From Paludisphaera soli (GTDB lineage Bacteria > Planctomycetota > Planctomycetia > Isosphaerales > Isosphaeraceae): a DNA stretch of 64,000 nt. The notes beneath the pieces are model-generated. The model had not been told where the DNA came from. It saw nothing but the letters and a program-made list of their open reading frames with translations, and ran no database searches. The stretch spans positions 62,001 through 126,000 of the forward strand of contig NZ_JAALJI010000007.1 in the NCBI RefSeq assembly GCF_011064595.1. Reading direction: 5' to 3'. Shown here piece by piece: positions 1 through 64,000 of this stretch. Both the position numbers and the translations under genes were made by a program. Positions within the stretch are counted from its first letter, which is position 1, and every line of letters begins with the position of its first letter.

Positions 1-1
1 G

Positions 2-1906
2 CCTCCCTCCGCCCTCGAATTCGGGGATGGCGACGGGCCGATCGAGGACGCCCGGCGGGGCGATGCCCAAGCGAACGGGGCGGGACGGCTGGGCATCTTC
101 GATGCGACCACCGGCCGGCCCGCCCCGCAGCCCGAGCGGCTGAACCAGGGGCTGCTCAGCCCGGACGATCGGCTTCTCCTCCTCCCCCGGGCCGCGAATG
201 GCGTAGACGTGACCGAGTTGGCGACGGGGCGCGAGCTCGCGGTGTTGAAAGGCCCCGGGTACTTGTGGCGATTCGGTCCACGGTCCGACCTGCTGGCTCA
301 ATGGAGCGAAGCGGAGGTCCGATTCTGGGATCTTGATTCTTCCAGTGTCCGTCTGAGCCACGCGCCGGATCGGTCCGCTTTCCGAGGGGACTACAGGGGG
401 ATCGTGTTCTCACCCGACGGCTCGCGCTACGCCATGCCCGACGGCCCCTGTTCGGTCACGGTGAGGGAACTGCCGAGTGGCCGGGTGATCCAGACCCTTT
501 GGCGACTATCCGACTCGCCCGTGGGCGAAACGCCCCCTCGGGCCGACACATGGCCCGAAAACCTCGACGGATTCCGGGGGCCGATGAGGTTCAGCCCCGA
601 CGGGCGGTGGCTCGCGATCTGTGGGGAGACGATGCAGCTCTTCCGCATCGATGGGCGAGGGGAGCCGTCGAGCGTCGAGGTTCAGATGCCGAGCGGTAAT
701 AACCTGATGGCGAGGAACGCGGACCAATCCGCCTTCAGCCCCGATGGACGCTCCTGGCTGGAAAGGGAGTCCGCCCCCCGCGGATTCCTCCTGCGAAGGT
801 ACGGCTTGGACGACGGCGTCGAGCAATCCATCCGCTTCGAAGACGAGGAGGGGGTGTCCGGTTGGCTGGTTCCCCGACCCGGGCTCGTGCTCCTGGGCAA
901 GATGGACGGGGGCGTCTCCATTCGCAAGGACGGCCGCGAGCCGGTCCCCCGCAGGATTCACGACGGCCCGGTGATGTGGCTCGACGCGCTGCCGGACGGC
1001 TCGCTTTTCGCATCGGCCGCGGTCGTCAATCCCGCCGATCCCGCGGATTTCGCGGCTGGTCCGGAGGACCAGTTCGAGGAGTACAGGCACGTCGACGCGC
1101 CTCCCAAGGCGACGAAGGACGAGCAGGTCGGATTCATTAACGGCGTCGTGCACGGCGGGTATGCGGACATGCCCACGGGGCCCCAGCTTCGGGAGGGTGT
1201 GGCCCCCAAAGACACGCTGCCGGGGCAGACGGACCTCCAGGACGAACAGGACAAGGCGGAGCTCGGGAACCCGGGAAGTGCGGGTGAAGTTGTGCAGTGG
1301 GCAGTGTGGGGGCCGGAATCGGCGGCCCCCCCGCGGCGCGGCCGGTTCGCGGTGGGCAGGAGTCTCAATCCCCGGGTCCGCCTTCTCCGCGGCGGCAGTC
1401 GTCTCCTCCTGTCTTTGGGCAGTCGCTCGATTTACCTCGAGGGCGGCGAGTGGCACTCCCCGTTCGAGTTGAGGTTGTTCGACCTCTCCGCGGAAGGCCG
1501 GCTCATCTATCGCTTTGGCAACCTGGAAGCGGCCGATCGGCGGCTCCACCCGAAGGCGGTGAACAGCTACGCCGTCTCCAATGACGGCGAGTTGATCGCG
1601 TTGGGGCACCGCGACGGGACCTTGATCGTCCGCGAGGTGGGCACGGAACGGCAGATCCTCTCGCTGCCGGCCCATACGGGCGGAGTCGGCGCGGTCGCTT
1701 TCGCGCCCGACGCCCAGCGGGTCGCCACCGCCGGCTCCGGGGGCGATGTCAGACTCTGGGACTTGCAGACGGGCATGGAGGTGCTCGCCCTCCGAAGGAC
1801 CAAGGGGGATCCGATCACCACGCTTGCTTTTTCCCCGCAAGGGACGCGGCTAGTGGGGGCGGCCCTCTCGGGTGTCGCCAAACATGCATGGCATGCGTCG
1901 CCGTGA
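2..1906 (+). CDS. WD40-repeat protein, 5' end outside window
   Basis: The reading frame is open from the left edge to a TGA at 1904, so the start lies upstream and at least 634 residues are visible. WD40-type blades are clearest at the C-terminus, with 'VSNDGELIALGHRDGTLIV', 'HTGGVGAVAFAPDAQRVATA' and 'GGDVRLWDLQTG'. Degenerate blades such as 'FSPDGRWLAICG' occur earlier. Such repeats form a beta-propeller used for protein binding. In planctomycetes they are often attached to a Ser/Thr kinase or a sigma-factor-like N-terminus, but none is visible here, so the partner and role are unknown. The middle (about 1060-1300) is not repeat-like and may be an insertion. Confidence 0.8.
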   Translation, partial: PPSALEFGDGDGPIEDARRGDAQANGAGRLGIFDATTGRPAPQPERLNQGLLSPDDRLLLLPRAANGVDVTELATGRELAVLKGPGYLWRFGPRSDLLAQWSEAEVRFWDLDSSSVRLSHAPDRSAFRGDYRGIVFSPDGSRYAMPDGPCSVTVRELPSGRVIQTLWRLSDSPVGETPPRADTWPENLDGFRGPMRFSPDGRWLAICGETMQLFRIDGRGEPSSVEVQMPSGNNLMARNADQSAFSPDGRSWLERESAPRGFLLRRYGLDDGVEQSIRFEDEEGVSGWLVPRPGLVLLGKMDGGVSIRKDGREPVPRRIHDGPVMWLDALPDGSLFASAAVVNPADPADFAAGPEDQFEEYRHVDAPPKATKDEQVGFINGVVHGGYADMPTGPQLREGVAPKDTLPGQTDLQDEQDKAELGNPGSAGEVVQWAVWGPESAAPPRRGRFAVGRSLNPRVRLLRGGSRLLLSLGSRSIYLEGGEWHSPFELRLFDLSAEGRLIYRFGNLEAADRRLHPKAVNSYAVSNDGELIALGHRDGTLIVREVGTERQILSLPAHTGGVGAVAFAPDAQRVATAGSGGDVRLWDLQTGMEVLALRRTKGDPITTLAFSPQGTRLVGAALSGVAKHAWHASP

Positions 1907-2353
1907 GCATGGGAGTGCTGGACTCGTGCCTCCCGCGACCGCCCCAAATAGTCGAGGCCGACGACTCGCCGTGTCCCATGTCGACGATGGGAAGCATGGT
2001 CACCGGACCGCGAAACGGCGACGGCATGTCGGTCCGACCAGCGGGACGTTCGGACCCCGCGAGCTGGCATGCCCTCGGAAAACTCTCGCTTAGCCGGTCC
2101 ACTTCCGTGGGCGGGTTACTGCGTCGCACTGGCAGACGGCCTCGCCGTGATCACGGCGCATCCAGAGGCCGACGAACGGCTGGACGCGGAAGTCGGCGGG
2201 ATTTCTTGTCGCGGGCGGGACCACTCGGTGATTCGACTCTCGAGGACGCGAGTTCCTCGAGGTCGTGCGACACCCCCCGTTTCGGCGGATCGCGCGACTC
2301 CTCCACCATGGCCCGTCGGATCCCGTCGGACGAGTTCGTCCAGGAGTCTTCCA
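1907..2353. other. Intergenic spacer before the Sel1-repeat gene
   Basis: About 450 bases between the WD40 gene and the Sel1-repeat gene. Open frames here give low-complexity, arginine/serine-rich translations typical of out-of-frame reading of GC-rich DNA. The Sel1 frame is open upstream to 2069, but that stretch has no recognisable protein character. I see no tRNA, repeat or convincing promoter. Confidence 0.4.
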
Positions 2354-3661
2354 TTGATCTGCAGTCGAGCGGCGAGTTTGGTCGTCATCTTCGCTTCGGG
2401 ATTGATTGCGGCCTCCGCGCCCTTCACGCGAGCGTCGGCCGCGGAGGAGGCGGCCGACCTGGACCCGGTCATCCGACGATTCAGCTCGATCCAACGCAAG
2501 GGGCTCGGGACGAGCCGGCTCAGCCGCGAGCTGGCTCCTCGCCACATCAAGGCTTGGCGCGAGGCCGCGGCGCAAGGCGATCCGGACGCCCAGTTCCTCT
2601 ACGGCCAATGCCTGCTGCTCGGGGCGGCCGTCGACGAGGCCCCGGAAGAGGCGGCGAAGTGGTTCGACGAAGCGTCTCGACGCGGGCACGCCCTGGCGAT
2701 GATCCGCCTGGCCTGGTGCTTCCAGGAGGGCTCTGGCGTGGCGAAATCCGACGTGCGGGCTTTCGAGCTGCTCCGCGACGCGTCGGCGCGCGGCGACTCC
2801 CGAGCGATGAATGAACTCTTCGTCTGCTACAACTACGGTCGAGGCGTGACGCAGGACGACCCGACGGCCCAGATGTGGCTGGCCAGGTCCCACGACCTCG
2901 GCTGCGAACTGGGGACCGCGAACCTCGGCTGGTGCCACCTCCTCGGGATCGGTATGGAGCGGAACGCCGGCAGAGGCGTCGATCTGTTGAAGGTGGCCGC
3001 AGAAGCGGGGGCTCCCTTCGCCATGCGGCACCTGGGCGCCTGCTACGAGGACGGCGTCGGCGTGTCGATGGACCTCCCGCGAGCGGTCGCCTGGTATCGC
3101 AAGGCGGCCGACGCCGGGGACGTCGAGTCGTCGGCCCGCCTGGGTATCTGCCACCTGGCAGGATTCGGGGTGCCGCGCGACCCGGAGAAGGGGATCGGCC
3201 TGATCCGCAAGGCCGCCGAGGAGGGGAATCCGTTCGCCATGGCGCACCTGGGCCACGCCTACATCGACGGCTCGGGGGTCGACCGCGATCCCTCCAAGGC
3301 CGAGGAATGGCTCACGAAGGCCGCCCGACGAGACGATCCGTACGGGGCTTATTGGCTCGGCATGTACCACGAACGTGGCCTCGGCGGGAGCCGCGACATG
3401 GCGGAAGCACGAGCCTGGTACCAGAAGTCGGCCGACCTCGGCTTGGGCTGGGGGAAGGCTCGGATCGAGGCGATGGCCGAGGCCGAGACGGAGGCCTCGG
3501 AGAGATTCCTGCTCGGCCCCCGGGGGAGGGGGGGCGACGCCGGCGCGAGGCTGAGGCGATCGGCGGCGGCACTTCGCCGAGAGGCCGAAAGCGACGCCCA
3601 GGATGCGGCGGCCCGCGCGGTCCGGGATTTCTCGAACGGTTCGATCAATCCTTTGCCCTGA
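2354..3661 (+). CDS. Secreted Sel1-like repeat (tetratricopeptide-type) protein
   Basis: About 435 residues. I place the start at TTG 2354: an AGGAG ribosome-binding site lies at 2342-2346 with a 7-base gap, and the first 33 residues then form a signal peptide (hydrophobic 'SLVVIFASGLIAASAPF', cleavage near 'ASA-AEEA'). The ATG at 2069 would add about 95 residues of non-protein-like sequence. The rest is roughly eight Sel1 repeats of about 36 residues, with units such as 'AMRHLGACYEDGVGV' and 'AVAWYRKAADAGD'. Sel1 repeats are alpha-solenoid scaffolds for protein interaction. Export suggests a periplasmic or envelope role; the partner is unknown. It stands alone between a WD40 gene and a decayed region. 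Confidence 0.8.
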   Translation: MICSRAASLVVIFASGLIAASAPFTRASAAEEAADLDPVIRRFSSIQRKGLGTSRLSRELAPRHIKAWREAAAQGDPDAQFLYGQCLLLGAAVDEAPEEAAKWFDEASRRGHALAMIRLAWCFQEGSGVAKSDVRAFELLRDASARGDSRAMNELFVCYNYGRGVTQDDPTAQMWLARSHDLGCELGTANLGWCHLLGIGMERNAGRGVDLLKVAAEAGAPFAMRHLGACYEDGVGVSMDLPRAVAWYRKAADAGDVESSARLGICHLAGFGVPRDPEKGIGLIRKAAEEGNPFAMAHLGHAYIDGSGVDRDPSKAEEWLTKAARRDDPYGAYWLGMYHERGLGGSRDMAEARAWYQKSADLGLGWGKARIEAMAEAETEASERFLLGPRGRGGDAGARLRRSAAALRREAESDAQDAAARAVRDFSNGSINPLP

Positions 3662-3711
3662 TCTCTCGGCCTTCGGGGGCCGCCGGCGAGTACGTGACCC
3701 CGGTGCCGCTC

Positions 3712-4182
3712 CTACCTCCGAGGAGGTCGAGGCGGCTTCCGCGGAAGAGATCGCTCCAGCACCGGCGGCAACCGTGGATGTGCCGCGCTTGATGAAGGCC
3801 GACGCGACCAACGTACCAGCTGAACCTTGGGGCGGGGAGCGAATCCGGGGGCAGCGACCGCCTGCCCCCGCAGCGTTCGGCGGCCTCCCCGTCCGGCATG
3901 ATCCAGGACGCATCCGAAGGCCCCCCCCGCGAGCTTCGCGAAGAACCGCCCGATCCGGCCGGCGGCCGAGCGTCGCCTCGTCCGCACGGCCGTCGCCGGC
4001 GCCCACCAGACCCCGTCCGTCGCGACCCGTTCGTCGCGCACCCTCGCGACGACCCGGTCGCAGTATTCGGACTTACCCTGCCGCTCCAGCAGGACGCATA
4101 TCGCGATCCTCCCGCCGTACCCGGCGGTTTCCAGGAGGACGCCGTCCTCGAGCCCCAGCGCGGTCCGATCGAGGCGTCCCAT
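3712..4182 (-). CDS. Unrecognised ORF, possibly a gene fragment
   Basis: The N-terminal 95 residues read like protein ('ALGLEDGVLLETAGYGG', 'RIAICVLLERQGKSEYCDR'). The C-terminal third is arginine/proline-rich and looks like out-of-frame translation, so the true end may have been lost to a frameshift. No convincing ribosome-binding site precedes the ATG. It lies just beyond another minus-strand remnant, in a region where other frames are visibly broken. I do not recognise the family. Confidence 0.25.
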   Translation of the reverse strand: MGRLDRTALGLEDGVLLETAGYGGRIAICVLLERQGKSEYCDRVVARVRDERVATDGVWWAPATAVRTRRRSAAGRIGRFFAKLAGGAFGCVLDHAGRGGRRTLRGQAVAAPGFAPRPKVQLVRWSRRPSSSAAHPRLPPVLERSLPRKPPRPPRR

Positions 4183-4328
4183 GCGTCTTCGCCCCCATCG
4201 GGAGATCGCGATGCAGGTCGCGGGCCGTTCAAGCCGCGCGACGCTCGAGGGGCGTCGCGAGGCAGGATGCGATTATCGAGCCTGAGCCCGCAGACGGCAA
4301 ACGCCGTCGTCTTTCATCGGACGACGTC

Positions 4329-5640
4329 CTAGAGGAAGGCGATCTCGAAGGGCGACGGCCACCTCGCGCGGACGAAGGCGTCGAGGACCCGAACGAGGGC
4401 TTGCATTCAGGCAGGATTCTCGCGCAGGACGTCCCGATGATCGGCGAGGCACGAGCCGCATCTCGAACGCGGACCCATCGACTCGAATTCATGCCCGCCG
4501 GCCTCGACCGCCCGGGCGATGCGGAGGAACACGCCTCGAGGGTCGGCGGCGAGCACGTGTTCCAGGCTTTGAAAAAAGGTAGTGGACCACGCCGGAGCAA
4601 GGCGTCTCCTGCAGGGCGTCGAGCAGCCTCGCCCCCTCGGGGAGGAAGCGGGCGTTTCGGGCGGACGTCGCCCGGGTTCGCCGTCCTTCTTCAGCTCGCA
4701 ATGCAGGTGGAACGCGATCCAGAAGGCGGCCCGGCCGTGCGCCCCGGCCCGCTCGATGTCGTCGGACGTCGGGGCCGCGCCGCCCGACGAGGGTTCGGAG
4801 AGCAGGCGGACCCGACTCGGGCCTCCTCGGCCACGGCGGTCAGCACCTCGAGGGCGCGAAACCGTACGCGATCCGCCTCGGGGGAGGGGAGATCGGGTAT
4901 GCTCGTCACGGCCCGATGGCAGGCGTCGCGGATCAGGGGCTCGGCCGGTTCGATGTACCGGGCCAGGTCGGCCAGGACCGCCGAGGCGACGGCGTTCTCA
5001 TAGATCCGCCCCCGGCCGCGGTCGATCGCGAAACCCAGGTCCAGGCAAGCCTTCCGGACGTCGTCCGAGGATGCTCCCTCGCCCGCCCGCCCGCCCGAAG
5101 ACCTCCATCGCCAACGCCTCGACGGCGTCCAGGGCGGCGGCGCGGCCCCGGTCCATGGACCCGGCGAGGATGCAGAGCCCTCGAGCGGCGTTCCAACTCG
5201 GGCTGTGCTCGACGCCTCCGCTCGCCTCGTAGCCTCGGTTCCTCGTCGACCTGGACCTCATGGTCCGCGAGCCAGTGGCGGGTCGGGACGTCCGGCGAGG
5301 CTTGGGACATGACCCCGGGCGGAGGCTCGCCCCCCGGCGGGCCGCCCTCCGCATCCAGGGCTGCGAGCCGCGACTTCACATCGTCGGAGATCAGGCCGTC
5401 GCGGCACAGGCGGACGTGGAGGACGTCGCGAAACCGCTCGAGAGATCCTCGCCGACGGCTTTCCGCGCCGTCCTGGATCTCCAGGATCGTCGCCTCGACC
5501 CGCCGCCCATCCTGGGCGCCGGGCAAGGATGGACGTCCGCGGCGAAATCCCCCGTGACGTCGCGGGTGTCGTCGCAGGCGAAGAAGTGGCGAGATCATGC
5601 GAGCTCGCGGAACGACGTCCTGAGCGTGGGGGTCGCCTGA
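4329..5640 (-). pseudogene. Frameshifted remnant of a large unknown protein
   Basis: Protein-like segments occur in successive frames on the minus strand. 'RLCRDGLISDDVKSRLAALD' (near 5400) is followed in another frame by 'WNAARGLCILAGSMDRG' (near 5190). Next comes 'SSDDVRKACLDLGFAIDRG' continuing to 'ALEVLTAVAEEARVGSA' (about 5090-4800), then 'LAADPRGVFLRIARAVEAGG' (near 4540). An in-frame TGA at 4407-4409 is followed directly by 'MQALVRVLDAFVRARWPS' and a final TAG at 4329. No single frame covers it, so at least three frameshifts and one nonsense change are implied. The helical, HEAT-like C-terminal block reminds me of the tails of large planctomycete NTPase-type proteins. That is a memory-based impression, not a demonstrated homology. 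Confidence 0.55.
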
Positions 5641-5767
5641 GTCGCCGCCCGGACGAGTCGACCCCCTCCTCCTCGTCTTCCCCGGGGTCGGGTCGCCTTC
5701 CAGAGCCCGTAGGCCCCGAGGCGGCCGAGAGCCGCCCCACCCATGGCCTAGCTGGGTTTGCGTCGGC

Positions 5768-6056
5768 CTACTCAGCCCCGTGCTGGAGCCGGGGCTCGAC
5801 GTGCTCGCCGTAGAGCGACGAAAGCCGCGCGAGCAGGCCCCCGCCGCCGGCGGGGCCGGGGCGAAGGGCTGGTCAGGGACGCCGCGTCGGGCGTCGTCAG
5901 GAGCACCAGGTGGGGTGCTCGCCGTCGGCCGGGACGAGCCCGGACCGGGCGGCCTTGAGGCCCGCGTGGACCGCTTGTTGGGCCGGGGGTTAGGTCCTCG
6001 GAGACGAGGACATAGAGATACGGACTTCTTGGGCTGGGTCAGCGGATTGAAGACAT
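5768..6056 (-). pseudogene. Broken small gene recalling a PTH2-type peptidyl-tRNA hydrolase fold
   Basis: An ATG at 6056 sits behind GGAGG. The frame meets a TGA at codon 6, then reads 'SPYLYVLVSEDLTPG'. A frame change gives 'QQAVHAGLKAARSGLVPADG', another gives 'HLVLLTTPDAASL', and a further frame ends with 'LLARLSSLYGEHVEP' and a TAG at 5768. Joined together, the pieces look like one protein of about 95 residues. The opening 'YLYVLV..DL....QAV.AG' resembles PTH2-like proteins, in which an early Asp-Leu is followed by a QA-containing helix. The gene cannot produce that protein as it stands. Confidence 0.55.
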
Positions 6057-6104
6057 CGTCGGGTTCCTCCGGTTCCTGAGCCGCCTCCCGAAGGGGGAGT
6101 CGAG

Positions 6105-6177
6105 CGCGACGTGGGGGGATCGAACCCCCGTAGTCCGGGTTCCAACCCGGGATCCCTAGCCGCTCGGTCAACGTCGC
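6105..6177 (-). tRNA. Atypical tRNA, isotype unresolved
   Basis: The 7-bp acceptor stem (GCGACGT/ACGTCGC) and the T arm (GGGGG-TTCGATC-CCCCC) are perfect, and D-loop landmarks are present. The anticodon arm is irregular: five clean pairs (CCGGG/CCCGG) enclose only six bases (TTGGAA). Standard numbering from the acceptor side gives UGG (Pro) with a C29-C41 mismatch. Shifting by one gives GGA (Ser), but there is no long variable arm. The base after the acceptor stem is G and no CCA is encoded. It may be a functional divergent tRNA or a decaying one; it borders a pseudogene zone. Confidence 0.55.
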
Positions 6178-6321
6178 CTCGTCGCGGTCGAACCTACCAC
6201 GAGTCCGGTAGCGACCAGCCCGGGCCGGCCCGGAATCCTCCTGGACGACGACTCGTCGCAAGTGGGACGCAAGCGGACCTTGCGCGCAGGAGGCGCGCAA
6301 ATACATAGCAGCTTCCTTCCT

Positions 6322-6381
6322 GAAAACGAGAAGACCCGGCTTGGACTACTCGTTGTAAGTCCAAACCGGGTCTTCATTTTC
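6322..6381. terminator. Strong hairpin terminator after tRNA-Pro
   Basis: A 10-bp arm (GAAGACCCGG/CCGGGTCTTC), one mismatch and a further 7 bp (TTGGACT/AGTCCAA) enclose a 10-base loop. The stem is flanked by an A-run on the left and a T-run on the right, so it can act in both directions. It lies just past the 3' end of the minus-strand tRNA-Pro, the probable transcript it ends. Confidence 0.75.
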
Positions 6382-6388
6382 GTCAGAG

Positions 6389-6463
6389 TCGGGGCGAGGG
6401 GATTTGAACCCCTGACCTCTAGCACCCCAAGCTAGCGCGCTAGCCAAGCTGCGCTACGCCCCG
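6389..6463 (-). tRNA. tRNA-Pro(UGG)
   Basis: Canonical cloverleaf. The acceptor stem is CGGGGCG/CGCCCCG, the D arm begins TAGCGCAGC, the anticodon loop CTTGGGG gives anticodon TGG, and the T arm is GGGGTTCAAATCCCC. The discriminator base is A, as expected for proline. CCA is not encoded, and a strong hairpin terminator follows 8 bases downstream. Confidence 0.95.
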
Positions 6464-6571
6464 ATCGTCGTGTGGGAAAACGGCTTTGGTCGCCCGCGGC
6501 CTGTTTTCGCTCGACGGGTTTTATTGTAGGGTATCGGGAGCTGCTGTCAATCGCGGAGGGGGGGACGAAGC

Positions 6572-7516
6572 GTGGAATTCGCCGATCGAGTGGTGCAAGC
6601 CGTGAGGCGTAAGGGCAATCCGGTGATCGTGGGGATCGATCCCAGGCCGGAGGAACTGCCGCCGGGCTTCCTGGAGCGGTTTCCCGGGACGCGGGCCGGC
6701 GTGGCGGATGCGCTTCGGGAGTTCGGCTGCGAGGTGCTGGAGGTCGTCGCTCCGCTCGTGCCGCTGGTGAAGTTCCAGTCGGCCTTCTATGAGGCCTACG
6801 GCCCCGAAGGGGTGGCCGCGCTGCATGCGACCATCGAGCACGCCCGGAAGCGCGACGTGCTGGTGATCTTCGACGGCAAGCGGAACGACATCGGCTCCAC
6901 CGCCGAGGCCTACGCTCGCGCGTACCTGGGCAAGACGCCGGTCGGGGGGGCCTTCGAGCCCTCCTGGGACGTCGATGCGATGACGATCAACCCGTACCTG
7001 GGAAGCGATGGGATCGACCCGTTCGTGAAGATCGCCGCCCGCGAGCACAAGGGGGTGTTCGTCCTGGTGCGGACGAGCAACGCGTCGGCCCGGGAATTCC
7101 AGGACCTGGTGTGCGACGGCCTGCCGATCTATCGCCACGTCGCGCGTCGGCTGCAGACCTGGGGGAAGGGGAAGCAGGGCGAGGAGGGGTACAACCTCGT
7201 CGGCGCGGTCGTCGGGGCGACGTATCCGAACGAGTTGGCCCAGCTTCGCGAGGAGCTGCCGGGCGTGCTGTTCCTGGTCCCGGGCTACGGCGCCCAGGGG
7301 GGGACGGCGAAGGACATCGCGGCGGGGTTCGCGCCCGACGGCCAGGGGGCGCTCGTGAACAATTCGCGGGGGATCACGTTCGCCTACAACAAGGTCGCCC
7401 ATCGGGGCGACGCCGGGGTCGACTGGCGTCGCGCGATCGAAGAGGCCGTGCACGAGATGGTGGACGACCTGGCTGCGAACACGCCGGCGGGGCGGCTGCG
7501 ACCAGCCTCGGCCTGA
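6572..7516 (+). CDS. pyrF: Orotidine 5'-phosphate decarboxylase (type 2)
   Basis: 314 residues from a GTG start with a GGAGG motif 12 bases upstream. It decarboxylates OMP to UMP, the last step of de novo pyrimidine synthesis, in the cytoplasm. The active-site signature appears as 'DGKRNDIGSTAEAYA', and the N-terminal 'VIVGIDPRPEELP' is typical of the longer (about 270-310 residue) type 2 enzymes. The C-terminal 'FLVPGYGAQGGT' and 'NNSRGI' are the phosphate-binding loops. It is the only plus-strand gene here: a tRNA lies upstream on the other strand, and a minus-strand gene ends 13 bases downstream. No other pyrimidine genes are nearby. Confidence 0.95.
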   Translation: MEFADRVVQAVRRKGNPVIVGIDPRPEELPPGFLERFPGTRAGVADALREFGCEVLEVVAPLVPLVKFQSAFYEAYGPEGVAALHATIEHARKRDVLVIFDGKRNDIGSTAEAYARAYLGKTPVGGAFEPSWDVDAMTINPYLGSDGIDPFVKIAAREHKGVFVLVRTSNASAREFQDLVCDGLPIYRHVARRLQTWGKGKQGEEGYNLVGAVVGATYPNELAQLREELPGVLFLVPGYGAQGGTAKDIAAGFAPDGQGALVNNSRGITFAYNKVAHRGDAGVDWRRAIEEAVHEMVDDLAANTPAGRLRPASA

Positions 7517-7529
7517 TCGAGGGCGGACG

Positions 7530-7781
7530 TCAGAACTCGGGCAGGACGCCGCTGCGGACGGCCCGTCGCACGGCGAGGCCGCCGACGCTCAGCAGGCCGG
7601 CGGGGACGCCGAGCATCACCAGGATGCTCCAGTTGAACCCGTCGGCCATCCTCGTCGCCTCGCCAGGCTGGGCGGACAACGCTTCCTTGCAGTTCGGGCA
7701 GGCCCGCGACGCGGCAGGGGCCGAGGCCAGGACCACGATCGCCATCGTCCCGATTCCGAAGGCTCGTCGCAGGCATCGCAA
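7530..7781 (-). CDS. Small exported membrane protein with a CPNC motif
   Basis: 83 residues if translation starts at TTG 7781, chosen because AGGAG (7790-7794) lies 8 bases upstream. The frame has no closer ATG with a site, although ATG at the 'MAIVVLASAPAASRA' segment is possible. A signal-like segment ends at 'SRA', followed by 'CPNCKEALSAQ'. A central transmembrane helix ('WSILVMLGVPAGLLSVGG') and a basic tail close the protein. The CxxC could bind a metal or haem or do thiol chemistry. I know of no assigned function. It follows the giant surface-protein gene and lies near the oxidase operon, which makes a link to copper or haem handling possible but unproven. Confidence 0.65.
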   Translation of the reverse strand: MRCLRRAFGIGTMAIVVLASAPAASRACPNCKEALSAQPGEATRMADGFNWSILVMLGVPAGLLSVGGLAVRRAVRSGVLPEF

Positions 7782-7891
7782 GGGGCGGGCTCCTCGTTCG
7801 AGCGGGAAGGTTCGGACGGCCGACGCGATCCGATCCCTGTCAAGGTAAAGGGCGTTTGGCCGTCGCGGCAAGGCCTCCTCCCGAACCTTCG

Positions 7892-10800
7892 TCATCGGCG
7901 GCGGAACTGGGGCGCGAGGGTCGGGCGGACGTTGCGAGGGACGGCCACCGGCAGTCCGCGGGTGAGGAACGGCGGGCTTTTCATGCTGACGCGGACGTCC
8001 CCGAACGAGCCCAGGCCCTCGATGGCGTCGATGGCCGTGACGCCGTCGCCGCCGACCCTCGGCTTCGTGACGGTCCCCGAGAGCGTCGTCCGGCCTCGCA
8101 CGGCACCCTGGAGCGTGAGCAGCTTGGCCTCGCCGGCCGCCGAGCGGACCAGGTCCAGATAGCCGCCGTTCTGCGCCTGGAGCGATACCGCGTCGCCGTT
8201 CGAATCCGTGTACTTGAGCGTGGCCCCCCGCGCGAAGAGGCCCACGAAGTCGACGCCCCCGCCCAGGGCGTTTCCGGCCGCGTCGGTCACCGCCGATCGC
8301 CCCGCGCCCCGGACGACGATCGCGTAATGCCGGCCCGGGGCCAGCGGGACGGTCGGGGTGAAGTAGACGTTCCGCGTGGCCGGGTCGTAGCCGGGGGCCT
8401 TGTAGGCGATCGGGGCGTCGTCGCCGTCGCCGAAGACGCCGCCGGGGCCGAGGTCGTACAGGGTGTAGGCCGCGCCGTCGAGCGCCGCCTCGGGCTTCAG
8501 GGGCTCGTTGAAGGCGATCGCCAGGCCGACGATCGACGAGGGATCGCCCAGGAGCCGGATCCGGTCGACGCTCGGGGGCGTGAGGTCGGAATCGAGGTCG
8601 CGGATCACGATCCGGGCCGACGTCGGGCCCGCCAGCGTCGCCCCGGCCGTCGGAGACTCGAGGACGATCCCGACGGACTTGTCCCCCCGGTTGTGGGCGT
8701 AGGGGAGGACCGGGACCGGGATGGAGGCGATCGTCTGGCCCGGCTGGAAGGTGAGCACGCCAGAGACCGGCCGGTAGTCGATCCCCGGGCTGGCGTCGCC
8801 CGAGGTCGTACGGTAGGCGACGGTCACGGTCCCCCGCGCCCCGCCCACCCGCTCGACGGCGACGTGGGCGACCCCCGCATCCTCGGCCGCCACGACCTCG
8901 GCCGAGGCGAACCGGAACGTCCCGGGGGGCTCGACGATCGTGACGCGGGCGGTCGCCCGGGCGTCGTCGGGGTTGGAGTCGAACTGGTCGGCGGCGACGA
9001 TGGCGGTCAGCGTCGCGTCGCCGAAGGTCCGGGGACGGAGCACGAACGCGAAAGTCGCCGAGCCCCTCGGCGCGAGCGTACCCAACGCGACCGCGATGCG
9101 ATCGGCGGACGCCTGGATGCTCCCCTGAGTGGTCGCCGCACCGACATAGGTTCCGCCGGCGGGGTAGGGGATGTCCAGCACGACGCCGGTGGCCGTGGTC
9201 AGGCTGGCGTTCCAGACCTCGGCGACCCAGGTCACTTCGCCTCCCAGCTCGACGGCCGGTTGCAAGGGGCGGAGCCGCAACGAGAGGTCGACGGCCGGCG
9301 CGACGGTCACCGCGTAGCGGCCGACGTCGTTGCCGGTGCGCGGGTCGGGGAGGTCGCTCGTCGCCGCCCCCGAGAGCAGCAGGACGGCCCCGGCCGTCGT
9401 GGTCGGCCGCACCGTGATCGTCATCGTGGCGGTCGAGGATCCGGCGAGTTCGCCGAAAAAGGCGACGACGCCCCCCGCGCCGAGGACCGGGGTCGGCCCC
9501 CGGCTCGCGACGGCCGAGACGAACTCGACCCCGGCGGGGAGCGGAGCCGCGAGCCGGACCCCGCCGGTCGCCCAGGGGGAGAGGTTGGCCGCCGTGAGCG
9601 TGTACGAAAACGCGGTCCGCTCGTACGCGAAGCGCGGCGGGGCGACGTAGACCGCCAGGTCGGCTGCGGGTTCGACGGTGGCGATCGCGACCGCCGCGTC
9701 GTCCGACGGGCCGGGATCCGCGTTGTCGCCCCGGACGGTCGCGGCGAGTTCGATCGGGCCGACGAGCGACGCGCCCGGCGTCAGGACGATTTCGACCTCG
9801 ACCGACGCGCCGACGGCTAGCGACCCGAGTCGAAACGTCAGCAGGCCGTCGGCTGTGGTCGGCGCGGGGCCTCGCCAGCCCGGGGCGGCCGAGGCGGTCG
9901 CGCCGGCGGGCGGGGCCACGGTCAGCAGGGCGTTCGGCTCGGCCGTCGGCCCGGCGTTGGCGACGCGGACCCGGAAGCTCGCGGACCGCCCCCGGAGGAT
10001 CGCGGCCGAGGGCGGCTCGATCGTCACGCCGAGGTCGCTCGCCGGGCGGACGACGGTCTCGCGCCAGGCGGAGTTGTCGCGCAGGTCGGCGTCGAAATCG
10101 TCGCTGGAGACCCGGGCCGCGTTCGTCAGGACGCTCCCCAGAGCCGCCGAGGGCCGGACGACGATCCGGAGCGCGGCCGTCGCGCCGCTCGCCAGCCGGT
10201 CGAGCCGGCCGGTGACCACGCCGTTCGCGAACGACGCCGAGCCGCCGTCGATCGCGGCCGAGACCAGCGTCGACTGCGAGGGGATCAGGTCCAGGACGAC
10301 CACGTTGCGGGCGTCGTCCGGGCCGGAGTTCGTCACCATCACGACGTAGGTCGCCTCCGCGCCGTCGGCCGCGGCGGCCGGGGCCTGCATCGCGAGCTTC
10401 AGGTCGGCCCGGCCGGCGACGAGGGTCGAGAGTGTCGCCGACAGGTCGCCGAGGTCGGGATCGAACGCGGAGCTCGCGAGCGAGGCCGTCGTCGTGTAGA
10501 GGCCCTGGGCGTCGGCCCGCAGCTCGACCGAGATCGTCGCGACGCCGCCGGGGGCGAGCGCACCCAGGCTCACCACCAGCCGGCCGGCCGCGAAGCTCCC
10601 CGTCCCCTGCGACCCGGAAGCCCCCAGGAACGTCGCCCCATCGCCGATCGGCAGGGTCAGGACCGCATCCGCGGCCGTCCCCGGCCCGGCGTTCGAGGCG
10701 GTCAGGACGTAGGTCATCGAATCGCCCCGCGACGCCGAGGTCGGGCCCGCGGTCAGGGCGAGCGCCAGGTCGGCGACGACGGTCAGGCGGGCGGAGGCGG

Positions 10801-12784
10801 ACGCCGATTCGTCGCCGGGGCGGGAGTCGGCCTCGCTCATCGTCGCCGTCGCCGTGCCCGTCAGGTCGCCGGCGAACGAGGGCGGGGCCTGCACGACGAC
10901 GGTCAGCACGGCCGTGGCGCCGGGGGCCAGCGACCCGATCGACAGCCCGACGTTCGAGTCCGGGCCGGATGCCGAGCCCGTCAGGACGACCCCCTGGCTC
11001 GACTGGGCCGACAGGATCATGGACGACGCGGGGAACCGGGCCGTCAGGTTCACGCCGTTGGCGACGAGGTGGCCCCGGTTCGTCACCGTGGCCGTGAAGG
11101 TCACGGGCGAGCCTTGCGGGGCGTGGCTCGGCGAGGCGACCATCGCGACGCTCAGGTCCGTCTGGGGCCGGACCAGGATCGACTGCGAGAACTCCGACGT
11201 GTTCCCCGCCGCGTCGGTGGCCGTCGCCGAGAGGAAGCCCCCCTCCGCCGAGCCGACGAACGGGGCCGTGAAGCTCGCCCGCCCGCTCGCGTCGGCGGTC
11301 GCCGCGATCGAGCCCAGCAGGCGTTCGCCCTCGCCGAAGCCCGAGCGGTCGACCTCCCGACTCCAGAAGAACTGGATCGTGTAGGACTTGGACGCCTCGC
11401 CGATCAGGATGCCCGCGCCCCCGGTGCGCACGCCGTCGGTGGAGGCCGAGGTCAGCAGCGGGTAGTTGATCCAGTCGTTCGGGCCGGCGGACTCGCCCGG
11501 GGTATGGTTGGGGGTCGGCCCGTTCCCCAGGTTGATCCCCAGGCCGGAGTTGCCGAAGATCCGGTTCGACAGGATCGCGTTGTGGCGGGCCAGCCCGACG
11601 AGCTGCACCCCCGCGCCGGTCGTCCCCCCGCCGTTGTAGGCGATCAAATTCCCCGCGCCGGAGTCGGCCCCGCCGACCGTCGCGCCGCTCGAACGCAGCG
11701 TGACGCCGTCCTGCAGGTTGCCGAGTCGCCGCGTCCCCGTCGCGTCCGAGCCGATCAGGTTGCCCTGGATCTTCAACCCGCCGGCGTCGTTCCGGGCGTT
11801 CACGCCGCTGCCGCGGTTGCCGCCGATCTGGTTCCCCTCGCCCGGCGTCAGCCCGCCGATCCGGACGTCGCCCGAATCGTCGACCAGGACGCCGTCGCGG
11901 AAGTTCCCGAGCACGGCCGTCGCGTCGGCGGTCAGGCCCAAGACGTTGCCGAGGACGAAGGTCCCGTTCGACCGGCCCGTCAGCGCGACGCCGTTGCCGA
12001 GGTTGCCCGAGATCAGGTTCCCGGCGATCCGCCCGGCCGTCGCCCCGACGAACGTCACGCCGTCCGACCCGTTGCCGATCGCCGAGCCGCCCAGGCCGTC
12101 GGTCCCGATCCGGTTGCCGAGTATCGACACGTTCGCCGCGTCCCCCGCCTCGACCGCCTGCACCCGGACGCCGGCCCCGCGATTGCCCGAGATCACGTTC
12201 CCCTGCGCGCCCGGCCCGCCGATCGTGTGGAACGACGAGCCGACCACCAGCACCCCCACGCCGTTGCCCGACGCCGTCGCCTCGCCGGGGACGAGCCCCA
12301 CGTAGCTCGACTCCACGAAGTCCCCGCCGCCCCCCGTCAGCACGATCCCGGCCCCCGAGAAGCCGGTGATCACAAGCCCCGCGACCACGCTGCGGCCCCC
12401 CGCCACGACCAGGCCGTCCACCGGGCCCGCCCCCGCCCCCGCGTGCGAGCCGTCCAGGCGAATCAAGGGGGAGCCCTGGTACCCGGGCTGCGACCGCCCC
12501 TCGATGAGCACCGGGCGGGTGATCGGGGCCAGCGGCGACTCCAGCCGGATCGTCCGCAAACCTTCGCCGGGGATGGCGAAACGGATCAGGCTGGGCCCCG
12601 CGTCCTCGTCGGCGTCCGCCTGCGAGAGCGCCCACCGCAGCGAGCCCGGCCCGTCGTCGGCCGTCGTCTCCACCAGGAACGTCGCCGGCAGGATCCGGCG
12701 CTCGACGCACTCCAGCCGGGGCGTCCCCGCCCTGCGCCCGGCAGCCCGTCTCGAACGTCCTTGCAGGCCAAGGGGGAGACGCAT
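7892..12784 (-). CDS. Giant secreted surface protein: beta-helix, six DUF11 repeats, Calx-beta
   Basis: 1630 residues from ATG 12784. The N-terminus carries an LEPR-XLL-like motif ('RLECVERRILPA', about residues 24-35), common in planctomycete exported proteins, in place of an ordinary signal peptide. Residues about 40-420 hold a right-handed parallel beta-helix made of repeats such as 'GNLISGNLGNGVAL' and 'GNRGSGVNA'. Residues about 540-1290 hold six DUF11-type Ig-like repeats, each opening with a motif such as 'TDLSVAM' or 'ADLALAL'. A Calx-beta domain and a final Ig-like domain ('LTPPSVDRIRLLGDPSS') follow. The architecture suggests an adhesin or cell-surface structural protein that binds calcium. 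It is downstream of the oxidase genes but separated from them by a probable terminator. Confidence 0.8.
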   Translation of the reverse strand: MRLPLGLQGRSRRAAGRRAGTPRLECVERRILPATFLVETTADDGPGSLRWALSQADADEDAGPSLIRFAIPGEGLRTIRLESPLAPITRPVLIEGRSQPGYQGSPLIRLDGSHAGAGAGPVDGLVVAGGRSVVAGLVITGFSGAGIVLTGGGGDFVESSYVGLVPGEATASGNGVGVLVVGSSFHTIGGPGAQGNVISGNRGAGVRVQAVEAGDAANVSILGNRIGTDGLGGSAIGNGSDGVTFVGATAGRIAGNLISGNLGNGVALTGRSNGTFVLGNVLGLTADATAVLGNFRDGVLVDDSGDVRIGGLTPGEGNQIGGNRGSGVNARNDAGGLKIQGNLIGSDATGTRRLGNLQDGVTLRSSGATVGGADSGAGNLIAYNGGGTTGAGVQLVGLARHNAILSNRIFGNSGLGINLGNGPTPNHTPGESAGPNDWINYPLLTSASTDGVRTGGAGILIGEASKSYTIQFFWSREVDRSGFGEGERLLGSIAATADASGRASFTAPFVGSAEGGFLSATATDAAGNTSEFSQSILVRPQTDLSVAMVASPSHAPQGSPVTFTATVTNRGHLVANGVNLTARFPASSMILSAQSSQGVVLTGSASGPDSNVGLSIGSLAPGATAVLTVVVQAPPSFAGDLTGTATATMSEADSRPGDESASASARLTVVADLALALTAGPTSASRGDSMTYVLTASNAGPGTAADAVLTLPIGDGATFLGASGSQGTGSFAAGRLVVSLGALAPGGVATISVELRADAQGLYTTTASLASSAFDPDLGDLSATLSTLVAGRADLKLAMQAPAAAADGAEATYVVMVTNSGPDDARNVVVLDLIPSQSTLVSAAIDGGSASFANGVVTGRLDRLASGATAALRIVVRPSAALGSVLTNAARVSSDDFDADLRDNSAWRETVVRPASDLGVTIEPPSAAILRGRSASFRVRVANAGPTAEPNALLTVAPPAGATASAAPGWRGPAPTTADGLLTFRLGSLAVGASVEVEIVLTPGASLVGPIELAATVRGDNADPGPSDDAAVAIATVEPAADLAVYVAPPRFAYERTAFSYTLTAANLSPWATGGVRLAAPLPAGVEFVSAVASRGPTPVLGAGGVVAFFGELAGSSTATMTITVRPTTTAGAVLLLSGAATSDLPDPRTGNDVGRYAVTVAPAVDLSLRLRPLQPAVELGGEVTWVAEVWNASLTTATGVVLDIPYPAGGTYVGAATTQGSIQASADRIAVALGTLAPRGSATFAFVLRPRTFGDATLTAIVAADQFDSNPDDARATARVTIVEPPGTFRFASAEVVAAEDAGVAHVAVERVGGARGTVTVAYRTTSGDASPGIDYRPVSGVLTFQPGQTIASIPVPVLPYAHNRGDKSVGIVLESPTAGATLAGPTSARIVIRDLDSDLTPPSVDRIRLLGDPSSIVGLAIAFNEPLKPEAALDGAAYTLYDLGPGGVFGDGDDAPIAYKAPGYDPATRNVYFTPTVPLAPGRHYAIVVRGAGRSAVTDAAGNALGGGVDFVGLFARGATLKYTDSNGDAVSLQAQNGGYLDLVRSAAGEAKLLTLQGAVRGRTTLSGTVTKPRVGGDGVTAIDAIEGLGSFGDVRVSMKSPPFLTRGLPVAVPRNVRPTLAPQFRRR

Positions 12785-12976
12785 GGAGGTCGATTCAGTG
12801 GAGGAGGTCGGGCCGCCAGGCCGCTCGACGCGGCCAACACTCGCCGGAACGACGCGGGACGGCCCAAGAACTTAGGACCATGTTACGAAAACGGCGTCAA
12901 AAGGGTCGGTTCCGTCCGCCCGTGTTTCCGGAAATCATCAGTGATCCCAGTTGCGCGTGGATGGGTGGATGGATTT

Positions 12977-13005
12977 AAAGGGCTCCCGGCGGATTCGGCG
13001 AGCCC
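12977..13005 (-). terminator. Probable terminator of the oxidase operon
   Basis: On the minus strand, GGGCTC pairs with GAGCCC, with further inner CCG/CGG pairing, and TTTAAAT follows. It starts 19 bases beyond the stop of the Sco1-DUF420 gene, where the oxidase operon should end, and precedes the surface-protein gene. Confidence 0.55.
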
Positions 13006-13023
13006 GATACGCGTGAGCCGCGA

Positions 13024-14184
13024 TTAGACGCCGACCGCCGAGCCGGGGCTCGCCAGCGGGAGCTGATACAGCATCAGGTAGATCACGACGCCGGTGATCG
13101 AGACGTACAGCCAGATCGGGAAGGCCACGCGAGCGATCCGGACGTGGCGGGCGTACTCCCCCTTGAGGGCGCGGAGGACGGTGAGCAGCACGAGGGGGAC
13201 GACGAAAAGGGTCGCCAGGATCGTGTGCGAGGTCAGGATCGTCAGGTAGAGCCAGCGGATCCAGCCGTGGCCGGGGAACTTCACGCTGCCGGCGAAGAAG
13301 TGGTAGAGCAGGTAGCAGCCCAGGAAGACGGCCGACGTCAGCAGCGCCAGGCCCATCGCCAGCAGGTGGCCGCGCGTGGCCGGGCTGCGGAGCAACGCCC
13401 CCAGGCGCGAGCCCGCCGTCGACCCGTCGGCCGAGGCCTCGCTCGCCGCGAGGGCCGCGTCGGGGGCTCGGACGATGGCCAGCCAGCCGACGAGCAGCAG
13501 GATCGTGCAGAGGCCGTTGAGCGTCGCGTTGACCGCGGGGAGCGTCCGCACCCACCGCGGCGAGGCCAGCCGGCGGGCCTTCGCCACCAGGTCGTCCAGC
13601 GCCTGGGGGTCGTGGGTGTCGAACAGGCCGACGACCCGGCCCCGGTCGATGAGAGCCAGGCGGTCGCTGTGGATGACGGCCTCGTCGCTGCCGTCGGGTG
13701 CCGGCGCGTCGTTGACCTTGGCGGTGAGCAGGAACTTCTCGTTGATCATCTTCAGGATCGGGTCGCGATCGCCGGTCAGGAACCACCAGCGTTCGGGATC
13801 GGCCTCGAAACGCCGGGCGTATTCGCCCAGGACTTCGGGCGTGTCGTACTCGGGGTCGACCGACAGGCTGACGAGCTGCACGTCGTCGCCCGCCAGCTGC
13901 TCCTGCAGGCTCTTCATTATGCTGGTGATGCGCGGGCACGAGAGCTTGCAGCGGGTGAAGATGAACGAGGCCACGCCGACCTTGTCGGCGAAGTCCGCCT
14001 CGGTCACGGCCCGTCCCGAACGCTCGACGAGCCGGAACGAGCCGAGCCGAGTGGCCGCGTCGCCCAGGTCCTGGCCCGCCGGCCGGGGCCCGTCGCCGGC
14101 GCGGACGAGGGCGAAGCAGAGGGCCCCGGACAGGACGAATGCGAGGCCGACGATCGTAACGCCGCGTCGATAGGCCGATTCCAC
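13024..14184 (-). CDS. Sco1/SenC copper chaperone fused to a DUF420 membrane domain
   Basis: 386 residues from a GTG start. Residues 1-30 form a membrane anchor. Residues about 45-200 are a Sco1/SenC thioredoxin-like domain with the copper ligands Cys79 and Cys83 ('FTRCKLSCP') and His172 ('VIHSDR'). Sco proteins deliver copper to the CuA centre of oxidase subunit II. Residues about 205-386 contain four or five membrane helices matching DUF420 ('HFFAGSVKFPGHGW', 'HTILATLFVVPLVLL'), the family of the oxidase assembly factor CtaM/YozB. It is the last gene of the oxidase operon, as expected for an assembly factor. The two domains are often separate genes; fusion suggests they act together. Confidence 0.88.
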   Translation of the reverse strand: MESAYRRGVTIVGLAFVLSGALCFALVRAGDGPRPAGQDLGDAATRLGSFRLVERSGRAVTEADFADKVGVASFIFTRCKLSCPRITSIMKSLQEQLAGDDVQLVSLSVDPEYDTPEVLGEYARRFEADPERWWFLTGDRDPILKMINEKFLLTAKVNDAPAPDGSDEAVIHSDRLALIDRGRVVGLFDTHDPQALDDLVAKARRLASPRWVRTLPAVNATLNGLCTILLLVGWLAIVRAPDAALAASEASADGSTAGSRLGALLRSPATRGHLLAMGLALLTSAVFLGCYLLYHFFAGSVKFPGHGWIRWLYLTILTSHTILATLFVVPLVLLTVLRALKGEYARHVRIARVAFPIWLYVSITGVVIYLMLYQLPLASPGSAVGV

Positions 14185-14325
14185 GATGCACCACCTGGCG
14201 CCCGTCGGCCGCGGGGAGGCCCGCGACGCGGGGCGATCGTCGAGGATCGAGGGGGGCGGAGGGCGGGACGTCCCGCATCCTCCGGGGTTGATGTCGAGGT
14301 CGGGGTCGAAGGCTCTCGGGACGGC

Positions 14326-14727
14326 TCAGGCCGTCGCCGGCGCGGGTGCCCGAGGGGCCTGGCGGACGGGCTCGTCGAGCGGCTCCTGCCGCATCACGAA
14401 GTCCGGGAACAGCAGCGCGGTCAGGATCAGGGCCAGCAGGCAGGCCGGCAGCAGCACCAGGAACACCCAGAGGCGCTCGAACTTCAGGTGCATGAAGTAC
14501 CAGCCCACCAGCGACGCCTTGACCGCCGCCATCAGGACGAGCCCGAAGACCAGCGGGCCGGTCGCGTCCTTGAAGAAGCGGGCGTAGCCGTACTCCAGGA
14601 TCGTCAGCACCATCAGCCCGAACAGCACCTTCAGGTAGGGGGCGTGGGCCTCGGCCTGGGCGGCGGCCTCGGCCATCGCCGGGGTCGGAGGGGCGACCGG
14701 CAGGGTCGGCTCGGCGGTTTCGGTCAT
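14326..14727 (-). CDS. coxD: Cytochrome c oxidase subunit IV
   Basis: 133 residues with three membrane helices ('VLFGLMVLTILEYGYARFF', a second at 'LVFGLVLMAAVKASLVGWYF', a third at 'VFLVLLPACLLALI') and the conserved 'WYFMHLKFE' segment of the bacterial subunit IV (CtaF/CyoD) family. This small subunit stabilises the haem-copper oxidase in the membrane. Proline/alanine-rich tails at both ends are typical of this lineage's proteins rather than of the family. The gene sits 48 bases downstream of coxC and 141 bases upstream of the Sco1-DUF420 gene, all on the same strand. Confidence 0.88.
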   Translation of the reverse strand: MTETAEPTLPVAPPTPAMAEAAAQAEAHAPYLKVLFGLMVLTILEYGYARFFKDATGPLVFGLVLMAAVKASLVGWYFMHLKFERLWVFLVLLPACLLALILTALLFPDFVMRQEPLDEPVRQAPRAPAPATA

Positions 14728-14775
14728 GGTTCGGTCCCCTTCGGCTCCGGCTTCGTTCGGCGCGGCTCGGGTGGT

Positions 14776-15735
14776 TCAGACGAGATACACGATCGTGAAC
14801 AGCAGGATCCAGACGACGTCGACGAAGTGCCAGTACAGGCCGGCGTACTCGACGGCCGCGAAGTTCCGCGACGAGAACCGCCCGGTGAGCGACGCCAGGA
14901 AGACCAGGAGGAGCGTGACGACCCCGGCCGCGACGTGCAGGCCGTGGAAGCCCGTCACGGTGAAGAAGCAGGAGGCGAACAGGCTCACGCCGGGCCGGAA
15001 GTGCCCGGTCGGGCTGATCCCCGGCGGGTAGATCCGCCCCTCCAGCAGCTCGTGGTACTCGAACACCTGCACGCCGAGGAAGACGCCCCCGAGCACAACC
15101 GTGGCGAGCAGATAGAGCGAGCATTTGGCCTTCCGCCCGCGCTGGATGGCCGAGACCGCCAGGACCATCGTGGCCGACGAGCAGATGAGGATGAACGTGT
15201 TCACCGTCGTCAGGTCGATGCTCAGCGGGTTGGTCGCCGGGTCGTAGGGCCTCGGCCAGCTCGACGTCTTGAGCGAGACGACCTCGGCCTTCGCCCCCAG
15301 TCGATTGAGCCCCTCGGCGAGCTTCGTCGCGCCCTCCTCCGTCAGCCCGTTGACGACGCCGTGGGGGGCGGCGGCGAGGACCCGGGCGATCGCGGCCTCC
15401 CCCTTGCCGGTGGCCGCGGCGATGGCCTCGGCGGCCCTCGCGGGGTCGGCCCCCGGGGCGCCGAGGACCACCCCCTTGGAGTCGCCCAGGCGGTCCAGCG
15501 GGGTGGTCGGCGGGTAGAGGTTGCTGTACGCCGTGGGCGGGCTCCCCCCCCGGCAGACGATGTACGAGCCGATCAGGCCCGTGAAGAACATGATCTCGGT
15601 CGCCAGGAAGAGCCACATGGCGACCTTGCCCGGCGTCGCCGGCGCGGGGGACGCGTCGGCGGCGGGGTGTCCGTGGGCTCGATCCCCGGGGTGGGTCGGG
15701 GCGGCGGGGTGCGTCGGGGCGTCCGCTGGGGCCAT
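14776..15735 (-). CDS. coxC: Cytochrome c oxidase subunit III with an inserted L7/L12-like domain
   Basis: 319 residues, five membrane helices. Helix 1 ('WLFLATEIMFFTGLIGSYIV') and the later helices ('GFHGLHVAAGV', 'YWHFVDVVWILLF') carry the subunit III hallmarks. Subunit III surrounds subunit I and supports proton uptake. Between helices 1 and 2 lies an extra segment (residues about 87-155) with no counterpart in ordinary subunit III. It reads 'AAATGKGEAAIARVLAAAPH' and then 'GVVNGLTEEGATKLAEGL', closely following the C-terminal domain pattern of ribosomal protein L7/L12. The N-terminal 35 residues are Pro/His-rich. It follows ctaB in the operon. Confidence 0.92.
   Translation of the reverse strand: MAPADAPTHPAAPTHPGDRAHGHPAADASPAPATPGKVAMWLFLATEIMFFTGLIGSYIVCRGGSPPTAYSNLYPPTTPLDRLGDSKGVVLGAPGADPARAAEAIAAATGKGEAAIARVLAAAPHGVVNGLTEEGATKLAEGLNRLGAKAEVVSLKTSSWPRPYDPATNPLSIDLTTVNTFILICSSATMVLAVSAIQRGRKAKCSLYLLATVVLGGVFLGVQVFEYHELLEGRIYPPGISPTGHFRPGVSLFASCFFTVTGFHGLHVAAGVVTLLLVFLASLTGRFSSRNFAAVEYAGLYWHFVDVVWILLFTIVYLV
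15271..15477 (-). other. L7/L12-CTD-like domain inside coxC
   Basis: Encodes residues about 87-155 of subunit III. The order of elements matches the L7/L12 C-terminal domain: a helix ending in an 'ATG-G' turn, a second helix ending 'AAAPH', 'GVVNGLTEEGA' in place of the family's 'VKEGVSKEEA', then a helix ending 'LGAKAEVV'. This is a by-eye alignment. The predicted topology puts it in the loop after helix 1, probably on the outer face. Confidence 0.6.
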
Positions 15736-15759
15736 CGTGGAGGGAACCTCGGGTCGCGG

Positions 15760-16689
15760 TCAGGCGGGCAGGGGGTTGAGCACGAGCAGCAGCAGGACGG
15801 CCGGCAGGTAGAGGATGGACGTCCGGAGCAGCCGGCGGGCGGTCGCGTCGTTGACGTCGGCCCAGAACCGGACGGCCGCGGCCAGGTAAAACAGGCCGAG
15901 CCCCAGCGCGGCGACGAAGTACCACGGCCCGGCCAGGCCGACGACGGTCGGCAGCAGCCCGGCCGGCACCAGCGCCAGGGCGTGCAGGGCGGCCTGGCGG
16001 CCGGTCATGGAGCCGTCCGGGTCGACCTCGGGGAGCATCTTCATGCCGCCCCGGGCGTAGTCGTCGCGGTGGATCCAGGCGATCGCCAGGAAGTGCGGGA
16101 ACTGCCAGAGGAAGACGATGAGGAAGAGGGTCCAGGCCTCGACGCTCAGCGTGCCGGTCGCCGCCGTCCAGCCGATCACCGGCGGCAGGGCGCCGGGGAC
16201 GGCGCCGACGGCCGTGTTCAGGGTCGTCAGCGGCTTCATCGGCGTGTAGACGAAGACGTAGAGCAGGAACGTCGCCAGGGCCACGCCGGCGGCGGTCGAG
16301 CCCGCGCCGAGCAGCAGGACGAGCGTCCCGCCCAGCCCGAGGGCCACGCCGAAGCCCGCCGCCTCCATCGGCGTGAGGCGGCCGGTCGGCAGCGCCCTCC
16401 GCTTCGTCCGCCTCATGAGGGCGTCGCGGTCGCGCTCCAGGTACATGTTCAGGGCGCTCGCCCCGCCGGCCACCATCGCCGAGCCGATCAGGGCCGCCGC
16501 CAGCGTCGCCGGATGCGCGCTGCCGCGGGCGCCGAGCAGGAAGCCCACGCCCACCGTGATCAGCACCATCAGCACGATGCGCGGCTTGGTCAGGGAGATG
16601 TACGCCGACGTCTTGCCGCCGACCTCGTCCAGGGCGACGACGTCGGCGGGGGCGGCGAGGGCGGACTCGCCCAGCGAGGCGGATTTCAA
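15760..16689 (-). CDS. ctaB: Protohaem IX farnesyltransferase (haem O synthase)
   Basis: 309 residues from TTG 16689, whose TTGA overlaps the stop of ctaA; the open frame further upstream is only a shadow of ctaA. The enzyme attaches a farnesyl group to haem b to make haem O, the precursor of haem A for the neighbouring oxidase. The UbiA-family signatures are 'NMYLERDRDALMRRT' (Asp-rich prenyl-diphosphate site) and 'FPHFLAIAWIHRDDYARGG' (second site), set among about nine membrane helices. Its place between ctaA and coxC in the operon fits its role in cofactor supply. Confidence 0.93.
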   Translation of the reverse strand: MKSASLGESALAAPADVVALDEVGGKTSAYISLTKPRIVLMVLITVGVGFLLGARGSAHPATLAAALIGSAMVAGGASALNMYLERDRDALMRRTKRRALPTGRLTPMEAAGFGVALGLGGTLVLLLGAGSTAAGVALATFLLYVFVYTPMKPLTTLNTAVGAVPGALPPVIGWTAATGTLSVEAWTLFLIVFLWQFPHFLAIAWIHRDDYARGGMKMLPEVDPDGSMTGRQAALHALALVPAGLLPTVVGLAGPWYFVAALGLGLFYLAAAVRFWADVNDATARRLLRTSILYLPAVLLLLVLNPLPA

Positions 16690-17681
16690 GCGACGACCTC
16701 CAGATCGACCGGGACGGACGGGGACGAAGACGGGGATGCGGCAAGGCTCGGCGACGGGGCCGGCGACGGGCCGAGGTGGCGGAACGCCCGCAGGGCCGCG
16801 ACGACCGACGCGGCCAGCAGCACCGCGCCGTTGGTCTGGTGGACGGTCCGGACGACGGCCGAGTAGAAGGCCACCACGCGCGGCATGCCGTCGAACGGCC
16901 AGAGGGCGTAGAACGAGGCGAAGCCCAGCAGGATCTGCAGCCCCGCCAGGACCTCGACCGTCCGCGTCGCCGACCGCAGCGAGGGCTTCGGCGGCTCGTG
17001 GCGCTTCACGTTCACGAACAGGTGCGCCGCCACCCCCAGGATCGCCGTGCCGACGACCCCGTGGAAGACGGCCGCGGCCAGGCCGCTGAAGTGCCGCACC
17101 CACGCGCCGAGGGCGATCTGGGCGACGATCAGGGCCAGGACGATCAGCGAGAGCCGCCGCACCCCCTTCGCGTCCGGGGTCGGCTCGGCGTCGCTCAGCC
17201 AGTCGCGGCCGGTCATGGTCGCCAGGGCGACGGTCAGGGCGAAGAAGACCTGGCCCAGGCAGCCGTGCAGCGCGGCCAGCGAGGTCGAATTCTGCGTGAC
17301 GCGGAACCCGCCCAGGAGCCCCTGGACGATCACGATCGCCAGCGCGGTCGCGGCGAGAGCTTTGACCCATCCCCGCCTCTCGCGGGCGAAGAGCCAGGCG
17401 CACAGCAGGAGCGTCGCCAGGCCCACCGCGGCCCCGTAGAGCCGGTGGGTATGCTCGACCTGGACGCCGAACGGGGCGTTCCAGAAGTTGTAGAGGAACA
17501 TGTTCACGCCGAACGTCTGCGGCCAATCGGGGACGGCCATGCCGACGCGGTAGGTGGTCACCGTGCCGCCCACGTACAAGAGCGGCAGCGTGAAGACCGC
17601 CGCCAGCACGGCCGCCCAGTGCGGGGCGGGGCGGTAGCTCGGCGAGCGGGCGGATTCCGGATTCGGGCTGGTGTTCGTCAT
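16686..17681 (-). CDS. ctaA: Haem A synthase (COX15/CtaA family)
   Basis: 331 residues with eight predicted membrane helices. It oxidises the C8 methyl of haem O to the formyl group of haem A. Family features include 'AVPDWPQTFG', 'VEHTHRLYGAAVGL' and 'LHGCLGQVFFALT' with the haem-ligand histidines, and in the second half 'RHFSGLAAAVFHGVVG' and 'VVRTVHQTNGAVLL'. The duplicated four-helix arrangement is visible. Translational coupling with ctaB is likely, because stop and start overlap. Together the two genes supply the haem A that makes this an aa3-type enzyme. Confidence 0.93.
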   Translation of the reverse strand: MTNTSPNPESARSPSYRPAPHWAAVLAAVFTLPLLYVGGTVTTYRVGMAVPDWPQTFGVNMFLYNFWNAPFGVQVEHTHRLYGAAVGLATLLLCAWLFARERRGWVKALAATALAIVIVQGLLGGFRVTQNSTSLAALHGCLGQVFFALTVALATMTGRDWLSDAEPTPDAKGVRRLSLIVLALIVAQIALGAWVRHFSGLAAAVFHGVVGTAILGVAAHLFVNVKRHEPPKPSLRSATRTVEVLAGLQILLGFASFYALWPFDGMPRVVAFYSAVVRTVHQTNGAVLLAASVVAALRAFRHLGPSPAPSPSLAASPSSSPSVPVDLEVVA

Positions 17682-17778
17682 GGCATCGAGTCGGGGCGAC
17701 CTCGGGCGTCGCCCCGGTTGGGACTCCCGGAAGAGGAGCGGGCCGGACGGAACGGGGCGAAGGCGGACGCGACGCGCG

Positions 17779-19590
17779 TCACGCCATGACCGGGTCCAGG
17801 GTGATGTTGTCGGGCAGGGGGGTGGTCTGGGGGAGGAAGTCGTCCTCGCCCCCCGGCACGCTGAACTCGTAGGGGGGGTGATACACCCGCGGCAGCGTCT
17901 CGAAATTATAGTAGGGGGGCGGCGACGCGGTGGCCCATTCCAGCGAATTCGCCTTCCACGGGTTCGGCCCGGCGACCGGGCCCGCGACGAGGCTGTAGAA
18001 GAAGTTCCAGGCGAAGATCAGCTGCGACGCCCCCAGGCCGAAGGCGCAGATCGTCATGAACTGGTTCATCCCGACCACGCCCGGCGTCCTCAAGAACTCG
18101 TAAACCGTCGGGTCCGCGATCCGCCGCATGTGGCCGTGCCAGCCGACGATGTGCATGAAGAAGAAGGTGCCGTTGAAGAACAGGAACGTCAGGAAGAAGT
18201 GGATCAGCCCCAACCGCTCGCTCATCATCCGGCCGAAGAGCTTGGGGAACCAGTAGTAGATCCCCGCGAAGACCGCGAACGTGCTGCCGCCGAACAGGAC
18301 GTAGTGGATGTGGCCGACGATGAAATACGTGTCGTGGATGTGGATGTCCACCGGCGTCGCCGCCATGAAGATCCCCGACAGCCCGCCGATGATGAACATC
18401 GAGACGAACGCCATCGCGTTGAGCATCGCCGACGTGTACTGGATCCGCCCCCCCCACATCGTGCCGATCCAGTTGAAGACCTTGATGGCCGACGGCAGCG
18501 CGATCATCATCGTCGACAGCATGAACGTGGCGCCCAGCGCCGGGTTCATGCCCGACTGGAACATGTGGTGGCCCCAGACGATGAAGCCCAGGCCGGCGAT
18601 CGCCCCCATCGCGATCACCATCGGCTTGTAGCCGAACAGCGGCTTGCGCGAGAAGGTCGAGATCACGTCCGAGGCGATCCCCATCCCCGGCAGGATCATG
18701 ATGTAGACCGCCGGGTGCGAGTAAAACCAGAACAGGTGCTGCCAGAGCAAGGGCGCCCCGCCGCCCACCGCCGCGGGCGCGTTGGCGACCGCCCCGCCGA
18801 CCGGCGTGAAGAAGTTCGTCCCCGCCAGCCGGTCGAGCGTCTGCATCAGGAGCGCCGAGGTCAGCACCGGCAGCGCGAACGCCTGGAGCAGGGCCGTGAT
18901 GAACAGGGCCCAGACCGTCATCGGCATCCGGAACATCTTCATCCCCGGCGACCGCAGCATCACGATCGTCGTGATGTAGTTGATCGAGCCGGTCAGCGAC
19001 GAGATCCCGGCGCAGAGCAACGCCAGCAGCCAGTAGGTCTGGCCGTTGAGCGACCCCGGCGTCGATCGCGCGGCGGTCGCCAGCGGCGGGTAGCTCGTCC
19101 ATCCGGCCTCGGCCGCGCCGCCTTCGACGAAGAACGAGAGCGTGATCAGGACGAAGCCGGGCCACATAATCCAGTACGAGAACATGTTCAGCTTCGGGAA
19201 CGCCATGTCCCGCGCGCCGATCATCAGCGGGATCAGGAAGTTGCCGAACGCGCCGGTCAACAGCGGGATGATCACGAAGAAGATCATGATCGTCGCGTGC
19301 ATCGTGAACAGCTTGTTGTAGAACTCCGGCGGCATCTGGCCGCCGAGGCCGGGGCTCGACCAGAGCCACTGCGAGAGGATGGGCACCGGCTTCCACGGCC
19401 AGGCGAGCTGCCAGCGGATCACCATCGCCATCAGGCCGCCGACGGCGAAGAAGAACAGGCTGGAGAACAGGAATTGCACGCCGATGACCTTGTGGTCGGT
19501 CGAGAAGACGTACCGCGTCAGGAAGTTGGAGGCCGCCGCGGGGATGTGGTCGTGCGGATTCGGCTCGGTCGCGTTCGGACCCGCGCTCAT
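17779..19590 (-). CDS. ctaD: Cytochrome c oxidase subunit I (haem-copper oxidase, A2-like)
   Basis: 603 residues from ATG 19590, overlapping the coxB stop as ATGA. It holds haem a, haem a3 and CuB, reduces oxygen to water and pumps protons. Visible ligands are 'MHATIMIFF' (low-spin haem His), 'WFYSHPAVYIM' (CuB His, with the cross-linked Tyr in this segment), 'VWGHHMF' (two CuB His) and 'VGHIHYVLFG' (haem His). The usual Glu of 'GHPEVY' is replaced: 'YSHPAV' is the signature that separates A2-type from A1-type oxidases, in which Tyr-Ser substitute in the D channel. The C-terminal extension ends with 'LPDNITLDPVMA'. Confidence 0.97.
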   Translation of the reverse strand: MSAGPNATEPNPHDHIPAAASNFLTRYVFSTDHKVIGVQFLFSSLFFFAVGGLMAMVIRWQLAWPWKPVPILSQWLWSSPGLGGQMPPEFYNKLFTMHATIMIFFVIIPLLTGAFGNFLIPLMIGARDMAFPKLNMFSYWIMWPGFVLITLSFFVEGGAAEAGWTSYPPLATAARSTPGSLNGQTYWLLALLCAGISSLTGSINYITTIVMLRSPGMKMFRMPMTVWALFITALLQAFALPVLTSALLMQTLDRLAGTNFFTPVGGAVANAPAAVGGGAPLLWQHLFWFYSHPAVYIMILPGMGIASDVISTFSRKPLFGYKPMVIAMGAIAGLGFIVWGHHMFQSGMNPALGATFMLSTMMIALPSAIKVFNWIGTMWGGRIQYTSAMLNAMAFVSMFIIGGLSGIFMAATPVDIHIHDTYFIVGHIHYVLFGGSTFAVFAGIYYWFPKLFGRMMSERLGLIHFFLTFLFFNGTFFFMHIVGWHGHMRRIADPTVYEFLRTPGVVGMNQFMTICAFGLGASQLIFAWNFFYSLVAGPVAGPNPWKANSLEWATASPPPYYNFETLPRVYHPPYEFSVPGGEDDFLPQTTPLPDNITLDPVMA

Positions 19591-20417
19591 CGGTCGTCCC
19601 CTTCCGGTTCGTCCGCCCCGGCGATCTGGCTCCGGCCCTGCTCGGCGAGCTTGGCCGCCTGCCAGGCCTGGAACTCGGCCTCGGTCTCGTGCACCACCAC
19701 GTCGCCCCGCATCTTGTAATGGCCCCAGCCGCAGAGCTCGGCGCAGGCCAGCTCGAACCGCCCCGCGCGGTCGCAGTCGAACCAGACGGGGATCGCCATG
19801 CCGGGGACGGCGTCCTGCTTGATCCGCATCTGGGGGAGGAAGAACGAATGGATCACGTCGGCCGACTTCAGGTGGATGAGCGCCGTCTGGTCCTTGACCA
19901 GGTGGAGGTCGTTCACCGTGAAGAGGTCGTCGGGCGTCCCCAGCCGGCCGTCGGGCCCGGGGTACTTCATCGCCCACTGGAACTGCCGGCCGGTCACCTC
20001 GGCCAGGACCGGGGTCCTCGGCGAGGCCGACCGGAACTTGATCTTCGCCCAGGTGTCCATCTGGTAGAGGGCCAGGAAGACGAGGATCCCGGCCGGGATG
20101 ACGGTCCAGATCACCTCCAGCCGCTGGCTGCCGTGGAAGTACTGCGCCGGGCGGACCGGCAGGCCGTCCTCGCCGATCCGGTCGGCGTAGCGGAACTGGG
20201 CCCAGACCAGGGCCGCCTGGGTCCCGATGAACACCGCGCCGGTGAGGACCAGGATGATGAGGAACAGCGCGTCGATCTCGCGGCCGAACGTCGAGACCGA
20301 GTGGTAGGGCTCCCCGGCGGGGTTCGGGAGCCACCAGTCGGCCGAGAACGGCGCGTAGGCGAACGCGCCGACGCTGAAGACGGCCGCGAGCGCGAAGATC
20401 AGGCTCCAGTATCGCAA
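19587..20417 (-). CDS. coxB: Cytochrome c oxidase subunit II with a CuA site
   Basis: 276 residues from a TTG start. Two N-terminal membrane helices ('LFLIILVLTGAVFIGTQAAL', 'VIWTVIPAGILVFLALYQM') are followed by a periplasmic cupredoxin domain. The CuA ligands are all present: 'VIHSFFLPQM' (His) and 'CAELCGWGHYKM' (Cys225, Cys229, His233, Met236), so it accepts electrons from cytochrome c rather than from quinol. An extra hydrophobic N-terminus ('WSLIFALAAVFSVGAFAYA') may be a signal or a third helix. It has no fused cytochrome c domain; the separate dihaem cytochrome encoded just upstream is the likely donor. Confidence 0.95.
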   Translation of the reverse strand: MRYWSLIFALAAVFSVGAFAYAPFSADWWLPNPAGEPYHSVSTFGREIDALFLIILVLTGAVFIGTQAALVWAQFRYADRIGEDGLPVRPAQYFHGSQRLEVIWTVIPAGILVFLALYQMDTWAKIKFRSASPRTPVLAEVTGRQFQWAMKYPGPDGRLGTPDDLFTVNDLHLVKDQTALIHLKSADVIHSFFLPQMRIKQDAVPGMAIPVWFDCDRAGRFELACAELCGWGHYKMRGDVVVHETEAEFQAWQAAKLAEQGRSQIAGADEPEGDDR

Positions 20418-20545
20418 AAAAGGGGGCTCCCACGGTCGGGCGTCCCCGGCCGCCGCGGGTCGCGAGGCGGGCGCGGGCGGGCCGGAGACTCGAACGTCAA
20501 TCGAGACGGGGCGTCGGGCTGGGACGCCGGGGTCGGGTCAACTCA

Positions 20546-21817
20546 TCATCGCCGGACCGCCGGGGCGTCGGCGGCCACCCCCTCGGCGGCGGCGGGGGCC
20601 GGCGCGTCGTCCAGCAGCTCGGGCTGATACGGCAGGGCGAGCACGAAGTTCACGAGGTCCCAGATCTGGGCGTGGTCGATCCCCGGGTAGTGGGCGGGCA
20701 TCTGGGCCCCGGTGATCCCCTTGGCGATCCGCCAGTACAGGTCGATCGGCCGCCGGCCCCCCTTGTACACCGCCCGCGACAGGTTCGCCGGGCGGAGCGG
20801 GTTGCCCCACTCGTCGAGCTTCTGCTTCCACAGCTCCCGGGCCTTCTCGTCGAGCTTCGCCACCCGCTCGGGCATCTTGCTCGGGTCGCCGCCGAAGACG
20901 ACCCGATTGAACACGTCCACGTCGACGAAGCTCGGGCCGTCGCCCAGGCCCTTGGCCCCGTGGCAGCCGGCGCACTCCAGCTTCTCCTTGGTCCGGCCCA
21001 GGAACAGCTCCCGCCCCCGGGCCACGCTCTCGGGCGACGGCGGCGTGCGCGGCACGGGCGGGTCGACGACGGTGTCGGCCGCGTCCTCCCACTTGCCGAA
21101 GACCGACTGCACCAACTCGTCGACGATGTCGTCCTCCAGGGCGTCCTCGTCCTCGTCGTCGGCGATGAAGCCTTCCTCGATCAGGGCCAGCTCGGTCTCG
21201 CCCCGGAGGCTCAGGAAGGTCACGTAATCGACGACCTGCTCGATCTCCTTCTTCGTGAGGAGCGCCTCGAACGCCGGCATCGACGTGCCGTGGAGGCCGT
21301 CGCGGATCGTCCGCCGCAGGTCGTCGCGCTCCGGACGCGCGCCGTTGGGGGTGGAGGTGAACTTGAACAGGCCGCGGCGGAAGTCGCGGGGGAGGGGGAA
21401 GAGGAATGGGGCCGTCGGCCCGTCGCCCGCGCCGGAGACGCCGTGGCAGTGCAGGCAATGGCGACGGTAGAGGCCGTAGCCGCCGGCGTGCGGCAGCTTC
21501 TCGGGCCCCTGGGCCGTCTGGACGTGGTTCGCCAGCAGGACGCCGAGGCGGCCTTGCTCGTCCTTGGAAAGCGGCGCCCCCTCGGGGACGTGGATCTCCT
21601 TCGGCGAGGGGCCGTACAGCCGCGCGAGGGTCTTGCGGGCCTTCTCCTGGATCCTCGGCTTGCCGGCGAGGTGGGCCTTGCCCTCGACCTCGCGGGACAT
21701 CGCCGGCTGCTCCTCGTAGACGATCGGGCCGGTGAGATCCGCGTCCGAGCACCCGGCCGCCGTCGTCAGCAGAATCGAAAGTCCGAGGCCGAGCCGGATG
21801 CACCGTCGCACGATCAC
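20546..21817 (-). CDS. Dihaem c-type cytochrome lipoprotein
   Basis: 423 residues from GTG 21817, chosen because GGAGAAG lies 5 bases upstream; the open frame extends to 22075 without protein character. A lipoprotein signal ends in 'LLTTAAGC', so the protein is probably anchored by a lipid. There are two haem c sites, 'CLHCHG' (about residue 120) and 'CAGCHG' (about residue 270), each in a cytochrome c fold with later Met ligands such as 'GTSMPAF' and 'GAQMPAHYPG'. An acidic linker ('DDEDEDALEDD') separates the domains. As first gene of the oxidase operon it probably carries electrons to CuA of CoxB. Confidence 0.88.
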   Translation of the reverse strand: MIVRRCIRLGLGLSILLTTAAGCSDADLTGPIVYEEQPAMSREVEGKAHLAGKPRIQEKARKTLARLYGPSPKEIHVPEGAPLSKDEQGRLGVLLANHVQTAQGPEKLPHAGGYGLYRRHCLHCHGVSGAGDGPTAPFLFPLPRDFRRGLFKFTSTPNGARPERDDLRRTIRDGLHGTSMPAFEALLTKKEIEQVVDYVTFLSLRGETELALIEEGFIADDEDEDALEDDIVDELVQSVFGKWEDAADTVVDPPVPRTPPSPESVARGRELFLGRTKEKLECAGCHGAKGLGDGPSFVDVDVFNRVVFGGDPSKMPERVAKLDEKARELWKQKLDEWGNPLRPANLSRAVYKGGRRPIDLYWRIAKGITGAQMPAHYPGIDHAQIWDLVNFVLALPYQPELLDDAPAPAAAEGVAADAPAVRR

Positions 21818-22200
21818 GCCGTCTTCTCCCTGGTTACCTACGCGACGGGCGATCCGGGGCCGCTGCGTCGCGGCCTCGCGGGCCGCGTCGGGCGTCCGAC
21901 GCACGCTCGACGGACGGGGCGTCCCGTCGTCGGCGGCCGTTCGCGTCGCGGTCGAGCTTCGAGCGGGGGGCGGGGTTCGGGAAGCGGAGGTTTTCGGGCC
22001 GGCCCCCTGAGCCGTCGGGCTGACGCCTCGTCCGTATGGTAAAGTCATCGTAGCGGCCCGCCCCGACGCCAACAAGTCGGACGCCGATTTCGTCGGGTTC
22101 GACGAGTTCGAATGCTACGACTGTTCCGCACGAAAGCAGGCTCTCGCGCCCCGACCGAATGCGGCCGGCCGGGCCGGGCGTTGAACGAGGGGGGACGCCT
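21818..22200. other. Divergent intergenic region
   Basis: About 380 bases separate the minus-strand oxidase operon from the plus-strand CPBP protease gene, so promoters for both should lie here. Scanning for -35/-10 pairs gave only weak matches that I do not assign. No RNA gene or repeat was recognised. Confidence 0.4.
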
Positions 22201-23043
22201 ATGAAGTCCATCAAAGACTTCGCGGACGCCGAGCCGAGGCCCCGGGTCGACCGCGGCCGGAAGATGCGCCGACTCGTCTTCGTCGAGCCCGTCGAGGATA
22301 CCCCGGGTTACTGGGCCGCCACCCGCAAGCCGCTCCCCTCGCTCGTTTTGGTCGCCCCCGTCGTGCTCGCGTATGAGTTCGGCGTGGTCTGGCTCGGCGG
22401 TGCGTCGGCCACTTCGCTCCGCACCGGGGCCGACGCCTGGATCCGCCAGAGCCTGGCGGCGGCCGGACTCACCGACCACTGGCTGCTGCCGCTCTCGCTC
22501 TTCCTGGTCCTCCTCGCCTGGCAGGCCTGCCAGCCCAAGGGCTGGAAGTTCTCGCCGATGGTGGTCGCCGGAATGGTCGTCGAGAGCCTCGTCCTGGCGG
22601 TCGCCCTGGTGGGGGTCAGCCGCCTGGTGGACCTGGGCTTCGACCTGATGGAACGCACCCCGCCGCCATCCTCCTTGCTCCTCCAGGTCCCGGGGCCGCC
22701 CGACGGGACCGCCGTGCAACTGATCGGCTATCTGGGCGCCGGGGTCTACGAGGAGGCCCTCTTCCGGCTCCTGCTCGTCCCCGTCCTCTTCTATGCCCTG
22801 CGGATGCTCCAGACCCCCCAGGTCCTCTCCAGCGCCCTGGCGGTGACGGGCTCGGCGCTGCTGTTCTCGCTGGCCCACCACGCGGGCAACCCGGGCGAGG
22901 CCTTCACCTGGTTCGCCTTCATCTTCCGGTGGATGGCCGGCGTCTTCTTCGCCTGGGTCTTCATCCTCCGAGGGTTCGGCATCGCGGTCGGCGCCCACAC
23001 GGCGTACGATGTCCTCGTCGGCTGGGTCGGCTGGGACGGTTGA
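22201..23043 (+). CDS. CPBP-family intramembrane metalloprotease
   Basis: 280 residues from ATG 22201, with a G-rich GAGGGGGG ribosome-binding stretch just upstream. Eight or so membrane helices contain the CPBP (Abi/CAAX prenyl protease-like) motifs: 'YEEALFRLLLVP' (EExxxR), 'LLFSLAHH' (FxxxH) and the C-terminal 'HTAYDVLVG' (HxxxD). These residues bind zinc in the membrane. Bacterial members cleave or modify membrane peptides, and some act in bacteriocin immunity; the substrate here is unknown. The next gene starts about 50 bases downstream on the same strand and may be co-transcribed. Confidence 0.85.
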   Translation: MKSIKDFADAEPRPRVDRGRKMRRLVFVEPVEDTPGYWAATRKPLPSLVLVAPVVLAYEFGVVWLGGASATSLRTGADAWIRQSLAAAGLTDHWLLPLSLFLVLLAWQACQPKGWKFSPMVVAGMVVESLVLAVALVGVSRLVDLGFDLMERTPPPSSLLLQVPGPPDGTAVQLIGYLGAGVYEEALFRLLLVPVLFYALRMLQTPQVLSSALAVTGSALLFSLAHHAGNPGEAFTWFAFIFRWMAGVFFAWVFILRGFGIAVGAHTAYDVLVGWVGWDG

Positions 23044-23093
23044 CGCCCGAGGCCCTTTGAGCAACCGTCGCCCCGCTTCGAGGCCCCACCGCC

Positions 23094-23990
23094 TTGCCCC
23101 CCCTCCGCCTGATCCACGTCTCCGACGTGCACGTCTGGAAGCACGAGTTCAACCCCCTGCGGCTGCTGAACAAGCGGGCCGTCGGCATGGCCTCGCTGCT
23201 GGCGGGCCGGGCGCGTCGTTTCCGGCTGGAGCGGCTGGCGCACGTCGTCGAGCGGATCGAGGCGGCCGAACCCGACCACGTCCTCATCACCGGCGACCTG
23301 ACGACCACCGCCCTGACCGCCGAGTTCCGCCAGGCCCACGACGCCCTCGCGCCCTTGCTGCGCGACCCCGAACGCGCGACGGTCCTCCCCGGCAATCACG
23401 ACCGCTACACCCGGATCGCCTTCCGCGAGAAACACTTCGAGCGCGCGTTCGGCCGCTACATGGGCGCGCCCGAGTTCCCCTGGATCCGCTTCATCGCCGA
23501 CCGCACGGCGATCCTCGGGCTCGACCCCACCCGCGCCGCGCTCCACGCGCGAGGCTATCTGCCCGAGGCGCAGCTCGACGCCGCCCGCGTCTTGTGGGAG
23601 GAGCATCGCGGGTCGATCGACCGTCTGATCGTCGCCTGCCACTACCCGACCGACGCCCCGTCCGGCCTCCGCGACGACCTCTTCTGGAAGCGCCTGGACG
23701 AAGCCCCCCGGCTCGCCGACTGGCTGGCGACGCTCGGCCCGCACCTCTACTGCTGCGGCCACGTCCACCACGCCTGGGCGTTCACTCCGCCCGCCGTCCC
23801 CGAGGAACTCTGTCTGAACGCCGGCGCCCCGTTGATGCACGACGCGACCGGGAAGAATCCACCCGGCTACCTGGAGATCCTCCTGGACGGCCCCGACGTG
23901 GACGTGATCCACCACGCCTGGACCGGCGAGGGCTGGGAGGAGCGGCGGCTGGCGTCGCGCCCCGGCTTCTTCGGCCGGCCCGGCGGGTGA
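23094..23990 (+). CDS. Calcineurin-like metallophosphoesterase
   Basis: 298 residues from TTG 23094. All five metal-binding blocks are in order: 'HVSDVHVW', 'LITGDLTTTA', 'LPGNHDRYT', 'VACHYPTD' and 'CCGHVHHAW'. This is the arrangement of the class III cyclic-nucleotide phosphodiesterase/CpdA-like branch of cytoplasmic dinuclear metallophosphoesterases. No signal peptide is present. The actual substrate (cyclic nucleotide, phosphodiester or phospholipid precursor) cannot be told from sequence. It is probably co-transcribed with the CPBP gene, and its stop lies one base short of the end of a convergent gene. Confidence 0.88.
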   Translation: MPPLRLIHVSDVHVWKHEFNPLRLLNKRAVGMASLLAGRARRFRLERLAHVVERIEAAEPDHVLITGDLTTTALTAEFRQAHDALAPLLRDPERATVLPGNHDRYTRIAFREKHFERAFGRYMGAPEFPWIRFIADRTAILGLDPTRAALHARGYLPEAQLDAARVLWEEHRGSIDRLIVACHYPTDAPSGLRDDLFWKRLDEAPRLADWLATLGPHLYCCGHVHHAWAFTPPAVPEELCLNAGAPLMHDATGKNPPGYLEILLDGPDVDVIHHAWTGEGWEERRLASRPGFFGRPGG

Positions 23991-23991
23991 C

Positions 23992-24579
23992 CTAGTCGCG
24001 CTGACGCGGCAGCGGCGGCGAGGCCAGGTACTTGCGGAAGGCGTTGATGTACGGCGTGTCGAACTGGATCTGGGTGATCGTGTCCAGCATGACGTAGGAG
24101 CGGTCGCGCTCCCAGCGGCCGTCGGGGGCGAAGATCCGCATGGCGACTTCGTGGTCGGTCAGGCCCACGACCGGGCCGATCAGGAAGTCGTCGTCCTCGG
24201 GGGCGAACCGGCTCTCGCACTCGATCACGATGTAGTCCCCACGGCGCTTCAGGGCGGCCAGGGCCCGCGAGGGGTCGTCGAGCGGGACGTCCCAGTCCGC
24301 GCCGACGTTCTCCATCAGGCCTTCGCCGGCCAGCACCTTCTCGGCGAAGCGGTCGACGGCCGTGCAGCGGACCCGGGCGATGTCGCGGAGGGGCAGCAGG
24401 ACGTACCCGTCGAGCTGGAAGTCCCGCGTCTGGTGGAGCAGGACGAGGCGACGGCCCACGGCCAGGACGAGCCCCGTGACGTCCCAGTCGCCGGCGACCC
24501 GTCGGGTCAGGTGGACGTGTCGACGGGCGTCCGCCAGGCCCGAGAGTCGTTCGCGAAGTCGGTTCATTCGGGTCGTCAT
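23992..24579 (-). CDS. Hypothetical protein
   Basis: 195 residues, no signal peptide or membrane helix. The sequence has good protein character, with strand-rich segments such as 'DVTGLVLAVGRRLVLLHQ' and 'DGYVLLPLRDIARVRC', and a repeated D/E-rich middle. A short barrel-like N-terminus is plausible. I do not recognise the family. ATG 24579 is the listed start; ATG 24567 would give 'MNRLRERLSG'. It ends tail-to-tail with the metallophosphoesterase gene with essentially no gap, and begins 44 bases after the membrane protein gene upstream, so it may be the third gene of the sigma-factor operon. Confidence 0.65.
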   Translation of the reverse strand: MTTRMNRLRERLSGLADARRHVHLTRRVAGDWDVTGLVLAVGRRLVLLHQTRDFQLDGYVLLPLRDIARVRCTAVDRFAEKVLAGEGLMENVGADWDVPLDDPSRALAALKRRGDYIVIECESRFAPEDDDFLIGPVVGLTDHEVAMRIFAPDGRWERDRSYVMLDTITQIQFDTPYINAFRKYLASPPLPRQRD

Positions 24580-24623
24580 CCTTCGCGACCGGGGGCCGCA
24601 TTCGGGCGGGCCCGCCGCCGTCT

Positions 24624-25214
24624 TCAGGAACCTGGGCCGGGGGCCTGGGCACGTCCCGCCCCCTCCGCCTTGATTATACGGGATTCCAGCCGGAGGAGTT
24701 GCTCCCGGATCGCCAGCTCCGCCTCCTCGATCCGGGCGTGCGTCGATCCGACCGCCGCCAGGATGAGGAACCCGAGCGCCGCGGCGAGCATCGGGCCCGA
24801 CTCCGCCCCCTTGCCCAGGGTCGTCGCCGCCAGGCCCAGCCCGAGCAGCGCCGCGAGCGTGAACCCCATCGCGATCCGCGAGGCGACCAGACGCTCGGTC
24901 GAGAACCCCCCCCGACGTCGGGCCAGCGCCCAGACGGCGAAGGCCGCCCAGCCCAGCCCGAACAGCGCGAACATACCCAGCAGGCCCCGGACCGCCGTCG
25001 GCGTGGTCGCCGGCTCCGTCAGGGCCAGCGAACCCGCCACGACGAACCCCGCCAGCCCCGCCGTCGCGATCAGCACGTATCGGGCGGTCCTCCCCAACGG
25101 CCAGGTCGCCCCCAGCTGGGCGCCGAGGAGGGAATCGAAACGCTGGCGCAGCTCGGGATCCCGCAATTCGAGGTCCACAAACCCTTCGGGCCGCTCGGTC
25201 TTCCGCTCAGTCAT
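24624..25214 (-). CDS. Membrane protein partnered with an ECF sigma factor
   Basis: 196 residues. About 45 cytoplasmic N-terminal residues ('VDLELRDPELRQRFDSLLG') are followed by four membrane helices ('YVLIATAGLAGFVVAGSLAL', 'GLLGMFALFGLGWAAFAVWA', 'IAMGFTLAALLGLGLAATTL', 'MLAAALGFLILAAVG') and a coiled-coil tail ('RIEEAELAIREQLLRLESR'). Its start overlaps the sigma-factor stop by 8 bases, the usual arrangement of a sigma/anti-sigma pair. No zinc anti-sigma motif is visible, so a regulatory role is inferred from position only. Confidence 0.65.
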   Translation of the reverse strand: MTERKTERPEGFVDLELRDPELRQRFDSLLGAQLGATWPLGRTARYVLIATAGLAGFVVAGSLALTEPATTPTAVRGLLGMFALFGLGWAAFAVWALARRRGGFSTERLVASRIAMGFTLAALLGLGLAATTLGKGAESGPMLAAALGFLILAAVGSTHARIEEAELAIREQLLRLESRIIKAEGAGRAQAPGPGS

Positions 25215-25755
25215 GCGAACCTCCTTCGGGGCCGATCGCGTCGCGAAGCGCCCGCTTGGCCCGATACAGCCGGGACTTGACCGTGCCCGGGGGGATCCCG
25301 AGCACCTCGGCCGTCTCGGCGATGCTGAGGTCGTTCAGGAAGTACAGGGTCAGGACCTCGCGATCGGGCAGGGCCAGCCTTGTCAGGCCGTGATGGACCA
25401 GCTCGGCGTCGTCGAACCCGCCCCCCGAGTCCGGCTCGCCCGGCACGTCGACGTCGAGCCGCCCGGCCCGGGCGTATTCCCGGCGGTAGTGCGACATCAC
25501 CGTGTTCCGAGCGACCTGATAAAGCCAGACCGGCAGCCGGCGAGGGTCGCGGAGGCCCGCGATCCCGCGAAGGACCTGCAGCCAGACCTCCTGGAGGATC
25601 TGCCAGGCCTCCTCCTCGTCCGACACGAGCTTCCGGATGAACACGAAGAGCCTGCGCTCCCAGGCCCGGATCAGCTCCTCGAACGCGGCCCGCTCCCCGC
25701 GACGGCAGCGGATCACCAGAAGTTCCCGATCGATCTCGTCCGAGTCGTGATCCAT
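25207..25755 (-). CDS. ECF-type RNA polymerase sigma factor
   Basis: 182 residues from ATG 25755. Region 2 includes 'RGERAAFEELIRAWERRLF' and 'WLYQVARNTVMSHYRR' (promoter -10 recognition). Region 4 includes 'LALPDREVLTLYFLNDLS' and the helix-turn-helix 'IAETAEVLGIPPGTVKSR'. There is no region 3, as expected for group 4 (ECF) factors. It redirects RNA polymerase to a dedicated promoter set. It is translationally coupled to the membrane protein that follows, a likely regulator. The open frame upstream of 25755 has no protein character. Confidence 0.9.
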   Translation of the reverse strand: MDHDSDEIDRELLVIRCRRGERAAFEELIRAWERRLFVFIRKLVSDEEEAWQILQEVWLQVLRGIAGLRDPRRLPVWLYQVARNTVMSHYRREYARAGRLDVDVPGEPDSGGGFDDAELVHHGLTRLALPDREVLTLYFLNDLSIAETAEVLGIPPGTVKSRLYRAKRALRDAIGPEGGSHD

Positions 25756-25967
25756 GCCTCGCCCCCCTTGAACAACCTCGATCAAGGAGTCGCAGAAGGC
25801 CCCCGCTCGGTTCATCGTCCGGAAATTTCTCGAAGGGCGAGATCCCTCCGCTTCAACCGGCGATCGTGGGCCACTATCAGGAAGGGCCGCTGCGCCCCGA
25901 GTCGGGCCGGCGACGGCGGCGAACGGTCCGGACCACGAACTCGACGCGTGGATCGCGACCGCGAATT

Positions 25968-26093
25968 CCCGCGAATCGCGCCGAACGAAGCCAATTTCCG
26001 GTGACCCTGGGATGGATGAAGTGGATGTGGCGAAAAGGTTTGCATCCGATGGGTTCGTTTTCGGGGCGGCGCGATCGAACCCAAACCCTGGGA
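25968..26093. repeat. Intergenic repeat, unit A
   Basis: Left part CGCGCCGAACGAAGCCAATT (25977-25996) is followed after about 55 bases by a right part with GGGTTCG (26051-26057) and GATCGAACCCAAA (26073-26085), an imperfect inverted pair. The same two-part layout occurs at 26340-26459 and, inverted, at 59917-60036. Confidence 0.65.
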
Positions 26094-26339
26094 CGACCTG
26101 GGCGATGCCAGCGTCTCGATGGGCCAGCTCGAGATCGCGGCGAAGCCTCAGGATCGGCCCGACGCCGATCCACGAGGCCCTTCGAGTCCGTGGCCACCCG
26201 GTCTCCGCTCCTGGAAGGTGTCGGATGCGCCCAGGGCCGAGGGCGTTCGCATGACGGCGCACCAGGAGCGGACCGTTACGAAGGGGGCTCGTCCCGGGGA
26301 AACACGGCGGCGGGCGCTGATCGGCGTGGGACCGACGAC

Positions 26340-26459
26340 GCGAAGCGCGCCGAACGAAGCCAATTCCCGGTGCCGGGATTTGGCGTTAACGATCTTGCAG
26401 AGCAGGAGTTGCGAAACGATCGGATTGGGTTCGCCCGGCGCGGACGAACCCAATCCCGA
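26340..26459. repeat. Intergenic repeat, unit B, with a perfect hairpin
   Basis: Left part GCGCGCCGAACGAAGCCAAT begins at 26345. The right part is a perfect 12-bp hairpin: GGATTGGGTTCG (26422-26433) pairs with CGAACCCAATCC (26445-26456) around an 11-base GC-rich loop. It ends 12 bases from the stop of the acidic-protein gene and could terminate that transcript. Confidence 0.7.
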
Positions 26460-26470
26460 GGGGGCTCAGG

Positions 26471-26875
26471 TCAGGCCTGCCCGCCCTCGACTTCCTCTTC
26501 CTCCTCGATCTCCTCGTCTTCTAGGTCGTCCATCTCCTCGTCGAGGTCGCCCTCGAAGGAGATCTCGGCGAGGTCGCCGAGGCGGTACTCCTGGCCCTTG
26601 ATCTGGAGCGCGAGGTCCTCCATGGCGGGGATTTCCTCGTCGGTCACGTCGTCCCGCATGGCGAGGGCTTCCAGGCCGTCGATCGCCTGGTCGAGGGCCT
26701 CGGCGAACTCGTCCGGGGAGATGCCCAGCTTCTCGAGGACGTCTTCCCTGGCCATGTAGACGATCTCGACCATGTCGTCGTCGTCGTGATCGTGGCCGCA
26801 GCCGCAGGCGTCGTCGTGCACGTGGTCCGGTTCCAGTTCGTCGCCGTTGTCGTTCTCGTTCAAGTGCTCGTTCAC
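26471..26875 (-). CDS. Small acidic protein with a His/Cys/Asp cluster
   Basis: 134 residues from GTG 26875; AGGAG lies 8 bases upstream at 26884-26888. The N-terminus has a potential metal-binding cluster ('HVHDDACGCGHDHDDDD', residues about 18-34). A helical middle follows ('EDVLEKLGISPDEFAEALDQ'), and the tail is almost all Glu/Asp ('DDLEDEEIEEEEEVEG'). No signal peptide or membrane segment is seen. I do not recognise the family. It follows atpC by about 170 bases but a strong terminator lies between them, so it may be expressed from read-through or its own promoter. A metal-buffering or chaperone-like role is speculative. Confidence 0.7.
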   Translation of the reverse strand: MNEHLNENDNGDELEPDHVHDDACGCGHDHDDDDMVEIVYMAREDVLEKLGISPDEFAEALDQAIDGLEALAMRDDVTDEEIPAMEDLALQIKGQEYRLGDLAEISFEGDLDEEMDDLEDEEIEEEEEVEGGQA

Positions 26876-26962
26876 GGAGCTGTCTCCTGGGCGGGCCCTC
26901 GCGTCCGTCAGGACGCCCGGTCGGGGAGTTGAGGACGGGATGGGCAAGGAAGGTAGAAAGGC

Positions 26963-27010
26963 AAAATCGAGGCCGGACGAACCGACCAGGCGTTCGTCCG
27001 GCCCCGATTT
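26963..27010. terminator. Terminator at the end of the atp operon
   Basis: The arms GGCCGGACGAAC (26971-26982) and GTTCGTCCGGCC (26992-27003) pair perfectly around a 9-base loop. They are extended by AAATCG/CGATTT with one unpaired base opposite another. On the minus strand it ends in a short T-run (CGATTTT). It lies 33 bases past the atpC stop. Confidence 0.75.
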
Positions 27011-27042
27011 GGTGGGAGGAGGGGGGGTTGTCGGGAGGGGCG

Positions 27043-27486
27043 TCAGCGCTTGTTGCTGATGTGGAGCATGGCGCGGAGCTGGGCGACGGCCTTGGCCTTC
27101 TCGGCGATCTCGGCGTCGGTGACGGCGGGGCGCTTGAGGATCTCGTCGAGCCGTTCGGCGGTGCCGTTGGTCTCGATCTTGGCGGCGGGCAGGGCCCGGT
27201 TGGTCAGGACGGTGACGACGTTGTCGCGGACCTGGGCGAAGCCGCCGTCGACGAAGTACGACTCCGACGCGCCGCCGACCTTGATTCTCAACTCGCCGTA
27301 TCCCAGCCGGCCCAGCAGGGGGGCGCGGCCGGGGAGGACGCCCAGCTCGCCGTCGAACAGCGGCAGGGCGACGAAGTCCACGGTCTTGGCGAAGACGGTC
27401 TTCTCGGGGGTGACCACCTGGCACTGGAGGGGCCGGGAGGTGAGTCCCGGCCCGTCCGCGACGGCGGTTTCGGTCTGGCTGGCCAT
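27043..27486 (-). CDS. atpC: ATP synthase epsilon subunit
   Basis: 147 residues. The N-terminal beta-sandwich is typical: 'LQCQVVTPEKTVFAKTVDFV', 'LPLFDGELGVLPGRAPLLG' (the conserved GELGVLP..AP block) and 'YFVDGGFAQVRDNVVTVL'. The C-terminus continues with a helical hairpin ('DEILKRPAVTDAEIAEKAKA'), which in bacteria can inhibit ATP hydrolysis. Epsilon belongs to the central stalk of F1 with gamma. As usual it is the last gene of the operon proper, 51 bases after atpD. Confidence 0.95.
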   Translation of the reverse strand: MASQTETAVADGPGLTSRPLQCQVVTPEKTVFAKTVDFVALPLFDGELGVLPGRAPLLGRLGYGELRIKVGGASESYFVDGGFAQVRDNVVTVLTNRALPAAKIETNGTAERLDEILKRPAVTDAEIAEKAKAVAQLRAMLHISNKR

Positions 27487-27537
27487 GATGATTCGCAGGC
27501 TCCCCTGTCGGGATGGGCTCGGTGTCGTCCGGGTCGG

Positions 27538-29037
<1,500 letters not shown>

Positions 29038-29946
29038 TCATTTCAGGGCGGTCGCGGCCCCGACGATGTCGGCCAGGTCGCCGGTGATCTGCGACTGGCG
29101 GGCCCGGTTGTACTGCCGGGTCAGGGTCTTCGAGAGCTCGTCGGCGTTCTGCGAGGCGCCCTTCATGGCCACCATCCGGGCGATCTGCTCGCTGACGGCC
29201 GCGTCGAGGAAGCACTTGAACAGCCGGACCTTGAACGAGACGGGGACCATCTCCTGGAGGATCCCCTCGGCGTCCGGCAGGAACTCGTAGGGCGTCCGCT
29301 GGCGGGCCGGGCCGCCGGCCGCCGGGGCGGCGTCCGCCGGCTTCGCGTCGGCGTCGGCCGCGTCGACCTGGATCGGCAGCAGGGTCCGCACCACGGCCTC
29401 CTGCCGCGAGGTGTTGACGAACCGGGTGTAGGCGACGTCCATCCGGTCGATCTTCCCTTCCAGGAACATCGCCAGGTAGCGCTCGGCCAGCTTCTCGACC
29501 TCGGCGAACGCCGGCTTGTCCTCGAACTGGAGGTAGCCGACGCTGATCGGCAGCTTGCGGTACTTCCAGAAGTTCTGGCCGCGCTTGCCGGAGATCTCGA
29601 CGTCGACCGTCGAGCCTTCGGCCTGCAGGTCCTGGTAGTCCCGCATCGCGGCCCGCAGGACGTTGCCGTTGTAGCCGCCGGCCAGCCCGCGGTTGCTGGA
29701 GAGGACCAGCAGCAGCGAGTTCTTGACCGGCTCCCGCTTCTCGAACAGGGGGTGGGGGGTGGACGGCGACGATTCGCCGAGGTCGGCGGCCATCTCGGCG
29801 ATCTTCTTGGTGTACGCCTCGGCCTCGACCGCGCGGTCCATCGCCTTGCGGAACCGGGCCGTGGCGATCAGCTCCATCGTCCGGGTGATCTTCCGAATGT
29901 TGTCGACCGCCTTGCGGCGTTTGATGATCGCGCGGGCCTTGGCCAT
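29038..29946 (-). CDS. atpG: ATP synthase gamma subunit
   Basis: 302 residues. The N-terminal coiled-coil helix ('IIKRRKAVDNIRKITRTME') and the C-terminal helix ('ELSKTLTRQYNRARQSQITG') form the rotating shaft inside F1. The Rossmann-like middle contains 'SSNRGLAGGYNGN', the conserved SS(D/N)RGLCG block. A Pro/Ala-rich insert ('AAPAAGGPARQRTPYEF') around residue 220 is lineage-specific. Gamma couples proton flow through the c ring to ATP synthesis. Confidence 0.96.
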   Translation of the reverse strand: MAKARAIIKRRKAVDNIRKITRTMELIATARFRKAMDRAVEAEAYTKKIAEMAADLGESSPSTPHPLFEKREPVKNSLLLVLSSNRGLAGGYNGNVLRAAMRDYQDLQAEGSTVDVEISGKRGQNFWKYRKLPISVGYLQFEDKPAFAEVEKLAERYLAMFLEGKIDRMDVAYTRFVNTSRQEAVVRTLLPIQVDAADADAKPADAAPAAGGPARQRTPYEFLPDAEGILQEMVPVSFKVRLFKCFLDAAVSEQIARMVAMKGASQNADELSKTLTRQYNRARQSQITGDLADIVGAATALK

Positions 29947-30045
29947 CTTGGGTCTCTCGGGATTCGCTCGGGACGCCCCCGACGCCGCGGCGGGCGGCGT
30001 CGGGGGTTCGCCCGTTCAAGGGCTCGATCGCTCGGGACGTCTCGG

Positions 30046-31752
30046 TCAGGACTTGGCCGCGGCGACGGCCGGCGCGGCGGCCTGGCCGGCGTGCCGGAAG
30101 CCGGCCTTGAAGTCCTTGAGGGCCGCCTTGAGGTCGGCCAGGATCGCGTCGGTCAGCTTCTGCTCGCGGGTCAGGTCCTCGACCAGCTTGGGACGCGAGG
30201 CGTGGACGAACTCCAGGAACTCGCGCTCGAACCGCTGGACCTCGCGGACCGGGATGTCGTCCAGCGCCCCGGCCGAGCCGGCGTAGATGCTCATCGCCTG
30301 GTCGATCGCCGAGAGCGGCCGGTACTGGGGCTGCTTCAGCAGCTCGACCATGCGGTAGCCGCGGTCGAGCTGGGCCTGGGTCGCCTTGTCCAGGTCGGTG
30401 CCGAGCTGGGCGAACGCCTCCAGCTCGCGGAAGGCCGCCAGGTCGAGCCGGAGGCCGCCGGCCACCTTGCGGATGGCCCCGATCTGGGCCTTGCCGCCCA
30501 CCCGCGAGACGCTGATGCCGACGTCGATGGCCGGCCGCACGCCCGCGAAGAAGAGGTCGGGCTGGAGGTAGATCTGGCCGTCCGTGATCGAGATCACGTT
30601 CGTCGGGATGTACGCCGACACCTCGCCTTCCAGCGTCTCGATGATCGGCAGGGCCGTCATCGAGCCCCCCGAGGTCGGGGTCTTGACGACCTTGTGCCCC
30701 TGCGGGTAGTTGGCCTTGAGGTCGTGGGCCGCCTCCTCGGCGCCGGGGACGCCGACGTAGACTTTCTTGTTGACGCCCGACTCTTCGCCCACCGACTCCG
30801 GCTTGGTGGACTCGGGGACGATGACGTAGCGGTTCGCCAGCTTGGCCGAACGCTCCAGGAGGCGGGAGTGGGCGTAGAAGATGTCGCCCGGGTAGGCCTC
30901 GCGGCCCGCCGGGCGGCGGAGCAGCAGCGAGACCTCGCGGTAGGCCACGGCCTGCTTCGAGAGGTCGTCGTAGATGCAGAGGGTCGGCTTGCCCTGCTCG
31001 TACATGAAGTACTCGGCCATGGCGCAGCCGGCGTACGGGGCGATGTACTGGAGCGGGGCCGGGTCGCTGGCGCCCGACGCCACGACGATCGTGTAGTCCA
31101 TCGCGCCGTGGCGGCGGAGGATGTCGACCAGGCCGGCCGTCGTCGACTCCTTCTGCGCGATCGCCACGTACACGCAGATGACGCCGGTCCCCTTCTGGTT
31201 GAGGATCGCGTCGATCGCGATGGCCGTCTTGCCCGTCTTGCGGTCGCCGATGATCAGCTGGCGCTGGCCGCGGCCGATCGGGATCATGGCGTCGATGGCC
31301 TTGATGCCGGTCTGAAGCGGCTCGTCGACCGGCTGACGCTCGGCGATGCCGGCGGCCGGAGACTCGATGGCGCGGCTCAGGCTGGTGACGATCGGGCCCG
31401 CGTTGTCGAGCGGCTCGCCGAGCGGGTTCACCACGCGGCCGATCAGGGCGTCGCCCACCGGCACGCGGAGGAGCTGGCCGGTCGCGACGACCTCGTCCCC
31501 CTCCTCGATCTGGGTGTACTCGCCGAGGACGATGACGCCCACCGACGCCTCTTCCAGGTTGAGCGCGATCCCCTTGGCGCCGTTCTTGAACGCGACCATC
31601 TCGCCGGCCATGACGCCCGAGAGGCCGTGCACCCGGGCGATGCCGTCGCCGACCTCGAGCACCGTGCCGACCTCGGAGCGGGTGACCTCGGGCGCGAACT
31701 GCTCGACTTCACGCTGAATGACTGAACTGATCTCTTCGCTTCTGAATTTCAT
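30046..31752 (-). CDS. atpA: ATP synthase alpha subunit with an insertion
   Basis: 568 residues against a usual 500-515. It is the non-catalytic nucleotide-binding F1 subunit. The P-loop is '[15 protein letters not shown]', followed by '[20 protein letters not shown]' and '[19 protein letters not shown]'. The extra length is mostly residues about 308-361, an insertion between '[12 protein letters not shown]' and '[12 protein letters not shown]' that contains '[17 protein letters not shown]'. The C-terminus also has an alanine-rich tail. The start codon lies inside the end of atpH (44-base overlap), so translational coupling is likely. Confidence 0.97.
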
Positions 31753-32356
31753 GCGTCTTTCCTTCGATCAGCCGCTGGCGTATCTGTTCAAGACGGTTGC
31801 GCACCGAGGCGTCGAGGACCACGTCGCCGATCTGGACGACGAGGCCGCCGATGAGTTCGGGGTCGATCTCGACCTGGAGGACGGGGGTCCCCGGCGTGAG
31901 GCGGGCCACCTTCTTCCGGACGGCCTCCAGCTGCCCCTCGTCGAGCGGGGCGGCGGTCCGCACGCGGACGGCGACCCGGCCGCTCTTGAGGTCCCACTGG
32001 CGGCGGACCTCGTCGGCGATTTCCGCGATCAGCCCGAGCCGGCCGTGCCGGTTGAGGACGCGGAGGAAGTTGAGCACGACCTCGGCGACCCGGCCTTCGA
32101 GCAGGTCCCGGAGGATCCGGTCCTTCTCGGCGGGCGGGACCTGCGACGAGGCCAGGATCGCGGCGAACCGGGGGTTGGGGCCGAGCACCTCGTCCCGGAT
32201 CGCCGCCAGGTCGGCCAGGGCGGCGTCGACGTCGCCGGACGTGCCGGCCGCGCCGATCAGGGCGCCGGCGTAGGCGCGGGCGGCCTCGGCGTCGCCTTTG
32301 TCCAGGGGGCGGGCGGTCGACTTCCTGGCGCTCTTGGGGGCCTGGTCGGTGGTCAT
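31709..32356 (-). CDS. atpH: ATP synthase delta subunit
   Basis: 215 residues. The N-terminal helical bundle includes '[19 protein letters not shown]' and the C-terminal part '[20 protein letters not shown]' with '[21 protein letters not shown]'-like strands (here '[17 protein letters not shown]'), the OSCP/delta signature. Delta links the peripheral stalk (b) to the top of F1 (alpha). A 25-residue basic extension precedes the family domain. The gene overlaps atpF by ATGA and atpA by 44 bases. Confidence 0.95.
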
Positions 32357-33060
32357 GCCGGGGCGCCTCCGGCGTTCGCGCCCTCGGGCAGCTCGCGGAT
32401 GGCCTCGTCGAGCAGGCGGCGACGGTCGTCCTCGCCCAGGTTCTTGGACAGGACGCGGCCGGCGACCGTCACGGCCACGTCGGCGGTCCGGGCCCAGATC
32501 TCGGTCAGGGCCTGGTCGCGGGCGGTGGCGATGTCGCGCTGGGCGCGGTCGCGGGCGGCGTCGGCGTCGGCCTGGGCGACGCGGAGCAGCTCGGCGGCCC
32601 GGGTCTGGGCGTCGCGCTGGGCCTTGTACAGGAGTTCGCGGACCTTGTCGTCGGTCTCGGCCATCAGCTTTCGGTGCTCGGCCAGGAGCAGCTCGGAGTC
32701 GTTGCGGGCCTTCTCCGACTGGAGCAGGCAGTGCTCGAGGTGCTCTTCGCGGCGGTGCAGGGCCTGGACCAGCGGGCCCCAGGCGAACTTGCCGAGGACG
32801 GCCAGCAGGGTGAGGAAGACGACCAGCGTCCAGATGGCCAGGCCGGGCTGGATCTCCATCGGGTTCGACTTGCCGCCGTGCTCGCCGTGGGCGTCCGCCG
32901 GGCCCGCCTCCGGGCCGTGCGGCGCGGCCGAGGCCGCCGCGGGGGCCGTCGCATGGGCGGCCGGCGGCTCCTCGAACGCGGGGGCGGCGGTCGGGGCGAA
33001 CAGGGCCGAGGCCAGCGCGACGAGTCCGGACCCCAGGACGGACTTGGAGATGCGGAGCAT
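32353..33060 (-). CDS. atpF: ATP synthase b subunit with signal peptide and His-rich segment
   Basis: 235 residues, longer than the usual about 160. It starts with a signal-like segment ('SVLGSGLVALASALFAPTAAPA'), then an Ala/His/Pro-rich stretch ('HATAPAAASAAPHG', 'DAHGEHGG'), then the single membrane helix ('LAIWTLVVFLTLLAVLG'). A long amphipathic helix follows ('EKARNDSELLLAEHRKLMAE') and dimerises as the peripheral stalk. The pre-helix part would face the periplasm. The stop overlaps the atpH start. Confidence 0.94.
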   Translation of the reverse strand: MLRISKSVLGSGLVALASALFAPTAAPAFEEPPAAHATAPAAASAAPHGPEAGPADAHGEHGGKSNPMEIQPGLAIWTLVVFLTLLAVLGKFAWGPLVQALHRREEHLEHCLLQSEKARNDSELLLAEHRKLMAETDDKVRELLYKAQRDAQTRAAELLRVAQADADAARDRAQRDIATARDQALTEIWARTADVAVTVAGRVLSKNLGEDDRRRLLDEAIRELPEGANAGGAPA

Positions 33061-33190
33061 GGGAATGGTTCTCGCGTTTGCGGGGCGGGATCGTGAGGGC
33101 GTCGGGAGGGCGGGGCCGGGGGGCCTCGCCGGGCCGGGGGGGCGCGACGGCTCGCGCCGGCGTCCCCCGGCCGGTTCGGTTCGGGGACGA

Positions 33191-33505
33191 TCAGACGATC
33201 AGCTGGAGCAGCAGCGCGAAGAACGTGACGCCTTCGATGAGGGCCGCGGCGATGATCATGGCCGTCTGGATGTTGCCGGCGATCTCGGGCTGGCGGGCCA
33301 TGCTCTCGACCGCACCGCGGGCCAGCAGGCCGATGCCCAGGCCGGCGCCGATGATGATCAGGCCGGCGCCGATCGGGTTGAGGCTGACCGGGGCGACGAC
33401 GGCGGCGCCGCCGACCGGGACCGCGACGGCGTCCTGGGCGAACGAGGCCCCCTGGCTCATGAGCAGCATGGCGAAAGCGAACAGACCGGTCTTGATCAGT
33501 TTCAT
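33191..33505 (-). CDS. atpE: ATP synthase c subunit with a cleavable-type N-terminus
   Basis: 104 residues, versus 70-90 for most c subunits. Residues 1-23 look like a signal peptide ('LFAFAMLLMSQGASFA-QDA'). The hairpin follows: helix 1 'GAGLIIIGAGLGIGLLARGA', polar loop 'ARQPE', helix 2 with the ion-binding Glu in 'AALIEGVTFFALLLQLIV'. A ring of these subunits carries protons through Fo. The gene lies 130 bases upstream of atpF. Confidence 0.95.
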   Translation of the reverse strand: MKLIKTGLFAFAMLLMSQGASFAQDAVAVPVGGAAVVAPVSLNPIGAGLIIIGAGLGIGLLARGAVESMARQPEIAGNIQTAMIIAAALIEGVTFFALLLQLIV

Positions 33506-33718
33506 CGGACCCTCGGGAAACTTAAATGGTGACGACTGCGACGAGCAGGGGCGTGCGGCGAGGCTTGTCGAAGCCCCGCCCCGGCGAGGGCCGGCGTCTC
33601 ACGCCTCCCCCTCGCCGGTGTTTCATCATCGTGATCGTGCCACGCGGACGGTTCGAACTCGGGTCGTTCGCCGGGCGGCCGCGACGCGCCGCGGAGCGGA
33701 CCCTTCGCCGGCCTCCGG

Positions 33719-34534
33719 TCAGTGCGGGTGCACCGCCGAGCCGATGAAGAGCGCCGAGAGGAACGTGAAGATGTAGGCCTGGAGGAACGCCACGAACAGC
33801 TCCAGCAGGCTCAGGGCGACCACGCCCAGGATGCTGGCCGGCATGACGAAGTAGAAGAGCCACCCGTGCGCCATCAGGATGAACCCCAGGATCACCGCCA
33901 GCACCACGTGGCCCGCGAACATGTTGGCGAACAGTCGCACGGCCAGCACGATGTGCTTGATCAGGAGGCCCACCAGCTCGATCGCGAACATCAGGGGCCA
34001 GAGGAAGTAGTTGAGCGGCTTGGGGACGTCGATGTGGGGGACCAGGCCGGTCAGGTAGCCCGCCACCCCCATCTCGCGGACGCCCGCGGCGACCACCGTC
34101 GCCAGGGTCATGACCGCCAGCACCGCCGTGACGTTGATGTTCCCGGTCGCCGAGGCGAACCCCGGGATCATCCCCAGCAGGTTGTTGAAGAGGACGAAGA
34201 AGAACGCCGTCCACAGGTACGGCAGGAACCGGTCGGCCCCGTGGCCGCCGATCGCCGGCCGCGCCACGTCGTCCCGGATGTACAAGAGCAACGCTTCGAA
34301 TGCGTTGAAGAACCCCCCGCGGCTGACCGGCTGCCGGCGGACGTGCCGGGCCACCGGGACCAGCACCAACACGGCCAGGATCGCCGCGATCAGCTCCATC
34401 ACCATGAACCGGGTGATCTGGAACCCCAGGGGGGCGGGCAGGTGGACCTCCAGCTGGTAGGAGGGGGGCGTCCACCAGGGGAATTCCAGCGTCGGATGGT
34501 CGACGACGTGGGCGAGGGGGTCGTGTGCAGCCAT
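33719..34534 (-). CDS. atpB: ATP synthase a subunit
   Basis: 271 residues with five to six membrane helices. The essential Arg lies in 'HIVLAVRLFANMFAGHVVL', the conserved helix that faces the c-ring Glu and forms the proton half-channels. 'LFNNLLGMIPG' and 'FVAFLQAYIFTFLSALFIG' are further family blocks. The N-terminus carries 'HDPLAHVVDHPTLEFPWW'. About 210 bases of spacer separate it from atpE. Confidence 0.96.
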   Translation of the reverse strand: MAAHDPLAHVVDHPTLEFPWWTPPSYQLEVHLPAPLGFQITRFMVMELIAAILAVLVLVPVARHVRRQPVSRGGFFNAFEALLLYIRDDVARPAIGGHGADRFLPYLWTAFFFVLFNNLLGMIPGFASATGNINVTAVLAVMTLATVVAAGVREMGVAGYLTGLVPHIDVPKPLNYFLWPLMFAIELVGLLIKHIVLAVRLFANMFAGHVVLAVILGFILMAHGWLFYFVMPASILGVVALSLLELFVAFLQAYIFTFLSALFIGSAVHPH

Positions 34535-34606
34535 GTCGGGGGATTTCGCTCTTCTTCTTATTTGTCCGGCCCGCGGACGATCGGTCGGGGGACGTCGACC
34601 GGGGGC

Positions 34607-34885
34607 TTATCCGTTGGCTCGATCCGGGTCGCCGCCCGATCGCGGGGGGCGGCGTCTCTCCTCGGCCCGAGCGATGTCGCCGGGCAGCCGGAGGATGTGA
34701 GTCATGCCGATCGCGAAGCCGAGGACGGCCCCCCCGGCGGCGAGCCAGGGCCCGGTCTCCAGCCAGCGGTCGAGGCCGTGGCCGAGGACGGCGGGGAGGG
34801 CGAACTCCAGGCCGATCGTGGTGACGCGCGACCCCCATTCGAAGCCGGCGGAGGTCCCCGATCGCGAATCCCGGTCGCGGCCCAA
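34607..34885 (-). CDS. atpZ: AtpZ/AtpI-type small ATP synthase accessory protein
   Basis: 92 residues from TTG 34885, selected because GGAGG lies 6-8 bases upstream; the longer open frame reads as shadow. Two membrane helices ('TTIGLEFALPAVLGHGLDRW', 'WLAAGGAVLGFAIGMTHIL') fit the AtpZ/AtpI superfamily, whose members assist c-ring assembly or move Mg2+/Ca2+ with AtpI. The tail is Arg-rich. It is the first gene of the atp operon, where these proteins usually sit. The choice of AtpZ over AtpI rests on its small size and two helices only. Confidence 0.7.
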   Translation of the reverse strand: MGRDRDSRSGTSAGFEWGSRVTTIGLEFALPAVLGHGLDRWLETGPWLAAGGAVLGFAIGMTHILRLPGDIARAEERRRPPRSGGDPDRANG

Positions 34886-35201
34886 GGTCCCCCTCCAGCT
34901 CGTCGACGCCGGGCGTCGGATGACGGGCCACGTCCGCACCCCGAACCTCGGTCCGCGAAGGGGCCGGAGGGGCGAAAGCGGGGATGGACCGAGGTCGTTC
35001 GAGACGGGTCGTCGCACGCCCGTACCATTAAGCCGTCTCAATGGCCCCCTGTCAACAGCCCAGGAACCCGGTTCGCGAAATTTTTCACAAAGTCCCCCGG
35101 GCCCCGGCCGCGGCGGCGGCCGGAACCCATGAGAATATGAGACCGCGAGGGGTTCCTCATCCGCCGATCGGTCGCGGCGGTTCGCGGGGCCGAAATCGGA
35201 A

Positions 35202-35220
35202 TTGACAGGGTTTGTGTCAA
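35202..35220. promoter_or_regulatory. TTGACA/TGTCAA dyad
   Basis: Perfect 6-bp inverted repeat with a 7-base spacer. Each arm is also a consensus -35 hexamer, one per direction. As a plus-strand -35 it would pair only with a poor -10 (GTATCC or TATCCC at 35225-35231). It may be an operator rather than, or as well as, a promoter. Confidence 0.4.
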
Positions 35221-35223
35221 TGT

Positions 35224-35391
35224 GGTATCCCCGATGTCGGCGAGCAGTGATATGGCCGGAGCGACGCCCGTCGCCCTCCATCCCCGGGATACCGATGAGG
35301 GTCCAGCGATGACGTGGCAGAGGATCGGACGGGGCGGCTCTCGGTGAGGACAACGGTCTCGACCCTGGCGGGTCGACGGCCGTTTTTTTTT
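35224..35391 (+). ncRNA. Structured RNA candidate ending in a terminator
   Basis: Three nested stems close one domain: GGTATCCC (35224) with GGGATACC (35286), GATG with CATC (35279), and GGCGA (35239) with TCGCC (35271). A terminator follows, CGACCC-TGGC-GGGTCG at 35360-35375 with outer ACGG/CCGT, and nine T's from 35383. It could be a free small RNA or a terminated leader of the DUF4912 gene 175 bases downstream. No known RNA family was recognised. Confidence 0.45.
35353..35391 (+). terminator. Intrinsic terminator upstream of the DUF4912 gene
   Basis: Stem CGACCC/GGGTCG with a TGGC tetraloop, an internal loop, outer ACGG/CCGT pairs, and an uninterrupted run of nine T's. This is the clearest textbook intrinsic terminator in the window, yet no gene ends just before it on the plus strand. 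Confidence 0.75.
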
Positions 35392-35566
35392 GCCCTTCGC
35401 CCCCTCCCGCCCATGCTCGTCCCGGCCGGTTCCGCCTTGCAGTCGACTAGCCTCGTCCGGGACACAGGGAGTTTTCCGGATCGGTCCACTCACGGAAGAA
35501 TCACGCAACCCGTCATCCATCGCGGCCGGGCCCCGAGGCGCGACTGCGGTGTTGGAGTGGCTCCGC

Positions 35567-36664
35567 ATGACCGTCGACGCGCTGAAGGATTGTAACAAGA
35601 AGCATCTCTCCCAAATGGCCAAGGAGCGGGGCATCGCGGGATGGCACGCGATGCGGAAGGACCAGTTGATCCGGGCCCTCTCCTCGACCCGGCCGGCGAC
35701 GCCGCCGCGGGCCAAGAAGGAGCGTCCCGCCCCCCGGGCCCTCAAGAACGTCAAGCGCCCCGCCCCCGCCTCGTCCCCGTCCCCGACGGACGCCGCCGCC
35801 CGACGCCCGCTGGCGACCCCCGCGGCCCCCCTCGCCGCCCCCGCCCCGCACACGCTGGACCACGCCTCGCAGAAGGACCGGATCATCGTCCTGGCCCGCG
35901 ACCCGTACTGGCTCCACGCCCACTGGGAGTTGAGCCGGACGACCCTCGCCCGCGCCCAGGCCGCCCTCGGCCAGGAATGGCACAGCGCCAGGCCCATCCT
36001 CCGCCTGATGGACGTCACCAGCGAGGACACGACCAACGCCGCCGAGCGGCCGATCCGGGACATCCCGATCCACGGCGGGGTGAACAACTGGTACATCGAC
36101 GTCGCCAAGCCGCCCCGGACCTATCGGATCGACGTCGGCTACCTCTCCCGTAGGGGCAAGTTCTACGTCCTGGCGCGGTCGAACAACGTGACCACCCCGA
36201 AGGCCGGGGTGACGGACGCCCTGGAGGAGAACTGGGCCAACGTCCAGCAGCAGTTCGAGCGGGTCCAGAACCCCTCGACGATCAACGCCAACAAGCCGGC
36301 CTCGATCGACCTCAACGACCTGTTCGACGAGCGGCTCCGCCGCCCGCTCTCCAGCGTGTCGATGCAGAACCTGTCGCTCGGGGCGCTCCCCGGCCTGGGC
36401 CGCAACTTCCACTTCGAGATCGACGCCGAGCTGATCGTCTACGGGACGACCGAGCCCAACGCCCAGGTCACGCTCCAGGGCGAGCCGGTGCAGCTCCGGC
36501 CCGACGGCACCTTCACGGTCCGCTTCAGCCTGCCGGACTCCCGCCAGATCATCCCGGCCGTGGCGTCCAGCGGCGACGGCGTCGAGGAGCGGACGATCGT
36601 CCTGGCCGTCGAGCGGAACACCAAGGAACTCGAGCCGATGATCCACGACAGCAACGAGTTGTGA
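35567..36664 (+). CDS. DUF4912-domain protein with a Rho-N/SAP-like N-terminus
   Basis: 365 residues from ATG 35567; the open frame upstream is not protein-like. Residues 1-35 ('LSQMAKERGIAGWHAMRKDQ') resemble the Rho N-terminal/SAP helix-extended-loop-helix, a nucleic-acid binding module. A Pro/Ala/Lys-rich linker follows. Residues about 100-230 match DUF4912 ('IIVLARDPYWLHAHWELS', 'NNWYIDVAKPPRTYRIDVGY'). The C-terminus ('VTLQGEPVQLRPDGTFTVRF') looks like a small beta-sandwich. The function of DUF4912 is unknown; this combination recurs in planctomycetes and cyanobacteria-like genomes as I recall. Expressed alone, followed by a hairpin. Confidence 0.75.
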   Translation: MTVDALKDCNKKHLSQMAKERGIAGWHAMRKDQLIRALSSTRPATPPRAKKERPAPRALKNVKRPAPASSPSPTDAAARRPLATPAAPLAAPAPHTLDHASQKDRIIVLARDPYWLHAHWELSRTTLARAQAALGQEWHSARPILRLMDVTSEDTTNAAERPIRDIPIHGGVNNWYIDVAKPPRTYRIDVGYLSRRGKFYVLARSNNVTTPKAGVTDALEENWANVQQQFERVQNPSTINANKPASIDLNDLFDERLRRPLSSVSMQNLSLGALPGLGRNFHFEIDAELIVYGTTEPNAQVTLQGEPVQLRPDGTFTVRFSLPDSRQIIPAVASSGDGVEERTIVLAVERNTKELEPMIHDSNEL

Positions 36665-36704
36665 TCGTCGCGCCGCCCCGCTCCGGGGCGGCCCGGCCGC
36701 ATCC

Positions 36705-36758
36705 GCGACCGCCCGAGGGCGTCGACTCCCGCAGCCGACCCCCTCGGGCGGTCGCTTG
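36705..36758 (+). terminator. Long perfect hairpin after the DUF4912 gene
   Basis: The arms GCGACCGCCCGAGGG (36705-36719) and CCCTCGGGCGGTCGC (36741-36755) are fully complementary over 15 bp, with a 21-base loop. Only TTGCG follows, so the T-run is weak. It lies 40 bases past the stop. Confidence 0.5.
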
Positions 36759-36859
36759 CGCGGAGGTTGCCGCCGGGCGGCGGCGGCAGTAAAGTGACGG
36801 CGGAGGCGAGCCGCGAGGCCGACGCCCGAAGGCCCGGGTCCGGGGCGGGGGGAGGATTC

Positions 36860-37633
36860 TTGAGTCTCGACATCAGCGCAGTGCTGTCCGGCTGGGACTT
36901 CCAGCCCGACGACCTCCAGGTCCGTCTGATCGCCGGCGACGACGGCCGCGACCGAATCCAGATGCGCGTCGACCTGGGCGTGCTCCAGATGGAGTGCGAA
37001 GGCCGGCCCGACGGACGCCGCCCCCACGACGCCGAGTCGCTCCTGGACTTCCACGAGGAGCGCCGGAGGCGGGCCGTCGAGTCGGGCGAGGACTTCACGC
37101 TCGACGCTTCCGAATGCGCGGCCCTGATGCGCGAGGGGCTGCAGTATTACCACCGCTACCTCTCGGCCTTCCACCTCCAGCTCTACGACATGGTGGCCCG
37201 CGACACCGAGCGGAACCTCCGCCTCTTCGCCTTCGTCTCGCGGCACGCCGCCCGCAATCGCGACAAGATCGAGTTCGACCAGTACCGCCCCTACGTCACG
37301 ATGATGCTCACCCGGGCGCTGGCGCTGAAGGAGATCGGCCGGGACGATGCCAAGGCGGCCCTCGACCGCGTCGACGAGGGCATCCGGAGGATCCGCGAGT
37401 TCCTCGTGGAATACCGCCAGGGCGAGCGCGAGGCCGAATGCTCCGAGCTGAACTTCCTCCTCCGCTGGCGGGCCGACCTGCACCGCGAGCGGCCCGTCGA
37501 CCCGCTCGAACGCCTGGAGGACCAGCTCCGGGACGCTGTCTCCCGCGAGAGCTACGAGGAGGCCGCCCGGCTCCGCGACGAGATCGCCCAGCTCCGCGCC
37601 GGGGAGCCCTCCGAGCATCGCGGCCCGGGCTGA
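36860..37633 (+). CDS. UvrB/UvrC-motif (UVR) protein
   Basis: 257 residues from TTG 36860, with GGAGG 5 bases upstream. The N-terminal half is strand-rich ('DLQVRLIAGDDGRDRIQMRV', 'LGVLQMECEGRPDGRRPH'). The middle is helical and includes 'GLQYYHRYLSAFHLQLYDMV'. The C-terminal UVR motif is 'LEDQLRDAVSRESYEEAARL' followed by 'RDEIAQLR', the two-helix hairpin that pairs UvrB with UvrC and also occurs in McsA-type regulators. No zinc fingers are present, so it is not McsA itself. Role unknown, possibly a binding adapter. Confidence 0.7.
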   Translation: MSLDISAVLSGWDFQPDDLQVRLIAGDDGRDRIQMRVDLGVLQMECEGRPDGRRPHDAESLLDFHEERRRRAVESGEDFTLDASECAALMREGLQYYHRYLSAFHLQLYDMVARDTERNLRLFAFVSRHAARNRDKIEFDQYRPYVTMMLTRALALKEIGRDDAKAALDRVDEGIRRIREFLVEYRQGEREAECSELNFLLRWRADLHRERPVDPLERLEDQLRDAVSRESYEEAARLRDEIAQLRAGEPSEHRGPG

Positions 37634-37673
37634 TCCGGGGGGTCGTAGGGCGGAGGCCTCACCGCCGGGATTT

Positions 37674-37704
37674 GCTTGATTTCCGGGGGGCCTCGGCTAT
37701 CATG
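37674..37704 (+). promoter_or_regulatory. Promoter of the RNA leader upstream of the cyclo-ligase
   Basis: TTGATT and TATCAT lie 16 bases apart, a good sigma-70-type pair, placing transcription start near 37711. Directly downstream is a 5' hairpin (GAGG.TCGTC...GACGA.GCCTC) and the structured RNA. Confidence 0.5.
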
Positions 37705-37710
37705 AGGTCG

Positions 37711-37937
37711 TCTGGTTTCGGCCGGACGAGCCTCTGCCATGTTCGACACGGGGCGGTCCTTTTGGCGAACCAACGTTTAACCCGTAGGGATCCCAAATCG
37801 GTCTCCTGAAGCTCGTCTTCTCGTAGGCCTGCGGCTCCCACCTGAACTGCGGGTTCTCAAAAGCGCCCCAACGGCATTGCGGTGGAGGTTGTATGGCCCG
37901 TGTCCCCCCGTCTCGATGGGGAGCCACGGGCTTCTTT
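37711..37937 (+). ncRNA. ssrS: 6S-RNA-like transcript or attenuator leader of the folate gene
   Basis: A promoter at its 5' side and an intrinsic terminator at its 3' side bound about 225 bases of structured sequence directly upstream of a 5-formyl-THF cyclo-ligase gene. That neighbourhood is where 6S RNA lies in many bacteria. GACACGGG (37745-37752) can close the whole domain with CCCGTGTC (37897-37904). Inside is CCACC...GGTGG around 'CTGAACTGCGGGTTCT', loosely like the 6S central region. The closing 3' arm is also the left arm of the terminator, so the two structures exclude each other, as in an attenuator. The 6S identity is inference from position and shape. Confidence 0.45.
37896..37937 (+). 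terminator. Intrinsic terminator just before the cyclo-ligase gene
   Basis: GCCCGTG (37896-37902) pairs with CACGGGC (37925-37931) and TCCCC with GGGGA; TTCTTT follows. It ends 21 bases before the ATG of the cyclo-ligase gene, so read-through would be needed for co-transcription. Confidence 0.65.
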
Positions 37938-37957
37938 CGTCCCGGCCCCTTATCGAC

Positions 37958-38596
37958 ATGCCCACGACGCCCGCCAAGAAGCTCCTGCGGATCGAGACGA
38001 TCGCCTCGATCCTAAGCCTCGACCCGGCCTCGCGCCGGGAGCAGGAGGCACAGATGATCGCGCGGCTCCGCGACCTGCCGGGCTACCGCGCGGCCGGCAC
38101 GGTGCTGCTCTACACCCGGGCCTTCCCCGAGGAGATCGACACGACCCCGCTCCTGGAAGACGCCCTGGCGATGGGCAAGCGCGTGGCCTGCCCGCGCGTG
38201 GATCGTCGGGCCGGGCTGGTGCTCCACGAGATCCGGGACCTCGCGAGCGACCTGCGGCCCGGGATGCTGGACATTCCCGAGCCGCACTGGGACGCCCCGA
38301 TCGTCGATCCGCGAGCGATCGACTGGGCGCTCGCGCCGGGGGTCGCCTTCGACGCCTCCGGGAACCGCGTCGGCCGAGGAGCGGGGCATTACGACCGGCT
38401 CCTGCCGAAGCTCCGGGAGGACGTCGAGGTCTGGGCCCTGGCGTTCGACCGACAGATCCGCGACGACCTGCCGGTCGAGCCTCATGACGTCCCTCTGCGG
38501 GGGGTGATCACCGCCACGAGGCGGCTGGAACGCTTGGGGCCGGGGCGGGACGGTCAGTCGACCTCGCCCCAGGAGGCCGCCGGCGGCTCGGCGTAG
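37958..38596 (+). CDS. ygfA: 5-formyltetrahydrofolate cyclo-ligase
   Basis: 212 residues from ATG 37958. It converts 5-formyl-THF to 5,10-methenyl-THF with ATP, returning stored folate to one-carbon metabolism. The N-terminal basic helix and 'GTVLLYTRAFPEEIDTTPLL' match the family, as does 'KRVACPRVDRR'. The signature near the C-terminus is 'GNRVGRGAGHYDRLLPK' (family GGGxGYYDR), the ATP/substrate loop. Its 3' end overlaps the convergent DUF6807 gene by 43 bases. A structured RNA with a terminator lies immediately upstream. Confidence 0.92.
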   Translation: MPTTPAKKLLRIETIASILSLDPASRREQEAQMIARLRDLPGYRAAGTVLLYTRAFPEEIDTTPLLEDALAMGKRVACPRVDRRAGLVLHEIRDLASDLRPGMLDIPEPHWDAPIVDPRAIDWALAPGVAFDASGNRVGRGAGHYDRLLPKLREDVEVWALAFDRQIRDDLPVEPHDVPLRGVITATRRLERLGPGRDGQSTSPQEAAGGSA

Positions 38597-39768
38597 ACGG
38601 CGAAGCGGCGCGGGAGGTCGGCCGAATCGGCGTCGCCCGCGTGGAGGATCACCCGGTAGGCGAAGCGGAGCGACTCGCCCTTCGCGAGGGTATGCTCGCC
38701 GTAACCCGGAACGCCGAATTCATGCCCGCCGAATGGGTTCGCCGCGAACAGTCCGTAAGTGCGGACGTGCCAGGTCGTCGGGTACCGGAAACTGCCGGGA
38801 TGATTCAGGATCGCCAGGCCGACGGTCTCGCCCCCGACCGGACCCGAGTAGTCGACCCAGGCCGAGGGCTTGCCCCAGGCCGCGCCATCTTCGATCCCTT
38901 CGGCGTTGCGGATCTTGCCCCCTTTTTTCTTGTCGACGTCCATCGACGAGGCCACGCGCACGCCGAAAGTCCCCTCCTTCGTCTCGCCCAGCACGACTGG
39001 CCCTTCGGTGGCCTTGAGGGTCAGGTCGAAGTCGAGGATGCGGATCGCCTTGGTCTCGTAGACGGTCAGCACACGCTCGTCCTCGCAGATCTTGGCCCCC
39101 TTGGGGTCGAGCCAGTCGTCGCGGGTCTTGAGCCGCCCCATCACGGGCCCCTGCGCCAGGACCTCGCGGGCCGTTTCTCGGATCGAGGCCTTCTTGAGGG
39201 CCCAGAAGTCGACCCCGTTCACGATGCCGTGGGTGAACCAGAAGGACTCGTGGTGGGGGTGGTCCTCGGTCTCGCCCGCGACGGTCTCCATCGGATAGGC
39301 GCGGGTCATGGGCACGCCGCCGGGTCCGAGGAGCGGGTAGAGGATCGGCTTGGTCTCGCGGTCGACGCGATGGACGCCGAGCAGCTCACCGTCGACCTCG
39401 ATCTTGAGGTTCGGCCCTTCGGCCTTGAACAGGACGCCCGCGCCGGCCGGGGCGGAATCCGTCGCTTTCGACGCGAGGAAGGAGAGCGGCCCTTCGACGC
39501 CGGGGGCGATCAAGACGAGCGTCTTCCTGCCCCCTTCGGCCGTGACGACGCCGGGGATGGCCGCGCCCGTCGACGGCTTCAGTTCGTAGAGGCCCGTCGC
39601 CAGGTCGTCGGGGGCGGGGACCGCCAGGGGGGTCTCGGGGGGGAGGCCGGCCTCGGGCTTGAGGGTCAGCCGTCGGTCGCCGCCGAAGGCCGCGGAGCAG
39701 CCGGCCAGGATCGCCAGGCCCGCCAGCGCCGCACGCCGGGGGAGGTTCTTCGTCGCGGGATGTCGCAT
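38554..39768 (-). CDS. DUF6807 (PmoA-like) lipoprotein
   Basis: 404 residues. A lipoprotein signal ends in 'LAILAGCSAAFGG'. The mature part is beta-rich and carries the blocks of the planctomycete family often labelled PmoA-like/DUF6807: 'LGPGGVPMTRAYPMETVAGE', 'DHPHHESFWFTHGIVNGVDFW' and 'ILNHPGSFRYPTTWHVRTYG'. Despite the label there is no link to methane oxidation. The fold is probably a galactose-mutarotase-like sandwich acting on carbohydrates, as family members sit beside sugar genes in other planctomycetes. It is transcribed alone from the spacer shared with the RRM gene. Confidence 0.78.
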   Translation of the reverse strand: MRHPATKNLPRRAALAGLAILAGCSAAFGGDRRLTLKPEAGLPPETPLAVPAPDDLATGLYELKPSTGAAIPGVVTAEGGRKTLVLIAPGVEGPLSFLASKATDSAPAGAGVLFKAEGPNLKIEVDGELLGVHRVDRETKPILYPLLGPGGVPMTRAYPMETVAGETEDHPHHESFWFTHGIVNGVDFWALKKASIRETAREVLAQGPVMGRLKTRDDWLDPKGAKICEDERVLTVYETKAIRILDFDLTLKATEGPVVLGETKEGTFGVRVASSMDVDKKKGGKIRNAEGIEDGAAWGKPSAWVDYSGPVGGETVGLAILNHPGSFRYPTTWHVRTYGLFAANPFGGHEFGVPGYGEHTLAKGESLRFAYRVILHAGDADSADLPRRFAVYAEPPAASWGEVD

Positions 39769-40103
39769 GAGCCGTCCGCCTCAAATCGGGTGGGGATCGA
39801 GCGTGAGCGGTTCAATGTCCGTCACCACGGGCAGACTTGCAAGCGCGAAGATTCGCCGTTCCCAGGGCTCCCGGGGCCCGGGCTCTTCTTGAACTCTTTT
39901 TTTGTTGAACCGTTTGAACCGGCCGGATACATTGCCAGACGCTCCAGGGCAGGCGGCGCGGGTCCGGGGTCGGCCGACAGGCCAGCCGTCGAGACTGGAG
40001 TGGCGACGGCCCGGCGGCCTCCTCCTTCGCGATGGACGCCCCGGGGTCGCGACGACTGGCACGTTTCGGTCGATCGGTGGAGAGCCTGTAGCGGGCGATT
40101 GCG
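39769..40103. other. Divergent spacer with the RRM-gene promoter and leader
   Basis: About 335 bases between the DUF6807 gene and the RRM gene. It contains a good plus-strand promoter at 39905-39933 and about 160 bases of untranslated leader. No other gene or repeat was found. Confidence 0.5.
39905..39933 (+). promoter_or_regulatory. Promoter of the RRM-protein gene
   Basis: TTGAAC and TACATT are separated by exactly 17 bases, a near-consensus sigma-70-type promoter. Start would be near 39941, giving a leader of about 160 bases before ATG 40104. Long leaders are common for RNA-binding and cold-shock genes, so control in the leader is possible. Confidence 0.6.
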
Positions 40104-40469
40104 ATGGCGAAAAGGCTTTACGTCGGTAATCTGAAATACACGACCACGTCCGAACACCTCCAGGAGCTGTTCGAACAGTTCGGGGCGGTTTCCTCGGCCC
40201 AGGTGCTCAGCGATCGCGAGACCGGCCGGAGTCGCGGGTTCGGCTTCGTGGAGATGCCCAACGACGACGAGGCGACGGCCGCGATCGAGAGCCTGGACGG
40301 CCAGGACCATGACGGCCGCCGCCTGACCGTCAACGAAGCCCGCCCCCGCACCCCGGGCGGAGGGGGAGGCGGCGGCGGTGGCGGCGGCTACCGCGGCGGC
40401 GGGGGCGGCTACGGCGGTGGGGGAGGCGGCTATGGGGGCGGTGGCGGCGGCTACGGCGGAGATTATTGA
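40104..40469 (+). CDS. Glycine-rich RNA-binding protein with one RRM
   Basis: 121 residues. Residues 1-80 are a single RNA recognition motif with RNP2 'RLYVGNL' and RNP1 'RGFGFVEM'. The tail is a Gly/Tyr/Arg-rich low-complexity region of about 35 residues ('YRGGGGGYGGGGGG'), ending 'GGDY'. Small RRM-Gly proteins of this type in cyanobacteria and planctomycetes are RNA chaperones, often cold-induced. The codons of the Gly repeats make an imperfect DNA tandem repeat (about 40360-40465). It has its own promoter and a long leader. Confidence 0.92.
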   Translation: MAKRLYVGNLKYTTTSEHLQELFEQFGAVSSAQVLSDRETGRSRGFGFVEMPNDDEATAAIESLDGQDHDGRRLTVNEARPRTPGGGGGGGGGGGYRGGGGGYGGGGGGYGGGGGGYGGDY

Positions 40470-40587
40470 GCGTCAAGGGCTCGCCGCCGACCGATCCGGG
40501 ACATACACTTCCAGCGTGTTCCCCCGTCGCGGCCGGCCATCCTGATCTCCTCGGGTCACGGCGGAACGCGACGGGGGAGGATTCCGA

Positions 40588-40926
40588 GTGGGGATCGCGC
40601 CGAGCCGGCGCGGGCCTCCGTCGCCTCGTCCCGCGCGAGTTCCGTCGATGAACCCACCCGTCCCGTCGCGGACGACGTCGCCCGACGTCCGCCAAGAACG
40701 GCTCGAACGCATCCGTCAGGTCGTCGAAGACCGAGTCCGCCCCGACCTGATGGCCGACGGCGGCGACGTCGAGATCGTCGGTATCGACGACGACGACATC
40801 GTCCAGATCCGGCTCCTTGGCGCGTGCCAGGGCTGCGTCTCGACCGTCCACACGACCACCATGCTCGTGGAGAAGGCCGTCAAGGCCGAGGTCCCCGAGG
40901 TCCGCTTCTTAGAAGCGATCCCCTGA
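40588..40926 (+). CDS. NifU-like Fe-S cluster protein
   Basis: 112 residues from GTG 40588, which has GGAGG 8 bases upstream; ATG 40648 would give 92 residues but lacks a site. The NifU C-terminal domain is complete: 'QVVEDRVRPDLMADGGDVEI' and 'LLGACQGCVSTVHTTTMLVE' with the CxxC that binds an Fe-S cluster for transfer to target proteins. The N-terminal IscU-like and middle domains of full NifU are absent, as in Nfu proteins. HemW, an Fe-S enzyme, is encoded 9 bases downstream, a natural client. Confidence 0.88.
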   Translation: MGIAPSRRGPPSPRPARVPSMNPPVPSRTTSPDVRQERLERIRQVVEDRVRPDLMADGGDVEIVGIDDDDIVQIRLLGACQGCVSTVHTTTMLVEKAVKAEVPEVRFLEAIP

Positions 40927-40934
40927 GCGGACCC

Positions 40935-42116
40935 GTGGAGAATATCAACCTTCGCGACGTCCGATCCCGCGTCGACGAGCCCCCCTGGCTCCGTCCCCGG
41001 GCGGCCTACGTCCACATCCCCTTCTGCGCGCACAAGTGCGGCTACTGCGACTTTGCGTCGCTCGCCGGCGCGGACCATCTGGCCGATCGCTACCTCGACG
41101 CCCTGGAGCGCGAGACCGCCCGGAAGCTCGTCGAGCCTCGCGAGGTCGACACGATCTTCATCGGCGGCGGCACCCCCACTCGCCTCGATGTCCGACAGCT
41201 CGAACGCCTGGCGACCATGATCCGCCGCTGGCTCCCCCTGGCCGAGGGGGGCGAGTGGACCGTCGAGGCCAACCCCGGCACGCTCGACGCCGACAAGGCC
41301 GACGTCCTGGCCTCGGCCGGCGTGAACCGCGTCAGCCTCGGGGCCCAGTCGTTCCAGCCTCGGCTGCTGGCCGCGCTGGAGCGCAACCACGCGCCCGAGG
41401 AAGTCGGCCGCGCGGTCGAGATCGTCCGGAATCGCTTCCCCCGATGGTCGCTCGACCTGATCTTCGGCGTCCCCGGCTCCACCCTCGAAGACTGGCGGGC
41501 CGACCTGGAGGCGACGCTCGCGCTCGGGCCGTCGCACCTCTCCTGCTACGGCCTCGTCTACGAGAAGGGGACCGCCCTCTGGAAGCAGCTCCAGAAGGGG
41601 GAGGTCGCACCGGTGGTGGAGGAGGTCGAGCGCGAGATGTACGAGCTGGTGATGGATCGCCTGGCGTCGCGGGGGCTCGAACTGTACGAGATCTCCAACT
41701 ACGCGCGGCCCGGCCACGAGTCGCGGCATAACCTCGTCTACTGGGCGAACGACGCCTACTGGGGCCTCGGCCTGGGAGCGGCCGAGTACGTCGACGGCGA
41801 GCGGACCGTGAACACCCGCGACATGCAGGGGTATCTCAGGCGGATCGAGGCCGACGAGCCGGCGATCGGCCCTCGCGAGCATCTCGAACCCGAGGAGCGG
41901 GCCCGCGAGACGGCCATGCTCATGCTCCGCCGCACGCAGGTCGGCCTCGACCGCGCCGACTTCCGGCTGCGGACGGGCTTCGACCTCGACGCGATGTTCG
42001 GCCCGGTCATCGGCCGATTCGTCGGAGAGGGGCTGCTGGAGGACGACGGCCGACGGATCCGGCTGACCCGGGAGGGCCGATTTCTGGCCGATCGCGTCCT
42101 CTGCGAGTTCGTCTGA
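40935..42116 (+). CDS. hemW: HemW-type radical SAM protein
   Basis: 393 residues from GTG 40935. The radical SAM cluster motif is 'FCAHKCGYCDF' (Cx3Cx2C), followed by 'TIFIGGGTPTRL' and 'NPGTLDADKADVLASAGVNR'. The C-terminal HemN-like domain contains 'HNLVYWANDAYWGLGLGAAE'. The first cysteine-containing 'VHIPFC' is not preceded by the HemN-specific extra region, so this is HemW (haem chaperone) rather than coproporphyrinogen dehydrogenase. HemW hands haem to respiratory enzymes, a plausible link to the oxidase operon. It is probably translated with the NifU-like gene. Confidence 0.88.
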   Translation: MENINLRDVRSRVDEPPWLRPRAAYVHIPFCAHKCGYCDFASLAGADHLADRYLDALERETARKLVEPREVDTIFIGGGTPTRLDVRQLERLATMIRRWLPLAEGGEWTVEANPGTLDADKADVLASAGVNRVSLGAQSFQPRLLAALERNHAPEEVGRAVEIVRNRFPRWSLDLIFGVPGSTLEDWRADLEATLALGPSHLSCYGLVYEKGTALWKQLQKGEVAPVVEEVEREMYELVMDRLASRGLELYEISNYARPGHESRHNLVYWANDAYWGLGLGAAEYVDGERTVNTRDMQGYLRRIEADEPAIGPREHLEPEERARETAMLMLRRTQVGLDRADFRLRTGFDLDAMFGPVIGRFVGEGLLEDDGRRIRLTREGRFLADRVLCEFV

Positions 42117-42123
42117 GGCCCGC

Positions 42124-43020
42124 TCAGGCGCGTCGAAGCTGATCGGCGCGGGCGGCGAGCTTGATGACGGCGGCGTGGAAGACGCCGCGTGCGTTGGGGC
42201 TTGCGCCGCGGTAGTTGTCGACGAAGCCCTCGGCCTGGGTCCAGCCGACGACGTCGACGATCTGCCTGGCCATGACTTCGAGCAGCTCGTTGATCGACGG
42301 GGCCTCGACCTCGATCGGGGCCGACATCGCGATGATCCGGGGGTCGACGCCGCCGGCGAAGTGGACCTCCTCGGCGATCGCGGCGGGCGCGCCGCCGGCC
42401 TTGACCGGGGCCGCGTCGTCCCAGGGGGCCGTAGCGGCCGACATGTTCCGCCGGCCGCGCTCGGCCGCCTCGGGGGAGGCCCCGCCGCCCTCGTTGTCGC
42501 GGGGTCGGTTCTCGTTCGGATCCTTGGGGAGCCCCGCCGTGGTGTAGAGCTTGCCGTCGGCCCCGACCCGGCCCGGATTGTTGGGGATCTGGTGGCCGTC
42601 TATGAGCTGCTTGCGGATCTTGGCGACCAGCTCGCGGGACACGCCCAGCTCCTCGGCCGTGCGGCGGTCGGACCAGTCGTGATGGAGCTTCAGCTTCACC
42701 TCGACCGCGCGTCGACGTTCGGTACGAGACAGCGGCAGGCCGTGGAACAGGTTGACGCTGGAGACGTAGTCGAGCGCGTCGTTGAACGACCCCGGGCGGA
42801 TCTCGGCGGGTATGGTCCGCTTGCCGAGCATGATCGCCGCGGCGTGGCGGTGGAAGCCGTCGGCGAGCAGCCAGCGCTCGTCGACGTCGTAGACGGTGAT
42901 CGGCGGCAGGCGGTCCCAGGCCTCGGCGTAGCGCTCGACGGTGAAGTCGTCGAGGCGGTCGCGCAGGTTGAGGTTGGGGTCCAGGATCAGGTCGTCCAGG
43001 GCTACGTTGCGGATGTCCAT
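42124..43020 (-). CDS. ParB-like nuclease-domain protein
   Basis: 298 residues from ATG 43020, chosen over ATG 43035 because GGGAG (43029-43033) lies 8 bases upstream. The ParB N-terminal domain is seen as 'PPITVYDVDERWLLADGFHR' with 'HAAAIMLGKRTIPAEI'. A helix-turn-helix follows ('DRRTAEELGVSRELVAKIRK'). The C-terminal 100 residues ('INELLEVMARQIVDVVG') are not ParB-like. There is no ParA gene nearby and no parS-like cluster was seen, so it is more likely a DNA-binding regulator than the chromosome segregation factor. Confidence 0.75.
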   Translation of the reverse strand: MDIRNVALDDLILDPNLNLRDRLDDFTVERYAEAWDRLPPITVYDVDERWLLADGFHRHAAAIMLGKRTIPAEIRPGSFNDALDYVSSVNLFHGLPLSRTERRRAVEVKLKLHHDWSDRRTAEELGVSRELVAKIRKQLIDGHQIPNNPGRVGADGKLYTTAGLPKDPNENRPRDNEGGGASPEAAERGRRNMSAATAPWDDAAPVKAGGAPAAIAEEVHFAGGVDPRIIAMSAPIEVEAPSINELLEVMARQIVDVVGWTQAEGFVDNYRGASPNARGVFHAAVIKLAARADQLRRA

Positions 43021-43191
43021 CTCGGCCGCTCCCATGTCGCGCGTCGGCCCGGGGGAGGGGAGATTCGCGCGGATTCGCTTCTTCTCGTCTCTGTTCGGAA
43101 GGGTCTCCGTCGCCTAGGATCGGCAGGATCTTGAGCCTGTCTTGCGACGCTTCGCGCGGGAAGGGGCCGGCATTCGGAGGATGCGACGATC

Positions 43192-44049
43192 ATGCAGATC
43201 GTGTTGACGGGCGCGACGGGAAGGCTCGGCGCCTACGTGCGGGAGCCGCTGGCCCGGACGGGATCGGAGGTCGTCGCCTGGGGCGGGGCCGGGGATGTGG
43301 ACCTGGAGGATCCCGCCGCGATCGCCCGGGAGCTGGACCGGGCCGACGCCGACGCCGTGCTCCACCTGGCCGCGATCAGCGACGCCGAGACCTGCCGCCG
43401 AGAACCCGAACGGGCGCGTCGGATCAACGTCGAGGCCGTGTCGTCGATCGCCGCCTGGTGCCGAGCGAAGGGCCGTCGGCTGGTCTTCACCTCGACCGAC
43501 ATGGTCTTCGACGGCGGGAAGCCCTGGGCGTCGGAAGCCGACGAGCCCCGCCCGATCCTGGCCTACGGCGCGACCAAGCGCGCGGCCGAGCTGGAGGCCC
43601 TGCAGGCCGCCGACGCGGCCGTCGTTCGGGTCGCCTTGATGTACGGCCCGACCCGCTGCGGACGCGAGACCTTCTACGACAAGGCCGTGGCGAACTTGCG
43701 AGCGGGGTCCGTGCAGACGTTCTTCGACGACGAGTTCCGCACCCCCCTCGACTACGCGACGGCCGCCAAGGCCATCGTCGCGCTCGTCGTCTCGGACTTC
43801 CGGGGCGTCGTGCATCTGGGGGGGCGGGAGCGCGTCAGCCGATTCGAGATGATGAAGCGTGTCGCGAGGGGCCTGGGCCTGGACGAGTCGCTCGTCCGCT
43901 CCAACAGCCGGGCCGACGCCGTGTTCGCCGAGCCGCGACCGGCCGACGTCTCGATGGACACGAGTCGGCTCGCAGCGCTCCTGCCGTCGCTCGACCGGGC
44001 GCCGATCGAGGAGGCCGTCCGGGCGATGGAGCGACCGTCAGTCGGCTGA
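43192..44049 (+). CDS. RmlD-like NAD(P)-dependent sugar-nucleotide reductase
   Basis: 285 residues. The Rossmann motif is 'LTGATGRLGAYV', the atypical-SDR Ser/Tyr/Lys site reads 'FTSTDMVFDGG' and 'LAYGATKRAAE'. This pattern matches dTDP-4-dehydrorhamnose reductases and related extended SDRs. The other dTDP-rhamnose genes (rmlA, B, C) are not present, so its substrate is uncertain; an epimerase/reductase in surface polysaccharide synthesis is the best guess. It ends in a 12-base overlap with the convergent permease gene. Confidence 0.8.
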   Translation: MQIVLTGATGRLGAYVREPLARTGSEVVAWGGAGDVDLEDPAAIARELDRADADAVLHLAAISDAETCRREPERARRINVEAVSSIAAWCRAKGRRLVFTSTDMVFDGGKPWASEADEPRPILAYGATKRAAELEALQAADAAVVRVALMYGPTRCGRETFYDKAVANLRAGSVQTFFDDEFRTPLDYATAAKAIVALVVSDFRGVVHLGGRERVSRFEMMKRVARGLGLDESLVRSNSRADAVFAEPRPADVSMDTSRLAALLPSLDRAPIEEAVRAMERPSVG

Positions 44050-45528
44050 TTCGGCCGGGGTCGGGTTGCGGCGGAGGAGGTAGTACGCCGGGACGCCCAG
44101 CAGGATCAGGACGCCGCCGCCGATGGCCTGCATCCGGGTCTCGGCGTTCGCGAGCATCGAGCCGAGCAGGAGCAGAGAGGCGGCCACGAACACCAGGGGA
44201 GTGATCGGGTAGCCCCAGGTCCTGTACGGCCGGTGGAGTTCCGGGCGGGTCCGCCGCAGCACGAAGACGCTGGTGATCGCCAGCATGTAGAAGACGGTCG
44301 CGCCGAAGATGACGTAATCGAGAAGGATGTCGTACAGGTGCTTCTTGTTGAGCGTCGTCCAGGCGGCGGTGACGAAGTCCGGCAGCCAGGTCTGCGACTT
44401 CGGCGGGGGGACCAGGATCAGGACCGTCCCCAGCACCGTCAGCCCGATCGCCCACACGGCCTGCGAGAAGATGGCGTTGGCCGGCGTCTGGAACCGGGGG
44501 TGGACGCGGTCGAACCACGCCGGCAGCATGCCGTCGCGTCCCATCGCGAAGTAGGATCGGGGGCCGGTCAGGGCGTTGCCGTTGAGCGAGATGAACGTCG
44601 AGCACATCACCAGGGCCGAGATCGCCAGCACGCCGTTGAGCCCCAGCAGGGACTTGCAGTAGACGGCGGCCACGGCGTTCTCGATGCCGTTCGGATCGTT
44701 GGCGGCGGCGACCTCCCCCATCGGCAGGACATAGTGGTAGGCCAGGGTCATCGCCATGTAGATCGCGACCAGCGTCGACATGCCGAGCACCATGGCGCGG
44801 GGGATGTTCCGGCCGGGGTCGCGGATCTCCTCCGCGAGCGGGGTGACGTTCATCCAGCCGTCGTAGGCCCAGAGGACGCCGACCATCGCGATCATCACGC
44901 CCGAGAAGAGGCTTGAATCGGCCCGCTCCGGCAGCCAGGGCGCGAGGTTCGCCGCGCTCCCGCCGCCGACCGCGAACGGCAGGGCGATCAGGGCGAGCAC
45001 GCCGCCCACCTTGAGCCCGGTCCCGACGACCTGCAACCCGCCGCCGCCGCGCGTGCCCAGCATGTTGATCGCCGTGACGATCGCGATGGCCGACACCGCG
45101 GCGATCGCCTGCCAGGTCGGCCCGCCGATCGCCTCGGGTGCGGGGAAGATCTGCGCGAAGTAGCGAGAGAAGGCCGCGGCGAGCGTCGCCATCGACCCCG
45201 CCCGCGAGACCGTCAGCTCCGACCATCCGAACAGGAACGCCGGCAGCCGGCCGTAGGCCTCGCGAAGATAGACGTAGGGCCCGCCGGCCTGGGGCATCAT
45301 CGCCCCCAACTCCGCCAGCGTGAGGGCCCCGGCCGTGGTGAAGATCCCCGCCACGATCCAGACCCCGAGGATCCCGCTCAGGAACGGCAGCTCATGCGCC
45401 ACCCGAGCCGGCACCAGGAAGATCCCCGACCCGATCACCGACCCCACCACGACGCAGAGCGCGGCGACCGGCCCCAGCACCCGGGGGAGGACCACCGGGG
45501 GCGGGGGCGTCGTCGTTACGGTTTCCAT
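44038..45528 (-). CDS. APC-superfamily amino acid permease
   Basis: 496 residues with twelve membrane helices. The APC signature in helix 1 is 'VVGSVIGSGIFLVPARVA' (the GSGIF unwound substrate site), followed by 'AELGAMMPQAGGPYVYLREA' typical of the LAT/amino acid-polyamine branch. 'PLAEEIRDPGRNIPRAMVLG' is a conserved cytoplasmic loop. It likely imports or exchanges amino acids across the inner membrane; specificity cannot be read from sequence. No regulator is adjacent. Confidence 0.87.
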   Translation of the reverse strand: METVTTTPPPPVVLPRVLGPVAALCVVVGSVIGSGIFLVPARVAHELPFLSGILGVWIVAGIFTTAGALTLAELGAMMPQAGGPYVYLREAYGRLPAFLFGWSELTVSRAGSMATLAAAFSRYFAQIFPAPEAIGGPTWQAIAAVSAIAIVTAINMLGTRGGGGLQVVGTGLKVGGVLALIALPFAVGGGSAANLAPWLPERADSSLFSGVMIAMVGVLWAYDGWMNVTPLAEEIRDPGRNIPRAMVLGMSTLVAIYMAMTLAYHYVLPMGEVAAANDPNGIENAVAAVYCKSLLGLNGVLAISALVMCSTFISLNGNALTGPRSYFAMGRDGMLPAWFDRVHPRFQTPANAIFSQAVWAIGLTVLGTVLILVPPPKSQTWLPDFVTAAWTTLNKKHLYDILLDYVIFGATVFYMLAITSVFVLRRTRPELHRPYRTWGYPITPLVFVAASLLLLGSMLANAETRMQAIGGGVLILLGVPAYYLLRRNPTPAESAD

Positions 45529-45650
45529 TCAATATCCCTCGGCTCGATTACCCGGCCATCGCGTCGTCGTCCGTCGAGAGGAGGACGTATTCAACCATAA
45601 AGGACCGGCGACGCGATAGGCCGGGGGTCGATCGAGGGGGCAGCCTGCGG

Positions 45651-47687
45651 CTACTTCGACTTCGCCTCGACAGTGGGGCGGGGCTCGGGCCGCTCGGTCG
45701 CGGCCATCTCTTCGGCTTCTTCGAGGACATGCCGAGGCATGACGGCGACGAGGTTGCGGACGGTTCGCGTCGAGTTCGTAACCGACTTGTTCCCCAGTAC
45801 GAGGCAGACACCGCTGTCGATGACCAGTCCGGATCCATCGGGGATCTGGCACTTCAATTCCTGGGATACCTCGACCGTCCCGCGCGAGAGGGAAGGCTCA
45901 TGTCGTTGCTCGCCCCCGGCAATGGGTTCCTTCGGCTCGACGCCGGTCCCCAGGCGACTGACTACGCTGACGTCGAGGAGTTGTCCATTCGACGTCCGTT
46001 GCCCTTTCACCCCCAGCTCCGTGGTCCCGTTCAGTACTCCGCGGAAGCCGCCGTCGGCTTGCTTAGGGCCGAAGGCCTCGTGGAAGTCGACTATGACTCG
46101 AGACGCGCTGAGCAGGTCCAGAGCGGGGGCCCTCGATCCGGCGATCGGCGGCGTCCTGCGGCCCGAGCTCACGTGCGCCTTCGACTCTTCTAAGCACGTG
46201 ACCTTGGGGGCGCGAAGCGTCCGCGTCGGATCCTGCGTCGCCACACCATCCAGGATCGCGGCCAGGTCGGCTTCCTTCACGAGCCAGGCTCCGTCGCGTT
46301 CGGTCTGGGGGACCTGATCAAGCCGACCCTCGCCAAGGCGCTCCCAGGCGTCGGCGTCGACCTCCAGGAAAACGACCTCGTACGAGATCATCTTGGCCTT
46401 GGCTTGCTTGATCAGCTCCTCGCGTGAGAGATCCTTGAGCCCGGTTCCGCCACGCCCTGAGTTCCGGAGCCGCTTTAGCAGGTTCTCGCGGGAAAGCGTC
46501 TCGGGATCGGCCCGCATGAGGCGGCGGAGCTCTTCCACGGGGATGTCGAGCTTCGGGGCCGCGGGTCGGGGCGGGTCGACCGGCGCCGGCGGCTTCGGCT
46601 CCTGGGCGAAACCGATGGAGGCCGCGACGGCCGCGAGGATTAGCGCGGCGGGAAGGCCGGCGAAGGGCCAGGCCGAGAGGCGGGGGCGGTTGGGCTTCAT
46701 GCCGAGCAGCTCCTGAATACGGGAAAGCAGGGTGGTGCGATCGCCGCCGACGGGGAGGTTCAGGCCCAGACGGAGGGACCGCCGAGAAGTCGGACGGAAG
46801 AGGGCCACGGATTCCAGAGCCCTCGCCAGGGCCAGGGGGTCGCCCGTGAGGCGGGCAGCCAGGGCGTCGGCGCAGGGCTCGGCCTCGCGACGGGCGGAGC
46901 GGGAGAGCCAGTGGACGCAGGGATGGAAGAAGAAGCAGGCTTCGATCATCCGCTGCATCAGGTTCGCGACGTGGTCGAGCCGCCGCGCATGGGCCAGTTC
47001 GTGGGCGAGGACGGCGTCGATCTCCGGCGTCGTCGCGGTTTTCAGCCAAGCATCGGGAATCAGGATCGCAGGCCGAAGGACGCCCGCGAGGCAGGGGGCG
47101 GGCATCCTGGGATGGACTCGCACCGATGGCGTGCGACGCAGCCGGAGACGCCGGGCGAGAGCGCGTGCGCGTCCGTCGAGTCGCGCCTCCCCCCTCGACT
47201 CCTGGAGCAACCGCCGCAGGCGGAGCGCTCCGATCGACAAGGCCGCCCCCGCCGCGACCACGCCGGCCGCCCAGAGGGCGGTCGCGTAGGGGGACGCGGC
47301 CTGGATTCCGGTCGCCGCCCGATCGAGGGCGATTCGGAACCGATCGGACCAGCCGGCCGTCGCATCGGACCTGGGGGCTTCGATCGCGGGTGAGGGCGGG
47401 GCCATCGAGGATTCGTGGTCCCGATCGATGGCCAGCCGGACGGATGCCGTCTGGATCGCCGGGACTTCATATCGAGATCGCAGCATGATTTGCGCGATCG
47501 CCGCGGCCGGCGAGCCGATGGCCACGACGCCCAGGCTCGCGAGGAAGAGGACGTGGCGGGCGCGGTGCGACCCGAGACGACTCGACAGCAGGGCCGCGAC
47601 GGACGCGGCTGCGAGGCCGATCCAGACGCTGTGGAGCAGGGCGGCCCCGATCAGCCTTTGGGCCGCCTCGAACGCTTCGGGGGGCAT
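45651..47687 (-). CDS. BlaR1/MecR1-like M56 membrane metallopeptidase
   Basis: 678 residues. N-terminal membrane helices, then the M56 zinc site 'AVLAHELAHARRLDHVANLM' (HExxH) with a downstream Glu in 'REAEPCADALAA'. Another helix ('ALILAAVAASIGFAQ') follows. The C-terminal 300 residues replace the penicillin-binding sensor of BlaR1 with an unfamiliar domain ('SYEVVFLEVDADAWERLGEG'), so it senses something other than beta-lactams, or is sensor-free. It starts inside the end of blaI (37-base overlap). By analogy it cleaves BlaI to release repression. Confidence 0.85.
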   Translation of the reverse strand: MPPEAFEAAQRLIGAALLHSVWIGLAAASVAALLSSRLGSHRARHVLFLASLGVVAIGSPAAAIAQIMLRSRYEVPAIQTASVRLAIDRDHESSMAPPSPAIEAPRSDATAGWSDRFRIALDRAATGIQAASPYATALWAAGVVAAGAALSIGALRLRRLLQESRGEARLDGRARALARRLRLRRTPSVRVHPRMPAPCLAGVLRPAILIPDAWLKTATTPEIDAVLAHELAHARRLDHVANLMQRMIEACFFFHPCVHWLSRSARREAEPCADALAARLTGDPLALARALESVALFRPTSRRSLRLGLNLPVGGDRTTLLSRIQELLGMKPNRPRLSAWPFAGLPAALILAAVAASIGFAQEPKPPAPVDPPRPAAPKLDIPVEELRRLMRADPETLSRENLLKRLRNSGRGGTGLKDLSREELIKQAKAKMISYEVVFLEVDADAWERLGEGRLDQVPQTERDGAWLVKEADLAAILDGVATQDPTRTLRAPKVTCLEESKAHVSSGRRTPPIAGSRAPALDLLSASRVIVDFHEAFGPKQADGGFRGVLNGTTELGVKGQRTSNGQLLDVSVVSRLGTGVEPKEPIAGGEQRHEPSLSRGTVEVSQELKCQIPDGSGLVIDSGVCLVLGNKSVTNSTRTVRNLVAVMPRHVLEEAEEMAATERPEPRPTVEAKSK

Positions 47688-48109
47688 GCCTCGCCTCCTT
47701 TCGGATCCTGCGCGGGGGGGCGGGATTCGTAACGGTCGAGGAGGTCGCGGATCGCGTCCAGTTCGCCGACCGAGGGGGACGACTGGTCGAGCAAGTGGGA
47801 GACGAGCAGGAACGCCGAGCCGTCGTAGGCGCGTTGCAAGGTCTCGCCCAGGAGCGAGCGCAAGGTCTGCTCGCGGGGCGATTCGGGCTCGTAGGCGAAC
47901 GCCCGCCCGTGCGGCGATCGTTTCAACAGGCCCTTGTCCGTCATAACGTTCAGGAGGCTCATGACCGACGTATAGGCTCGGGGCTTCTCCTGCTGGGAGT
48001 TGGCCGCCTCCAGGACCTCGCGGACCGTCGCCGGCCGGCCCAGGTCCCAGAGCACCTTGAGCAACTCCAGCTCGCCGGGCGTCGGCTGCTCCGCGCGGGG
48101 ACGCGCCAT
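47651..48109 (-). CDS. blaI: BlaI/MecI/CopY-family repressor
   Basis: 152 residues. The winged helix is seen in 'PTPGELELLKVLWDLGRPAT' and 'RAYTSVMSLLNVMTDKGLLK', and the C-terminal dimerisation part in 'LRSLLGETLQRAYDGSAFLL'. Family members bind palindromic operators and are inactivated when the partner M56 protease cuts them. A perfect operator-like dyad lies inside its own promoter about 70 bases upstream, so it is very probably autoregulated. It overlaps the M56 gene. Confidence 0.9.
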   Translation of the reverse strand: MARPRAEQPTPGELELLKVLWDLGRPATVREVLEAANSQQEKPRAYTSVMSLLNVMTDKGLLKRSPHGRAFAYEPESPREQTLRSLLGETLQRAYDGSAFLLVSHLLDQSSPSVGELDAIRDLLDRYESRPPAQDPKGGEACPPKRSRRPKG

Positions 48110-48158
48110 GGGTGCGGACTCCTTTCCTTCATGATGGGTGGCGATGCTTCGAATCGTC

Positions 48159-48227
48159 CGACGCGAGCCAGTCTACGGTTTTCGCCGTAGTTGTCAACGG
48201 TGGAAACCGTAGACTGGCTCGCGTCGG
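48159..48227. promoter_or_regulatory. BlaI promoter/operator within a 24-bp inverted repeat
   Basis: Arms at 48159-48182 and 48204-48227 are perfectly complementary over 24 bp, with a 21-base centre. On the minus strand TTGACA (48197-48192) and TAGACT (48176-48171) form a -35/-10 pair with a 15-base spacer. That spacer overlaps a perfect dyad CTACGG-TTTCG-CCGTAG (48174-48190). A second, imperfect copy (CAACGG...CCGTAG, 48195-48212) overlaps the -35. Repressor bound here would block blaI transcription. Confidence 0.65.
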
Positions 48228-48249
48228 TGTCGGCTCCGCCTCCTGAAGC

Positions 48250-50562
48250 TCAGGGCCGCGCGGCGATGTCGGCGGCCTGGCGGAGGGCGGCGGTGGCGCG
48301 GGAGACGGCCTCGATGGTGGCGGGGACGGCCGTCTTGAGGAGGTCGGGCTTTCCGGTCTCGATCGCCTCGCGGACGGCGGGGAGGGGCCACGAGGCGTAG
48401 CCGGTGGTCAGGCCGGGGGCGTAGACGGCGTGCTTGAACCAGGGCCGGCCGGCGAGTCCGTCGGTCATCAGGAACGCGCGCTCGATCCGCGTCAGCGCCT
48501 CGTTGAGCGCCTCCAACTTCTCGGGCCGCGCGCCGTCCTGCCTGGCCAGGGCGTCCAGCGCGTCGTCCAGCCGCTTCGCCTCGGCCTCGAAGGCGAGCAC
48601 CGAATCCGCCAGCGCGGCGAGGCCTTCGAAGCCCTCGTCGGCCGCCGGCGCGGGGGCCTTGCGGACCTGTCGGGCGCGGAGCAGCCGGATGTCGTCGACG
48701 TAGGAGCGGAGGCCGTCGGCGTAGGGGGTGAAGCGGAAGGGGAGGACGTCGGCCCCGGCGGCGCGCATCAGGATCGCGACGTACAGCCTGGCGGCGGTGG
48801 CGTGGGTGAGGAACTCGGGGTCGCCGTACTTCTCCATCCAGGTGAAGTCGTCGTAGATCGAGTGGTAGACGCCGTAACGGCCCCCGAAGCCGACGTCGAC
48901 GGCCGGCACGCCCAGGTGGTCCAGGAACGCCGTGTAGTCCGAGCCCGAGCCGAGCGGTGCCATCTGGGGGATGAAGCCTCGCGCGGCGGAGGGCTTGCCG
49001 TCGCGGGCCCAGAACGGGTCGGCCAGGACCAGCGGGCTTGTCGCGACCCATCCGGCTCGTTTGGAATCGAGCCAGATGTCGCGGAGCGGGCGGCCGGAGC
49101 GCGGGTCGGTCACGGCGGCCGCCGAGCCCAATACGAGGTCCCGGAGCGAGGGGACGCCCCCCATGTCCAGGTCGGGGCCGCTGACGGCGGAGTCGACGTT
49201 GAGCATCAGGGCCGCCTTGCGGTCGACGTCGCCGGCGAACTGCTCGGCCCACTCGGTCGAACCGACGAGGCCGTATTCCTCGGCGTCCCAACTCGCGTAG
49301 AGGAGTGTCCGCCGGGGCTTCCAGCCGTCTTTCACGGCCTTCCCCAGGGCGCGGCAGACCTCCAGGGTCGCGGCGGTGCCGCTGCCGGGATCGACGGCCC
49401 CGTACACCCAGGCGTCGCGATGGTTGCCCAGCATGACCCAACGCTCGGGCTCGACCACGCCGGGGAGCCGGGCGATGACGTTCCAGATCGTGCGGACCTT
49501 GTAGTCGGTCGAGACCGTCATCGTCGCCTCGGTCGGCCCCGGCCCGACGTGGTACGAGACGGGGAGCCCCCCCTGCCAGCCGGCGGGGGCGCCCGGGCCG
49601 GCCAGCCGCGTCAGGATCTCGTTCGCGGCGCCGTAGCCGATCGGAAGCGAGGGGATCGTGGCGAAGTACTCGGCCCGCTTGAGTCCGGTCTTCGCCTCCC
49701 ATTGCTTGACCTGATCCTCGATCTGGAGCGGGAAGCCGAAGCGGGCGTCGATCGGCAGGCGTTCGGCGCCGGCGATCGAAGGCCCGCGAGGCGTGGACGG
49801 GTCGCCGGGGCCGAGGGAGAGGAACTGCACGCTGCCGCGCTGGACGGCCGATTCGGGGCGGTAGGGGCCGTCGGGATAGACGTCCCCCTTGGCGTAGCCG
49901 TCGTCGGCCGGGTCGGAATAGATCAGGATCCCCTTCGCGCCCCGGCTCTGGGCGTTGAGGACCTTCAGGCCTCGGAAGAGGCCGCCGTAGCGGCAGAGGA
50001 CGATCTTGTCGCGGACGTCGATCCCCAGGCCCTCCAGCGCCTTGAAGTCCTCGGGCCGGGCGTAGTTGGCGTAGACGACCTGGCCGGACGCCGTGCCCGA
50101 GACGCCGTAGCCGTGGAAGGCGGGGAAGGCCGTGGAGTTCGCCGAGTCCTTGTCGTCGGCGACCGGCTTTTCCTCGATGTCCAGGTCGAGCGGCTCGGGG
50201 CGGTCCAGGGCCAGGGTCGGCGGCGCGGAGGGCTGGTTGAGGAGGACCTCGTAGGGGACGATCTGGGCGTCCCATCCCCATTCCTGGAGCCGGTCGCGGA
50301 CGAACTTGGCGGTCCGTTCGTCGGCGGGGGTGCCGGCCGGGTGCGGTTCGGCGGTCAGCGTGCGCAGCCACGCGCGGGCCTGATTGGGCGTGGGGACGGC
50401 CATCGCCTTCGCCTCCGCCGCGCGGTGGGCTGCCAGCGAGGCGGGGGCGAATCCGATCGGCGTCGGCTCGTCGCCGAGGAGTCGATGGGGGCCGGCGGCC
50501 GCGAGGAGCAGCAGGGAGGCGTGGGCGACGAGTCGGACGGGGAGTCGACGGGCTCTGGGCAT
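48250..50562 (-). CDS. M28-family zinc peptidase (glutamate carboxypeptidase II-like)
   Basis: 770 residues with a signal peptide ('LVAHASLLLLAAAG'). A PA domain ('NYARPEDFKALEGLGIDVRD') is inserted before the M28 catalytic domain. Zinc ligands appear in 'NHRDAWVYGAVDPGSGTA' and 'YASWDAEEYGLVGSTEWAEQ' (catalytic Glu plus zinc Glu), with a later His in 'GGRYGVYHSIYDD'. A C-terminal dimerisation domain ends the protein. This is the PSMA/NAALADase architecture, acting outside the cytoplasm on peptides. It ends close to the BlaI operator, on the same strand as blaI. Confidence 0.9.
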   Translation of the reverse strand: MPRARRLPVRLVAHASLLLLAAAGPHRLLGDEPTPIGFAPASLAAHRAAEAKAMAVPTPNQARAWLRTLTAEPHPAGTPADERTAKFVRDRLQEWGWDAQIVPYEVLLNQPSAPPTLALDRPEPLDLDIEEKPVADDKDSANSTAFPAFHGYGVSGTASGQVVYANYARPEDFKALEGLGIDVRDKIVLCRYGGLFRGLKVLNAQSRGAKGILIYSDPADDGYAKGDVYPDGPYRPESAVQRGSVQFLSLGPGDPSTPRGPSIAGAERLPIDARFGFPLQIEDQVKQWEAKTGLKRAEYFATIPSLPIGYGAANEILTRLAGPGAPAGWQGGLPVSYHVGPGPTEATMTVSTDYKVRTIWNVIARLPGVVEPERWVMLGNHRDAWVYGAVDPGSGTAATLEVCRALGKAVKDGWKPRRTLLYASWDAEEYGLVGSTEWAEQFAGDVDRKAALMLNVDSAVSGPDLDMGGVPSLRDLVLGSAAAVTDPRSGRPLRDIWLDSKRAGWVATSPLVLADPFWARDGKPSAARGFIPQMAPLGSGSDYTAFLDHLGVPAVDVGFGGRYGVYHSIYDDFTWMEKYGDPEFLTHATAARLYVAILMRAAGADVLPFRFTPYADGLRSYVDDIRLLRARQVRKAPAPAADEGFEGLAALADSVLAFEAEAKRLDDALDALARQDGARPEKLEALNEALTRIERAFLMTDGLAGRPWFKHAVYAPGLTTGYASWPLPAVREAIETGKPDLLKTAVPATIEAVSRATAALRQAADIAARP

Positions 50563-50835
50563 CCGGGGCCTCTCACGAAGTGCCGACGCTTGACGGGGTC
50601 GGGGGCGGGCGACAGACTCGAAGCCGCTCCGGTCGGAACGCCAGGATACGCGCCCGCCCTACGAGTTTCCAGTGTCGCGACGGGGGCCGCCGTCGCGATC
50701 GATCCCCTGGGGGCGTCGCCCTTTGCGTGGGGCGACGGGGGGCGATCGGCGGAAAATCCGCGGCGAGGACTAAGGGACGCCGCCGCGGGCCGTTGTCCTG
50801 GATGTACGCGAACACGTCCCTTATCGAGCACGCCG

Positions 50836-51372
50836 ATGGCAGGTGAACGCGACCTCGACGGCGACGCGTGGGTGCGCGACGCGGTCTCCCGCTATGAGGG
50901 GCCCCTGTCGCTCTACGCGCGTCGGCTCCTGAACGACGCCGAGGCGGCCCGCGACGTGGTGCAGGACGTCTTCCTGCGCCTCTGCGCCCAGGACCGCGCC
51001 GACGTCGACGGCCATCTGGCCGAGTGGCTGTTCACGGTCTGTCGGAACCGCGCCCTGGACGTCCTGCGGAAGGAGCATCGCATGACCCGATTGCAAGACG
51101 ACCAAGTCCAACGCTGCCTCAGCCCCGCGCCGGGCCCGCAGGACGTCGCCGAACGCCGCGACCTGGGGACCCGGGCGCTCGAATTGCTGGACACCCTGCC
51201 GCCCAACCAGCGCGAGGTCATCCGCCTCAAGTTCCAGAACGGTTTCTCTTACCAGGAGATCAGCCGGATCAGCGGCCACAGCGTCTCCAACGTCGGCTAC
51301 CTGATCCACGCCGGGATCAAGACCCTCCGGAGCCGCCTGTTCGACGGCCAGCCCGCCGAGGCCGGCGCCTGA
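50836..51372 (+). CDS. ECF-type RNA polymerase sigma factor
   Basis: 178 residues from ATG 50836. Region 2: 'LSLYARRLLNDAEAARDVVQ' and 'WLFTVCRNRALDVLRKEHRM'. Region 4: 'LDTLPPNQREVIRLKFQNGF' and the helix-turn-helix 'YQEISRISGHSVSNVGYLIH'. It is followed after 30 bases by a gene whose N-terminus looks like an anti-sigma domain, an arrangement found repeatedly with YfbK-like VWA proteins. The upstream open frame on this strand is shadow of the M28 gene. Confidence 0.9.
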   Translation: MAGERDLDGDAWVRDAVSRYEGPLSLYARRLLNDAEAARDVVQDVFLRLCAQDRADVDGHLAEWLFTVCRNRALDVLRKEHRMTRLQDDQVQRCLSPAPGPQDVAERRDLGTRALELLDTLPPNQREVIRLKFQNGFSYQEISRISGHSVSNVGYLIHAGIKTLRSRLFDGQPAEAGA

Positions 51373-51402
51373 ACCCGCGAGCTTGGAAAGGAGAAACCGA
51401 AG

Positions 51403-54024
51403 ATGAGCTTCGACATCGACGACCCCCGGCTGACCGCCTTCGCCCTCGGCGAGCTGGACGGGGCCGAAAATCAAGACATCGAGCGCCTGCTCGCCGAACA
51501 TCCCGAGGCCCGCAAGCAGGTCGACGAGATCCGTCTCACCGCGAGCTGGCTCACCGAACGACTCCATGAGGAGCAGGCCCGCGAGACCGCGGCCCTCGCC
51601 CCGACCGTCGACCCCACCGCCGAGCCGGCCTCGCCCCGGCTCGTGGGGACCGAGACCTCCCCGACGCCCCGGCCCTGGTGGCGGTCGCCGACGATCCTCT
51701 CGTCGATCGCCGCGACGATGATGATCGGGACCGCCCTGGCGCTCCTGCCGGCCGTCCAGTCGCGTCGCGAGGCCGCCGAACGGGCGAAGGTCGTGAGCGA
51801 GATCGACGCCTCCGCGCCCGCGTCGGGCCGTTACGCACACCAGGAATCGCTCATCCCGCCCCCGCCGGCCGCCGAGCCCATGCCGCTCGATTCCTTGGCC
51901 GCGGCGTCGCCCGCCCCCCCGGCGGCGAAGCCCGCGGAGACCTTCTACGGCCGGGGACGTGGGCTCAAGAGGGACGCCGCGCCTCGCTCGGCCGGTCGCG
52001 AGCTTGCGGACCTGGCGGCGGTGGCCAGGCGGGAGGCCCCGTCGACCATCCGTGATTTCGACTCGTTCTCGGACGGGCCCGCTCCCGCGGCCGCCCCTCC
52101 GGGACTTGCGGCGAACGGCCCGCAGTCAGCCCCGACGACGTCGGCGGGCGCGGCTGTGAATTTCCAGGGCGGCATGGCGGGAAGCCTCGCCCGGCAAAAT
52201 CAGCCGATCCAGGTCGAGGGCGTCCGTCGTGAGATGATGCTGGGACAGGGGCAGCAGGGCCAGGTTGGCGATCAGCAACGGGGCCAAGCCCAGCCGAGCC
52301 AGCCAGCCCGGGGAGAACCGACCATAACTGCCGACCTGAGCGATCGGCCCGTGATCGAAAGCCGATTCGGGGCCGCCGAGAAGCTGGCCAAGCAGGAGGC
52401 GCTGGGCCTGGAGCTGGCCCGGGGCGGCGAGCCGAGCGAGCCGGCCGGACACACCGTCGCGGCTTCACCGGCCCCGACGAATTTCGCGGTCGAGCTGAAG
52501 GAGGCCGAGTTCGATCAGTCGCCCGGCAAGCGGAAGGACGCCGTCCCCGCCCTCCAGCAGGTCGAGGCGAGGCTGGCCGAGGAGGCCGAGGTTCTGCAGC
52601 GACAGCCGCCCGCCGCCGAGCCCGTCGCGGCGGTCGCGGAGAATCCGTTCGTCCTCGTCGGCCAGGAGGCGGTGTCGACCTTCTCGATCGACGTCGACAC
52701 GGCTTCCTACTCGATCGTCCGGCGCTCCTTGATGCAGCAGAATCGGCTGCCGGCCCCGGACGAGGTCCGGATCGAGGAGATGCTCAACTACTTCCCGTAT
52801 CAGGACCCGCCGCCGCCGGCGACGAGCCCCGACCCGTTCGCGATCCGCGTGGAAGTGGCCCGCTGCCCCTGGAACGCCGGCAACCGGCTGGCCCGGATCG
52901 GGATCGTCGGCAAGCCGATCGTCCAGGAGGCCCGCAAGCCCAGCAACCTCGTCTTCCTGGTCGACGTCTCCGGCTCGATGGACCAGCCCAACAAGCTGCC
53001 GCTGGTGCAGTGGGGGCTCCAGAAGCTGGTGGAGGAGCTCGGCGAGAACGACCGGGTGGCGATCGTGGTCTACGCCGGGTCTTCGGGCCTGGTCCTGCCG
53101 TCGACCTCGTGTCTGAACAAGGCCGAGATCCTGGCGCGGATCGAGGAGCTTCGCGCCGGCGGCTCGACCAACGGCGGGGCGGGCATTCAGCTCGCCTACG
53201 ACCTGGCGGCGTCGAATTTCATCAACGAGGGCGTCAACCGCGTGATCCTGGCGACCGACGGCGACTTCAACGTCGGCGTCACCAGCCAGGACGAACTCGT
53301 CCGCCTGATCGAGTCCAAGGCCAAGGGCCCGAAGCCGGTCTTCCTGACCGTCCTCGGGTTCGGCATGGACAACCTCAAGGACGGCACGCTGGAGAAGCTC
53401 GCCGACAAGGGGAACGGCCACTACGCCTACATCGACGGCCCCGAGGAGGCCCACAAGGTCCTCGTCGAGGAGATGGGCGCGACGCTCGACGTGATCGCCA
53501 AGGACGTCAAGATCCAGGTCGAATTCAAGCCCGAGCAGGTGAAGGCGTATCGGCTCGTCGGCTATGAAAATCGGGTGATGGCCAACGAGGACTTCGCGAA
53601 CGATCAGAAGGACGCCGGCGAGATCGGCGCGGGGCACCACGTCACCGCGCTTTACGAGATCGTCCCGGCCCAGGCCGAGGACCGGCCGGCGGAAGCGGCC
53701 TCGGCCGACTCGTTCGTCGTCCGGCTGCGGTACAAAAAGCCCGAAGGGAACGTCAGCGCCTTGATCGAGCGACCCGTCGCGGATCGGGGGCTGGACTACT
53801 CCGAGGCTTCGGACGACTTCAAGTTCGCCTCGTCCGTGGCGGCGTTCGGGATGCTGCTGCGGCGCTCGCCGTCGGTCGGCACCCTGACCTACTCCGGCGT
53901 GATCGAGCTGGCCTCGCCCACGCTGGCCCACGACCCTTCGGGCTACCGCAAGGAGTTCCTGGGCCTGGTGCAGAAGGCCCGCGACCTCGGCGTGCCGGCG
54001 CTGGCCGCGCCGGTCGAACCCTGA
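51403..54024 (+). CDS. VWA protein with an anti-sigma-like N-terminus (YfbK-like)
   Basis: 873 residues; GGAAAGGAG lies just upstream of the ATG. Residues 1-50 ('[20 protein letters not shown]') resemble the anti-sigma N-terminal fold without the zinc ligands. One membrane helix is near residues 97-115, then a long Pro/Ala/Gln-rich linker. From about 420 come the YfbK-type N-terminal block ('[20 protein letters not shown]'), a VWA domain with MIDAS 'DVSGSMD' (about residue 520), and a C-terminal DUF3520-like part ('[13 protein letters not shown]'). The VWA part would face outside and the anti-sigma part inside, suggesting signal transfer to the sigma factor. Inference from layout. Confidence 0.85.
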
Positions 54025-54052
54025 CCGGCAAGAGTCTGGTGATGCGACATCC

Positions 54053-54089
54053 GGGCCGGCCGCTCCCGCAACGGGGCGGCCGGCCCTTT
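54053..54089. terminator. Terminator between convergent genes
   Basis: GGGCCGGCCGC (54053-54063) pairs with GCGGCCGGCCC (54076-54086) around a 12-base loop; TTT follows on the plus strand. It lies 29 bases past the VWA gene stop and before the end of the convergent surface-protein gene, so it may serve both. Confidence 0.6.
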
Positions 54090-54100
54090 GCGCGTCTGGA

Positions 54101-54703
54101 TCAGGCGACGGGGACGACGTTCAGGCCGCCGGCGTCGGCGATGATGGCGTAGGGGCGGCCGAGGCTCGGGTCGGTCGGGACCCAGCGGGAGGAGGCGTAG
54201 ACGGTGTCGACCTCGGCGAGCTGGATCACGCTCCGACGCTCGACGGTGTCGAAGCTCACCTGGAACGTCGGGGCGCTGTTGAAGGGGCCGCCGAACGGCG
54301 CGTAGTAGACCTGGCTCTGCCCGGGCTTGAGGGTGAAATCGGAGAACCGGCCTCCCTCGACGGTGGAGGCCGACGCGCTGAAGGTGATGGTCGCCTTCGT
54401 GGTGTTCGTGATCGTGATCAGGCCGAACTGGATATTCGGCGCCGGCGGAGTCGGCCGGCCGATCCGGGGGCCCTGGTTGCCGAGGAAGCCCGCGCCGATG
54501 GTGGTCGTCGGGCCGTTGGGGCCCGGCACGGGCACGCCCGGGGCCCGTCGCGGCGGGGGCCGGAGCGCGGGGTTGACCGGCCGGGCCCGCTGGACGGCCC
54601 GCTCGGCCAGGGCCGCGCGCATCGAGGGCAGGGCCGCGGTGAGCAGGCGACCCTCCATCTCCTCGCCGCCGGGACGGATCGCCCGCGATCTTCGCGCCTT
54701 CAT
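54101..54703 (-). CDS. Small surface protein with an LEPR-XLL-like motif
   Basis: 200 residues from ATG 54703. The N-terminus has 'GGEEMEGRLLTAALP', the same type of motif as in the giant surface protein (residues about 12-26), instead of an ordinary signal peptide. A Pro/Arg-rich stretch follows ('RPPPRRAPGVPVPGPNG'). The C-terminal 100 residues are one beta-sandwich ('FGLITITNTTKATITFSASA', 'QVYYAPFGGPFNSAPTFQVS'). Probably exported and exposed; ligand unknown. It follows proA by about 145 bases on the same strand. Confidence 0.7.
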   Translation of the reverse strand: MKARRSRAIRPGGEEMEGRLLTAALPSMRAALAERAVQRARPVNPALRPPPRRAPGVPVPGPNGPTTTIGAGFLGNQGPRIGRPTPPAPNIQFGLITITNTTKATITFSASASTVEGGRFSDFTLKPGQSQVYYAPFGGPFNSAPTFQVSFDTVERRSVIQLAEVDTVYASSRWVPTDPSLGRPYAIIADAGGLNVVPVA

Positions 54704-54848
54704 CGCATCGCCCTCGTGGTGTCTGGTCTCGCGTTCGCGACGTACAAGAGTGAGTCTTGCCGCGCAAATCCCGGTTGTCGAACCGGGAGCGATTCTGACA
54801 TTTCGAGAGCATCGATGCAAACGGCCCGAGCGGCCCGGACGGCCCGGC

Positions 54849-56165
54849 CTACTCGCGGACCTGGCCGTCGCCGTAGACGATCCACTTGGTGGAGGTCAGT
54901 TCGACGAGCCCGCAGGGGCCGCGGGCGTGGTACTTGTCGGTGCTGATTCCGATCTCGGCCCCGAGTCCGAGCTGGCCGCCGTCGTTGAACCGGGTGCTGG
55001 CGTTGACCATGACGGCGGAACTGTCCACGCGGGCGACGAACCGGCGGGCGGCGGCCAGGTCGCGGGTGACGATGGCCTCGGTGTGCGAGGAGCCGTGGCG
55101 GGCGATGTGGGCGACCGCCTCGTCGAGCGAGTCCACCACCTTGACCGCCAGGATCTTGTCCAGGAACTCGGTGTCCCAGTCGGCGTCGGTGGCCGGGGCG
55201 GCGTCCGGGAGGATCGCGCGGGCTTTCTCGTCGGCGCGAATCGCGACGCCGGCCGCCTTGAGGGCCTCGGCGGCCCCGGGGAGCCAGCTCTCGGCGACCT
55301 CGCGGTGGACGAGCAGGGTCTCGGCGGCGTTGCAGACGCCCGGGCGCTGGGCCTTGGCGTTGACGATGATCCGGGTGGCGACCTCGGGGTCGGCGGCCTC
55401 ATCGACGTACACGGAGCAGATGCCGTTGTAGTGCTTCATGACCGGCATCTTCGCCTCGGCCGCGACGCGGCGGATCAGCCCTTCGCCGCCGCGCGGGATC
55501 GCCAGGTCGATGAACTCGGGCAGGGCGAGCAGCCGGCCGACGGCCTCGCGATCGGTCGTGGTGACGAGCTGGACGGCGTGCTCGGGGAGGCCGCAACGCG
55601 CCAGCTCGTCGGCGAGGACGCGGTGCAGGGCCCGATTGGAGTGGATGGCTTCCTTGCCGCCCCGGAGGATGGCCGCGTTGCCGCTCTTGATGCAGATGGC
55701 GGCGGCGTCGATCGTGACGTTCGGGCGGCTCTCGTAGATCATGAAGACCACGCCGAGCGGCACGCGGACCTGGACGGCGTCCAGGCCGTTGGGGCGTCGG
55801 CTCGACCGCACGACCTCGCCGATGGGGTCGGGGAGGGCGGCGACTTCCCGGAGGCTCTTCGCCATCTCGCCGATCCGCTTGGCGTTGAGCGTCAGGCGGT
55901 CCACGGCCGCGGCGTTGAGCCCCATCCCCGGCGCGGCTTCCACGTCGAGGGCGTTGGCCGCGAGGATCTCGTTGGAACGGGCCGCGAGGGCCTCGGCCGC
56001 CGCGGCGAGCCAGGCGTCCTTGGCGCCGGGGCCCGCCGTCGCCAGCTCGCGGGCCGCCGCCTTCGCCCGGCTCGCCAGCCCTCGGCAGAGCGAATCGAGG
56101 TCCGCCTTCCCCCCGTCCGACCCCAGCCCCTTTGTCTCGACCGCCGTCGCCGCCTCAGACATCAT
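54849..56165 (-). CDS. proA: Gamma-glutamyl phosphate reductase
   Basis: 438 residues. It reduces gamma-glutamyl phosphate to glutamate semialdehyde, the second step of proline synthesis. The catalytic Cys is in '[17 protein letters not shown]'. NADPH-site and fold blocks include '[20 protein letters not shown]', '[14 protein letters not shown]' and 'ARFGTDHYHA'-like '[20 protein letters not shown]'. proB is not in the window. The start overlaps the folP stop by 11 bases, so it is in the long minus-strand operon with unrelated housekeeping genes. Confidence 0.96.
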
Positions 56166-57009
56166 CCGTCCCCTTCCAACCCCTGACGAGCCCCCAGACC
56201 TTGATCGCGTCGACCATCGGGCCGACGTCGTGGACCCGGACGACGCCCGCCCCCAGCGTGCAGCCGGCGAGCGAGCAGACGACCGAGCTGGTCAGCCGCT
56301 GGTCCATGCCCCGTCCCGTCATCGTCTTGAGCGTCCCCTTGCGGGAGACGCCCAGCAGCACCGCGCAGTCCAGCGTCCCGAATCGATCGAGGTTCCGCAA
56401 GAGCGCCAGGTTGTGCTCGTAAGTCTTGCCGAAGCCGATCCCCGGGTCGACCGCGATCCGGGAGCGGGGGATCCCCGCGGCCTCGCACCAGGCGACCCGG
56501 CCGGCGAGATAAGCCAGCACGTCCTCGACGACGTCGTCGTAGCGGGGGTCGTCCTGCATGGTCTGGGGCGTGCCTTGCATGTGCATGACCACGACGGCGG
56601 CCCCGGAGTCGACGGCGACCGCGGCCATCGCCTCGTCGCGCAGGCCCGAGACGTCGTTGAGGATGCAGGCCCCGGCGCGGACGGCCTCGCGGGCGACCTC
56701 GGCCTTCATGGTGTCGATCGAGATCGGCACGGAGACGGCGGCGGCGAGCCGCTCGATCACCGGGACGACCCGGCGGATCTCCTCCTCGGCGGGCACGACC
56801 TCGGAGCCGGGCCGGGTCGATTCGCCCCCCACGTCGAGGATGTCGGCCCCGTCCTCGACGAGCTTCAGGGCGTGCTCCACGGCGGCGTCGACGCCGTACC
56901 AGCGGCCGCCGTCGGAGAAGCTGTCGGGGGTGACGTTGACGATCCCCATAACCTTGGGGACGTCGTCGACGAGCAGGGGGCGGCCGGCGGCCTCCCATCG
57001 GGCTTTCAT
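56155..57009 (-). CDS. folP: Dihydropteroate synthase
   Basis: 284 residues from ATG 57009. It joins p-aminobenzoate to the pterin to make dihydropteroate in folate synthesis. Signatures are '[15 protein letters not shown]', '[18 protein letters not shown]' and '[16 protein letters not shown]', and later '[17 protein letters not shown]' and '[10 protein letters not shown]'. Complete TIM-barrel length. It lies between the LptE-like gene and proA. Together with ygfA it gives two folate genes in the window, not adjacent. Confidence 0.96.
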
Positions 57010-57035
57010 GATGGACGTCTCTCTCGATCGCTCCG

Positions 57036-57599
57036 TCAGCGGAGGTCTTCCTCGGTGTACCAGGGCTGCTCCATCATATCGACGACCTGGGCGGACAGCC
57101 TCTGGCAGACGGACTGAAGAGCCGTCATCGAGGTCTCGCCGATCTCGGGGACGAAGTTCACGGTCTCCGAGATGATCGTCGGCTGACGGTTCTTCTCGGA
57201 GGCGGTCGGCGGGTTGTGCAGCCAGTTGACGCTGACGTTGACCGTCCGCGTGAGCTGGCGCGGCAGGTTGAACGGGCTCTCGACGACGATGTTCTTGTCG
57301 GCGAAGTTCACGACGCCGCTGAGGATCGTGTCGGCGTCTTCGAGGCTGTCGACGATCCGGTACGGCGTGCGGCGGCCGATCTCCTTCTGGATCATCTCGG
57401 TCAGCATCTTCTCGACGTCTCGGGTGAACGTCTGCGACTTGAACATCGGGACGTAGACCGTCTGGACGCTCTTGTCGTAGGGGGCGCGGAAGTTGTAGCC
57501 GCAGCCCCCCGCCAGGCCGACGATCGCCAGCATGGCCCAGGCGGCGGCCTGTCGCCGTCCCGGCGCGGCGAGGGTCGATCGGGGGTGACGTGCGAGCAT
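57036..57599 (-). CDS. LptE-like outer-membrane lipoprotein
   Basis: 187 residues with a lipobox 'IVGLAGGCGYNF'. The mature part begins 'CGYNFRAPYDKSVQTVYVPM', the usual opening of the LptE (LPS-assembly) family, and continues as an alpha/beta sandwich ('DADTILSGVVNFADKNIVVE'). In Gram-negative cells LptE plugs LptD to insert LPS in the outer membrane. Presence here supports an outer-membrane-like envelope. It follows the BamD-like gene, another outer-membrane assembly gene, by about 90 bases. Confidence 0.8.
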   Translation of the reverse strand: MLARHPRSTLAAPGRRQAAAWAMLAIVGLAGGCGYNFRAPYDKSVQTVYVPMFKSQTFTRDVEKMLTEMIQKEIGRRTPYRIVDSLEDADTILSGVVNFADKNIVVESPFNLPRQLTRTVNVSVNWLHNPPTASEKNRQPTIISETVNFVPEIGETSMTALQSVCQRLSAQVVDMMEQPWYTEEDLR

Positions 57600-57688
57600 G
57601 GGTTCCGCCTCTTCCTGGGCATCCTGGGCCCGGCCCGGAGGTGAGTTCCGCGAGGGGCCGGAGTCGTCCGTGGGCTCTCTTCAATGCG

Positions 57689-59011
57689 TTACATCATGCC
57701 GCCCGGCGACATCCCCATGCCGCCCGCGCCGCCCATCCCGCCCATGCCGCCGCCGGCGCTGTAGTACGGGTCGGTGGCGTTGGGTTGCGTGAGCATCTTG
57801 CTGGGGAGCGAGGACTTGCGGGGGAGTTTGGCGAGCGACGCCAGGTCGGTCTTGGCCTTCACGGCCCACGGGCTGTTGGGCCAGCGCTGGGGGATCTTGC
57901 CGAAGTAGTACTCGGCGGCGGCGACCTTGCCGATCTTCTTGTAATACGCGCCGACGTTGTAGGCCCGCTCGGCGTCCTGGTCGTTGATCAGGTCGAGGGT
58001 GTGGAAGAGCTTCTCGTTCTCTTCCTGCTTGTCGGGGAACGTCGCCATGGTCTGGCGGACGAGGTCGCGGGCCTTCTCCAGGCCTTCGCCGTCGTAGGCG
58101 GGGCCGAGGTAGCCCTTCATGCGGGAGTCGATCGCGGCCAGGTGGGCCTTGTGCAGGAACGGGCTCTTTGGGTGGGTGGCGATCATCTCGTCGTAGTAGA
58201 TAGCGGCCGTCTCGTAGTCGGCGTTCTCCATGTGATAGTCGGCGATCTGCATCACGGCGTCGTCGGCGAGGGGGCCGTCGGGCATGTGGTGGCGGACGTG
58301 CTCCAGGGCCTTGAGCCCCATCCCCCGCGTGTCGATCAGGGGCTGCCCGCCGTTCCAGTGGGTATACCACGGGAGCTTCTGATCCGGCTTGGCCTCGGGG
58401 TCGCTCTGGGCCAGCCAGATCTGGGCGATCGCATACTCCCGGCTCACCACGTCGTCCATCTTCTGGGTGCCGGGGTAGTCGGCGGCCAGGCGTTCGTAGC
58501 TCTCGTGGGCGGCGACGTACTTCTTCCGGTGGAACTGGCATTCGGCCACGTAGAACTGGGCCTTCTCGCCCCAGGCGGATTCCTTGCGGGCCTTGGCGAT
58601 CTTGGCGAAGGCGGACTCGGCCTCGGCGAGCTTGCCGGCCTCGTAGAGGGCGAAGGCGTCGTCCAGCTCCTTCTGCGCGTCGGGGTCGAGCTTGGGCTTC
58701 ATGAACGGCGACCAGCCGTTGGAGCCCAGGACCTTGCCCGACGGGTCGCGGTCGTCGGTCGACTTGTCGGCGCCCGCGGAGGGGTCGCGGGGGCTCAGCC
58801 AGCGCTTGAGGAGGGTGTCGCTGTCGGCGACCTTCTCGGTCTTGGCGCGGGCCAGCTCGGCCTCGCCGATCGGCTTGGCGAGGCCCGAGTCGTAGGTCGA
58901 CCGCCACTGGGCGAAGGGCACGGCGAAGCTCTGGCAGCCGGCCGCCGATCCCACGATCAGGGCGACGGCGGCGGCCCTGGCGGCGGCCTGCATTCGAGAC
59001 GATCGGGTCAT
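57689..59011 (-). CDS. BamD-like tetratricopeptide lipoprotein
   Basis: 440 residues from ATG 59011. Lipobox 'LIVGSAAGCQSF'. TPR-type helical pairs follow from about residue 130: 'FALYEAGKLAEAESAFAKIA', 'CQFHRKKYVAAHESYERLAA', 'ENADYETAAIYYDEMIATHP' and 'GAYYKKIGKVAAAEYYFGKI'. The layout resembles BamD/YfiO, the lipoprotein partner of BamA in outer-membrane protein assembly, but it is nearly twice as long. The last 30 residues are Met/Gly-rich ('GGGMGGMGGAGGMGMSPGGM'). It is paired with an LptE-like gene, hinting at an envelope biogenesis pair. Confidence 0.8.
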   Translation of the reverse strand: MTRSSRMQAAARAAAVALIVGSAAGCQSFAVPFAQWRSTYDSGLAKPIGEAELARAKTEKVADSDTLLKRWLSPRDPSAGADKSTDDRDPSGKVLGSNGWSPFMKPKLDPDAQKELDDAFALYEAGKLAEAESAFAKIAKARKESAWGEKAQFYVAECQFHRKKYVAAHESYERLAADYPGTQKMDDVVSREYAIAQIWLAQSDPEAKPDQKLPWYTHWNGGQPLIDTRGMGLKALEHVRHHMPDGPLADDAVMQIADYHMENADYETAAIYYDEMIATHPKSPFLHKAHLAAIDSRMKGYLGPAYDGEGLEKARDLVRQTMATFPDKQEENEKLFHTLDLINDQDAERAYNVGAYYKKIGKVAAAEYYFGKIPQRWPNSPWAVKAKTDLASLAKLPRKSSLPSKMLTQPNATDPYYSAGGGMGGMGGAGGMGMSPGGMM

Positions 59012-59084
59012 GGGTCCTCGTTCTCGAATCCCGGGGTTACGGTTGGCGGAGGGGCCGACGATCCTTCGTGCCGGGTTCATCGGC

Positions 59085-59828
59085 TCAGACTCCCAGGAAG
59101 GGCCAGACCCGCGGTCGATGGCCCAGGACGTGACTGACGACGGCCCCGACCGTCTGCCGGACGGTCGCGAGCTCCGAGCCCGACATCCCCATCTCGCGCC
59201 AGGCGTCTCCGGGGGTGGCGAGGGCCTGGAGCCCCTCGATCGTCCGCCGCGAGGCCGTGATGACGTGGGGCTGGCCGGGACGGCAGGCCGGGCACAGGGT
59301 CCCCCCCGTCGCCGGCCCGAACGCCACGGCCTCCTCGTCGCCCAGGGGCTCGCCGCAGTGGGCGCACCGGTCGAGGAGCGGCATCAGGCCGATCTCCCGC
59401 AGGCACGCCAGCTCGAACCTCAGGACGCGTCGCGCCCGCAGACCCGGGTCGCCCAGATGCCGCAAGGTGATCCTCGCCGCGTCGAACAGCTTGGGGTGCG
59501 GGTCGTGGTAGTCCGTCAGGTCGGTCAGCAGTTCGGCGATGTAGTAGCCGGCATACAGGGCCGCCAGATCGCGGCGCAGACAGGAAAACCGCTCCACGGG
59601 CGCGGCCTCGGTCAGAAGATCGAGGGACTCCGACGCCTTGGGCAGCAGCACGATATCCGATACGCCCAGCAGGTCAAGGCCACCCTGGAACGCCGACTTC
59701 AGCCGCCGCCCCCCCTTCGCCAGCGCCGCCACCTTCCCCAGCTCGCGCGTGAACAGGGTCACGACCAGGCTGGTTTCGAAGACGTCCACGGTCCGCACTA
59801 CCAGGGCCAGCGAGCGATTCGCGGGCAA
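59085..59828 (-). CDS. recO: DNA repair protein RecO
   Basis: 247 residues from TTG 59828, with GGAGGAG 7 bases upstream, in preference to GTG 59855. An N-terminal OB fold ('LVVRTVDVFETSLVVTLFTR') is followed by a helical domain and a zinc-finger: 'CAHCGEPLG' with a second pair 'LCPACRPG'. RecO helps RecR load RecA on SSB-coated DNA. It lies just past the repeat unit that follows corC, so it may have its own promoter or be the next gene of the operon. Confidence 0.93.
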   Translation of the reverse strand: MPANRSLALVVRTVDVFETSLVVTLFTRELGKVAALAKGGRRLKSAFQGGLDLLGVSDIVLLPKASESLDLLTEAAPVERFSCLRRDLAALYAGYYIAELLTDLTDYHDPHPKLFDAARITLRHLGDPGLRARRVLRFELACLREIGLMPLLDRCAHCGEPLGDEEAVAFGPATGGTLCPACRPGQPHVITASRRTIEGLQALATPGDAWREMGMSGSELATVRQTVGAVVSHVLGHRPRVWPFLGV

Positions 59829-59916
59829 GGTCCGACTCCTCCCTCGTGAGGCCACGCCCGAGACGAAAGGTACTGTTCAATTATACCGTGTTCGTCCCCC
59901 CCCCGGCGGCTGCGCC

Positions 59917-60036
59917 CCGAATCGGCTTCGTTCGCGCCGGCCCGGAACGAACCCAAATCGACGGAAGTGCTTGCGAGGGAAGATTTTTTGGGGCTCGAAG
60001 GGGGGCCGAAAATTGGGTTCGTTCGGCGCGCTTCGG
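59917..60036. repeat. Intergenic repeat, unit C (inverted relative to A and B)
   Basis: Reverse complement contains GCGCGCCGAACGAACCCAAT (left part, near 60013-60032). After about 50 bases comes a right part with GGGTTCGTTCC and GAACGAAGCCGATT (near 59920-59957). It begins 10 bases beyond the corC stop. Same two-part layout as the units near 26 kb, but opposite orientation. Confidence 0.65.
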
Positions 60037-60045
60037 CGTCCCATT

Positions 60046-61338
60046 TCACGCGCCGGGGGCGTTCTCCGGGGCGGGCTCCAGGTTCATCTTGATCCGCCGG
60101 ATGGAGCGGTCGCCGACGGCGAGCACCGTGAACTCGACGCCGTCGCGGCGGAAGCTCGCGCCGGGCTCGGGGAGCCGGCCCAGCGCGTGGAGGGCCAGCC
60201 CGCCGATGGTCTGATACTCCTCGTCGGTCGGCAGGTGGACGCCGAAACGCTCGTTCAGCTCCTCCAGCTCGACCCCGGCGTCGACCTCGAACGCGGCGTC
60301 GCCCAGGGGGACGACCGGGTCGTCGGCGGTGGGCGCGTCGTGCTCGTCGTGGATCGGGCCGATGAGCTGCTCGATCAGGTCTTCCATCGTAACCAGGCCG
60401 GCCACGCCGCCGTATTCGTCGAGGATCACGGCCAGCGGCGCGCGTCGGAACCGCATGTCTTCCAGGAGCTGGAAGGCGTTCTTGGACTCGGGGACGCAGT
60501 AGGCCTCGCGGGCGATCCGGGACGGGACGACGGCCTCCCCGGGGGCGGCGGCGACCATGCGGTCGAGCAGGTCCTTGACCAGCAGGATGCCGACCACGTC
60601 GTCGCGGTTGCGGCCGTAGAGGGGGATGCGGCTGCGGCCCGTGGTGCGGAACGCGTCGGCGGCCTCCTGGGCGGAGACGGTGGACGGCAGCATGACCATG
60701 GCCGACCTCGGCTGCATGATCTCGGAGGCGACGGTGCGGGTCAGCTCGACCACGTTGCCCATCAGGTCGCGCGCCTGCTCAGGAAGCTCGGGCTCCTGGT
60801 CGTCGTCGTCCTCCAGGTCGCCGGGGACCTCGACCTCGACGCTCGCCGGCCGGCTGCCGATCTCGTCGGTCCCGACGACCCACTCCACCAGCCGCTCCAG
60901 GGCGGTCGCGGCGGCGGTCAGGGGGAGGCCGGCGGCCCGGATCAGCCCGGTCGCGGGCCAGATCCGGTCCAGGATGGACTCGGCGAAGATCCGACCCGCG
61001 GCCCCTGCGGCGAGGTAGCCGCCGAGCCCCGTCAGGACGATCAGCGTCGCCAGCCCGACCTGCGGGAACCACTCGACCTGGCGGCCCAGGACCACCCCCG
61101 CGGCGGTGGCCAGCAGCAGGCCGGTCGCCACGGCGACCGCCTTGGCGGCCCGCTCGGTGCGGGCGTCCAGGTGGGCGATCTCGTCCGCGCGCTCGGCGCG
61201 GCCGCGGGCCTCGGTCAGCTCTTCGAGCCGGCTCCGCGAATACGACTGGAGCGCCTCGGTCAGGGCGATCGCGACCAGGTGCACGAGCACGAGCGGCACG
61301 CAGGAGAGAACGATCCAGGTCGAGTTCGGCCCGTCCAA
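60046..61338 (-). CDS. CNNM/CorC-type membrane protein with CBS domains
   Basis: 430 residues from TTG 61338, with GGAG 8 bases upstream. An N-terminal membrane region of three to four helices (DUF21-like, 'FPQVGLATLIVLTGLGGYLA') is followed by two CBS motifs ('ASEIMQPRSAMVMLPSTVSA', 'YGRNRDDVVGILLVKDLLDR') and a CorC/HlyC transporter-associated C-terminus ('DAGVELEELNERFGVHLP'). Related proteins export Mg2+ or Co2+. A long acidic linker ('GDLEDDDDQEPELPEQ') is unusual. It follows ybeY by 25 bases, a frequent pairing in bacteria. Confidence 0.87.
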   Translation of the reverse strand: MDGPNSTWIVLSCVPLVLVHLVAIALTEALQSYSRSRLEELTEARGRAERADEIAHLDARTERAAKAVAVATGLLLATAAGVVLGRQVEWFPQVGLATLIVLTGLGGYLAAGAAGRIFAESILDRIWPATGLIRAAGLPLTAAATALERLVEWVVGTDEIGSRPASVEVEVPGDLEDDDDQEPELPEQARDLMGNVVELTRTVASEIMQPRSAMVMLPSTVSAQEAADAFRTTGRSRIPLYGRNRDDVVGILLVKDLLDRMVAAAPGEAVVPSRIAREAYCVPESKNAFQLLEDMRFRRAPLAVILDEYGGVAGLVTMEDLIEQLIGPIHDEHDAPTADDPVVPLGDAAFEVDAGVELEELNERFGVHLPTDEEYQTIGGLALHALGRLPEPGASFRRDGVEFTVLAVGDRSIRRIKMNLEPAPENAPGA

Positions 61339-61363
61339 GCGAGGGACTCCGGGGTGGGGGCGG

Positions 61364-61891
61364 TCAGGAGGGGACGCGTCGGCCGTCGGCCAGGGGGAAA
61401 GGGTTGGCGAGCCCGACGCGGGCCAGGGCGGCCCCCTCGCGGGCCCGCATCGCGGCCGCCGACGCCTCGTCCAGGTCGTCGCAGCCGCACAGGTGGAGGA
61501 GGCCGTGGACGACGTAGAGGGCGACCTCGTTCCAGGGCTCGGCCCCCAACTCGGCCGCCACCCGCGCCGCGGTCTCGGCCGAGACGACCAGCTCGCCGGA
61601 GAGCCGATCGTCCCCTTCGTCGGAGAGGACGAACGAGATCACGTCGGTCGGCTCGTCGTGGTCGAGATATTCGCGGTTCACCCGGTGGATCGTCGGGTCG
61701 TCGACGAACGCGACCGAGATCGACGCCGACGCCGCCCCCTCGCCGCGCAGGACGTCCTCGACCAGCCGACGCGCGGCCTCGGGGTCGATCGGGACGTGGG
61801 CCTGCGAGTCGGCGATCTCCACCTCGAAGTCGGGGAGGGGGGGCGAGTCGAGGTCGTCCTCGAAGTCCAGGTCGTCGTCGGTCGGGTCCAA
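61364..61891 (-). CDS. ybeY: Endoribonuclease YbeY
   Basis: 175 residues from TTG 61891, 2 bases after the pgpH stop. Family blocks: 'SISVAFVDDPTIHRVNREYL', 'PTDVISFVLSD' and the zinc motif 'VVHGLLHLCGCDDLDE'. The usual motif is HGxLHLxGxDH with three His ligands; here the last His is Asp, so the third ligand is altered. Asp can bind zinc, so activity is possible. The protein is acidic at the N-terminus ('DDDLDFEDDLDS'). YbeY matures 16S rRNA 3' ends. The pgpH-ybeY order is conserved in many bacteria. Confidence 0.93.
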   Translation of the reverse strand: MDPTDDDLDFEDDLDSPPLPDFEVEIADSQAHVPIDPEAARRLVEDVLRGEGAASASISVAFVDDPTIHRVNREYLDHDEPTDVISFVLSDEGDDRLSGELVVSAETAARVAAELGAEPWNEVALYVVHGLLHLCGCDDLDEASAAAMRAREGAALARVGLANPFPLADGRRVPS

Positions 61892-61893
61892 GG

Positions 61894-64000
61894 TCAGGCG
61901 GTCCTCTGCTCGGGATACTTCACGCGGCCGTGGTAGATGCCGATCAGCGACTTGACCAGGCTGTCGCGGATCTCGGCGATCTCGCGGAGGGTCAGGCCGG
62001 ACTCGTCGAACTGGCCGTCGCGGAGCCGCTTGTCGATCAGCTCGCTGACCAGCCCCTCGATCCGCGACGGGGTCGGCTCCGAGAGGGTCCGGCTGGCGCT
62101 CTCCACGCAGTCGGACATCATCAGGATGCCGGCCTCCTTGGTCTGGGGCTTGGGACCGGGGTATCGGAAGGCGCTCTCCTGCACCAGCGCGGCGTCGGGG
62201 TTGCCGCCGTTCCGGCGGTTGGCCTCGTGGTAGAAGTATTCCACCAGGGTCGTGCCGTGGTGCTGCTCGATCAGGTCGATGATCCGCTCGGGCAGGTGGT
62301 GCTGGCGGCCCAGGTCCACGCCGTCCTTGACGTGGCCGATGATGATCAGGGTGCTCATCGCCGGCGCGAGGTTGGCGTGGCGGTTCGTGGAGCCGACCTG
62401 GTTCTCGACGAAGTAGTGGGGCTTGAGCATCTTGCCGATGTCGTGGAAGTAGGCCCCGATCCGCACGAGCAGGCCGTTGGCGCCGATCCGCTCGGCCGCC
62501 GCCTCGGCGATGGCGCCGACGGTGATCGAGTGGTTGTGGGTGCCCGGGGCGCGTCGGACCAGCTCTTGGAGGAGCGGGTGGGTGTTGTCGCCCAGCTCCA
62601 GCAGGCTGATGCCGGTGACGATGCCGAAGGCGTTCTCCAGGAAGGGGAGGCTCCCACCCATGAAGAAGCCGGCCATCAGGCCCCAGCCGGCGCGCCAGAA
62701 GGCGTCGCTGCGGATCAGCTCGATCGGCTGATGCTCCCAGAGGCCCGCCGCCCAGGTCAGGATCATGTAGACGGCGGCCGAGGTGGCCCCGACCTTGATC
62801 AGCTTCGTCCGAGTCCGGACGTCGTTGAGCCCGAGGACGCCGGCGGCGGTCCCCCCCATCAGGATGAGGAAGTGGGCGATGCCCGTCCCCAGGGCCATGC
62901 AGGTCAGGATCGAGAGCGCGAACGTGGCCATCAGGCCGAAGTTCGGGTTGTAGGCGATCGCCAGGATCATCGCCGCCGCCGCCACCGGGATCAGGTCGGC
63001 GTTCCAGGCCTGGTTCGCCAGCAGCCGGACGACCCCCAGGCAGAGGACGACGAGCGCGCAGAGCGTGGCGATCCGGCCCAGGTCGGACGCGATCCGGTGC
63101 TCATGGCGGGCGACGTAGAAGCCGGCCAGGATGAACAGCGACGAGACCAGGGCGAGCACCCCCAGGGCGCGCTGGAGCTTCTCGCCGAAGGTCAGCTCGG
63201 CGATGGCGGTGTCGTGCTCCATCCTCAGCAGGATGAGCTGCTCCTCGCCGATCGCCTGGCCCTGCTCGACGAGCACCTGGCCCTCGCGGAACGGGTCGTA
63301 GCGTTCGCCGATGGCGTCGCGGGCGATCTCGCGGAGGCGGGCGGTCTCCTCCTGGTCGAACGTGAGGGTCGGGCGGCCGTCGAGGCGGTCGGCGACGAGC
63401 TGGAAGAGGGTCTCGCCCACCCGGCTGGGGGTGAACGCGGCGATGAACTCGCGGGCGACCGGCCCGTCCTGCTTGACGATCCGCTCGGGGACGACGCGCT
63501 CGCGGGGGAAGATCCGGGCCTCGTCGGCGGCCTGGCCCTCGTCGCGGATCGAGAGGGTGCGGCTTGATTCCTCGTTCCGGGGCAGGGCCCCGGGGCCGAG
63601 CACGCCGGCGTCGAGCAAGGGGGCGAACGCCTTGGTGATCTGGACGTGCAGGTTGTCGCGGCGCTGGGGGGTGTCGGTCGCCGCCTTGATGTCGAGGTAG
63701 GCCTCGGGCTTGAGCTTCCAGGTGGAGACGACGATCGGGTCCACGTCCTCGAACCGCTGGGACTTGGCGATGGTGACGGTCAGGTCGTCGAGCCGCTCGG
63801 CCAGGTCCTTGATCGGCGCCGGGTCGTTGATCATGACCAGGGGGACCTGGTCGGCGGCGGCCTGGCGCTCGTTGCTGGTCTTGGTCTGGTTCCGGATCCG
63901 GAACTCCTTGACCTTGACGCGGATCTCCCGCTCCGGGCGCTGGCCCAGGCGGTAGACGAAGGGGGGGCCGGAGCCGTGGACGATCGCCGAGGTCACGAGG
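61894..64000 (-). CDS. PgpH-type 7TM-HD membrane phosphodiesterase, 5' end outside window
   Basis: At least 700 residues; the frame is open to the right edge, so the N-terminus may be missing. An extracellular 7TMR-HDED-like domain comes first, with seven membrane helices after about residue 270 ('ALGVLALVSSLFILAGFYVA' onward). The cytoplasmic HD domain has 'GTHNHSITVGAIAEAAAERI' and 'RIGAYFHDIGKMLKPHYFVE' (HDIG), the catalytic metal site. PgpH-type enzymes break down cyclic di-AMP. Its stop lies 2 bases before the ybeY start, so the two genes are co-translated. Confidence 0.92.
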   Translation of the reverse strand, partial: LVTSAIVHGSGPPFVYRLGQRPEREIRVKVKEFRIRNQTKTSNERQAAADQVPLVMINDPAPIKDLAERLDDLTVTIAKSQRFEDVDPIVVSTWKLKPEAYLDIKAATDTPQRRDNLHVQITKAFAPLLDAGVLGPGALPRNEESSRTLSIRDEGQAADEARIFPRERVVPERIVKQDGPVAREFIAAFTPSRVGETLFQLVADRLDGRPTLTFDQEETARLREIARDAIGERYDPFREGQVLVEQGQAIGEEQLILLRMEHDTAIAELTFGEKLQRALGVLALVSSLFILAGFYVARHEHRIASDLGRIATLCALVVLCLGVVRLLANQAWNADLIPVAAAAMILAIAYNPNFGLMATFALSILTCMALGTGIAHFLILMGGTAAGVLGLNDVRTRTKLIKVGATSAAVYMILTWAAGLWEHQPIELIRSDAFWRAGWGLMAGFFMGGSLPFLENAFGIVTGISLLELGDNTHPLLQELVRRAPGTHNHSITVGAIAEAAAERIGANGLLVRIGAYFHDIGKMLKPHYFVENQVGSTNRHANLAPAMSTLIIIGHVKDGVDLGRQHHLPERIIDLIEQHHGTTLVEYFYHEANRRNGGNPDAALVQESAFRYPGPKPQTKEAGILMMSDCVESASRTLSEPTPSRIEGLVSELIDKRLRDGQFDESGLTLREIAEIRDSLVKSLIGIYHGRVKYPEQRTA

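Follow-up and report, generated by a model that had tools for sequence, protein, structure and literature searches.

An additional domain between the first two helices of CoxC

This locus raises the question of how a domain resembling part of a ribosomal protein came to lie within a cytochrome c oxidase subunit, and what it might do there. The coxC gene and the relevant segments of its product are located in the window, i.e. the whole stretch of 64,000 nucleotides analyzed, at the following positions:

14776..15735, minus strand: coxC, cytochrome c oxidase subunit III, 319 amino acids, five predicted transmembrane helices
15547..15633, minus strand: transmembrane helix 1, residues 35-63, preceding the insert (AlphaFold model with 30 alignment rows)
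15256..15489, minus strand: whole insert as aligned, residues 83-160, with Trp160 at its end (insert alignment)
15271..15477, minus strand: predicted L7/L12 C-terminal-type domain, residues 87-155, beta-alpha-alpha-beta-alpha-beta (profile searches, predicted fold)
15361..15363, minus strand: His125 in a "PHG" turn (His in 22 of 27 inserts compared with Lys in 30 of 30 rplL)
14782..15219, minus strand: transmembrane helices 2-5, residues 173-318 (AlphaFold model)

CoxC matched the COX3 family (PF00510) in the Pfam scan with an E value of 3.6e-22 and 79.9 bits against a curated cut-off of 23.8, and the NF050119, CyoC, and QoxC models also matched it, each under its own cut-off. In the AlphaFold model, which used a 30-row alignment of the window protein and 29 COX3 proteins from other bacteria, helices were predicted at residues 35-63, 173-198, 202-231, 250-283, and 293-318. 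Residues Y301, W302, H303, F304, V305, D306, V308, and W309 of the COX3 segment YWHFVDVVW were invariant in the 30 rows. We conclude that the window CoxC is a COX3-family protein, i.e. a variant of subunit III and not a ribosomal protein.

The first-pass annotation of this DNA had located an L7/L12-like domain at 15271-15477, corresponding to CoxC residues 87-155, between helices 1 and 2. These coordinates agree with the helices predicted on either side of the domain, and the L7/L12-like strings that it quoted are present in the CoxC translation. Its statement that this loop is short in ordinary subunit III also held, with the insert being absent from each of the 29 COX3 proteins aligned from other bacteria. 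These 29 proteins came from 80 loci, and searching the ORFs of all 80 with the insert profile gave nothing up to an E value of 10.

Homology of the insert to the L7/L12 C-terminal domain

Scans of the window protein by itself did not detect an L7/L12 domain: CoxC gave no PF00542 match even at an E value of 10 (the HMMER filters discard most matches above 0.1), the insert scanned alone gave none at E values up to 1, and the domain was not detected in the NCBIfam scan of CoxC. The best Pfam match on the window insert was EccE (E 0.054). We regard this match and that to DUF6663 (0.12) as noise, since each of these families matches 1 of 27 inserts.

When 27 inserts from the window's order were scanned singly, 21 matched PF00542 at E values up to 1 (best 2.7e-12) and the next-best family matched 2 of the 27, with the window insert being among the six that lacked a PF00542 match. 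In a whole-genome PF00542 search, the best match on a relative's CoxC insert scored 46.5 bits (E 1.7e-11) and covered positions 3-66 of 67. PF00542 exceeded its curated cut-off at CoxC in 7 of the 30 insert-bearing genomes, in two of them only after neighboring matches were added, and it matched CoxC under this cut-off in further genomes of the order. The PF00542 comparison proposed in the first-pass annotation thus stands by way of the relatives' inserts and does not stand for the window protein alone.

The reverse comparison gave the same family. A profile built from the 27 inserts alone had E. coli L7/L12 as its top match in the PDB (E 5.4e-14, columns 7-70 ungapped) and also found the genome's own rplL when all six frames were searched (E 1.8e-13). 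Aligned with this rplL by hhalign, the insert profile covered 64 columns (E 2.5e-12), with 33% identity to the window row. BLASTP of the window insert against the 30 rplL of its order yielded a best match of 34% identity over 64 ungapped residues, with an E value of 8.8e-6 that applies to a database of those 30 rplL only. The 27-insert profile scored 56.1 bits on rplL compared to a maximum of 13.2 bits for 200 column-shuffled profiles and 2.1 bits for the reversed profile. The column shuffles rule out a chance pattern produced by an Ala/Glu-rich helical stretch.

Folded alone and without an alignment, the window insert was predicted by AlphaFold to contain the elements E5-11, H17-27, H30-41, E45-50, H52-64, and E68-74 (mean pLDDT 68.4), and in the model of full-length CoxC the segment linking helices 1 and 2 formed a beta-alpha-alpha-beta-alpha-beta unit, with pLDDT block means of 51-76 across the insert. 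The structure prediction suggested in the first-pass annotation therefore returned this fold twice, at moderate confidence, and the five best Foldseek matches of the insert model in the PDB were all L7/L12, with weak E values of 0.03-0.07 and none at or below 0.001. VIA-align produced a tie between ClpS (Z 5.7) and L7/L12 (1ctf, Z 5.6), but these Z values prove little because other folds, namely PII proteins, photosystem I subunit D, and MzrA, reach 4.4-5.2.

The tie with ClpS and the lack of a Foldseek match at or below E 0.001 would suit a reading in which the insert is not an L7/L12 homolog and a similar alpha/beta fold, ClpS-like or convergent, carries a matching pattern. However, both profile directions pick out L7/L12 over 64 ungapped columns, the shuffled profiles stay far below the real one, and ClpS (PF02617) matches 1 of the 27 inserts at an E value of 0.13, making non-homology very improbable. 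The sequence comparison speaks against ClpS as the true family, even with tied structure scores. Taken together, the profiles in both directions and the predicted fold indicate that the insert is homologous to the ribosomal L7/L12 C-terminal domain, as the first-pass annotation had proposed; we assign it to this family because of the sequence profiles and not the structure scores.

Distribution and origin of the insert

Among 45 genomes of the window's order, 30 carry the insert, 14 have a CoxC without it, and one (G003) has no orthologue found in its assembly; the CoxC of G019 lies on two short contigs, and its insert was read in part only. All six genomes of the genus examined, i.e. the window's and five of five others, have the insert, such that it is not the local oddity that the first-pass annotation had considered as a possible outcome. 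A sample of the class comprised 148 genomes, of which 96 had a CoxC match, 58 of these outside the window's family. Those 58 matches begin at approximately residue 158, and no match to the insert was found among them. An open-access literature search, which is weak evidence, found nothing relevant on the combination of an L7/L12 domain with oxidase subunit III.

A tree of the CoxC core, built from 43 rows of the family and 8 of the outgroup after exclusion of the insert columns (G019 omitted), required at least 6 changes of insert state; its backbone was poorly resolved and its outgroup branches were long. A tree of the operon proteins CoxB, CoxA, CtaA, CtaB, CoxD, and SCO (42 rows, with CoxA for 39 and SCO for 18; G019 and G017 omitted) needed 4 changes, and an AU test did not reject one insert-bearing clade (p 0.156). 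A single gain of the insert with later losses is possible.

Some CoxC proteins of the order are enlarged further. The protein at L190 (G042:C50) has, in addition to the L7/L12-type insert, a stretch of ~100 extra residues, hydrophobic in part, between helix 3 and helix 4, and in L032 and L033 (G037 and G038) the insert itself is enlarged by ~37 residues, many of them charged, between its two helices.

Among the insert-profile matches listed outside the order, the few inspected were L237, L238, and L239; the latter two read as rplL, and L237 (G139:C1:3321500-3326000, minus strand) is another protein. Its 532 amino acids combine PD40 beta-propeller repeats with a complete L7/L12 C-terminal domain (PF00542 E 3.1e-22); it has a signal-peptide-like start, judged by eye, and is probably secreted. 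It belongs to another family of the same phylum, and across 31 genomes of this other family no further PF00542 match exceeded 30 bits, apart from one rplL-sized match per genome. Two smaller proteins of G000 also contain L7/L12-like segments. L002 (C132, ~18433-18675) is a small protein, zinc-ribbon-like by eye, with two L7/L12-like helix pairs of the pattern IEAIKxYRxxTGxGLxEAK followed by a hydrophobic tail. L004 (C143:326801-326920) is a protein of ~110 amino acids with a partial L7/L12-like match (E 5.3e-5) under the cut-off, and ORFs of similar length in G029, G031, and G011 match the same part of the profile.

The fold core is kept and most of the presumed factor-binding face is replaced

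We compared the 27 inserts with 30 rplL of the window's order in an alignment numbered after E. coli L7/L12. The rplL residues at presumed fold positions were largely kept in the inserts: L110 and G114 in 26 of 27; L106, A115, and G62 in 24; A103 in 23; and V56 and V68 in 22. Conversely, the rplL residue was found in none of the 27 at K65, K70, L80, and K81 and in 3 at K84 and I69, with positions 70 and 84 being most often Glu, while G79 survived in 6, R73 in 10, and E82 in 14. We take K65, I69, K70, R73, L80, E82, and K84 to be the translation-factor contact residues of L7/L12. On this alignment, most of the presumed factor-binding face is replaced in the inserts while the fold core is kept. 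Features common to the inserts and not to rplL are Gly at position 55 (27/27), His at position 92 (22/27), and the closing Trp (window residue 160; 27/27).

The inserts average 4.4 Lys compared to 12.3 in rplL and a mean net charge of -4.7 compared to +1.0. An acidic docking patch would not be a general property since the net charge ranges from -12 to 0 and that of the window insert is 0. The Pfam scan of the window CoxC detected no L7/L12 N-terminal dimerization domain or hinge, and a full-length rplL is present elsewhere in the window's genome. The insert is not expected to act as a ribosomal stalk because most of the translation-factor face is replaced.

In 11 overlapping pairs analyzed with a simple counting method, the dN/dS of the insert was below 1 in every pair (0.15-0.63), compared to 0.04-0.18 for the CoxC core (residues 158-319) and 0 to 1.17 for the N-terminal tail, whose rate the insert approached in several pairs. 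The insert is thus under weaker constraint than the CoxC core.

The insert probably faces the outer side of the membrane

A phmmer alignment of CoxC with bovine subunit III (1v54 chain C) starts at CoxC residue 160 and bovine residue 116, and we take the bovine loop that holds residue 116 to face the intermembrane space. The adjoining Cys115 was reportedly cross-linked by a yeast cytochrome c derivative; a report of this cross-link was not found in the open-access literature. Mean K+R and D+E counts were 3.30 and 0.70 in loop 2-3 and 1.23 and 0.33 in loop 4-5, a positive excess as for inner loops, and the N-terminal tail breaks the positive-inside rule (mean 1.10 K+R versus 2.03 D+E). Because of the positive excess in loops 2-3 and 4-5 and the alignment to the bovine outer loop, the evidence favors a location of the insert loop on the outer (P) side of the membrane, in line with the outer face that the first-pass annotation had considered probable.

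Operon order does not distinguish insert-bearing from insert-free stretches

Upstream and downstream of coxC, the window encodes the following oxidase-related proteins:

20546..22075, minus strand: two-domain cytochrome c, head of the operon (PF13442 1.5e-18, PF00034 3.4e-18)
19587..20417, minus strand: coxB, subunit II (PF00116 1.1e-11), with the CuA-type motif CAELCGWGHYKM identified by eye
17779..19590, minus strand: coxA, subunit I, 603 amino acids (PF00115 1.3e-151; start by eye)
16686..17681, minus strand: ctaA-like heme a synthase gene (PF02628 4e-19)
15760..16659, minus strand: ctaB-like prenyltransferase gene, start approximate (PF01040 2.6e-56)
14326..14727, minus strand: coxD-like small subunit IV (PF03626 1.1e-12)
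13024..14184, minus strand: fusion of an SCO1/SenC domain with a DUF420 membrane domain (PF02630 5.7e-25, PF04238 1.9e-31)

The cytochrome c, which by eye has two CxxCH motifs and a lipoprotein-like start, is a possible electron donor. The operon order was identical in 20 stretches, 10 with the insert and 10 without, so the partner of the insert is not readable from gene content. The cytochrome c and CoxB are missing in G013, G015, and G044, at contig ends; within the stretches searched, SCO was not found in G040 (with insert), nor were CoxD and SCO in G012 (without insert).

Possible roles of the insert

In its ribosomal setting, the C-terminal domain of bL12 acts as a tethered docking module: PMC6076264 describes contacts of this domain with RF3 and RF1, a 150-fold slower binding of RF1 without bL12, and a faster recruitment of RF1 by the domain. 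We propose that, in the window's family, a copy of this domain was inserted between helices 1 and 2 of subunit III, possibly once, and that it is now found in most lineages of this family and absent in others. The insert would fold independently and form a lobe on the oxidase's outer face, where it may serve as a recycled protein-contact module beside subunits I and II; most likely, it would assist in binding or positioning an electron donor, e.g. the operon's two-domain cytochrome c, or another outer partner. We arrive at a contact lobe because the copy keeps the fold, replaces most of the docking face, and sits in an outer loop of subunit III. As a whole, this is the best explanation, to which we assign a probability of roughly 0.4, with the contact role and the partner being a guess. 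Several of our observations run against it: the insert evolves faster than the core and near the rate of the N-terminal tail in several pairs; 14 of the 45 genomes do without it, 10 of them seen with the same operon order; part of the old face is kept in some inserts at R73, E82, and G79; the net charge does not support a general acidic patch; and the N-terminal tail departs from the positive-inside rule.

The same absences and the elevated dN/dS, together with the varied net charge and the further expansion of the insert in G037 and G038, speak for another reading, in which the domain was inserted long ago into an outer loop that tolerates additions. It would be kept folded since misfolding would harm the oxidase, and it would have no specific partner. 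On the other hand, an insert merely tolerated in this manner would sit less easily with its presence in two thirds of the order (30/45) and with dN/dS below 1 throughout, and the insert-only Gly55 and His92 hint at more than foldability. We regard such a tolerated insertion as somewhat less probable than the contact lobe, yet as a serious alternative.

It is unlikely that the lobe instead packs on subunit I or II, an assembly factor (SCO), or a neighboring complex and thereby stabilizes subunit III or a supercomplex. The outer position of the loop and the SCO1-DUF420 protein encoded by the operon would be compatible with this role, but SCO is found at operons with and without the insert and was not found within the stretch searched for one genome of either type, such that the two do not vary together. 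It is scarcely credible that the loop is cytoplasmic and that its domain continues to contact translation factors, coupling the oxidase to protein synthesis, as the L7/L12 homology and the residual R73 and E82 might suggest, given that most factor-binding residues are gone and that the loop charges and the homology to the bovine outer loop favor the outside.

The insert is of interest because the C-terminal domain of bL12 serves the ribosome as a highly conserved docking module. Its descendant in a respiratory membrane enzyme, which has lost most of the ribosomal face and probably lies across the membrane from the translation machinery, clearly exemplifies how nature reuses a domain. More speculatively, the domain may have been recycled outside the cytoplasm in the phylum both as an electron-donor docking lobe on subunit III and, separately, in a beta-propeller protein. 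The effect of the insert is directly testable since relatives with and without it share the operon order.

Comparison with known systems

The window CoxC resembles five-helix COX3 proteins (PF00510) such as CyoC and actinobacterial CtaE in its five predicted helices, its YWHFVDVVW segment, and its operon with coxA and coxB, but differs from the COX3 proteins aligned from other bacteria in having ~75 additional residues between helices 1 and 2. The ClpS adaptor fold comes close to L7/L12 in structural scores on the window insert, in contrast with its isolated sequence match. The bL12 C-terminal domain (PF00542) shares with the insert 64 ungapped profile columns, the predicted order of strands and helices, and the core residues; unlike bL12, however, the insert lacks the N-terminal domain and hinge, lies in a loop of a membrane protein, is poor in Lys, and is predicted to be outside the cytoplasm.
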